Made by a program: the position numbers and the translations under genes. DNA of 35,201 bases from an uncultured Lachnospiraceae bacterium (GTDB lineage Bacteria; Bacillota; Clostridia; Lachnospirales; Lachnospiraceae): NCBI GenBank assembly GCA_947179245.1, contig CAMXBD010000019.1:1-35201 (forward strand), read 5' to 3'. The notes under the pieces were generated by a model. That model did no database searches and was not told the DNA's origin. It worked only from the letters and a program-made list of their open reading frames with translations. Below, piece by piece: positions 1 to 35,201 of this stretch; the stretch's first letter is position 1, and each line of letters opens with the position of its first letter.

Positions 1-677
1 GTATTCCACTTATATCCCATTCCCCGGACTGTCACGATCATTCTAGGCTCTCCGGGGTTATTTTCGATTTTCATGCGCAGTCTGCGGATGTATACGGTAA
101 GTGTTTTGTTATCTATAAATTTTTCATCACAATCCCACAGCCTGCCCAGAATCTGCTCTGGTGATAGCACCACATTCGGATTTTCCATGAACATGCAAAG
201 CAGCCTGTATTCGCTTGACGTCAGTTCAAGAGGTTCTCCGTTTTTATACCCCTCTCCCTTTAGCAGATGTAACGTAATTCCATTAGAGGACAATTCTTTG
301 TCCGGCTGGCTGAAATTATCACTCCTGCGGAGCAGGGCGTTGATTCTCGACAAGAAAACTGCCAGCTTGAAAGGTTTCGTGATATAATCATCAGCGCCGA
401 TATCCAGCCCCATGATAATGTCGGTCTCTTCATCAACCGCAGTCAGAAACATAATAGGCACTTTGGAAGTCTGACGTATTTTTTTGCATATATCAAAACC
501 GGAACCATCAGGCAGCGACACATCAAGAATCACCAGATCATATTTCCCATCTGCCCAAAGTGCTTCTGCTTCAAGGTTCGTATGGGCAACTTCGACCTCA
601 TATCCCTGCTTTTTCATTGCAAAGGTAAGCCCGTTTATTAAACTCAAGTCATCTTCAACGAAAAAAATTCTTTTCAT
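1..677 (-). CDS. OmpR/PhoB-family response regulator, C-terminus cut by window edge
   Basis: This is a two-component response regulator whose usual role is to bind DNA after phosphorylation by a partner histidine kinase. The reading frame runs from the ATG at 677 to the window edge (225 codons). The receiver domain (about residues 1-115) shows the acidic pair D9/D10, phosphoacceptor D52 in LDVSLPDGSG, T79 and K101 in the TKPF motif. A winged-helix output domain follows (about 130-225), with LTSSEYRLLCMF and DNKTLTVYIRRLRMKIE, and ends in RGMGYKW, so only a few residues should be missing. The partner kinase would lie beyond base 1 and is not visible. The upstream zinc-type ArsR/HMA genes hint at metals or envelope stress, but that is inference. 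An intrinsic terminator ends about 19 bases before the start codon and leaves little room for a dedicated promoter. Confidence 0.93.
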   Translation of the reverse strand, partial: MKRIFFVEDDLSLINGLTFAMKKQGYEVEVAHTNLEAEALWADGKYDLVILDVSLPDGSGFDICKKIRQTSKVPIMFLTAVDEETDIIMGLDIGADDYITKPFKLAVFLSRINALLRRSDNFSQPDKELSSNGITLHLLKGEGYKNGEPLELTSSEYRLLCMFMENPNVVLSPEQILGRLWDCDEKFIDNKTLTVYIRRLRMKIENNPGEPRMIVTVRGMGYKWN

Positions 678-695
678 ACCTGCATACCGTCCTTC

Positions 696-724
696 AAAAA
701 AGAGGTGTGGATCCACACCCCTCT
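696..724 (-). terminator. Intrinsic terminator after the HMA gene, abutting the response-regulator RBS
   Basis: On the minus strand a stem built on the perfect palindrome GGTGTGGATCCACACC, extended by GAG/CTC with a small bulge, is followed by TTTTTT. It lies 20 bases after the HMA stop codon. The T-run leads straight into the weak GAAGGA ribosome binding region of the response regulator, so it may act as an attenuator for that gene as well as a terminator. Confidence 0.8.
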
Positions 725-743
725 GCAAATATTTCTAATTTGA

Positions 744-962
744 TCAAATTTCTATCTCGCAATCCGGCTCAACTTTCTTGCAAGCCTTGAGTACCTTTTT
801 CATAACTGCTTTCTCATCGGCACCTTCTTCAAATTCTACTTTCATTTTCTGTGTCATAAAACTGACAACTGCATCTGACACACCCTCTGTCTTCTTAGCC
901 GCCTCCTGCATTTTCTCCGCACAATTTGCACAGTCCACTTCAATCTTGTAAGTTTTGTTCAT
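744..962 (-). CDS. Small heavy-metal-associated (HMA) domain protein
   Basis: This 72-residue protein is a single ferredoxin-like HMA domain, the fold of soluble metallochaperones and of the N-terminal domains of P1B-type ATPases. The metal-binding loop is VDCANCA, with C11 and C14 forming the CxxC site and an aspartate directly before the first cysteine, a form common in Zn/Cd-type HMA domains. The start at 962 is preceded by AGGAGG at good spacing. It lies downstream of the ArsR gene, with a structured 60-bp element between them, and is followed by a terminator. No P-type ATPase is present in the visible sequence, so this is either a stand-alone chaperone or part of a reduced metal cassette. 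The family is clear; the metal is inference. Confidence 0.88.
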   Translation of the reverse strand: MNKTYKIEVDCANCAEKMQEAAKKTEGVSDAVVSFMTQKMKVEFEEGADEKAVMKKVLKACKKVEPDCEIEI

Positions 963-1033
963 ACTTCCTTTCCTCCTGTTTTATTAACTTGCTTTCTCAA
1001 TCCCGAAAGAATGCATGCTTTACGCATTCTTCC

Positions 1034-1093
1034 AGACATGACATAGTTATTCTCAGGCTGTGTTCTTTACAGCCATAGAATAACTTCATGTCT
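1034..1093. repeat. 60-bp covarying hairpin element, copy A
   Basis: The plus strand begins AGACATGACATAGTT and ends AACTTCATGTCT. It folds into an outer 8-bp stem (AGACATGA/TCATGTCT), a 3-base bulge, a middle 9-bp helix (AGTTATTCT/AGAATAACT) and an apical helix (GGCTGT/ACAGCC) with a loop of about 7 bases. A second 60-bp copy lies at 28242-28301 with 47 of 60 positions identical, and the three adjacent pairs that differ in the middle helix compensate. Weaker similarity continues about 14 bases to the left (TTTAyGCATyCT). It fills the gap between the ArsR and HMA genes and starts directly after the ArsR stop. There is no T-run after the stem on the minus strand, so it is not a standard terminator. 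Its function is unknown. Confidence 0.8.
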
Positions 1094-1095
1094 TT

Positions 1096-1470
1096 TTATT
1101 CTTCTACATGCTCCATTCCCATACTGATGATCGAGCGCACATGCTCATCGTCCAGTGAATAGTAGATTGACTTACCTTCCCGCCTGAACTTCACCAGTTT
1201 GGACGTCTTGAGTATCCGCAGCTGATGACTCACGGAAGACTGGCTAAGATTCAACAATCCGGCAATGTCATTTACACAGAGTTCATGTTCAAACATGGAA
1301 TATAAAATTTTGATTCTTGTAGAATCCCCGAATACTTTAAAAAGCTCTGCCAGATCATACAAAATTTCATCATCGGGTTGCTGTTCCAACACCTGATTTA
1401 TAATTTCTTCCCGTTCTGCCTGTGAAATCTGTTCTGTCATTTCCGTCTTGTTTTTGTTTTCTCCTGCCAC
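1096..1470 (-). CDS. ArsR/SmtB-family zinc-type metal-sensing repressor
   Basis: This 124-residue winged-helix repressor belongs to the ArsR/SmtB family, which leaves its operator when metal binds. The recognition region is DIAGLLNLSQSSVSHQLRIL (about residues 68-87). The C-terminal helix carries D108-x-H110 and, 11 residues later, H121-x-x-E124, which matches the alpha-5 zinc site of SmtB (Asp, His, His, Glu) in residue type and spacing. The alpha-3 ELCV motif keeps one cysteine (C65). Together these favour zinc (or Co/Cd) sensing over arsenic. The start is a GTG at 1470 with GGAGG seven bases upstream. An inverted repeat overlapping the likely transcription start suggests autoregulation. 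The HMA gene downstream is the probable co-regulated partner. Confidence 0.93.
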   Translation of the reverse strand: MAGENKNKTEMTEQISQAEREEIINQVLEQQPDDEILYDLAELFKVFGDSTRIKILYSMFEHELCVNDIAGLLNLSQSSVSHQLRILKTSKLVKFRREGKSIYYSLDDEHVRSIISMGMEHVEE

Positions 1471-1499
1471 ACCATCTCCTCCATACAGCTTACGAATTT

Positions 1500-1552
1500 A
1501 CATATGTTTAATTGTTCATATGTATAATAATATAATATGTCTTAAATGTCAA
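1500..1552 (-). promoter_or_regulatory. arsR promoter with ArsR-type operator
   Basis: The minus strand shows TTGACA (1547-1552), a 17-base spacer and TATTAT (1524-1529). Directly downstream of the -10 is the inverted repeat ACATATG-N10-CATATGT (1500-1523), whose inner half contains TGAACAA, resembling known ArsR/SmtB operators. A repressor bound there would cover the transcription start, as expected for an autoregulated metal sensor. Confidence 0.75.
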
Positions 1553-1592
1553 CCTGAATTAGCCAAAAGATAAGATATCTCAGAATATTCTA

Positions 1593-1609
1593 TTGACTAT
1601 TTCAGTCAA
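1593..1609 (-). other. Stem-loop downstream of proA
   Basis: TTGACT-N5-AGTCAA forms a 6-bp stem 17 bases after the proA stop codon. There is no T-run, so it is at best a weak transcript end or a 3' stabilising hairpin. No better proA terminator is visible before the divergent-looking arsR promoter region. Confidence 0.25.
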
Positions 1610-1625
1610 CATCTCGACAACGACC

Positions 1626-2873
1626 TTAGCCGCGTATTTGTCCGTTTCCACGTATCATATATTTATAGGTCGTAAGCTCCCGCAGCCCCATAGGTCCTCT
1701 TGCATGAAGCTTCTGCGTACTGATTCCGATTTCCGCACCGAATCCAAACTCAAACCCGTCCGTAAAGCGGGTGGATGCATTGACATAGACACATGCCGAA
1801 TCAACGCCCTGCAAAAACTTCTCAGCATGTTCCGTATTCTCTGTAAGTATAGCATCGGAATGTCTCGTGTTATATCTGTTGATATGCTCAACAGCCTCAT
1901 CAACAGAAGAAACCGTCTTCATAGATATAATATAATCTAAATATTCTGTACCATAATCCTCTTCTGTCGCCTCTAATGCATCCGGAATTAACGTTCTTAC
2001 TTTCTGATCCCCGCGAATCTCCACATTCTTTGCCCTAAGCGCCTCGCCCAAAGCAGGCAGGAAACGATCGGCAATCTTCTCATGTACCAAAAGTGATTCA
2101 CAGGCATTACATACACCGATGCGCTGTGTCTTGGCATTAATGATGATCGGAACCGCTTTCTCCAGATCAGCGTCTTCGTCCACGTAAATATGACAGTTTC
2201 CCGTTCCCGTTTCGATCACCGGTATCGTGCTGTTCTCCACCACTGCCCGGATCAGCCCTGCGCCGCCTCTCGGAATCAGCACATCGACATACTGCTTCAA
2301 CTGCATAAACGCCGTTGTTACCGCCCTGTCATTGTCAGTAATAAGCTGTATCGCATCCGCAGAAATATGCATGTTTTCTAATGTTTCCCTAATGACTTCC
2401 GTAATCGCCTCATTGGAGTAAAAGGCATCTTTGCCGCCTTTCAAAATCACGGCATTCCCCGTCTTAAAACATAATCCGAAGGCATCAGCCGTCACATTGG
2501 GTCTTGCCTCATATATGATGCCGATAACGCCCATCGGAACTCTGACTTTACTGATCTGAAGTCCGTTCGGTCTCTCAAAATTCTCCATGACTTCTCCCAC
2601 AGGATCATTCAGCTTGGCAATCTGCCGAAGTCCTTCCGCCATACCTTCAATACGCGCAGGGGTCAATTTCAAACGATCCAGCAATCCCTCCGCCATGCCG
2701 CCTTGCCCTGCAATATCATAGTCTTTCTGATTTGCGGCAAGAATCCTGTCTGTCTCCTTAATTAAAGCATCGGCAGCTGCCAGCAATGCATCGTTTTTGA
2801 CTCCTATAGTCAATCGTTGTAATTCATATTTTGCTGTTACGGCTTTTTGTCCTAATGTCTCTAAATATTCCAT
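1626..2873 (-). CDS. proA: Gamma-glutamyl phosphate reductase
   Basis: This enzyme reduces gamma-glutamyl phosphate with NADPH to glutamate semialdehyde, the second step of proline synthesis. The 415-residue length is normal for the family. The aldehyde-dehydrogenase-like fold is shown by [19 protein letters not shown] (about 114-132), [10 protein letters not shown] (141-150) and the catalytic segment [14 protein letters not shown], with C255 as the likely nucleophile. The C-terminal [18 protein letters not shown] motif is intact. The start at 2873 has GGGAG at good spacing. The gene is the last of a run that also holds proB, but a folate gene and a DUF896 gene separate the two, whereas proB and proA are usually adjacent. 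Confidence 0.97.
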
Positions 2874-2962
2874 GTGTTTAATCTCCCACTATAATTTTAT
2901 TGAATAATGCATCTTTTTTTCAGATAGGAGTATACCTATCATAAATTAGAAATTTACATATA

Positions 2963-3580
2963 TTATCTATAACAAGTTTCTTCCGTAATCACCATATCTG
3001 GTCTGATATCATGCAGCTCATGGGGAATCTGTTCAAGCACCTGACAGCTGTAAGCAAGCGCTGCTGTGGTCAAATGCAGCCGCATACGCCGCTCTTCCCA
3101 AAACATCTCCTTCAAATCCATCATTCTGCTTAAATATCTGTCATAAAATCCCTTGCCATAGCCGATGCGGTGTCTCTCTTTATCAAAAACGGCACCCGGC
3201 ATCCACATCATTGCATATACTTCTCCAATATCATTCTGTTTCGCCAGCCATTCTGGAAAAGAAATACTTTCCACAGGCTCTGGTATGCCCCGATATCCTT
3301 CCTGCAAATCTTCCATTCCTGTTATCTGCCAGAACTCCATCTCATCACCGGAAACTTTCGGCACAAAAACATACTTTCCGTCTGTCAATGCCTGTCCGAT
3401 CAATGCCTTCGTATTAACTTCACTTCGATAGCTGGCGTAGGCAAGAATTATCTCTGCCTTTTTATAGACTGACCGGGTCAATATGCATTTCGTAATTCTG
3501 TCATCCAATCTCATTCTGTCTGCGATTGGAATTCCGTCCCGAACTGCCAGAATACTCTTACGGATTTCTTTCTTATTCAT
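2963..3580 (-). CDS. 5-formyltetrahydrofolate cyclo-ligase
   Basis: This enzyme (MTHFS) uses ATP to convert 5-formyl-THF into 5,10-methenyl-THF, returning a storage folate to the one-carbon pool. The 205-residue protein has the family signature PGAVFDKERHRIGYGKGFYDRYL split over residues 128-150, including the glycine-rich GYGKGFYDR phosphate-binding segment, and an N-terminal lysine/arginine-rich helix. The end (IPHELHDIRPDMVITEE) is typical of the family. Its start overlaps the end of the DUF896 gene by 8 bases, so the two are probably translated together. FolD and formate-THF ligase, which use the same cofactor pool, are encoded at 29857-32390. Confidence 0.93.
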   Translation of the reverse strand: MNKKEIRKSILAVRDGIPIADRMRLDDRITKCILTRSVYKKAEIILAYASYRSEVNTKALIGQALTDGKYVFVPKVSGDEMEFWQITGMEDLQEGYRGIPEPVESISFPEWLAKQNDIGEVYAMMWMPGAVFDKERHRIGYGKGFYDRYLSRMMDLKEMFWEERRMRLHLTTAALAYSCQVLEQIPHELHDIRPDMVITEETCYR

Positions 3581-3797
3581 CTTTCTGCTCTCCGAATTTC
3601 TTCCCTAAGTCAGTGACGGAACCATCTTTTTCTACAATAGAGATATTATTAAGCTGTCCCCGCAGGTTCGCCCGTACATTGGCAACGTATGCCTGCCGAA
3701 GCTGTTTTTGTTCCTCTTTTTCTTCTTCCGTCAGACCTTCCGCCTGAGATTTGTGATATAATTCATTGATTCTCTTTGTCATCTGCTCTACGGTCAT
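3573..3797 (-). CDS. DUF896 (UPF0291, YnzC-like) small protein
   Basis: This 74-residue protein matches the DUF896/YnzC family: an N-terminal helical hairpin, here RINELYHKSQAEGLTEEEKE, followed by LRQAYVANVRANLRGQL. Members are small, helical, widespread in Firmicutes and of uncertain function; B. subtilis YnzC is linked to the SOS-regulated yneA operon. The start at 3797 has AGGGGAG at suitable spacing. The end overlaps the cyclo-ligase gene. No promoter was recognised in the 60 bases between proB and this gene, so it is probably in the same transcript. Confidence 0.9.
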   Translation of the reverse strand: MTVEQMTKRINELYHKSQAEGLTEEEKEEQKQLRQAYVANVRANLRGQLNNISIVEKDGSVTDLGKKFGEQKDE

Positions 3798-3857
3798 ATA
3801 TTATTCTCCCCTAAGTTTCTAATCTGTCCATATTCCATATATATAAAAAGATTGTTC

Positions 3858-4715
3858 TCAGTCATGCATCTGCTGTACATACAGCGGCAGATCAAACCCT
3901 TCCTCTTTATGCGCCAAAAACAGCGTTCCAATATTCTGTCCCGCCAGAATCCGATGGATTACTTTGATGTCAGCGCTGTTGGCGATCACCATATCAACAC
4001 CCATATTGTTGGCAATCTTAGCCGCCTGCAGTTTCGTATTCATGCCACCGGTTCCCGCACTACTGCCTGTGGAGCTCTTTCCCATCTCCATCATCTCATC
4101 AGTCAGGTGTTCCACTACTTCAATATATTTTGCATCAGGGTTTTTCCTCGGATCATCTGTATACAGCCCATCAATATCCGATAATAACAATAGCATATCC
4201 GCATCAATCAAAGACGCTACAATAGCTGACAACGTATCATTATCTCCAATTCCCAGCTCATAGGTCGCTATCGTATCATTCTCATTCACGATCGGCACCA
4301 CGCCAAGCTTAAAAAGTTCTGCAAAAGTATTTCGCGCATTAAAACGGTTCAGGTTATCTATGATCGTATTTTTAGTCATCAAAATTTGTGCCGCAACCTG
4401 ATTATATTCTGCAAAAATTTTCTGATAAGTCATCATCAGACGCGCCTGCCCGATCGCCGCACAAGCCTGTTTGACCGCTGTGGGATTATCATCACCGATA
4501 TCCTGAATCATAACTGCCTTTTTCCCCACTGCCACAGCTCCCGATGTAACAAGCACAACGTCCTTGCCGCGGTTTCGCAGATCACACAGCTCCCGCACCA
4601 GTACATCTAATTTCGTATAATCCAAATCCCCTGTCTGCTCATGCTGTAAAGAAGAGGAACCAATCTTTACTACGATCCTTTTTTTATCTTTCATCATTTC
4701 CCTGATATCTGCCAT
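3858..4715 (-). CDS. proB: Glutamate 5-kinase without a PUA domain
   Basis: This enzyme phosphorylates the gamma-carboxyl of glutamate, the committed and normally proline-inhibited step of proline synthesis. The amino-acid-kinase fold is shown by VVKIGSSSL near the N-terminus, LVTSGAVAVGKK, NENDTIATYELGIGDND, DIDGLYTDDPRKNP and GTGGMNTKLQAAKIA. At 285 residues it stops after the kinase domain and lacks the roughly 100-residue C-terminal PUA domain of E. coli-type ProB; short versions are known in several Firmicutes. The first 32 bases overlap the end of the FAD-protein gene. The ATG at 4715 has GGAG seven to eight bases upstream; a start at the tandem ATGs of residues 7-8 is possible and would nearly remove the overlap. 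Confidence 0.95.
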   Translation of the reverse strand: MADIREMMKDKKRIVVKIGSSSLQHEQTGDLDYTKLDVLVRELCDLRNRGKDVVLVTSGAVAVGKKAVMIQDIGDDNPTAVKQACAAIGQARLMMTYQKIFAEYNQVAAQILMTKNTIIDNLNRFNARNTFAELFKLGVVPIVNENDTIATYELGIGDNDTLSAIVASLIDADMLLLLSDIDGLYTDDPRKNPDAKYIEVVEHLTDEMMEMGKSSTGSSAGTGGMNTKLQAAKIANNMGVDMVIANSADIKVIHRILAGQNIGTLFLAHKEEGFDLPLYVQQMHD

Positions 4716-6348
4716 TGTTTTTCTCCATTTTCTCGTTTTTTAGATACCTTGCCCCGATCTTCTCTGCAATCATCATTCCATCCATCGCTGCAGAAGTAAT
4801 TCCTCCCGCATAACCCGCGCCTTCACCGCAAGGGTACAATCCCTTAATCTCAGACTGTCCCGTTTCATCCCGCATAATTCTGACTGGTGAAGATGTCCTG
4901 CTCTCAATTCCGGATAGGCAGGCTCCGCTGTCCGCAAAACCGCACATTGTTTGACCAATTAAGTCAATTCCTTCCACGAGCGCTTTATTCAGCGCATCCG
5001 GTAAAATTTCATGTACCGGCGCCATACAGTACGCCCCTTTGACTGCTGGAGCAAAGTCATTGTATTCCTGCCTGATTACAGACTCCTCTGCTTCCTGCCC
5101 TGTCACGGCGAATCGATAATCACCATAAGTCTCCACCGGAACCGCACCCGCACCGATGTGAAAGGCTTTCTCTTCTAATTTTCTCTGAAAAGCAATTCCC
5201 GCAAGAGGTGAATCGTCCTCATAATCCTCCGGCGTCACCGTAACAATCATGGCGCTGTTACTGTTGTCCCCGCCACGTTGGCTGTAACTCATACCATTTA
5301 CTGCCAGTCTGTCCAATTCCGAGGAGGCATTGACCACATAGCCGCCGGGACACATGCAGAACGAATAAACGCCCCTGCCGGAAGATGTCTGCGCCGTCAC
5401 TTTATAGCTTGCCGCCGGAAGATATGGGTGTTCTTCCTGTCCATACTGCATCTTGTTAATCATTTTACGTGGATGTTCCATGCGCAGCCCCACCGCAAAA
5501 GATTTCGATTCCATAGGAACCTGCTTTGCACAAAGCATCTCAAAAGTATCTCTCGCGCTATGCCCGATAGCAAGGACTACCGCCTCACTCTCTATTTTCT
5601 CCGCGTTGTTGACGATCACTCCGCTTATTTGGTTTCCATCAAAGCACAGTTCTGTCACCTGCGATTCAAATCTCACTTCACCGCCCCATGCGATAATCTG
5701 TTTCCGCAGATTACGCACTACCGTACACAAAATATCCGTACCGATATGGGGTTTTGCTTCATATAGAATTTCCTCCGGCGCTCCCGCCTCTACAAAGATT
5801 CTTAGAACTTCTTTATTTCTGCCATATTTATCTTTTACTAAAGTATTGAGTTTACCGTCCGAAAATGTACCTGCTCCTCCTTCTCCGAACTGCACGTTCG
5901 ATACAGGATCAAGCATGCCTTCCCGCCAGAATTTCTCCACGTCTTCCCGACGCTTGTCCACACACCTGCCGCGCTCTAAAATGAGCGGTCGGTATCCGTG
6001 CTTTGCAAGCATATAACCGCAGAACAATCCCGCTGGTCCCGTACCAATAATGATTGGTCTGAAGTTTAGCGGCTGCTCCCCCTCAGCCGGAAACTTGTAG
6101 GGTACTGTTTTTACCGCCTGCACTTGTGCGCTCTTACACCCTGCCAGTACCTTATCCTGCGATGCAACACTTACATCCACAGAATAAATTACTATGATAT
6201 CCGGCTTTTTTCTGGCATCGATCGACTTCTTAACTATCTGCCATGACTGAATCTTATCGGGCGATACCCGCAGTATTTTTGCCGTTTTGTATAATATATC
6301 CTCCTGCTTATGAGCCAGAGGAAGCTTAACCTGATTTACCCGAATCAT
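4684..6348 (-). CDS. FAD-dependent protein, COG2509 type
   Basis: This 554-residue protein belongs to the uncharacterised NAD(FAD)-dependent dehydrogenase group often annotated as FAD-dependent protein (COG2509). After an N-terminal domain of about 95 residues comes a dinucleotide-binding motif, IIIGTGPAGLFCGYMLAKHG (about 100-119), then LNTLVKDKYGRNKEVLRIFVE and VVLAIGHSARDTFEML. It ends with a second FAD-contacting region, YPCGEGAGYAGGITSAAMDG. The substrate is unknown in the family. It is the first gene of the proB/proA run and overlaps proB by 32 bases. Its ATG is preceded by AAGGG at unusually short spacing, so translation initiation may be weak. Confidence 0.9.
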   Translation of the reverse strand: MIRVNQVKLPLAHKQEDILYKTAKILRVSPDKIQSWQIVKKSIDARKKPDIIVIYSVDVSVASQDKVLAGCKSAQVQAVKTVPYKFPAEGEQPLNFRPIIIGTGPAGLFCGYMLAKHGYRPLILERGRCVDKRREDVEKFWREGMLDPVSNVQFGEGGAGTFSDGKLNTLVKDKYGRNKEVLRIFVEAGAPEEILYEAKPHIGTDILCTVVRNLRKQIIAWGGEVRFESQVTELCFDGNQISGVIVNNAEKIESEAVVLAIGHSARDTFEMLCAKQVPMESKSFAVGLRMEHPRKMINKMQYGQEEHPYLPAASYKVTAQTSSGRGVYSFCMCPGGYVVNASSELDRLAVNGMSYSQRGGDNSNSAMIVTVTPEDYEDDSPLAGIAFQRKLEEKAFHIGAGAVPVETYGDYRFAVTGQEAEESVIRQEYNDFAPAVKGAYCMAPVHEILPDALNKALVEGIDLIGQTMCGFADSGACLSGIESRTSSPVRIMRDETGQSEIKGLYPCGEGAGYAGGITSAAMDGMMIAEKIGARYLKNEKMEKNNGRYQGNDER

Positions 6349-6411
6349 CCCTTTTAATGCCTTTTCTTAATATTACTGTGTATTTACACTCTTTTTCATT
6401 TTATCTCTACC

Positions 6412-6440
6412 ATCATACTTCACTATGTGTCACAAAACAA
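6412..6440 (-). promoter_or_regulatory. Candidate sigma-A promoter for the FAD-proB-...-proA run
   Basis: The minus strand reads TTGTTT (6435-6440), a 17-base spacer and TATGAT (6412-6417). This gives a leader of about 55-60 bases before the start at 6348. The leader includes the short palindrome GTGTAAATACAC. Confidence 0.5.
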
Positions 6441-6463
6441 GCCCTGATTCCTTTCAGATTATT

Positions 6464-6491
6464 TTTGCAGAACCGTTATTTGTGTTATACT
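6464..6491 (+). promoter_or_regulatory. Candidate extended -10 promoter for the DUF2971 gene
   Basis: TTTGCA (6464-6469), a 16-base spacer and TGtTATACT with the -10 at 6486-6491 make a plausible extended -10 sigma-A promoter. It fires divergently from the FAD-gene promoter. A GGAGGG ribosome binding site at 6517-6522 precedes the ATG at 6528. Confidence 0.55.
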
Positions 6492-6527
6492 AAATAATAT
6501 ACAGATCGATATTTACGGAGGGAATCT

Positions 6528-7349
6528 ATGCTATACCACTACACCGACTTTACCGCGTTCGACGGAATCATCCGCTGCGGTGAACTGAGACTCAACAATA
6601 TTTTGAACATGAATGACGCCTCTGAAATGACTCTTTTCATGAACGGCATATGTAAAGCAGTCATCGAAAGGCTGAAAACAGACGGAGACATCGATAAGCT
6701 CCGCAAAGCGCAGAACTTCTTCATCCGGGAAATGGAACAGGAATTCAATTATTCCGCCTATGCGGCATGTTTCTCAAGATATCGGGATGATGCCGCTCAA
6801 TGGGAACGTTACGGACATCTGGGACAAGGCGTATGCATAGCTTTCCATGAAGCCCTCATGAAGAAAATGGTCGGCGGTGTTGTCTCCCTTCAGGAAGTGT
6901 TCTATCAGGCTGATATGCGGGAACATCATCTCGTAGATGAGTTTTACCATATTTTCAAAAATGATGAACAAGCTCCTGAGAATCTTCCCAGACTACAGAC
7001 TCTTATGAGCGACGCATGGGTAGAATCCGCCGCTTTCAAACATCCCTCTTTTGCACACGAAAGAGAATTTCGGTTAGTGGTTTCACCGTTTATCTCCAAT
7101 GATTTCGCCGTAGAACCGAAATACCATATAGCACGGGGAAGAATCAAGAAATACTATCCGCTTGACTTAAACCGTATGTGCGGTAAACTGAATTTGCATC
7201 TGTCCGATCTTGTAGGCGAGATCATCATAGGTCCCACTTCCTCGCAATCCCTTCCGATCTTGCAGGACTACTTGGAAGACTGTGGCTTAAACGTCCTGAA
7301 AAACAAAGTCAGTATGTCGGACTGCCCTCTACGGAAACCAACATCATAG
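6528..7349 (+). CDS. DUF2971 domain protein
   Basis: This 273-residue protein is the only plus-strand gene in the window. It shows the hallmarks of DUF2971: N-terminal LYHYTDF followed by a short helix and LNNILNMNDASEM (residues 2-33), then CFSRYRDDAAQWERYGHLGQGVCIAF in two pieces (about 80-105), and the late motif KHPSFAHEREFRLV. The biochemical role of the family is not settled. The H-Y-T start and conserved E-x-R/W-x-x-Y-G residues are reminiscent of ADP-ribosyltransferase-like folds, and homologues can occur near defence genes, but this is inference. It has its own promoter and GGAGGG ribosome binding site, and no partner gene next to it. The last ~15 residues look like a variable tail. 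Confidence 0.85.
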   Translation: MLYHYTDFTAFDGIIRCGELRLNNILNMNDASEMTLFMNGICKAVIERLKTDGDIDKLRKAQNFFIREMEQEFNYSAYAACFSRYRDDAAQWERYGHLGQGVCIAFHEALMKKMVGGVVSLQEVFYQADMREHHLVDEFYHIFKNDEQAPENLPRLQTLMSDAWVESAAFKHPSFAHEREFRLVVSPFISNDFAVEPKYHIARGRIKKYYPLDLNRMCGKLNLHLSDLVGEIIIGPTSSQSLPILQDYLEDCGLNVLKNKVSMSDCPLRKPTS

Positions 7350-7385
7350 GTGACGTCCACAAAATATCCTAAATCCCTATGCAAC

Positions 7386-7428
7386 AAAAACACCCTGAAT
7401 TTCGGTCATACGCCGTTATTCAGGGTGT
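7386..7428 (-). terminator. Terminator between the convergent DUF2971 and lipoprotein genes
   Basis: ACACCCTGAAT pairs perfectly with ATTCAGGGTGT across a 17-base loop. On the minus strand the stem is followed by a T-run (plus-strand A-run 7386-7390), so it ends the lipoprotein transcript. It can also serve the plus-strand gene ending at 7349, although the plus side has only scattered Ts. Confidence 0.88.
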
Positions 7429-7443
7429 CTTCATTCATATTAT

Positions 7444-8193
7444 TTACTGTGCTGCCTTCACGGAAGTAATATGAGGATTAACGCCCTCATACCAATACAG
7501 AAAACCTTCCATATCAATCTTATCACCAATGTTTAAATTCTTCACTGCGGCATACACATCCGTAGTATTATCACACAGATAGGACTCAACCGTGAAAGTA
7601 TAGGTATTTCCGTCAAGAGATACGTTAAAGTATAAGTCATCTCCATCCTGTCCGGAACCATCCCAATTATACAAAAACGCTACATCATTTCCATCATCAT
7701 CCTGTCCGGCTGCCTCTACAGTCATTCCCTTGAATGCCACAAATTTATTCTGATGATTAATCAGATCATCGGAACCGAGCAAAGATGTAACGTCCTCTGC
7801 CTCTGCCACATAGTTTCCATCTTCGATCTCAAACGTTGCGCCCTCTGCAATCTCAACTTCCCCTGACCATTCAGCCTTATATCCGGTAACCTTGATCTTG
7901 GTTCCCGTTGTCAGTTTGTTGTAATCTTCCTCTGAGCATGTCATGTTATACACAAAATAAGCGCCGTCCTTATCCTGTGTATACACGGTAGCCTTGTTAT
8001 CCCACCATGACTGTTTAGCCTGCACGTAAGTCTCAATTACAACTTCCGACTCTAACTCAGCCGCAACATATTCATCATAGGTCATAACTCCCTCAGATTT
8101 CACATCTGCCCCAGAATCACCGCCTTTAGAGCCACATCCTGCGCAGGCAAGCACAAGTGCCGAAACTACCAGTAACGTTGTAAATTTTTTCAT
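7444..8193 (-). CDS. Unrecognised secreted lipoprotein
   Basis: I do not recognise a named family. The 249-residue product begins MKKFTTLLVVSALVLACAGC, a lipoprotein signal peptide ending in cysteines, followed by a Gly/Ser linker. The mature part is acidic with many aspartates, and has two repeated-looking stretches that read like small beta-barrel (OB-like) units: one around VIETYVQAKQSWWDNKATVY and one around GDKIDMEGFLYWYEGVNPHI. The fold is a guess from the sheet-rich pattern and the LTTGTKIKVTGYKAEW motif. The start at 8193 is chosen because GGGAGGA sits just upstream and the signal peptide starts there; 39 further in-frame codons upstream have no such support. It follows the ABC-importer operon but has a candidate promoter and a hairpin-rich leader of its own. 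Confidence 0.85.
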   Translation of the reverse strand: MKKFTTLLVVSALVLACAGCGSKGGDSGADVKSEGVMTYDEYVAAELESEVVIETYVQAKQSWWDNKATVYTQDKDGAYFVYNMTCSEEDYNKLTTGTKIKVTGYKAEWSGEVEIAEGATFEIEDGNYVAEAEDVTSLLGSDDLINHQNKFVAFKGMTVEAAGQDDDGNDVAFLYNWDGSGQDGDDLYFNVSLDGNTYTFTVESYLCDNTTDVYAAVKNLNIGDKIDMEGFLYWYEGVNPHITSVKAAQ

Positions 8194-8245
8194 TGTTTCC
8201 TCCCATTCTGAAGTGTACACATTCCTCTTCACTATGTAGATTATT

Positions 8246-8294
8246 AAAAAATCGTCGCCAGTCAGCGACGATTCAGAAAATGCTTCGCATTCTC
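8246..8294 (-). terminator. Tandem hairpin with T-run in the lipoprotein leader
   Basis: On the minus strand GAGAATGC-GAA-GCATTTTC (8276-8294) is followed after three bases by ATCGTCGC-N6-GCGACGAT (8251-8272) and TTTTTT. The second hairpin is a textbook intrinsic terminator. It sits 104 bases after the binding-protein gene stop and 52 bases before the lipoprotein start. It can therefore end the ABC operon, attenuate the lipoprotein gene, or both. GCGAC upstream (minus strand of 8312-8317) could pair with the GTCGC arm as an antiterminator. A similar two-hairpin unit occurs at 15059-15104 on the plus strand. Confidence 0.8.
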
Positions 8295-8331
8295 CCTCAA
8301 TTGGCTGCACTGTCGCAATTTTCTATAGAAT

Positions 8332-8359
8332 ACAATAAAAGTATACATGAAATTGTCAA
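8332..8359 (-). promoter_or_regulatory. Candidate promoter for the lipoprotein gene
   Basis: The minus strand shows TTGACA (8354-8359), a 16-base spacer and TATTGT (8332-8337). The -35 lies inside one arm of a perfect 14-bp inverted repeat (8349-8387), so a regulator bound to that repeat would control this promoter. The predicted leader runs through the tandem hairpin. Confidence 0.5.
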
Positions 8360-8387
8360 TAAATCAATTAGCATTATTGACAATTTC
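8349..8387. repeat. Perfect 14-bp inverted repeat across the binding-protein stop codon
   Basis: GAAATTGTCAATAA (8349-8362) and TTATTGACAATTTC (8374-8387) are exact complements separated by 11 bases. One arm encodes the last residues and stop codon of the ABC binding protein; the other holds the -35 TTGACA of the next promoter. There is no T-run, so this is either an operator or a 3'-end protecting stem rather than a terminator. Confidence 0.8.
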
Positions 8388-10014
8388 TCTTCCTATTTAC
8401 CGCCTGTAGAACGACATATGCAATAATTAACAGCCATGCAGATGCCAACGATGCTAACAATATCACGGCTGTTCCCGGAAGTGTTCCCAATTCTTCCTTC
8501 TCAGAAGCCGACCTGCTGTTCTGCATTCTGATCTGATCTAAACGGTACAATGCTGTAATATCATCATAGAGACCTGCAATATAATCATCATCAACCTCCT
8601 GCCCTCTTCTGACAGATTTTACCGTATTTTCGATAAGCTGTCCGGCCGCATCACGAAGAGACGCCGAGCCCACAAACACCGGCGTGACAAAGGTATGTTC
8701 CACATTGTCAAGAAGCAGTCCGGCCGCCTTGATCTTAACATCATAGTGTACAGCATCATCTTCACCGCACCGGCTCAGATAATCCTGATATTCCGCAGAC
8801 TCCTGCGCCTTGGAAGTGACAGGAACATACCCTTCCGTCTCTGCATAGGCAATCTGCACTTCATTGGTCAGCAAATACTGTGTAAACAGCCATGAAGCCA
8901 TAACCTCCTGCGGGTCATCTTTATTAAAAATGCAGACAGACGGTCCCTGCGATATCATCTGCGGATTCGCCGTATCAAACTGCGGAATGCTCATAACTTC
9001 CGTCTCGAAGCTGACTATCTTGTCTTCACTGATATCCGAAAGGGGTGCATCTGTTCCCATCCAAGTTGCCCCCGCCGTGGAATCTATGGCAAAAATGCAC
9101 TGTCCCGCATTTAAGAAGTTAGCAGGATAACTTGAGATTTTAAACGTTGAAAAAGCGCCGCTTAATGCATGTCCGGCTATCGTGTTAAGCAGTTCCTCCG
9201 TAGTATCGTTAAAAAGCAGTATATCCCCGTCGTCAGTGGAATAACCTGCATTCTTTTGCTTAAGCATCTGTATCATCATATTGTCTGTAGACTTATAAAT
9301 AAAAGGAATCATTACCTTCTGCCCGTTGACTGTATAAATTCCTTCTTCGTCTTTCTTAGTGGCAGCCTCGGAGACTTCCCATATAAAATCCCATGTAAGA
9401 ACATCCGGCAGTGTATACCCCAGCTTTTCCACATAAGTTTTGTTCACGTAACACGCTTCCGTTGAACGCATATACGGAAGCGCATAATAATGTCCGTCAA
9501 ATGCGCACTCTTCCAAGAATTGCGGAATAATCTCATCTTCGGCAGGTGAATCAAACTGCACCTTACTCCCGCTAAGGCCATATCTTTCGTCGGCGATCAG
9601 CTCCTCCAGCGGAACAACAAGATTTGTCCCTGTCAGATAGGTTGCTATGTGATCCGGATAAGTAATACACACATTCGGAGTTGTACCAGTTGCAATATTG
9701 GTGATTACATCATTATATATTTTACCGTAATCCGTATACAGACGCAGATTTACCGTAATATTCGGATACAGGTTCTCAAAATCGTCAATTGCTTTCTCAT
9801 AGATTGCAGTCTGTGTCTTATTCGTATCGTTTTTCGCCCAGAATGTGATTTCATACTCCCTTGACTGGTCAAATTCTTCCGGAATCTCAAATGCATCCAT
9901 TCCAACCTGCCCATGACAGCCAGTCAGCCAAACCATGCCGCCAAATACAACGGATAGTGCCAAATATCTGAATCGTTTTCTTGAGAAATTTCTCATGCTC
10001 ATCTTTACAATCAT
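8374..10014 (-). CDS. ABC-importer substrate-binding lipoprotein with C-terminal membrane helix
   Basis: This is a family 1 (carbohydrate-type) extracellular solute-binding protein that would deliver a ligand to the two permeases encoded just upstream. A basic N-terminus and hydrophobic stretch end in the lipobox LTGC (about residues 31-34), then comes YEITFWAKNDTNKTQTAIYE, and later the family features GTTPNVCITYPDHIATYL and AGQCIFAIDSTAGATWMG. At 546 residues it is longer than the usual 420-450. The extra part is a C-terminal tail with a clear hydrophobic segment (GTAVILLASLASAWLLIIAY, about 508-530) followed by NRKRNCQ, predicting a second membrane anchor. The gene is last in the transporter operon, 16 bases after the second permease. 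The ligand cannot be named. The start is uncertain within a few codons. Confidence 0.9.
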   Translation of the reverse strand: MIVKMSMRNFSRKRFRYLALSVVFGGMVWLTGCHGQVGMDAFEIPEEFDQSREYEITFWAKNDTNKTQTAIYEKAIDDFENLYPNITVNLRLYTDYGKIYNDVITNIATGTTPNVCITYPDHIATYLTGTNLVVPLEELIADERYGLSGSKVQFDSPAEDEIIPQFLEECAFDGHYYALPYMRSTEACYVNKTYVEKLGYTLPDVLTWDFIWEVSEAATKKDEEGIYTVNGQKVMIPFIYKSTDNMMIQMLKQKNAGYSTDDGDILLFNDTTEELLNTIAGHALSGAFSTFKISSYPANFLNAGQCIFAIDSTAGATWMGTDAPLSDISEDKIVSFETEVMSIPQFDTANPQMISQGPSVCIFNKDDPQEVMASWLFTQYLLTNEVQIAYAETEGYVPVTSKAQESAEYQDYLSRCGEDDAVHYDVKIKAAGLLLDNVEHTFVTPVFVGSASLRDAAGQLIENTVKSVRRGQEVDDDYIAGLYDDITALYRLDQIRMQNSRSASEKEELGTLPGTAVILLASLASAWLLIIAYVVLQAVNRKRNCQ

Positions 10015-10030
10015 GTCCTTTCGCCAGCTG

Positions 10031-10906
10031 CTAGCCCTTCGTTCCTCCCCTTGATACCCCTTCCATGATTTTTCTGCGAAAGATCAAAAATAGAACAATC
10101 AGAGGAAATGAGATCACTACTACCGCCGCCATCATTGCCGGAATATTTTCCCGTCCGAAACCATTCTCCCGGATCTCCTGAATCCCGTTTGAAACAAGGA
10201 AGTACTTCTCATCATCGGTAATCAGTCTTGGCCATACATAGGAATTCCAACATTCTATCACTTTTAGAATCGTTATAGTAATAAGTGTAGGTCTTGAAAT
10301 CGGCACCATCACCCGTAACAGATATTTCAAATCCGATGTGCCATCCACCTTCGCCGCATAATACAGGCTGTCCGGTATCTGTTCAAAATTCTCTTTTAAC
10401 AGATAAATATAAAACACAGATGTAACGGACGGCAGAATCAGTCCTGCAAAAGAATTACGCATATCCAGATTTGTAACTGTCATATAATTGGTGATGATTA
10501 CTAATTCATTGGGAATCATCATCAAGGAAAGAAAAACGATAAACATAATATTCTTCCCTCTGAAATCAAGACGCGCAAATGCAAACGCCGCCAGCGTGAT
10601 GACAATCAGCATCAGCAAAGTTGTCGCCACTGTAAAAATCATCGTATTCACAAGATATCTTGCAAGAGATACTGTTGTAAAAGCATCCACATAATTTTGC
10701 AATGTGGGGGACAGCGTAAAAAATTTTGGAATATATTCTGAATTATATGCACTGTAACTTTTTACCGATGTCAGGATCATCCAGTAAAAAGGAAACAATA
10801 CGATAACCGCCCATATTATCAACAGTACATAAATAACCGTCCCCGTGATCGCCGATCGTGTTTTTGCCCTTTTTTCAATTTTAATATAATCAGTCACTGT
10901 TTCCAT
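10031..10906 (-). CDS. Carbohydrate-type ABC permease, MalG/UgpE-like
   Basis: This 291-residue inner-membrane permease has six predicted helices. The MalG-type N-terminal helix is followed by FPFYWMILTSVKSYSAYNSE. The cytoplasmic EAA loop LYYAAKVDGTSDLKYLLRV and VPISRPTL couples to the ATPase. It pairs with the MalF-like permease at 10937 and the ATPase at 11845. The ATG at 10906 has AGGGG upstream at good spacing. CUT1 importers typically take oligosaccharides or glycerol phosphates; the substrate here is unknown, and no glycosidase gene lies nearby to suggest one. Confidence 0.94.
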   Translation of the reverse strand: METVTDYIKIEKRAKTRSAITGTVIYVLLIIWAVIVLFPFYWMILTSVKSYSAYNSEYIPKFFTLSPTLQNYVDAFTTVSLARYLVNTMIFTVATTLLMLIVITLAAFAFARLDFRGKNIMFIVFLSLMMIPNELVIITNYMTVTNLDMRNSFAGLILPSVTSVFYIYLLKENFEQIPDSLYYAAKVDGTSDLKYLLRVMVPISRPTLITITILKVIECWNSYVWPRLITDDEKYFLVSNGIQEIRENGFGRENIPAMMAAVVVISFPLIVLFLIFRRKIMEGVSRGGTKG

Positions 10907-10936
10907 ATCCTTGCCCCTCTTAATTCCTTGCCTCTC

Positions 10937-11842
10937 TTAATAATGAATCTTCTTATTACTGATCAGCAGATTAATACAAGTGATCGTAAGAATGATCGCA
11001 AATAATATGATCGCAGCCGCAGATGCATAAGACGGATAGCCGCCGCTGTCACCGTACAGCATGTCATAGACATAACCGACAATCGTATTCATCCCGGCGG
11101 CATTCAGATCCGTTCCAAACAAGGCAACGACATCACTGTACGCCTTAAATGCACCGATAAATCCCGTAATAATCAGATAAAAAATCATAGGTGAGATCAT
11201 CGGAAGTGTAATTCTCATGAAAATTCTGAATTTCGATGTTCCGTCCACTCTTGCCGCGTGATAATATTCCTGATTAACACCGGAAAGTGCACTCGTCAGT
11301 ATCAGAATCTTAAACGGCATAACCACCCATATCGTATAGAAGCACAGTACGAACATCTTTGCCCAATACGGACCGTCAATAAAATCCACACCCTCTCCGC
11401 CAAACCATGCAATCAGCAGATTAATCAGCCCTTCCGAGTATGCTGTCTTTTTAAAAAGAATCATAAAAACCATACCGACAGCCAGCGTATTAGTTACATA
11501 AGGCAGGAAGAAGATCGTCTGGAACAATTCTCTGAGCGGTTTAATCGAATGCAGCCCTATTGAGATCAGAAGCGCGATTCCCGTGGACAGCGGTACGGTA
11601 ATAATCACCAAAATAAAGGTGTTCTTCACAGCTTGAAGGAAATACGGGTCATGCAAGACATATGAATAGTTATACATACCGGTGCCAAAATAAGTCTGCG
11701 ATGCTGAATTATATCCTTCCTCAAAAGAATAAACAAAAACGTCTATCAATGGATATACCATAAACGCACCCAGAAAAAGAATCGCCGGCAAAAGATACAG
11801 CCAGCCTTTCAGACTGCTTCTGCTAAATTTTCTCTTTACCAT
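10937..11842 (-). CDS. Carbohydrate-type ABC permease, MalF/UgpA-like
   Basis: This 301-residue permease begins with a basic stretch and the helix WLYLLPAILFLGAFMVYPL typical of UgpA/MalF-type subunits. The EAA loop YYHAARVDGTSKFRIFMRI followed by TLPMISP is the contact with the ATPase. The gene starts two bases after the ATPase stop codon, with GAGGTG as ribosome binding site inside the ATPase end, so the two are translationally coupled. It forms a heterodimer with the product of 10031-10906. Confidence 0.94.
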   Translation of the reverse strand: MVKRKFSRSSLKGWLYLLPAILFLGAFMVYPLIDVFVYSFEEGYNSASQTYFGTGMYNYSYVLHDPYFLQAVKNTFILVIITVPLSTGIALLISIGLHSIKPLRELFQTIFFLPYVTNTLAVGMVFMILFKKTAYSEGLINLLIAWFGGEGVDFIDGPYWAKMFVLCFYTIWVVMPFKILILTSALSGVNQEYYHAARVDGTSKFRIFMRITLPMISPMIFYLIITGFIGAFKAYSDVVALFGTDLNAAGMNTIVGYVYDMLYGDSGGYPSYASAAAIILFAIILTITCINLLISNKKIHY

Positions 11843-11844
11843 AA

Positions 11845-12966
11845 TTAACGCACCTCAAAATCTACCCGTTCTTCTGTTTCCCGATCAAAAAGAAATACTT
11901 TAGCAGGTATTAGATCAAATCTGACCACAGCATCTTTTCCACTTTGTTCTGTCTCTACGTCTGCTCTGTTTTCCGCATTGATGATTGAACGTATTACAGG
12001 ATTCAAACACTCTTTGTTCGTGGAAACCACGCTGATATCCCGTCCCATTACTTCCACACGGTTCAATGCACATCTGAATGCACCTTCATCATTCAGGATA
12101 AATCCTTCCGGCCTGATACCGACATAAACCGCCCTCTCAGATACCCCGCTGACAGAAAGAACCGCATCTTCTCCTATATAAAGCCTGTTGTCTCTGATTT
12201 GTCCGTTAAATATATTGATGGGCGGCGTTCCGAGAAACTTAGCAACAAACATATTGATCGGAGAATCATAAACCTTCTGCGGCTGGCCAATCTGATGGAC
12301 AACGCCATCCTTCATCACAACAATCATATCAGAAATGCTCATTGCCTCTTCTTGATCATGGGTCACAAATATTGTGGTAATCTTAGTCTCACGCTGAATC
12401 CTGCGGATTTCTTCTCTCGTCTGTAGTCTGAGTCTTGCATCAAGGTTTGAGAGCGGTTCATCGAGCAAGAGTACCTTTGGCATTTTAACTAACGCACGGG
12501 CAATTGCCACACGCTGCTGTTGTCCTCCGGACAACTCGCGGGGTTTGCGCTCCATCAATTCATCGATCTGGACAAGCTTAGCCGCCTCCACCGCCTTCTC
12601 AAGCATCTGCGCCTTAGACAGTTTATCTTTCCCTTTAAAATTCTGCAATGGAAAAAGAATATTCTGTTTCACAGTCAGGTGCGGATACAATGCGTAATTC
12701 TGAAACACAAGACCGATCCCCCTGTTTTCCGGCGGAAGGTCTGTCACATCATCCTCCCCAAAAAATATTCTGCCTTCCGATGGCTTTACCAGCCCGCTGA
12801 TCAGGTTAAGCGTCGTACTCTTACCGCAGCCGGAAGGTCCCAGCAGTCCGATTAATTTACCGTCTGGAATCTCAAAGTTAAAGTTATCGACCGCAATTAC
12901 ATCTTCATGCTTTTTCCTGTCCCGGTTCGGGAACTTCTTTGTCAGATTCTGTAAAACAACTTTCAT
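11845..12966 (-). CDS. ABC importer ATPase, UgpC/MsmX/MalK-like
   Basis: This 373-residue nucleotide-binding subunit has every catalytic motif: Walker A GPSGCGKST (43-51), Q-loop FQNYALYPH, signature LSGGQQQ (145-151), Walker B VLLLDEP (165-171), D-loop and switch H203. A C-terminal TOBE/OB regulatory domain (about 245-373), including VYVGIRPEGFIL, is typical of carbohydrate importers. Many Firmicutes share one such ATPase among several importers; here it is encoded first in the transporter operon, so it may be dedicated. It starts 17 bases after the HI0933-type flavoprotein gene, which may be part of the same transcript. Confidence 0.95.
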   Translation of the reverse strand: MKVVLQNLTKKFPNRDRKKHEDVIAVDNFNFEIPDGKLIGLLGPSGCGKSTTLNLISGLVKPSEGRIFFGEDDVTDLPPENRGIGLVFQNYALYPHLTVKQNILFPLQNFKGKDKLSKAQMLEKAVEAAKLVQIDELMERKPRELSGGQQQRVAIARALVKMPKVLLLDEPLSNLDARLRLQTREEIRRIQRETKITTIFVTHDQEEAMSISDMIVVMKDGVVHQIGQPQKVYDSPINMFVAKFLGTPPINIFNGQIRDNRLYIGEDAVLSVSGVSERAVYVGIRPEGFILNDEGAFRCALNRVEVMGRDISVVSTNKECLNPVIRSIINAENRADVETEQSGKDAVVRFDLIPAKVFLFDRETEERVDFEVR

Positions 12967-12983
12967 GTAAATACCGTACCTTT

Positions 12984-14237
12984 CTATCTCTCTGCCGCCG
13001 CCCGTCCTGCAACACTACCGCTGCTCCACGCCCACTGCAGATTATATCCTCCGCATATGCCGTCTATATCCAATATCTCACCCACAAAAAATAATCCCGG
13101 AATAATACGTGACTCCAACACCTCCGATACTTCATGGCAATCAATACCTCCGGCGCATACCTGCGCCTGATCAAAAGAATTGGTTTCCCTGACCATCACT
13201 GTGAATGAACAGAACAAAGTTTCTAATTTCTTCCTGCACTGCTGGGAAATGCGTTCTGCCGTCTCTGTCTCTTTGATTCCCGACAATTTCAAAAACAACA
13301 GCCCGATTTTCTTATTGACTACTCCGGTCACAAACTGTTCCATTGTCTGTTGTCCCTGTTTCGCCCATCTGGCTGCCCAAAATTCTTCATAACTTGTGCT
13401 ATTTGTAATCCCGACGTTCTCCGAATCTTTATCAAAGTCAGGCAGCAGATTGATCTTTACCGTGACGTCTCTTCCATCCCGCAGGGCATACGCCGCTTCT
13501 CTGCTTAACTGGAACACCGGAATACCGGAAATACCGTAATCTGTCCATTGCAGCTCCCCACGCTCTGAATTCACAGGATGTCCATCAATTTGCAGTGTAA
13601 TCTTCGCATCGCACCGGACACCGGCAACCCGCTTATAGAAGTCCTCTTCACATCTGAGTGCAGTAAGCGCCGGTACCGCCGGCACGATTCGATGTCCTAA
13701 TTTCTTTGCCAGATTAAATCCTGTTCCGTCTGAGCCGGTCTTAGGCGCTGCCTTTCCGCCGCAGGCAAGTATTACAGCATCGTATTTTTGTTTCTTATGT
13801 TCTGTTGTCTCAACAATCATCGTATCCTGCTTGTGCACGATACTGCTCACTTTCTGTTCCGTATGTATTCTTACTTGAAGACGTTCCAACTCATACCTTA
13901 GAACATCTAACACCGTGGACGCCTGCTCACTCGCCGGATAGAGATAACCGTTCCTATCCTTGATACGCATCCCAAGTTCTTCAAAAAATTTCTTAGTCTC
14001 TGCAATGCCAAACCGTTTATATATAGTATCTATGAGCGCTTTTCCGCTTCCATAATAGTAATCCGCTCCCATCAGCTCATTGGAAAAATTACATTTGCCG
14101 TTCCCCGTAGACAGAATCTTCTTCCCTACTCTGTCATTTCTCTCATAGATTGTTACTTCTGCTCCCCTCCGGGCGGCTTGAACCGCCGCCATCATTCCCG
14201 CCGCACCGCCGCCGATCACAGCTATTCTTCTGTCCAT
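12984..14237 (-). CDS. HI0933/YhiN-family flavoprotein
   Basis: This 417-residue protein belongs to the HI0933-like NAD(P)/FAD-dependent oxidoreductases (BaiN/YhiN group). It starts with the FAD motif IAVIGGGAAGMMAAVQAARR, then GKKILSTGNGKCNFSN. It ends with QVCAGGIDCHEV and GLFFVGEILDIDGICGGYNL, which are near-diagnostic of the family. Members bind FAD; one (BaiN) is linked to bile-acid dehydroxylation in Clostridium, but the general substrate is unknown and no bai genes are present here. The start at 14237 is preferred because GGAGGG lies just upstream; an ATG 18 bases earlier has no ribosome binding site and would cover this one. Confidence 0.93.
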   Translation of the reverse strand: MDRRIAVIGGGAAGMMAAVQAARRGAEVTIYERNDRVGKKILSTGNGKCNFSNELMGADYYYGSGKALIDTIYKRFGIAETKKFFEELGMRIKDRNGYLYPASEQASTVLDVLRYELERLQVRIHTEQKVSSIVHKQDTMIVETTEHKKQKYDAVILACGGKAAPKTGSDGTGFNLAKKLGHRIVPAVPALTALRCEEDFYKRVAGVRCDAKITLQIDGHPVNSERGELQWTDYGISGIPVFQLSREAAYALRDGRDVTVKINLLPDFDKDSENVGITNSTSYEEFWAARWAKQGQQTMEQFVTGVVNKKIGLLFLKLSGIKETETAERISQQCRKKLETLFCSFTVMVRETNSFDQAQVCAGGIDCHEVSEVLESRIIPGLFFVGEILDIDGICGGYNLQWAWSSGSVAGRAAAER

Positions 14238-14312
14238 AATCCCTCCATGCGTCAAGTATCAGCGCATTCTGTTCTAAATCCAAAATCTTCCATTTCATAA
14301 GATATCATATCC

Positions 14313-14966
14313 TCAACTGGAATAAGATTCAAGAAAATTATACAGTTCTTCCTCTGTCTCCACGTATTTTCCCTGCATGATTTCCGTCTGCAGTGTCTCA
14401 CTCAGGCTTTCTAACAGAATATCCGTATTCATATATAATGTCTGTTTATCTTCCCGATATACCACGATAAAATGATCCGCCACCATAAGATAGTAACCCG
14501 TATCTTTTTCCAGTTTATAATATTTACAGATTGCCACCCGATCCTTGGAAAATGCCGTCAGTTCTATCGTTTCAAACCCCTGTTCCAGTTCTGTCAGTGG
14601 CGGATTATTATCATATGCCTCCAATTCCTGAATCAATTCTTCCCGGTCCAGCCCGATGTATTTGAGCGGTATACTCTCTTCTGTCTCATTTACCGTACCG
14701 CTTATCAAATCCACTTTCTCAACCAGATATGTCGTATCCGCAGTTACCACAGGTATATTCTCTACTGCCGCCTCTATTACCTGTGGCTGCTGATCGTCAC
14801 TTGCAAAATTCTGCTGTACTTGTTCTTTTTCATAATTACGTGTCTCTTTCACCTGATATCTGTTAGGATAGAAAAACTGCTCTGCTTTGAGCGCAGTATA
14901 TCCTCCCACTCCGAGCATAACGCCCGATAAAACAAGAAAAAGACCGATACGTCTTATAAGTTTCAT
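14313..14966 (-). CDS. BofC-like membrane-anchored extracytoplasmic protein
   Basis: This 217-residue protein has an N-terminal membrane helix (about 7-25) and an acidic extracytoplasmic part. The segment YIGLDREELIQELEAY, then FSKDRVAICKYYKLEK, then YYLMVADHFIVVYREDKQ, follows the order of the C-terminal domain of BofC, the B. subtilis forespore protein that affects pro-sigma-K checkpoint signalling. This resemblance is by eye and moderate. The sporulation genes upstream (yqfC, yqfD, SpoVB-like flippase) fit a developmental role. A candidate promoter at 15025-15052 makes it the first gene of a new transcript that could continue into the flavoprotein and ABC genes, although 75 bases separate it from the next start. 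Confidence 0.75.
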   Translation of the reverse strand: MKLIRRIGLFLVLSGVMLGVGGYTALKAEQFFYPNRYQVKETRNYEKEQVQQNFASDDQQPQVIEAAVENIPVVTADTTYLVEKVDLISGTVNETEESIPLKYIGLDREELIQELEAYDNNPPLTELEQGFETIELTAFSKDRVAICKYYKLEKDTGYYLMVADHFIVVYREDKQTLYMNTDILLESLSETLQTEIMQGKYVETEEELYNFLESYSS

Positions 14967-15024
14967 CCTTCTTATTGCCCTTCTTACCGGATTTCCTGTA
15001 ATCAGTATCAGTCATTTTATAAAT

Positions 15025-15052
15025 TTTATACAGCCACTATCGATATTCACAA
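15025..15052 (-). promoter_or_regulatory. Candidate sigma-A promoter for the BofC-like gene
   Basis: The minus strand shows TTGTGA (15047-15052), a 16-base spacer and TATAAA (15025-15030). It lies just after the tandem hairpin that ends the flippase operon and about 60 bases before the start at 14966. Confidence 0.5.
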
Positions 15053-15058
15053 AATTTT

Positions 15059-15104
15059 CGAGTTTGCGAAGCAAACCTCGCAATCGAGCAGAGCTCGATT
15101 TTTT
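15059..15104 (+). terminator. Tandem hairpin with plus-strand T-run behind the flippase gene
   Basis: On the plus strand CGAG-TTTGC-GAA-GCAAA-C-CTCG (15059-15080) is followed by AATCGAGC-AGA-GCTCGATT (15082-15100) and TTTT. The layout, GCGAAGC loop and final GATTTTTTA match the unit at 8246-8294. The T-run points in the plus direction although the adjacent genes are on minus. For minus-strand transcription the second stem met is followed only by AAAATTTT, so it is a weaker terminator that way. A short plus-strand RNA ending here is possible but no promoter is convincing. Confidence 0.65.
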
Positions 15105-16767
15105 ATCGTAAAACTCCGATATTTTTCCCAAGCATAATAAAGAAAAAGCCAAGCGGCATTTTAGATAATTCTGCTTCTCCTATCACTTTCAAAATCATCA
15201 GAAACGTTATATACAAAAACAGTCCGACCAGTATGCCAGCCAGCATTGTCAGTGCACCACCCAGTGGTTCAAGCAATAGACTGCTCACGATCATGACTAC
15301 CACGCCGGATACTCCGGCCGCAACAGCCGGAAACGCCACGCCGCCGATCCAGTCCTGCCGATATTTCAAATTCCTGCTGATAAAGAAAAAATTCAATCCT
15401 CCATACAATGCAAAAAATACAATCAAAGCATACACAATGCCATCCGCTCCCATAAGCGCTTTCTGAACAAGAATATACGCCGAGAGAACGTGAACGAGCA
15501 AAGAAATCAACGTTGCAAAAAGCAGTTCTCTGATCATGCGCATCTTATACAGAAGTTGTCCAAAAAGGAAACAAAAACTATATAATACTATAATGACCGC
15601 TCCTTTCTGTACCCATGAGATAACTGTATCATTTTCCCCTTCGTACAAACATGTAACTACCGCATTCGCCAATGCGGCTAAGTATATTGCAACCGGAAAT
15701 GCTGTGATAGATAATCTGCGGACCGCTTTGCCGAGCCTGTCCCGCATGACGCGGTACTCTTCCCGATCATAAGCAGTACTGATCTTACCCGTCATAGTGT
15801 AGATGCTAAGTATGGTAAATACAGTGCATATACCGACCAGAACCGCAAATTTCCCGTAATAGCTTCCCCATGACGCAGTTCGTATTTCTCCAAGTTCCTT
15901 CTTGTTCATGCAATAATTGAACATACGCTGGTCGATCAACATAAACAAATTAGAAAGAATCGCTACGATTGCGATCGGAATACTGTTTCCCAGCACCATC
16001 CGCTGGAGCGAATATTGTGTTTCCATCCGTTTACTGCCATCCATTCCCAGTTTTCCCCGAAGCGTACCTGAATAGACCACATAGATCACCAGCAGATGCA
16101 TCAGCGTAATGATCTGTGATGCCATCACCCCCAGCATCGCGCCCAGCGCTCCATATGCATAGCTGTATGCCACGTTCTGTTTGAGCGCCGATACTTTTAT
16201 ACCATAAGTATAAAGCATATTGCCGCCGATCACTGAACAGATCATCATAGAAATACTCTCGATATATTGGGAATGCGCCGTCAGCACACCCAGTCCAAAG
16301 CCATTAAAATACCCGCGAAAAGTCCCGATAAATGCAGCAAGAATAATGACCGGTGCAGCTGCCATGACAGCCGTACGGCTGAGCGATTCCAACACAAGAA
16401 TATCAGCAATAAAAGAAGACAATAGCACCAGCAGCACAGCTGACGCTATACTGATCAGCAAATCTATTAAAAATGCTGCCTTAAACGCACTCCTCGCGTT
16501 CCTGTATTGTTCTCTCTTCACTCTGTACCGAATGATTGATGACACAGCTCCTGTCATACTATAAGACGTAAAAAGTGTGATCAAAAGAAACAGTTCAAAC
16601 GCAGGAGCAAACATTCCCATTCCTGCATCTTTAATCACCTTAAGCAGCGGAATCCGCATCACAAGCAGGATGGCATAAGATAAGATACCTGCATACTGCA
16701 CTAACGGATTCTTAATCGTTCTATTGATTAATCCACTCTGAGATCTTTCTCTCTTTCGTAATTTCAT
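15103..16767 (-). CDS. MOP-superfamily polysaccharide flippase, SpoVB/MurJ-like
   Basis: This 554-residue integral membrane protein has about 14 hydrophobic segments. It carries the oligosaccharidyl-lipid flippase pattern of SpoVB/Wzx/MurJ proteins, including IGTFRGYFNGFGLGVLTAHS (about 147-167) and PLLKVIKDAGMGMFAPAFEL near the N-terminus. Such proteins move lipid-linked glycan precursors across the cytoplasmic membrane; SpoVB acts in spore cortex synthesis. The gene starts 15 bases after ybeY and ends the yqfC operon, which supports a sporulation or envelope role. Which lipid-linked substrate it carries cannot be read from sequence. Confidence 0.88.
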   Translation of the reverse strand: MKLRKRERSQSGLINRTIKNPLVQYAGILSYAILLVMRIPLLKVIKDAGMGMFAPAFELFLLITLFTSYSMTGAVSSIIRYRVKREQYRNARSAFKAAFLIDLLISIASAVLLVLLSSFIADILVLESLSRTAVMAAAPVIILAAFIGTFRGYFNGFGLGVLTAHSQYIESISMMICSVIGGNMLYTYGIKVSALKQNVAYSYAYGALGAMLGVMASQIITLMHLLVIYVVYSGTLRGKLGMDGSKRMETQYSLQRMVLGNSIPIAIVAILSNLFMLIDQRMFNYCMNKKELGEIRTASWGSYYGKFAVLVGICTVFTILSIYTMTGKISTAYDREEYRVMRDRLGKAVRRLSITAFPVAIYLAALANAVVTCLYEGENDTVISWVQKGAVIIVLYSFCFLFGQLLYKMRMIRELLFATLISLLVHVLSAYILVQKALMGADGIVYALIVFFALYGGLNFFFISRNLKYRQDWIGGVAFPAVAAGVSGVVVMIVSSLLLEPLGGALTMLAGILVGLFLYITFLMILKVIGEAELSKMPLGFFFIMLGKNIGVLR

Positions 16768-16782
16768 AACTTACCTCTTCTG

Positions 16783-17283
16783 CTACTGTCTGGTAATTCC
16801 AAGCTTAATAAGAATACTCTCCTGCTTCTTCTCCATCACAGCCGCTTCCTGTTCCTCCATGTGATCATATCCACACAGATGAAACATACTGTGTGCCGTC
16901 AAAAAAGCAAATTCTCTGAGTACACTATGACCATATTCCTGCGCCTGCGACAAAACACGGTCAACAGAAAGAATAATGTCCCCTAAAATCAGTTCTCCGC
17001 TGTCTGGATCAAAATAATCTGCCTCGTCTGTCTCCACCCCCGTAAAATCGCCTGCTTTATCAAATGGTATATTCGGGAAAGACAGTACATCCGTTTCCTG
17101 ATCCAGATTGCGGTAATTCTTGTTATATTCACGGATACCTGAATTGTCTGTCAGCAGAAGGTTGACCGTCGTCTCATATGGGCAGTTTTCCATCTCCATA
17201 ACTGCGTCCATAATCTGATCAAGAATCTCCTTCATATCAAAAGGCATTCCGACTTCAGTTTCATTCTCAACGTAAGAAGTCAT
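16783..17283 (-). CDS. ybeY: Endoribonuclease YbeY (rRNA maturation)
   Basis: This 166-residue zinc-dependent RNase acts in 16S rRNA 3'-end maturation and ribosome quality control. The metal-binding motif HSMFHLCGYDH gives H131, H135 and H141 as zinc ligands, and NKNYRNLDQETDVLSFP is the conserved family segment. The ATG at 17283 is chosen because AGGAG lies ten bases upstream; the frame can be opened six codons further with a TTG that overlaps this site. The start overlaps the end of the PgpH-like gene by 17 bases. The order phoH, pgpH-like, ybeY is standard in Firmicutes. Confidence 0.96.
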   Translation of the reverse strand: MTSYVENETEVGMPFDMKEILDQIMDAVMEMENCPYETTVNLLLTDNSGIREYNKNYRNLDQETDVLSFPNIPFDKAGDFTGVETDEADYFDPDSGELILGDIILSVDRVLSQAQEYGHSVLREFAFLTAHSMFHLCGYDHMEEQEAAVMEKKQESILIKLGITRQ

Positions 17284-18466
17284 AATATAATTTCTCCTCA
17301 ATAAATATCTTCTTCATCTCACGGAGTTGTGCAAGAGATATTTCATTCCCCCATAGCTCGTCTGTCTCTAATTTCTTCTGAAACACAGTCTCTATAATCT
17401 GTGCGTAATCCAATTCAGCTTTGGGGTCTTTCTCAAACAGATACAGAATGGAAGACACGATACAATCTGCAAACAGCACAACGGTTGTTTCCTTCGACAC
17501 AATCTTCTCTGATTCGTCCACATACTCCTTCAAAATCTTCTTCGTGTTAGGCGGAAAATGATATTCATTACAGATTGCAGACACATTCTCCCATGTATTA
17601 TCGCCCCTCAGCTTGCCGATTCTTTGATAATAGGCACAGGCTTTCGCAGCCGCATCGTCAAGTCCCAGACGTCTTGCTATCCTGTCGCTAAGGTATGCCG
17701 TATGTATGGCGTGATAATATTCTTCCTTAGACATCTCCTTAAGCTGCACCAGTAACGGGAACTCCGGATCATTGATATCCATATATTTTTCTCTGTTTTT
17801 ATGAATAACTGCCGTGCTGAACACTTTGAGACTAATCAGCAATAAGATACAGCATATAATCAGATTGACAAGCGGAATCATGAACTGTCCAAAGGATAAC
17901 TGTTCCGTTGAAAACAAAATAACATTCGCTGTCAGACACAGAGTCAATATTGATAAAGATATAAACAGCGGCAAGCCCACTTGAAATTCATCATCCAGTG
18001 TACTAAACACAAGGATACCCACTACTCCGCTGATAAAATACAGCCAGAAAATAGCAAACTCACCGCCCGAAAAGTTCACTGCCATAAGCAGACATGCACT
18101 CCCAGCCACCATGCCTGTGACACCGTTGCTGAAGACCCCCAGAAGAACAAAAATTATCAAAAACGGCCATCCTTTCACAGGCAGATACGGAAGAAACACC
18201 GACGCTATCAGACTGCCGAGATACATCAGCGTAAATCTGCCGTACTTACCTTCATTGCGATAGATAAACAGCCCGTTTATCTCGCTCATCATGAACGCAA
18301 ATATCACAACTCCCGTCCCCGTCAGGACCATGACCACATTGCGGAGCTGTTCCTCTGTATTATTACCATATAACAAGCTTCCTGCCAGCGCGATGATTCC
18401 TGACAATATAAACATTATTCCATTAATCAATATTTTTTTCCAAAAAGGTTTTTTACTTTTTTCCAC
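17267..18466 (-). CDS. Degenerate PgpH-like 7TM protein with inactivated HD domain
   Basis: In Firmicutes the gene between phoH and ybeY is normally PgpH/YqfF, a ~700-residue protein with an extracellular 7TMR-HDED domain, seven helices and an HD domain that hydrolyses c-di-AMP. This 399-residue protein keeps about seven hydrophobic segments (roughly 12-32, 41-60, 78-95, 100-130, 137-157, 163-185, 195-217) and a C-terminal HD-like remnant, but has no 7TMR-HDED domain. The motif that should read YYHDIGK is YYQRIGK (279-285), so the metal-binding His-Asp pair is Q281-R282, and the following histidine-rich region is shortened. SKETTVVLFADCIVSSILYL still matches the family. It is probably catalytically dead and may be a regulator. 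The start is GTG at 18466 with AGGA nine bases upstream, overlapping phoH by 14 bases. Confidence 0.85.
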   Translation of the reverse strand: MEKSKKPFWKKILINGIMFILSGIIALAGSLLYGNNTEEQLRNVVMVLTGTGVVIFAFMMSEINGLFIYRNEGKYGRFTLMYLGSLIASVFLPYLPVKGWPFLIIFVLLGVFSNGVTGMVAGSACLLMAVNFSGGEFAIFWLYFISGVVGILVFSTLDDEFQVGLPLFISLSILTLCLTANVILFSTEQLSFGQFMIPLVNLIICCILLLISLKVFSTAVIHKNREKYMDINDPEFPLLVQLKEMSKEEYYHAIHTAYLSDRIARRLGLDDAAAKACAYYQRIGKLRGDNTWENVSAICNEYHFPPNTKKILKEYVDESEKIVSKETTVVLFADCIVSSILYLFEKDPKAELDYAQIIETVFQKKLETDELWGNEISLAQLREMKKIFIEEKLYYDFLR

Positions 18467-19517
18467 GATCGTAATTCCTGTTTCTGTGTTTTATTTCACT
18501 GCGTTTTTTTTCTTTAGATTCATAATCGTCATATGCTCTGACGATTTTCTGGACGAGAGGATGTCTCACCACATCTTTACTGGTCAGCTTACAAAAAGAT
18601 ATATCATCAATTTTTGAAAGCACCTTTGTCGCTATATCCAGACCGGATCTTGCATCTGGAGCCAAGTCTTTCTGTGAGGCATCACCCGTCACAATCACTT
18701 TGGAGCCAAATCCAATACGGGTCAGAAACATCTTCATCTGTGCCGGTGTCGTATTCTGGGCCTCGTCCAAAATAATGTAAGCATTATCCAATGTCCGGCC
18801 TCTCATATAAGCGAGCGGCGCCACCTCGATCAGCCCCTTCTCCATATTCTTGTTAAAACTCTCCGCGCCCATAATCTGATACAGGGCATCATAGAGCGGA
18901 CGCAGATACGGATCAACCTTACTTTGTAGGTCACCGGGCAAAAAACCAAGCTTTTCTCCCGCCTCAATAGCCGGTCTTGTCAGAATAATACGGCTTACTT
19001 CATTATTTTTAAAAGCCGTGATTGCCATCGCCATAGCAAGATATGTCTTGCCGGTTCCCGCAGGTCCGATTCCGAAGACGATCATGTGATCTCTGATGGC
19101 ATCCACATACTGTTTCTGTCCCAGCGTCTTAGGTTTGATCGGTTTGCCGTTTATCGTATGGCAGATACAGTCACCGTCTATCTCCAAGAGTACATCTTCA
19201 TGACTCTCGTGTTCCATCTCTATGGCATAATTCACACTCTGTTCTTCCAATGTATTACCTCTCTCCGATAAAGTAAGCAATTCCCTGACTACGTGAGAGG
19301 CTTTCATCACGGCTTCTCTGTCACCGCTTATCCTCACGGCTCCGTCCCGGTCTACGATCATCACCTGAAGATCATCTTCTATTTTTCTGATATAGGAATC
19401 ACATTTACCAAATAAATTCTGCATGTGCTCAACGGGCACATCTATACTGACTGTAAATTCTCCCATGTATCTGTATACTGCCTCTCTGTCACAATCTGAT
19501 CTCTGCTGCAGCGGCAT
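18453..19517 (-). CDS. phoH: PhoH-family ATPase
   Basis: This PhoH-like P-loop ATPase (PhoL/YqfH group) is found next to ybeY across bacteria and is linked to RNA metabolism. Walker A is GPAGTGKT (151-158), followed by TRPAIEAGEKLGFLPGDLQ, the near-diagnostic PhoH motif, and Walker B with IILDEAQNTTPAQMKMFLTR. The N-terminal ~120 residues form the KH-like accessory part. It ends in a lysine/arginine-rich tail. The ATG at 19517 lies five bases after the yqfD stop; the ATG at residue 18 (19466), starting GEFTVSIDVPVEH, fits family length better, but neither has a strong ribosome binding site. Coupling to yqfD translation is likely. Confidence 0.95.
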   Translation of the reverse strand: MPLQQRSDCDREAVYRYMGEFTVSIDVPVEHMQNLFGKCDSYIRKIEDDLQVMIVDRDGAVRISGDREAVMKASHVVRELLTLSERGNTLEEQSVNYAIEMEHESHEDVLLEIDGDCICHTINGKPIKPKTLGQKQYVDAIRDHMIVFGIGPAGTGKTYLAMAMAITAFKNNEVSRIILTRPAIEAGEKLGFLPGDLQSKVDPYLRPLYDALYQIMGAESFNKNMEKGLIEVAPLAYMRGRTLDNAYIILDEAQNTTPAQMKMFLTRIGFGSKVIVTGDASQKDLAPDARSGLDIATKVLSKIDDISFCKLTSKDVVRHPLVQKIVRAYDDYESKEKKRSEIKHRNRNYDRGKK

Positions 19518-19522
19518 CGTCT

Positions 19523-20818
19523 CTATTCTGCGCTTTCCGGTACCGCTTCCGGCATCTGTGCCGGTATCTCTTCCGGCGCCGCTTCCTCCTCAATCGGTTC
19601 CGTCCTTGTAGGTACAAGCTCCACCGCAGATTCATCCAGCTGCATTTGAGCATTCAACACCCAATTTTTTTCGTTCTTTTTTATTGTAACATTTTTTTGA
19701 GTAATTTGTACCCCTTTTTCATCTAAACTTGAGATTATTTTACTCCATTCTTCCTGCATGATTGCTTCCATCTCGTCCTCAGTATGCTTCTGACGTATTA
19801 TTTCATACTCCTGAACGGTTTTTCCACCATAATAAATCGGCAGATAGAGACGGTCCAGCAGTTTCACCTGCTTCTTTTCACCGCTCACGTCGTATTGCTC
19901 ATAAGGAATACTTCCCAAACGCAAATCCCACTCCCTGTCTTTAACTCCAAACATGGCTATCTTCTTCTGCCGGCCGGTATACATCTTCTCCTCATATAGA
20001 ATATCCTTTTTGACAGAAACTGATTCCGTATAGCGCAATGTAATATCGGCATCAGCCTGAACATACTGATACTTTCTTATCGTAGTGTCTTCATTGTAAA
20101 CCGGAACTGCACCGCTGACCAGCACGTCGCCTTTCTCTACCGTATCCCCCAACGCAACCTGCGGCACTCCGCTTCTCGTGATAATATAAGACACCGTTCC
20201 TGACCTTGCAGCGATCAGATCCATACCCTCCGTCTGTACTACGCTGTCTGTTTCTCCCAATTGACCAGCTTGGTCATAATCTGGCATCTCGTTTTCTTTA
20301 ATATAAATGACCAGCGTGGTTCCCTGTACCTGAACGGATGTCCATGTGATCACATCATAATCTTCCCGCAGAGCTTTCTCCACTTCCTCAATCTGCAGCC
20401 GGCTCTTTTTCATGGCGACATGCACACCTTTTTCTTCCAGATAATCAAGCAAAATATCCTCTGTCAGCACGTAATTGCCTTCAATCTTAATATTCCATAT
20501 AAAACCTGCCGTCAGCATCCAAAAGAGCATACAGCCAATAAATCCCGCGACAAAAATCTTGCGTCGTCCCATTTTAGACGCAAAAAAAGGCAGTCCATAT
20601 CTTTTCAGGACGGATGCCTTGGTTCCAGTCTTCTTAAGCAGGGGTTTTAATGCAAAAAACCCCTGCACACTGATATTCATCGTATCATAATCACCATGAT
20701 TGACGATATCCCACACAAGGATATCATGATTACCGCATAGATTAAGCAGTCTTTCCGTGGAATATCCCCATACCTTGATTGTCACATAACCTCTGATATA
20801 TTGTACCCAATGAAGCAT
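19523..20818 (-). CDS. yqfD: Sporulation protein YqfD
   Basis: This 431-residue membrane protein matches the YqfD/SpoIV-type family of spore formers. The N-terminal block reads GYVTIKVWGYSTERLLNLC, then NHGDYDTMNISVQGFFALKP, then a hydrophobic segment (KIFVAGFIGCMLFWMLTAGF, about 87-107) and a large extracytoplasmic part. The final ~35 residues are a Pro/Glu/Ala-rich tail. In B. subtilis yqfD is transcribed in the mother cell together with yqfC; its molecular role is not established. The ATG at 20818 is chosen because GGAGAGG precedes it. A TTG six codons upstream would overlap the yqfC stop but lies on that site. Confidence 0.93.
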   Translation of the reverse strand: MLHWVQYIRGYVTIKVWGYSTERLLNLCGNHDILVWDIVNHGDYDTMNISVQGFFALKPLLKKTGTKASVLKRYGLPFFASKMGRRKIFVAGFIGCMLFWMLTAGFIWNIKIEGNYVLTEDILLDYLEEKGVHVAMKKSRLQIEEVEKALREDYDVITWTSVQVQGTTLVIYIKENEMPDYDQAGQLGETDSVVQTEGMDLIAARSGTVSYIITRSGVPQVALGDTVEKGDVLVSGAVPVYNEDTTIRKYQYVQADADITLRYTESVSVKKDILYEEKMYTGRQKKIAMFGVKDREWDLRLGSIPYEQYDVSGEKKQVKLLDRLYLPIYYGGKTVQEYEIIRQKHTEDEMEAIMQEEWSKIISSLDEKGVQITQKNVTIKKNEKNWVLNAQMQLDESAVELVPTRTEPIEEEAAPEEIPAQMPEAVPESAE

Positions 20819-20832
20819 CCTTTCCCTCTCCG

Positions 20833-21132
20833 TCAAACATATCGGACAGTGTCGATACTGCCGCTTATTTTCATATCTTCATTGGTATAATAATCAATGG
20901 ACAACCGTTTACCCTCAAAGCATATCTTGCAGTTCTTGCCCTGCAATACAATAGATTCCGTGGTATACTCCAATATTCCTTTATAATTTTCTATAAAAGC
21001 CTCTCTGTTTCCGGTTATCGTGACGATTGCTGCACCCAGCATTGTATCTTTCGGGAGTTTAAGCGATTCTACGATCAGTTCCTTGGAATTAGAGAGCGCT
21101 GATATCGGCAATTTTTTATTATTCCTTCTCAT
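20833..21132 (-). CDS. yqfC: Sporulation protein YqfC
   Basis: This 99-residue protein matches YqfC: ESLKLPKDTMLGAAIVTITG, then AFIENYKGILEYTTESIVL, then a basic beta-rich end. It is the first gene of the yqfC-yqfD-phoH-pgpH-like-ybeY-flippase series. In B. subtilis yqfC belongs to the sigma-E regulon. The ATG at 21132 has no evident ribosome binding site. An in-frame TTG at 21111 (codon 8) is preceded by AGAAGGA, and a sigma-E-like promoter would place the transcript start about at the ATG, so the real protein may be seven residues shorter. Confidence 0.93.
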   Translation of the reverse strand: MRRNNKKLPISALSNSKELIVESLKLPKDTMLGAAIVTITGNREAFIENYKGILEYTTESIVLQGKNCKICFEGKRLSIDYYTNEDMKISGSIDTVRYV

Positions 21133-21137
21133 AGTTC

Positions 21138-21167
21138 ACTATATGTTACAGAAAGGTAATTCATGAC
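21138..21167 (-). promoter_or_regulatory. Candidate sigma-E-type promoter of the yqfC operon
   Basis: The minus strand shows GTCATGAA (21160-21167), exactly 14 bases, then CATATAGT (21138-21145). This resembles the sigma-E consensus (-35 with GTCATATT-like core, 14-base spacer, -10 CATACA-T). The close distance to the ATG at 21132 is unusual and favours a start at the TTG of codon 8. Confidence 0.45.
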
Positions 21168-21208
21168 TTCATTATTTATTCTTCAATTTTCTATGGACAC
21201 TATCCCTG

Positions 21209-22513
21209 CTACTGCACAATCCCCTTGATCAGTTCCGTGCTCTTCACTGGCTGATCTGAGAAATGATAGGCATTTAAAAATCTCTCCCGTGCCGCCTTCA
21301 ATTTATCTTGATCATTGGCGTAAATCGTTGCCAGCGATTCTCCCTCAGACACCTGATCGCCTACTTTCTTGTGAAGAATGAGTCCCACCGCCAAGTCGAT
21401 CCTGCTCTCTTTTGTCTCTCTGCCTCCGCCAAGGAGCAACGAACAGATACCAATCTCATCACAGTCAATTTTACTCACATAACCACCCTGCGGTGAAATA
21501 ACTTCCTCCACAACAGACGCCCTCGGTAAAAGTGAGGTATCATACACTGCCTTCGGATCACCGCCCTGCGCCTGTACAAAATCAGCCAGCTTCTTCAACG
21601 CGCTGCCATCTTCAATCACGTCTTGCAGTTTCTTTAGTGCATCTTCCTCATCGGATGCCGCTCCGCCTGCAACCAGCATATAGGAGCCTAACGTCATACA
21701 CAGCTTCGTAAAATCCTCCGGTCCTTCTCCCCTTAAAGTTGCGATTGCCTCCTCTACCTCCAGAGCATTGCCCACCGCACGCCCCAGCGGCTGATCCATA
21801 TCAGATACTATGGCAATCGTTTTCCTGCCTGCCATATTACCCAGCGTAACCATTTCTTTTGCAAGCGCAAAAGAATCCTGCTCCTGTTTCATAAAAGCCC
21901 CGCTTCCGGTTTTGACGTCCAACACAATAGCATCCGCGCCAGAAGCCAGTTTCTTACTCATGATAGAACTTGCAATCAGTGACATATTATCCACGGTTGC
22001 CGTCACATCGCGAAGAGCATACAATTTCTTGTCAGCCGGAGCGATATCCGCAGTCTGCCCCATAATGGATACGCCAATCTCATTAACCTGTCTGACAAAA
22101 TGATCTGCCGTGATTCTGGTAGAAAAACCCTCAAAACTCTCCAGTTTATCTATCGTTCCGCCGGTATGTCCAAGCCCTCTGCCGCTCATTTTGGCAATCT
22201 TAACTCCGCACGCGGCAACCATGGGCGTGAGGGCAATCGATGTCTTATCACCCACTCCCCCAGTAGAATGTTTATCAACTTTTGTCCCCTCGATAGCGGT
22301 TAAGTCCATCATATCCCCGCTGTGCGCCATCGCCATAGTGAGCGCCACCGTCTCCTGTGCGTTCATTCCCCGAAAATAAATTGCCATCATCATGGCAGAC
22401 ATCTGATAATCCGGAATAATGTCTGCCGTGTATTCCGCAATCATGTACTCAATCTCTTCACGGCTTAAACTTTCGCCATTACGTTTTTTCATAATAAGAT
22501 CATACATTCTCAT
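21209..22513 (-). CDS. pdp: Pyrimidine-nucleoside phosphorylase
   Basis: This enzyme splits thymidine, uridine and deoxyuridine with phosphate into base and (deoxy)ribose-1-phosphate, for nucleoside salvage. The 434-residue length and domains are normal. The near-invariant phosphate/nucleoside-binding segments DKHSTGGVGDKTSIALTPMV and SGRGLGHTGGTIDKLES are intact, and SMIGQTADIAPADKKLYALRD-like sequence (here SIMGQTADIAPADKKLYALR) follows. Thymidine phosphorylase (DeoA) is the close alternative; the Firmicute setting favours the broader Pdp. The start at 22513 has AGGAGG ten bases upstream; the frame can be opened 13 codons earlier without such support. It follows rlmH by 52 bases. Confidence 0.95.
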   Translation of the reverse strand: MRMYDLIMKKRNGESLSREEIEYMIAEYTADIIPDYQMSAMMMAIYFRGMNAQETVALTMAMAHSGDMMDLTAIEGTKVDKHSTGGVGDKTSIALTPMVAACGVKIAKMSGRGLGHTGGTIDKLESFEGFSTRITADHFVRQVNEIGVSIMGQTADIAPADKKLYALRDVTATVDNMSLIASSIMSKKLASGADAIVLDVKTGSGAFMKQEQDSFALAKEMVTLGNMAGRKTIAIVSDMDQPLGRAVGNALEVEEAIATLRGEGPEDFTKLCMTLGSYMLVAGGAASDEEDALKKLQDVIEDGSALKKLADFVQAQGGDPKAVYDTSLLPRASVVEEVISPQGGYVSKIDCDEIGICSLLLGGGRETKESRIDLAVGLILHKKVGDQVSEGESLATIYANDQDKLKAARERFLNAYHFSDQPVKSTELIKGIVQ

Positions 22514-22565
22514 AATATACCAGCCTCCTGCTTTCTGCCTGTTGCACAACAAAACACTTCCCGTT

Positions 22566-23045
22566 CTACTTATGATACGGTTCCCCGTTTATGATACGGT
22601 ACGCACGATAGATCTGCTCTAACAGAATGACCCTCATCAGTTGATGCGGATACGTCATTTTAGAAAAGCTGACCGCATGGTCAGCCTTTTTACACACTTC
22701 CTCGTGCAATCCAAGAGAGCCGCCTATGATAAACTGGATATGGCTTTTACCCTGTATTGCAAGCCTGTCAAGCTTATCCGCAAATTCCTCGGAACCATAC
22801 ATCTTCCCCTGAATCTCCAATGTTATCACATAGGCATCTTCTTTAATATATTTCATGATGCGTTCCGCTTCCCTATGCCTGATTTCCTCTTCCAGAGCTG
22901 CTCCCGCCTTATCCGGGGTCTTCTCGTCGTCTACTTGTATAATTTCCAGTTTACAATACCTGCTGAGCCTCTTCACATACTCCGCAACAGCCTCCCGGTA
23001 AAAACTCTCTTTAATTTTCCCGACTGTGATCACTGTTATCTTCAT
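22566..23045 (-). CDS. rlmH: 23S rRNA (pseudouridine1915-N3)-methyltransferase RlmH
   Basis: This SPOUT-family enzyme methylates pseudouridine 1915 in helix 69 of 23S rRNA using S-adenosylmethionine. The 159-residue size is exact for the family. ITVITVGKIKE at the start, FIIGGSLGLHEEV (the knotted SAM-binding loop), the segment FSKMTYPHQLMRVILLEQIY and the C-terminal NGEPYHK are all hallmark features. Its ATG overlaps the stop of the preceding zinc-ribbon gene as ATGA, so the two are translationally coupled. Confidence 0.97.
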   Translation of the reverse strand: MKITVITVGKIKESFYREAVAEYVKRLSRYCKLEIIQVDDEKTPDKAGAALEEEIRHREAERIMKYIKEDAYVITLEIQGKMYGSEEFADKLDRLAIQGKSHIQFIIGGSLGLHEEVCKKADHAVSFSKMTYPHQLMRVILLEQIYRAYRIINGEPYHK

Positions 23046-23734
23046 TTACTCTCAAATAACCCCTGATAATACTCGTCCACAAAGTGCTCCAAAAGCGCCT
23101 CATCCAAATTCATAAATTTATCACTGATGACTGCCTTCATCTTGTCAGCCCGCATAAAATATTTCTGTTCTTCTGCCATCTCGTCCTGCATTTCCTCGTC
23201 AAATAATCCGGCATCTATCTGTTCAGCATTCATATTCTGTTCACACCATTTTGTCAGCTCCGACAGCAGGGAATCCTCAGATTTTGCCTTAATGAGCAGA
23301 ATCTTGGAATTGCGCATTGACACAACGCCAAAAACAATAAATAGAATGAACATGGCACCCATAACGCCACATACAAGATACTTGGTCGTACCTGCATTCT
23401 GATAAAGTGGAATCACCCCGACAAATACGAGCAGTACAAGGATAAAACCTAAAACTCCTACAAATAAGAGTGTATATGCCGATGTACGATTGTCCTCAGC
23501 TTTCGCTGCACTGTTTTGATAAGCATGATATACAGGTATCTTCTCCGGTATCTCTTCTTCATCTTCATCTGCCGCGGCAAGCATGGCGCGCATCCTTGCT
23601 ATTTTCTCATGTTGTGAAAGTTCATCATTCTGTTCTTTCTCGTCCTCCAGATGATCTACCAGTTCCACCTTACACTCCGCACAAAGCTTAATTCCTTCTC
23701 TGTACTCATTCTTACATACCGGACACCAAGGCAT
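23042..23734 (-). CDS. Zinc-ribbon membrane protein of unknown function
   Basis: This 230-residue protein starts with a rubredoxin-like zinc ribbon, C4-P-V-C7 and C18-A-E-C21. An acidic cytoplasmic linker with MRAMLAAADEDEEE follows, then two hydrophobic segments (about 84-108 and 117-140), then an acidic helical C-terminus rich in Glu and Met. I know of no assigned function. The start at 23734 is chosen because AAGGAG lies ten bases upstream and the zinc ribbon begins there; 17 upstream in-frame codons lack support. It is coupled to rlmH by an ATGA overlap. A similar zinc-ribbon-plus-membrane design is encoded at 28371-29822. Confidence 0.85.
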   Translation of the reverse strand: MPWCPVCKNEYREGIKLCAECKVELVDHLEDEKEQNDELSQHEKIARMRAMLAAADEDEEEIPEKIPVYHAYQNSAAKAEDNRTSAYTLLFVGVLGFILVLLVFVGVIPLYQNAGTTKYLVCGVMGAMFILFIVFGVVSMRNSKILLIKAKSEDSLLSELTKWCEQNMNAEQIDAGLFDEEMQDEMAEEQKYFMRADKMKAVISDKFMNLDEALLEHFVDEYYQGLFESK

Positions 23735-23783
23735 ATCTGTCACACTCCTTATCACATAAGTAAAAATATTGCCCAAAAAATTC

Positions 23784-23789
23784 ATTATA
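23784..23789 (-). promoter_or_regulatory. Candidate -10 element upstream of the zinc-ribbon/rlmH genes
   Basis: The minus strand has a perfect TATAAT inside an A+T-rich stretch, about 50 bases before the start at 23734. No good -35 lies 16-18 bases upstream, so this is weak evidence for a new transcript starting after the TM1266-like gene. Confidence 0.3.
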
Positions 23790-23828
23790 CAACTTTATTT
23801 TATAATCATTTTTCACGAATTGCAATAC

Positions 23829-24083
23829 CTACTTAGAGTAGACAGTCTTCGCACTGATACCATCCAGTCTCCCGATTTTACCGGAGAGTGCACTGATGAT
23901 ATCCTGCGGTGCATCTACCGCCACGCTGATAATATTCACACCCTTTTTGTGGTACGGAATCCCCATTCTCCCCACAATATATTCCCCATACTCATGTAAC
24001 AGTCTGTTAAGCTGTTCTACAGACGCCTCTTTTTCCACAATAATGCCAATCAGTGCAATTCTTGTATTCATATATTCCGCCAT
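23829..24083 (-). CDS. TM1266-type putative iron-only hydrogenase system regulator
   Basis: This 84-residue protein closely follows the TM1266 family: TRIALIGIIVEKEASVEQLN, then LLHEYGEYIVGRMGIPYHKK, then NIISVAVDAPQDIISALSGK and a glycine/leucine-rich end. Family members have a NikR-C/ACT-like ferredoxin fold and are often encoded near [FeFe]-hydrogenase maturation genes, hence the predicted regulatory role; direct evidence is lacking. No hydrogenase gene is in this window. The ATG at 24083 has GGAG six bases upstream; a TTG four codons earlier lies on that site. The terminator of the preceding gene runs directly into this ribosome binding site. Confidence 0.9.
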   Translation of the reverse strand: MAEYMNTRIALIGIIVEKEASVEQLNRLLHEYGEYIVGRMGIPYHKKGVNIISVAVDAPQDIISALSGKIGRLDGISAKTVYSK

Positions 24084-24093
24084 ACCTTTCTCC

Positions 24094-24125
24094 AAAAACG
24101 GGATACCCGGAAACCGGATATCCCG
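24094..24125 (-). terminator. Terminator after the MORN gene, abutting the next RBS
   Basis: On the minus strand CGGGATATCCGG-TTT-CCGGGTATCCCG, a near-perfect stem with one small mismatch, is followed by TTTTT and then at once by the GGAG ribosome binding site of the TM1266-like gene. It ends the MORN-protein transcript, and any RNA reaching the TM1266-like gene from upstream must pass it. Confidence 0.88.
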
Positions 24126-24164
24126 CTTTAAATACTATTCGTTCCTCAGTCGATCACCGTTTAC

Positions 24165-25364
24165 CTATTTCTCATCTGTCTTAAGCAGTTCTCTCAATCC
24201 TTGATTCTTATTCTCCGACTTGTCAATATCAATACAGAGGGAATGATCATCATTTTTCCGCCATACAGCGCACTCTCCAATGGCACTCATATCTCTCCAC
24301 AAAGTGAAAACTCCCTTTTCAGTGACTCCGCTCCATTCTTCCACATTTCCTGTATAATCCACCGTATTCATATACAGTTCTCCGTCATATAAGCCTCCAC
24401 TGAAATTTCCTACAACATTCTGCAAAATTCTCTCATGAGCTTTCAACTTGGAAATATCCACATCGAAATGCTCCGCACCCTGCCCATCCGGCAGGTCATT
24501 TGCCCATGAACCGGCATAACTGTGCGCAATATACTTACCCATAGCGTTGCTTTTATTGATCTTACCTATATAGAATCTATACCATGTACCCGTGCCGCTT
24601 CTGACACCGTCAACCCATTCTCCATAGTAGTAACTGTTATTTTCATAAATTGCAAGTCCCTGTCCATCCGGTCTTCCATCGCTGTTCACATCACCTTTAT
24701 AGTAATATTGATCTGTATTTTTCAATTCCTCAGACAGTTTTACATACCTTTTCAAATGAGCTAAATCCCAGATTGCGTCCTGATTATTATCTGCAAAATA
24801 CGGGAGCGCTTCATTTAATATAAATTCCTTACTGTAGGATATGTCATTTTCATCTTCAACATCAACAACAACCGCAGTTTTATCGCCATCCACTGACACG
24901 GGCGCTGTCTCCGGCTCCGTTTCTTCCTCAACAGTATGCTGAGGCGTTTCCTCTTTGGGTTCTGACGTATCCACAGGATCGATCGCAACTGTTTCCCCTG
25001 ACAATCCCGCTACATAGTCATTCTGCTTCTGTTCCTGTGCATATTGTGTGATACTCTGCTGAAGATTATCATTGCCGCCTGTCTGCGCTGACTGTCTGCG
25101 GTTAGGCATAAACAGCAGTAATATAATAATACAGATCAATAAAGCCAGTATGACTCCAAGCAATACGGTTGTCATATAAGGTTTATGCAAAAATCCCTGT
25201 ACGCTCTCCTCATCCTCCTCTTTCTCCTGATCCAGATCTTCTATCGGAAATCCATCCTCTTCTTCCAATTCCTCGTATTTTGTCTGTTCAATACCTAAAT
25301 CCGATTTTAAATCTTCTCTCCAGTCATTCTCTTTTGTGTGATGATTCCTTTCCATCAAATTCAT
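24165..25364 (-). CDS. Membrane-anchored MORN-repeat protein
   Basis: This 399-residue protein has an acidic cytoplasmic N-terminus (about 1-60), one membrane helix (about 64-85, TTVLLGVILALLICIIILLL) and a long low-complexity Glu/Thr/Pro linker. The extracytoplasmic domain contains MORN-type motifs: YYYGEWVDGVRSGTGTWYRF and YAGSWANDLPDGQGAEHF, with weaker copies around GQGLAIYENN and FSGGLYDGEL. The topology predicts display outside the membrane. MORN repeats in bacteria are associated with lipid, glycan or partner binding, but the role here is unknown. The ATG at 25364 has only a weak CAGGTG before it. It is followed by a strong terminator. Confidence 0.87.
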   Translation of the reverse strand: MNLMERNHHTKENDWREDLKSDLGIEQTKYEELEEEDGFPIEDLDQEKEEDEESVQGFLHKPYMTTVLLGVILALLICIIILLLFMPNRRQSAQTGGNDNLQQSITQYAQEQKQNDYVAGLSGETVAIDPVDTSEPKEETPQHTVEEETEPETAPVSVDGDKTAVVVDVEDENDISYSKEFILNEALPYFADNNQDAIWDLAHLKRYVKLSEELKNTDQYYYKGDVNSDGRPDGQGLAIYENNSYYYGEWVDGVRSGTGTWYRFYIGKINKSNAMGKYIAHSYAGSWANDLPDGQGAEHFDVDISKLKAHERILQNVVGNFSGGLYDGELYMNTVDYTGNVEEWSGVTEKGVFTLWRDMSAIGECAVWRKNDDHSLCIDIDKSENKNQGLRELLKTDEK

Positions 25365-25437
25365 GTATCACACCTGCCTTCCTCATTTCTGAGCAGTCTG
25401 CATCTATGCTGCCGCCATATGTCCGGCATGTCTGCTG

Positions 25438-25737
25438 CTACTCCTCATAATCTAAACATGTTCTTCCTTCTGTCACGGTCTTGATATAACTTCCTGCCGC
25501 CACATGCGCCGGATGTACCTGATAGTTCTTTAATGCCTCTTCGTCCTCAAATACAGATATCAAACCTATATCCTTGTTGCTTGAAGTAAGCGGTTCTGTC
25601 ACTACATTAAGGGAAATTACACCTGATACCTGTTCCTTTACCGCTTCCAGCTCGTTCTTAATACGTGCCGCCGCTTCATGTTTCTCCTGTTGCGTCAAAT
25701 CTGCCTTAAGATTCCATAAAACAATATGATGTACCAT
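25438..25737 (-). CDS. Dabb-domain (stress-responsive A/B barrel) protein
   Basis: This 99-residue protein has the Dabb domain signature: MVHHIVLWNLKADLTQQEKH at the start, ISLNVVTEPLTSSNKDIGLI, then YQVHPAHVAAGSYIKTV. Dabb proteins form dimeric alpha/beta barrels related to plant stress proteins and small monooxygenases. Functions vary and cannot be assigned here. The ATG at 25737 has AAGGAGG at ideal spacing, and a promoter candidate at 25787-25815 suggests independent transcription after the nfn terminator. Confidence 0.93.
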   Translation of the reverse strand: MVHHIVLWNLKADLTQQEKHEAAARIKNELEAVKEQVSGVISLNVVTEPLTSSNKDIGLISVFEDEEALKNYQVHPAHVAAGSYIKTVTEGRTCLDYEE

Positions 25738-25786
25738 ATCATGTCCTCCTTATAATCATTATAAATATCATTCCTTAATAAACTAC

Positions 25787-25815
25787 TGTATAATTTATTA
25801 AGATTTTATGAGCAA
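25787..25815 (-). promoter_or_regulatory. Candidate sigma-A promoter of the Dabb gene
   Basis: The minus strand shows TTGCTC (25810-25815), a 17-base spacer and TATACA (25787-25792), immediately after the nfn terminator and about 45-50 bases before the start codon at 25737. Confidence 0.5.
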
Positions 25816-25827
25816 TTCCTATACTGT

Positions 25828-25856
25828 AAAAAGAGTCCGCCATTCAGACAGACTCT
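25828..25856 (-). terminator. Terminator of the nfnA-nfnB operon
   Basis: On the minus strand AGAGTCTG-N9-CGGACTCT (8 pairs with one G-U) is followed by TTTTT. It lies 56 bases after the nfnB stop. Nearer the stop a second stem, CAGATAC-ATA-GTATCTG (about 25880-25897), has no T-run and probably protects the 3' end. Confidence 0.85.
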
Positions 25857-25911
25857 CTTTCAAATAGTTTATCACATACATCAGATACTATGTATCTGGG
25901 AATGCGCATTA

Positions 25912-27300
25912 TTATTTGCTCAGGTATTCGTCAATGCCCTTCGCTGCCGCCTTACCGGCTCCCATTGCAAGAATTACGGTGGCTGCTCCTGTCACTGCAT
26001 CACCACCTGCATAGACTCCCTCTTTGGTGGTCTTGCCAAACTCTTCTTCTGCAACGATACATTTGTACTTATTTACTTCCAATCCCTTGGTGGTAGAAGA
26101 AATAAGCGGATTCGGTGATGTGCCTAAAGACATGATGACAGTGTCTACTTCCATCGTAAATTCAGAGCCTTCTATCACAACAGGGCGTCTTCTGCCGGAA
26201 GCATCGGGCTCACCCAATTCCATCCGCACACACTTAATCCCCGATACCCAGCCATTCTCATCCTCGAGAATCTCTGTCGGATTAGTCAGCAGGTCGAAAA
26301 TAATCCCTTCCTCCTTGGCGTGATGCACTTCCTCCACACGTGCAGGAAGTTCTTCCTCGCTTCTGCGGTATACGATATGTACTTCCGCACCGAGACGCAG
26401 AGCCGTTCTCGCCGCATCCATTGCCACGTTGCCGCCTCCCACGACCGCCACTTTCTTCCCTCTCATAATCGGTGTATTGGATTCCTCATCAAAAGCCTTC
26501 ATCAGATTGCTTCTGGTCAGATACTCATTGGCAGAGAATACTCCGTTTGCCTGCTCGCCGGGAATTCCCATAAACTTCGGCAGACCAGCGCCGGAACCGA
26601 TGAAAACTGCGTCAAAGCCTTCCTCCTCCAGCAGTTCATCTATCGTAACCGCCTTACCTACAACCACGTTTGTTTCGATTTTAACTCCCAAGGACATTAC
26701 ATTTTCAATCTCTTTGGCAACTACATCCTGCTTAGGAAGACGGAACTCAGGAATACCGTATACAAGTACGCCGCCCGGCTCATGAAGCGCTTCAAAAATG
26801 GTAACATCATATCCCATTTTTGCAAGATCACCCGCACAAGTCAGCCCGGAAGGACCCGAACCGATTACTGCTACTTTCTTGCCCTTCTTCTCTTTCGCAC
26901 CCTCCGGCTTCACATTATTTTCTCTCGCCCAGTCAGCTACGAAACGCTCTAATTTACCGATAGAGATCGGTTCGCCTTTAATACCTCTGATACACTTGCC
27001 CTCACACTGGCTCTCCTGCGGGCAGACACGTCCGCATACCGCCGGAAGCGCAGAGGACTCACTGATAATCTGATAAGCCGCCTCGATGTCTCCCTCTTTT
27101 ACTTTTTCAATAAATCCGGGAATGTTAATGGCTACGGGACATCCCTTGATACACTGTGCATTCTTACAGTTAATACAGCGGGATGCCTCACACATCGCCT
27201 CTTCTTTATCATAACCCAGACATACTTCCTCAAAATTCGTTGCACGTACCTTAGCGTCCTGTTCACGGACGGGTACTTTCTTTAATACATCTGTTTCCAT
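25912..27300 (-). CDS. nfnB: NfnB-type large subunit (glutamate synthase small-subunit-like oxidoreductase)
   Basis: This 462-residue iron-sulfur flavoprotein is of the GltD-like type. Eight cysteines (C42, C45, C50, C54 and C89, C93, C99, C103) supply two [4Fe-4S] clusters. They are followed by an FAD motif, VAVIGSGPSGLTCAGDLAKM, and an NADP motif, KVAVVGGGNVAMDAARTALR. Paired with the adjacent FAD/NAD-binding subunit it matches the NADH-dependent ferredoxin:NADP+ oxidoreductase NfnAB, which balances ferredoxin, NADH and NADPH by electron bifurcation in anaerobes. A stand-alone glutamate synthase small subunit is less likely, since no large glutamate synthase is present. Its ATG overlaps the nfnA stop by one base (TAATG). 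Confidence 0.92.
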   Translation of the reverse strand: METDVLKKVPVREQDAKVRATNFEEVCLGYDKEEAMCEASRCINCKNAQCIKGCPVAINIPGFIEKVKEGDIEAAYQIISESSALPAVCGRVCPQESQCEGKCIRGIKGEPISIGKLERFVADWARENNVKPEGAKEKKGKKVAVIGSGPSGLTCAGDLAKMGYDVTIFEALHEPGGVLVYGIPEFRLPKQDVVAKEIENVMSLGVKIETNVVVGKAVTIDELLEEEGFDAVFIGSGAGLPKFMGIPGEQANGVFSANEYLTRSNLMKAFDEESNTPIMRGKKVAVVGGGNVAMDAARTALRLGAEVHIVYRRSEEELPARVEEVHHAKEEGIIFDLLTNPTEILEDENGWVSGIKCVRMELGEPDASGRRRPVVIEGSEFTMEVDTVIMSLGTSPNPLISSTTKGLEVNKYKCIVAEEEFGKTTKEGVYAGGDAVTGAATVILAMGAGKAAAKGIDEYLSK

Positions 27301-28190
27301 TAGTCATTACCTCCGCAATTTCCGCATCCGCCGTGATGGGTATTTCCCTCCTGCGCTTTTAAGAATGCTCTTCCCTCTTTAGTCTTATAAATCTGCTGAC
27401 GTTTCATCGCCTGATCAAAATCCACTTTATGACCGTCAAATTCAGGACCGTCCACACATGCAAATTTCACTTCTCCGTCTACCGTCAGACGACAGGCACC
27501 ACACATACCCGTACCATCAACCATGATGGGATTCATGCTGACAATAGTCGGCAGATCATACTTCTTTGTTGTCAGGCACACAAATTTCATCATAATCATC
27601 GGACCGATAGCAACGCAAACATCATAGCTCTTACCTTCTTCGGTAATCAAATCATCGATTACTTTCGTAACCATGCCGCTTCGTCCATAGGAACCGTCGT
27701 CCGTCGTAACATAAAGATTTCCTGCTACAGCTTTCATCTCCTCTTCCATGATCAGCAGCTCCTTCGTCTTGGCTCCCACGATCACATCTGCATCGATACC
27801 ATGCTCATGCAGCCATTTCACCTGCGGATAAACCGGCGCTGTGCCCAGACCGCCTGCCACAAAAAGAATTTTCTTTGTACGGAGGCTTTCTATCTCTTCA
27901 TTTACAAACTCAGAAGGACATCCAAGCGGTCCGACAAAATCATGAAAACTATCGCCGGTCTTTAAATTTCTCATCATCTCTGTTGCTGCACCTACCACCT
28001 GCAACACGATCGTAATAGTACCTGCCGTTCTGTCATAATCACAAATGGTCAATGGAATACGCTCTCCATCCTCATCCATTCTTACAATAACAAACTGTCC
28101 CGGCTGACAGGATTTTGCGACCCTCGGGGCCTCAACATCCATCAGGTAGATGTTCGTTGTAAGTTCTTCAGCTTTTAATATCTTGTACAT
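27300..28190 (-). CDS. nfnA: NfnA-type FAD/[2Fe-2S] subunit
   Basis: This 296-residue ferredoxin-NADP reductase-like protein is often annotated as sulfide/dihydroorotate dehydrogenase-like. It shows the FAD-binding RIPLTICDYDR, the NAD-binding ILFVAGGLGTAPVYPQVKWL, and a C-terminal cluster motif, GMCGACRLTVDGEVKFACVD. With NfnB it forms the bifurcating transhydrogenase; this subunit is the NADH/FAD side. It ends in an extra HHGGCGNCGG tail with a possible additional metal site. The start at 28190, beginning MYKILKAEEL, is chosen because AGGAGG lies 12 bases upstream and the domain starts there; longer readings would run through the hairpin element. Confidence 0.9.
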   Translation of the reverse strand: MYKILKAEELTTNIYLMDVEAPRVAKSCQPGQFVIVRMDEDGERIPLTICDYDRTAGTITIVLQVVGAATEMMRNLKTGDSFHDFVGPLGCPSEFVNEEIESLRTKKILFVAGGLGTAPVYPQVKWLHEHGIDADVIVGAKTKELLIMEEEMKAVAGNLYVTTDDGSYGRSGMVTKVIDDLITEEGKSYDVCVAIGPMIMMKFVCLTTKKYDLPTIVSMNPIMVDGTGMCGACRLTVDGEVKFACVDGPEFDGHKVDFDQAMKRQQIYKTKEGRAFLKAQEGNTHHGGCGNCGGND

Positions 28191-28241
28191 ATCGCTACTT
28201 ATCCTCCTAACCTGATATCCCTGAATATTTATGCATCCTAT

Positions 28242-28301
28242 AGACATGACATAGTTGCACTGAGACTGTGTTTTTGATAGCCTTAGTGCAACTTCAAGTC
28301 T
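28242..28301. repeat. 60-bp covarying hairpin element, copy B
   Basis: This is the second copy of the element at 1034-1093, in the same orientation. AGACATGACATAGTT is identical, and the middle helix is AGTTGCACT/AGTGCAACT instead of AGTTATTCT/AGAATAACT, so three consecutive base pairs are exchanged together (A-T to G-C, T-A to C-G, T-A to A-T). The outer stem has one mismatch and the apical helix one mismatch plus a wobble. It lies in the nfnA leader, directly downstream of a candidate promoter, and the predicted transcript start falls a few bases inside its outer stem. Confidence 0.8.
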
Positions 28302-28302
28302 T

Positions 28303-28331
28303 ATCATATAGGAACTTCCCTGTTTTTGCAA
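28303..28331 (-). promoter_or_regulatory. Candidate nfnA promoter
   Basis: The minus strand shows TTGCAA (28326-28331), a 17-base spacer and TATGAT (28303-28308). Transcription would begin around 28296, at the edge of the hairpin element. This gives a leader of about 105 bases with the AGGAGG ribosome binding site at its end. Confidence 0.55.
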
Positions 28332-28370
28332 CTCTTTTTATTCAATGTCAAAAGATACCTGTTACTGATT

Positions 28371-29822
28371 CTATATGATAACAGCCACAAATTCGCCGTT
28401 TTCATCATATCCGAGCTGCGCCGCCTCACCTGTATGTATCTGGATCAGAAAAACCTTATCGGTACGGCTCAACATACCGGTTCCATCATCATAATACTCA
28501 TAAATCGTGTAGTAATCGTCCGCATATCCGATTCTTAATACCGAGCTGAATTGATAACTCAGCGTGCCGCTCTGCCGTTTGTTGTGTCCGGCAGCGTCTT
28601 CCAGATATCCTGTCTCAACCAGCCGTTCTACCAGATTGTTTACCGCCTGAGTTGTCGGAATAGCGTCTCTGAGAGTCAGCGTATACGTTCTCATAGTCAC
28701 TTCGCTGGGAACACCTTCTTCACTGATATTGACAAACTTAAACAGCGTTTTTCCAAGAGGCATAGGAATCGGCCCCGTGTAGGGTACGCTATCCTGCGTC
28801 GGCTCAGATTCATCGGTCGTGTAATAGATCTTACATCCTTCTACCCCTTCTACTGAGATCATCGTCGGTTCCGTATACTCTCCACTGTATAAATCTACTT
28901 CCGGCGCATTCGGCACAGACAAGTTGATAATATATGTCTTACTGACAATTTCGCTCTCTATACCATAATCATTTACAAAAAAAGCACTGATCGTATATTC
29001 TCCTGCCTCAAGGAAGAGAGGTGCAGTATATATTTCACTATTTTTAGTCGGTTTGCTCCCATCGGTCGTATAATAAATCGTTCCCGCAGTATTAGAGCTG
29101 AGTTTTAACGGAATCACTTCCGCATAACTTCCCTCGACGTAACTAAATTCCGGTTCCATGGCAAGATAACTCTGAAACATATTCACAATACCGGTCTCCG
29201 GACAATTCCTCAGCAGCTCATTGATCTGTCCATACAGACCCTGATTGGCATAGATTGTTATGATCTTATTGTAAGCTTCTTCCAAATCTTCATAGGAAAA
29301 ATTTCCTCTGTCTATAATCCGGTACAAAACATTGACCGCCGAATCATTATCCTGTTGTAAATAGTAATAATCCGCTTCCAGAAAAAGCAGTTTCGCCTCG
29401 TCGGGATAGCTTTGATAGGCTGCTTCCAGACAGGCTATCGCCTCATCGTAAGACTCATTTGCAGCATATTCTTTAGCCTTTGTAATCTGATACTCCACCG
29501 TTCTGATATGATAAGCATATGTGCCGTAAGTAACTAACGCCACAACAAAAATAACGACAAGACTTACCATCAGCCATATCTTTTTACCTTCATCGGCCGG
29601 GTAAGCCGCTCCCTCTACATCCTCCTCTTCTGCCTTTTCTTCTGTCTGTGATATCTCCTGAGTGTCTTCCCCTTCCTGCATCGCTGCAAGTGTGGATAAA
29701 GTTTCCGTTATGCTGTTTTCTATTTCCGGTTCAAAGTCTGGCACAATCTGAATCTCTTCTCCGCATTTCTCGCAAATCAGATGTCCTTCCATCAACTCGT
29801 TACCACAATGGGGGCACTTCAT
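28371..29822 (-). CDS. Zinc-ribbon, TPR and chitobiase-like-domain membrane protein
   Basis: This 483-residue protein begins with a zinc ribbon (C3-P-H-C6, C17-E-K-C20), then an acidic linker and one membrane helix (about 82-104). Next are TPR-like helices (about 111-200, with AANESYDEAIACLEAAYQSY). Two copies of a chitobiase/beta-hexosaminidase C-terminal-type beta-sandwich follow: AGTIYYTTDGSKPTKNSEIY (about 250) and GCKIYYTTDESEPTQDSVPY (about 335), and a C-terminal domain ends the protein. The zinc ribbon should be inside the cell and the repeats outside. The function is unknown; the beta domains are often found in cell-surface proteins. The ATG at 29822 has AAAGGG before it, and the gene follows folD by 34 bases. 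Confidence 0.9.
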   Translation of the reverse strand: MKCPHCGNELMEGHLICEKCGEEIQIVPDFEPEIENSITETLSTLAAMQEGEDTQEISQTEEKAEEEDVEGAAYPADEGKKIWLMVSLVVIFVVALVTYGTYAYHIRTVEYQITKAKEYAANESYDEAIACLEAAYQSYPDEAKLLFLEADYYYLQQDNDSAVNVLYRIIDRGNFSYEDLEEAYNKIITIYANQGLYGQINELLRNCPETGIVNMFQSYLAMEPEFSYVEGSYAEVIPLKLSSNTAGTIYYTTDGSKPTKNSEIYTAPLFLEAGEYTISAFFVNDYGIESEIVSKTYIINLSVPNAPEVDLYSGEYTEPTMISVEGVEGCKIYYTTDESEPTQDSVPYTGPIPMPLGKTLFKFVNISEEGVPSEVTMRTYTLTLRDAIPTTQAVNNLVERLVETGYLEDAAGHNKRQSGTLSYQFSSVLRIGYADDYYTIYEYYDDGTGMLSRTDKVFLIQIHTGEAAQLGYDENGEFVAVII

Positions 29823-29856
29823 AAGCCGTTCCCTTTCTCTCTCAATTACCTATGGG

Positions 29857-30699
29857 TTAGCGTATATCTCCAGCCTCAACGCAGTTATGCATCAGCATAG
29901 CTATTGTCATAGGTCCTACGCCTCCCGGAACAGGTGTGATGGCACTGCAGACCGGCGCCACATCATCATAATCCACATCACCGCACAACTTATTGCTCTC
30001 ATTGCGATGAATTCCAACATCTATCACAACTGCTCCTTCTTTAACATATTCCCGCGTGATCATCTTAGGTTTTCCTACTGCCACAACCAGAATATCCGCC
30101 CGCTTTGCTGTTTCCTTAAGATTTTTTGTCTTAGAATGCGCAACGGTCACAGTACCGTTTTCACGCAAAAGCAAAAGCGCCATAGGCTTACCAACAATAT
30201 TACTTCTCCCGATTACAACACATTCTTTGCCCGCAATCTCAATATCGGACCGTTTTAAGAGCTGGATAATTCCTGCCGGTGTACAGGATACGAAACCGGG
30301 CTGCCCGATGCACAACGCTCCCACACTCTGCGGATGAAATCCGTCCACGTCTTTTTTCGGATCGATCGCCCGAATGATCTCGTCCTCATCTATATGTTTC
30401 GGAAGCGGCAGTTGTACGAGTATTCCGTTGACCTCTTCCTTATCATTCAACTCTTTTATCAGTTTAAGGAGTTCTTCCTGTGTTGTCTCCTCCGGCAGTT
30501 CATATGCCAATGAATCAATTCCTATATAAGCACATGCTTTCTTTTTATTGCCTACATATACACTGGAAGCCGGGTCATTTCCCACCTGAATCACGGCAAG
30601 GCACACTTTGATACCTTTCGCGCTAAGTTCCTCAACTTTTATTTTCAGTTCATCCTTAATCGTAGCAGAAATTGCTTTACCATCAATAATCTGTGGCAT
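29857..30699 (-). CDS. folD: Methylene-THF dehydrogenase / methenyl-THF cyclohydrolase FolD
   Basis: This bifunctional enzyme interconverts 5,10-methylene-THF and 10-formyl-THF with NADP(H). The 280-residue length is typical. The active site SSVYVGNKKKAC gives Y48 and the catalytic K52, followed by GILVQLPLPKHID, DVDGFHPQSVGAL and the Rossmann signature VVIGRSNIVGKPMALLLL; PVPGGVGPMTIAMLM closes the family pattern. Together with formate-THF ligase just upstream it forms the methyl-branch entry from formate. The start has AAGGAG at good spacing. Confidence 0.97.
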   Translation of the reverse strand: MPQIIDGKAISATIKDELKIKVEELSAKGIKVCLAVIQVGNDPASSVYVGNKKKACAYIGIDSLAYELPEETTQEELLKLIKELNDKEEVNGILVQLPLPKHIDEDEIIRAIDPKKDVDGFHPQSVGALCIGQPGFVSCTPAGIIQLLKRSDIEIAGKECVVIGRSNIVGKPMALLLLRENGTVTVAHSKTKNLKETAKRADILVVAVGKPKMITREYVKEGAVVIDVGIHRNESNKLCGDVDYDDVAPVCSAITPVPGGVGPMTIAMLMHNCVEAGDIR

Positions 30700-30719
30700 A
30701 GAGTTTTTCTCCTTTCAAT

Positions 30720-32390
30720 CTAGAATAATCCTGTGATCATGCCGTCATCATTCACATCGATCTGATACGCCGCAGGTTTCTTCGGCAGCCCCGGCATAGT
30801 CATGACTGTACCGGTCAACGCAACTACAAATCCAGCACCAGCAGATACATAGACTTCTCTTACATTCATCATAAATCCTACTGGTCTTCCGAGCAACGTC
30901 GGATCATCAGACAGAGAATACTGTGTCTTAGCCATGCAGACAGGCATGCTGCCAAATCCCATTTCTTCTAATTTCTGCAGCTGCTTCTCTGCCGCAGGGG
31001 TATATGATACGCCGCCTGCACCATAAATTTCAGATGCAATCGTCTCTATTTTCTCCTTTAGAGAAATCTTATCTTCATATAATAATTTAAAGTGACTTTC
31101 TTTCTTCTCAAGCGTCTCAAGTACTTTGCCAGCAAGCGCGGTACCGCCTGCACCGCCTTTTTCCCACACTTCAGAAATCGCAAACTCACAGTCTCTGTCC
31201 TGACAGAACTTCTGCACATATTCTATTTCCGCCTTCGTATCAGATACAAAAGAATTCAATGTGACCACGATCGGTACGCCGTATTTGTGAAGATTCTCAA
31301 TGTGTTTCTCAAGATTCACGATTCCTGCCTGTAACGCTGTCATATTTTCCGCTGACAAATCACTCTTGGCTACACCGCCATTATACTTCAACGCCCGGAT
31401 TGTGGCAACCAGCACGACCACATCCGGCTTAAGTCCTGCCATACGGCATTTGATATCAAAGAATTTCTCTGCACCGAGATCAGCGCCAAACCCTGCCTCA
31501 GTAATAACATAATCCGCCATCTTGAGCGCAGTTTTGGTAGCCCGGATAGAATTACATCCATGTGCAATATTTGCAAAAGGTCCGCCGTGTACCAGCGCCG
31601 GCGTGTGTTCTAACGTCTGAATCAGATTCGGTTTCATCGCATCCTTTAACAGTGCCGCCATGGCGCCGACAGCATTTAAGTCAGCGGCTGTCACCGGATT
31701 TCCCTGATAATTATATGCGACGATGATCCGTCCGAGCCTTTCCTTTAAATCCGCAATATCGGATGCAAGACATAGAATTGCCATGATTTCAGATGCGACC
31801 GTAATAACAAAATGATCTTCCCTGACCACACCGTCCATCTTGCCGCCAAGTCCCACTACTACATTACGCAATACTCTGTCATTCATATCCAGACAGCGTT
31901 TCCACACGACCTGTCTTGGATCGATATTCAATTCATTTCCCTGCTGAATATGATTATCCAGAATCGCCGCCAACAGATTATTCGCAGAGGTAATCGCATG
32001 AAAGTCTCCGGTAAAGTGCAGGTTTAAATCTTCCATTGGAACAACCTGTGCATAACCACCGCCTGCAGCGCCCCCTTTGATTCCGAAACACGGTCCGAGT
32101 GACGGCTCCCTGAGAGCAATGACCGCTTTCTTACCTATCGCACCGAATGCCTGTCCGAGTCCCACACTCGTAGTCGTTTTGCCCTCTCCTGCCGGAGTTG
32201 GATTGATGGCAGTCACAAGAATCAGCTTACCGTCGGGATTATCTTGAATACGTTCGATATATTCATCTGAAATCTTAGCCTTATACTTACCGTATAACTC
32301 CAAATCATCCGGTTCCATCCCTATTTGTCCGGCGACATCCACAATATTCTTAAGTACTGCTTCCTGCGCGATTTCAATATCTGTCTTCAA
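30720..32390 (-). CDS. fhs: Formate-tetrahydrofolate ligase
   Basis: This enzyme makes 10-formyl-THF from formate, THF and ATP. The 556-residue protein has the P-loop-like segment [19 protein letters not shown] (about 65-83), [20 protein letters not shown] and [17 protein letters not shown], all strongly conserved in the family, and the C-terminal [20 protein letters not shown]. It starts with TTG at 32390, supported by GAGGGAGGG about eight bases upstream. It lies 26 bases after ftsK and 20 bases before folD, so the three are probably cotranscribed. This pair serves purine/fMet synthesis and, where the rest is present, the Wood-Ljungdahl methyl branch. Confidence 0.98.
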
Positions 32391-32416
32391 TCCTAAACCC
32401 TCCCTCTTTTCTTATC

Positions 32417-35125
32417 CTATATTGTTTCTTCTACAAACTGTTCAAACTCCTCGGCGCTCATCAAGACTTTGCGTGGTTTCGTCCCTTCTTCTTCTCCTAC
32501 TACACCCGCTTCACACAGTTGGTCCATAATACGTGCCGCCCTGTTAAATCCAATCTTAAAAACTCTTTGAAGCATACCGATGGACGCCTTATCTTTCTCA
32601 ATAATAAATCTTCCTGCATCTGCAAAATATTGGTCATACTCAGAACCGCTCTCGCCGCCGGATGCACCACTGCCGCCGGATGAACTGCCCATATTTTTGA
32701 TCTGCTCCTCCACATCATCGCTATATACATTTCCGATAGCCTGATTCTTGAGGAAATCTACAACGTCCCCCACTTCTTTATCCGATATGAAAGCGCCTTG
32801 GATACGCGCCGGTTTCGGATAGCCCTGCGGGTAGAACAGCATATCTCCTTTGCCGAGTAATTTCTCTGCACCTACCATGTCGAGAATTGTCCGGGAATCC
32901 ACGCCGCTGGATACCGCAAACGCCACCCGGCTCGGCATATTGGCTTTGATCAGACCTGTAATAACATCCACAGATGGCCGCTGGGTCGCTATGATCAAGT
33001 GAATACCACAGGCTCTTGCCAGCTGTGCCAGACGGCAGATTGACTCCTCCACTTCTCCCGGTGATACCATCATCAGATCCGCAAGCTCGTCCACAATAAT
33101 AAGAATCTGCGGTAATTTCTGTGGTGCCTCCGGGTCGCCCGCCGCCTGCATACTTTCCACTTTCTTATTATATCCCTTAAGGTCCCGGACATTGAAATCA
33201 GCGAATTTCTTATAACGATCCGTCATTTCAGCCACGCCCCAATGAAGCGCCGCCGCCGCTTTCTTCGGATCTGTAACTACGGGAATTAATAAATGAGGAA
33301 TACCGTTATAGACACTCAGTTCCACCACCTTCGGATCAACCATGATCATCTTAACATCCTCAGGTTTCGCTTTATATAAAATTCCCATGATAATTGTATT
33401 GATACAGACTGACTTACCGGAACCGGTAGCACCTGCAATCAACATATGAGGCATTTTGGCAATGTCTGCTACCACAATCTTGCCCGCAATATCTTTGCCC
33501 ACCGCAAAAGCAAGGTTGGAACCAAAATCCTTGAACTCTTTGGACTCCACCAGATCCCTAAATGCCACAGCGGTATTTTCTTTATTGGGCACCTCGATAC
33601 CGACTGCTGCTTTACCCGGAATAGGCGCCTCGATACGAATATCAGTAGCTGCCAGATTCAGTTTAATGTCATCCGCAAGACCGACAATCTTACTGACTTT
33701 AACTCCCTGCTCCGGCTGTAATTCATACCGTGTAACGGAAGGTCCCTGACTGATATCCGTTACCGTCACCTTAACTCCAAATGTAGCAAGCGTCTGCTGT
33801 AGACGCACAGCCGTCTCTTTTAATTCCCTTGCTGAATCCCCGTTGTTCTTACCACTTCCCTTCGCCAAAAGATTGATTGGAGGGAACTTATATGGTCTTG
33901 GAGCCTTCTGCTCTCTCTTCTGAGGTTCTTCCGCCGGTTCTGCCTGCGCGGCTGCTGCTTTATTCTCCGGTATTTTCGGCAATATTTTTTCCGGCATTTT
34001 CAAGGGTGCTTTTTCCGGTATTGTCTGTGATGCTCTTTCCGGTGTTTCTTCCATATATATTGCTGACTCTAAAGTCGTATCCGCCTCCGGCATATCTGGT
34101 TCTGTCTCATCCGCCGCACCGTGAATACGAATCTCATCTAATTCGTCGGACTCATTCTCAATATAATGATAAGAATGCGCCTCCCTGACCGGTTCACGCT
34201 CTGACTGTACATCCGTTCCATCATCCGCCATATGTAATATAATCTCGTGGATATCGTCACGCGCTTTCTCCGCATTCTCTTTCTCTTTGTCCTTCTCTTT
34301 ACCGAGTGACGTGTCTATCATGACACCGGTCACTTTCTTATCCATACGCAGAATCTTCTCGTTCTCTATCTCTTCCTCTCTCTGTCTGCGCTTCTCCTCT
34401 TCCCTTGCTCTCTTTTCCTCCATGGCTAACCGCCGCTCTTTGGCACGTTCCCTGCGGTACGCAGCATCCTCAACGGAACGCTCATATACCTTGCGTCCCT
34501 GTCTGGTCACACCGCCAATAAAAGATTTCTCTGTAACGATCACCATACAGATGATTCCAAGCACCAGAATTGCCAGTATAGTTCCCACCATTCCAAGAAA
34601 CTTGTAGGCAAGATAAGCGAGTGTTCCTGCGATAACACCCCCGCCATTATGATTCTCACTGCATCTTAGATAGATTTCTTTAACTTGATAGCTTTCTACC
34701 TGCGCAAGCTCAGTGCCAAACAGTTCACAGATCATACTGACCATAATAAACAGAAGCACACCCGCGACCAGCTTTCTGGTCGCAATGTTATTTCCTATAT
34801 TGGACATGCCGAAAGCTATTGCCAGAAAAATAATAATCGGTGCAATATACGCGGTCAGTCCAAAAATGCCAAACATAATATCGCTGACCACGTCACCAAC
34901 TTTACCGACTACACCGAAGTTACATAAGAATAGTATAATCGCAAGAGCAAGGAACACGATCAGCATGATCTCATTTCGTATCGCTGCATCCATAGGCGGT
35001 GCCTGTGCCACTCTGGCTCCGCTCCTCCTTCCGGTCTGTGTCTGTCTGCTCCTGCCTGTGTTTCTATTTGAAGTTGTCGTCTTTTTATTTGCGGAAGAGC
35101 GTTTTCCTCCTTGGTTAGATGCCAT
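32417..35125 (-). CDS. ftsK: DNA translocase FtsK/SpoIIIE
   Basis: This 902-residue septal DNA pump moves chromosome ends through the closing division or sporulation septum. About four N-terminal membrane helices (roughly 50-200) are followed by a charged, coiled-coil-prone and Pro/Glu-rich linker (about 215-415). The RecA-type motor has Walker A GATGSGKS (565-572) and [13 protein letters not shown]. The C-terminal gamma winged helix ([20 protein letters not shown] and on) reads the DNA orientation. The true start is the ATG at 35125, with AGGAGG eight bases upstream. An apparent 16-residue N-terminal extension exists only because sequencing adapter is joined at 35150. FtsK versus SpoIIIE cannot be separated from this alone. 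Confidence 0.97.
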
Positions 35126-35149
35126 TACAAATGCCTCCTGAGCATACTC

Positions 35150-35201
35150 CTGTCTCTTATACACATAACCCACCCCACGAGACCGACGCAGAGAGCCTGA
35201 T
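35150..35201. other. Nextera/Tn5 adapter contamination at contig end
   Basis: CTGTCTCTTATACACAT at 35150-35166 is the Tn5 mosaic end used in Nextera libraries. The following bases match the rest of the read-2 adapter, including CCCACGAGAC (35174-35183), with four mismatches, and then an index-like tail. This is not genomic sequence. On the minus strand it is translated as VYKRQ, a well-known artefact in metagenomic proteins. Confidence 0.93.

Follow-up and report, generated by a model that had tools for sequence, protein, structure and literature searches.

A large family of 60-nucleotide palindromic repeats in gut Lachnospiraceae, often placed directly after stop codons or promoter -10 boxes

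The window analysed here comprises the whole of contig 19 (35,201 nucleotides) of an uncultured Lachnospiraceae bacterium, the genome of which (G000) is a 3.4 Mb MAG in 233 contigs. It contains two copies of a 60-nt hairpin, for both of which the strand of the family consensus is the minus strand, with the neighbouring genes running in the same direction. Copy 1 (1034..1093; 83.9 bits with the covariance model R2 introduced below) is located 3' of the stop codon of an ArsR-family regulator gene (1096..1470, PF01022), and the TAA stop of this gene together with two A forms a TAANA arrangement (1094..1098) before the element. It is directly followed by a second hairpin (GGAAGAATGC..GCATTCTTTC, 1005..1033) and then by an RBS-like sequence and start codon (960..980) of the next gene in the same direction, the protein of which begins MNKTYKIEVDCANCAEKM and was judged by eye to be heavy-metal-binding. 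Copy 2 (28242..28301; 71.3 bits) is a lineage-specific insertion that begins one base after the -10 box of a promoter-like sequence, TTGCAA-17-TATGAT (28303..28331), which is conserved among the aligned relatives. The upstream gene (28371..29822) ends, with its stop codon, 69 nt before this copy, and downstream of it follow a gene with DHODB Fe-S and NAD-binding domains (27300..28190) and a Fer4_20/Pyr_redox gene, which probably form an NfnAB-like pair. All of these features lie on the minus strand, and the two copies differ in the type of site they occupy, the first standing after a stop codon and the second after a -10 box.

A sequence-only reading of the window had drawn attention to this pair of hairpins, and its coordinates are right: the copies align gap-free with 47 of 60 columns identical, and their alignment bears out three consecutive compensated pairs in the middle helix (ATT/AAT to GCA/TGC). 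The 15-mer AGACATGACATAGTT, allowing up to two mismatches, occurs in exactly two places, which are the two copies, with 0.08 expected. Compared with dinucleotide shuffles, the folds reach z-scores of -7.0 and -4.9 on the minus strand, and the plus strand behaves similarly. A terminator scan yields nothing in 800-1500 and two sites in 27900-28500, neither of which overlaps copy 2. The similarity that was said to extend about 14 bases further left falls outside the repeat; at copy 1 these bases belong to the second hairpin (GAAGAATGC..GCATTC), and at copy 2 they are leader sequence, a version of which is present in relatives without the element.

Both hairpins are members of an extensive repeat family of gut Lachnospiraceae, made up of 60-letter palindromes. 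The covariance-model search that the earlier reading had proposed yields many further copies with strong covariation. A model of the two window copies (R1) finds 22 distinct places in the genome itself (E<0.001), scattered over many contigs, and a model of 21 own-genome copies (R2) gives at least one match at E<=0.01 in 73 of the 77 genomes searched within the genus, where match numbers count both strands of the palindrome and at most 71 candidates were scored per genome; the four genomes without a match are G013, G017, G028 and G075. At E<=1e-5, with 27 candidates scored per genome, R2 matches 5 genomes in a draw of 196 from the order, all five within the family: the own genome, one more of the genus (2 in the draw) and 3 of 20 other family members. 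No match was found at this threshold in the 174 sampled genomes beyond the family, the outside-family status of 171 unlisted genomes having been read from list order. The core pattern CTAAGG N15 CCTAAG N5 CTAAGT matches at least 116 stretches in named genomes, most of them labelled Lachnospiraceae or its genera. Among the matches listed, carriers include Parablautia muri, Parablautia intestinalis, Acetatifactor muris and Eisenbergiella, some are labelled only Clostridia or Bacillota, and a few bear other labels, such as a Clostridiaceae MAG and a Muribaculaceae MAG (L170). The exact outer-arm pattern was present in the own genome only when 60 relatives were searched. No match was obtained with one consensus-like copy against phages and plasmids (blastn), with the core pattern in viral contigs, or for the element in Rfam 15 at the gathering score over the window and 14 further loci, where the two matches by E-value are at chance level; open-licence PMC texts yielded no description of the hairpin family. 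A NiCo riboswitch lies at L058:260-345 (Rfam RF02683, 71.8 bits).

The copies compared in the following are the 210 that were fetched and are not a random sample; 6 of 216 were removed as duplicates. Second-strand matches, overlapping-locus repeats (L053, L210/L215) and one cut-off match each in L120 and L168 were taken out by hand, and L047, L054, L225 and a weak C180 match are not included. The length is 60 nt in 177 of the 210 copies (range 55-74), and pair counts are based on N-free copies of exactly 60 nt (159 distinct 60-mers), the 33 copies of other lengths being excluded. Columns 1-8 pair with 53-60, with the pairing kept while the sequence varies (no base exceeds 65% in any of columns 1-7 among 96 copies), columns 9-17 pair with 41-49, and columns 20-25 with 33-38. 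A bulge at columns 50-52 reads AAG in 119 and AAG, ATG, AAA or ATA in 155 of the 159 distinct 60-mers, and an internal mismatch, columns 18-19 opposite 39-40, is AA/TA in 133 of them. The loop is A-rich with AC at its end, most commonly AAAGTAC, AAAGGAC or AAAGAAC, and CTAAG occurs three times in the consensus, which places a TAA in every reading frame (ends 19, 41, 51). In L085, L104, L113, L114 and L126, variants of 57-59 nt carry a fourth CTAAG-like box on the 5' arm, which makes them nearly symmetrical. In the 21 own-genome copies, 94.8% of 483 cells are paired and double changes are found at 17 of the 23 pairs; in a shuffle test on these copies, the observed value was reached by 0 of 500 shuffles in four of five measures and by 10 of 500 in the fifth.

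In 96 of 113 copies the element is followed, starting within 4 nt, by a second hairpin that has a perfect stem of 6 bp or more, and given how often this happens, the unit may be larger than 60 nt. A T-run (at least five T in eight) comes after this second hairpin in 4 of the 96 cases; on this count, and on the scan of 800-1500 described above, an intrinsic terminator was rejected as an explanation. A third conserved module (TTGTTTGTGCCGCC..GGCGGCATG..GGAAGTGTGAA) is found, in several named genomes, 3' of the second hairpin in L094, L099, L109, L056, L073 and L088, and with it the repeats may be composites of about 150 nt.

The placement of the copies was assessed with simple ORF calls around each of them. 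Both flanking genes run in the direction of the element in 159 of the 210 copies, only the upstream one in 21, only the downstream one in 5 and neither in 2, and in the remaining 23 copies one side has no gene found or, once, the copy was scored inside an ORF. The bias of both flanks sense (159) versus both antisense (2) has a p of about 1e-44, and among the placement biases with respect to gene direction only this orientation bias is strong. Neighbours in the own genome are co-directional with the element downstream in 21 of 22 cases, upstream in 20 of the 21 found and on both sides in 19 of 21. The proposition that copies lie between co-directional genes beyond chance was dropped because background gene pairs in the named loci are themselves co-directional in 189 of 245 cases. 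Elements are found in several regions, namely those of SBP-permease, S8-L6, S7-fusA, atpD and carAB (non-Pfam names assigned by eye). In a row of solute-binding-protein genes in G026 (L171:256-8489), three long genes are each followed by an element, one more element lies just upstream of them, and the ORFs, at 802-894 aa, are unusually long for SBPs.

With respect to the upstream gene, the stop codon lies 0-3 nt before the element in 97 of 208 copies and within -9 to +3 in 121; it is supplied by the element itself, inside which it lies, in 46, and in 41 it is absent or lies at a greater distance. A spacing of 2 nt is the most frequent; there the stop is TAA in 44 of 49 copies, compared with 388 of 804 for the other ORFs (p about 3e-9), and TAANA is present in 43 of these 49. 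Base -1 is A in 195 of the 208 copies. AAnA stands directly before 94 of them, including 23 of the 41 that have no near stop, compared with a background of 3.3% at 8-49 nt further upstream. Exact AAnA is absent in 114 copies, and the exact longer form [AT]nAAnA is found before 70 and absent in 138; the A-rich AAnA-like motif is a preference and not a rule. In the 40 copies far from a stop, a -10 box ends exactly 1 nt before the element in 8, with the 11 other offsets totalling 2. Copy 2 of the window, in which TTGCAA-17-TATGAT is followed by A and then the element, is one of these eight sigma-70-like promoter cases.

Individual sites were compared across orthologous loci. At the locus of copy 2, R2 finds the element in 1 of 30 orthologous loci fetched, that of G000, and removal of the 60 nt restores the arrangement of the relatives, as for a clean insertion. 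No target-site duplication is evident there, in what is a single empty-site comparison with diverged relatives. In G065 and G026 (L260, L265), the position that copy 2 occupies in G000 is taken, in the leader of the NfnA-like gene, by another palindrome (..GAACAGGGTTCTGAACAG..), which may represent a separate hairpin family. At the arsR site of copy 1 the element is present in 7 of 20 orthologous loci fetched. The 60-mers of G067 and G070 at this site differ at 25 of 60 positions, with 11 of 300 differing upstream and 5 of 100 downstream, including the second hairpin, and the boundary of the difference falls inside the stop codon (TA/A vs TA/G). Elsewhere in G067, before a gene read by eye as carB, lies a copy with 55/60 identity. 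Judged by sequence, the difference between G067 and G070 looks like a precise cassette replacement, which may have run in either direction.

Further loci extend this picture. The genome Mgla_MAG_3-bin_26 has identical 60-mers at four separate sites (L073, L082, L102, L151), followed by different second hairpins in three and by none in one, with some upstream similarity between L102 and L151. Between S7 and fusA, where 29 of 30 loci are readable, the element is intact in 2 and diverged, as found by R2, in 3 more, one of which has a tandem pair; there are in addition one decayed form recognised by eye and one outer-stem relic, and in 16 loci the two genes lie no more than 27-29 nt apart. Identification of the relics at S7 and arsR and of the L197 form, which R2 missed, was by eye. 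In L005, L030, L038, L145 and L171 the first 10-12 nt or so of the element are repeated just upstream (e.g. AAGACATGAAG-AAGACATGAAG), and these repeats of the 5' edge may mark insertions into an older copy. The comparison of G000 with G012 covered five orthologous copies, with flank identities of 77-94%: the S7 copy is nearly unchanged, one has few changes, L016/L219 are too different to align well, and L004/L211 and L011/L222 have several compensated pairs each.

The reading to which we lean, with confidence a little better than even, is that the element is a non-autonomous mobile hairpin of the REP/MITE-like kind, which is placed in a fixed orientation after an A-rich motif and then acts as a UTR hairpin. 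A short mobile REP/MITE-like palindrome was one of three candidates of the sequence-only reading and fares best of them, although a transposase recognising its ends was not found in the one family searched. The copied unit would be the 60-nt imperfect palindrome. A putative trans-acting enzyme would recognise the folded single strand through its bulge, CTAAG boxes and loop, and would join the hairpin in one orientation 3' of the A-rich AAnA-like motif without obvious target duplication. Tolerable sites in a gene-dense genome would largely be TAA stops followed by NA, and -10 boxes (TATNATA), so that copies would come to lie at cistron ends and transcription starts in the sense direction. A resident copy could be replaced, precisely, by another family member. 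The folded single-stranded DNA would be the substrate of movement and the RNA hairpin its consequence. The starting points of the mobile-hairpin reading are observations on the family, its fold, covariation and near-fixed length, on orientation and positions, on presence and absence at orthologous loci, on identical copies at separate sites and on one replacement; what we infer from these is that an enzyme and a single-stranded intermediate exist, that the target rule causes the positions, and that the RNA has an effect. Against it stand the lack of a recognised mobility gene among the 22 largest clusters of flanking proteins, the lack of any observed intermediate of excision or transposition, a target motif that is a tendency only, and an excess of G-U pairs in the outer stem, which points to a constraint acting on the RNA, and the shared copies of G000 and G012 with compensated changes fit selection at the site as well. 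A second formulation is offered tentatively and is on balance doubtful: a non-Y1 enzyme with an AAnA-like target, used in one orientation, would treat a bare 60-nt hairpin as an exact cassette, copying, inserting and exchanging it, and would thereby place a protective RNA hairpin at cistron ends and transcription starts. If this were true, the element would be a dispersible module tuning mRNA ends across operons.

A rather unlikely alternative is that the hairpin is a cis-acting intercistronic RNA element, a stabiliser or processing signal of the SRPS type, selected operon by operon and dispersed by ordinary duplication and recombination. The sense orientation and the positions between genes agree with it, as do the orthologous copies with compensated changes, and two reports place clostridial SRPS stem-loops and internal terminators in operons for ATP synthase, ABC transporters and ribosomal proteins (PMC8219983, PMC9045158). 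Pair counts bear on it in both directions. Across all 23 pairs of the 159 distinct 60-mers, G-U and A-C are about equally frequent (52 vs 57 of 3657 cells), whereas G-U prevails in the outer stem (18 vs 5) and also, by 28 vs 8, among constrained pairs that were picked once the table was known; 42 of the 57 A-C cells fall on the five pairs 13-45, 14-44, 22-36, 23-35 and 25-33. The second hairpin has 17 G-U vs 33 A-C (182 hairpins). Terminator controls give 12 vs 4 with strong T-runs (n=21), 3 vs 3 with weaker ones (n=15) and 7 vs 5 in a first, differently cut set (n=16), and tRNAs contribute only 2; these controls are small and non-uniform, and they do not differ significantly from the element (p 0.06). 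A simple verdict of DNA and not RNA was dropped, because most A-C cells lie in five pairs and the outer stem is rich in G-U. The sense orientation and the outer-stem excess of G-U over A-C favour a role as sense RNA, whereas the counts over the whole hairpin and the second hairpin do not, and RNA and single-stranded DNA are both kept as candidates. A directional target motif would by itself, with no function of the RNA, lead to an identical orientation bias. The identical 60-mers at separate sites, the lineage-specific clean insertion of 60 nt at a promoter, and the A-rich motif before copies that have no near stop speak against this alternative of a cis-acting RNA element.

Less probable again is a true REP or IS200/IS605 type element moved by a RAYT/TnpA-REP (Y1 HUH) transposase. 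The element has the bulged imperfect palindrome, extragenic location, fixed orientation and lack of obvious target duplication that such an origin would lead one to expect, and REP recognition in E. coli is reported to require an imperfect palindrome with a bulge (PMC8266576). Within the genus, 29 of 77 genomes have Y1_Tnp (PF01797), and three of these have many copies of the element (G022, which has 16 PF01797 matches, G069 and G070). However, PF01797 has no match in the own genome or in eight other high-copy genomes (G012, G026, G064, G065, G067, G073, G090 and G091), most of them incomplete assemblies. The flanking bases, with A at -1 in 105 of 114 copies and a GGAAGAA-like sequence downstream, contain no GTAG/CGTC tag, and the length of 60 nt exceeds the 20-40 nt of REPs. 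The 365 flanking proteins form 215 clusters; the 22 largest consist of transporter, ribosomal, metabolic and other proteins, and no mobility gene was recognised among them by eye.

Covariation was initially read as the signature of selection for a fold. The covariation is strong, as claimed, but replacement of whole 60-mers and the arm-correction-like change in L222 mean that by itself it is no proof of such selection; at least three sources are possible, namely fold selection, exchange between family members, and arm correction. In its extreme form, the last of these holds that the fold is not selected at all and that quasipalindrome template switching, a mechanism known in E. coli (PMC7202029), corrects one arm to the other and so creates the covariation. 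A perfect palindrome at L222:1501-1557, at the site orthologous to L011, no longer has the bulge or the internal mismatch and looks like a natural quasipalindrome correction, a candidate of the kind that template switching predicts. As a general explanation this is very improbable, as correction should erase the bulge and the internal loop, and yet 155 and 133 of the 159 distinct 60-mers, respectively, keep them. An attC-like recombination site marking gene cassettes is hardly credible, for although the element is a bulged hairpin of about 60 nt directly after ORF stops in one orientation, attC sites have conserved R boxes at their outer arms where columns 1-7 of the element have no fixed box, copies lie in core operons such as S7-fusA, and filled and empty sites differ by the hairpin, with or without the second one, and not by a gene, which largely refutes it.

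Short palindromic repeats are common in bacteria, and their function and movement remain open questions; outside REPtrons we know of few with a known mover. In the present family the positions peak sharply at TAA + 2 and -10 + 1, one empty site is exact, one difference between relatives spans a whole cassette, and copies lie in core operons. With these, two questions become testable: what moves a 60-nt hairpin, and what happens to transcript ratios when a standard hairpin arises behind a stop codon or at the start of transcription. The family carries a warning too, in that covariation among dispersed repeats can arise from cassette exchange and arm correction.

Among known systems, the ends of IS200/IS605 elements are inserted in an oriented manner 3' of a short motif without target duplication, with a folded single strand as the substrate. 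The element described here is proposed to be oriented likewise 3' of a short motif as a folded single strand, but the whole of it is a single hairpin and its own genome has no TnpA/Y1 gene (PF01797). Like MITEs it is short, non-autonomous, palindromic and of high copy number, but no target-site duplication is evident at the one site compared and no parent transposon was found. REP sequences are described as small extragenic palindromes in high copy number, which lie mostly downstream of coding regions, are in many cases plausibly transcribed (PMC3733652) and are sometimes bulged (PMC8266576). The element is also extragenic (1 of 210 copies scored inside an ORF), bulged, palindromic and of high copy number, and the upstream gene ends towards it in the 159 and 21 copies of the two classes with a sense upstream gene. 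It differs from REPs in its length and missing tag, in that most carriers have no matching Y1 where REPs have their RAYT/Y1 partner, and in being one-oriented at stop codons and -10 boxes with few convergent sites. The SRPS stem-loops and internal terminators of Clostridia are described at cistron 3' ends and in ABC transporter, ATP synthase and ribosomal operons (PMC4423207, PMC8219983, PMC9045158), and the element is likewise a stem-loop at cistron 3' ends in operons, the latter judged from gene direction and spacing. SRPS are described by position and free energy, whereas the element is a homologous dispersed family of near-fixed length with conserved boxes, and it occurs at promoters as well. 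Taken together, the element departs from REPs in size, tag and transposase and has no match in Rfam, and functionally it is close to REP sequences and to the clostridial SRPS stem-loops and internal terminators.
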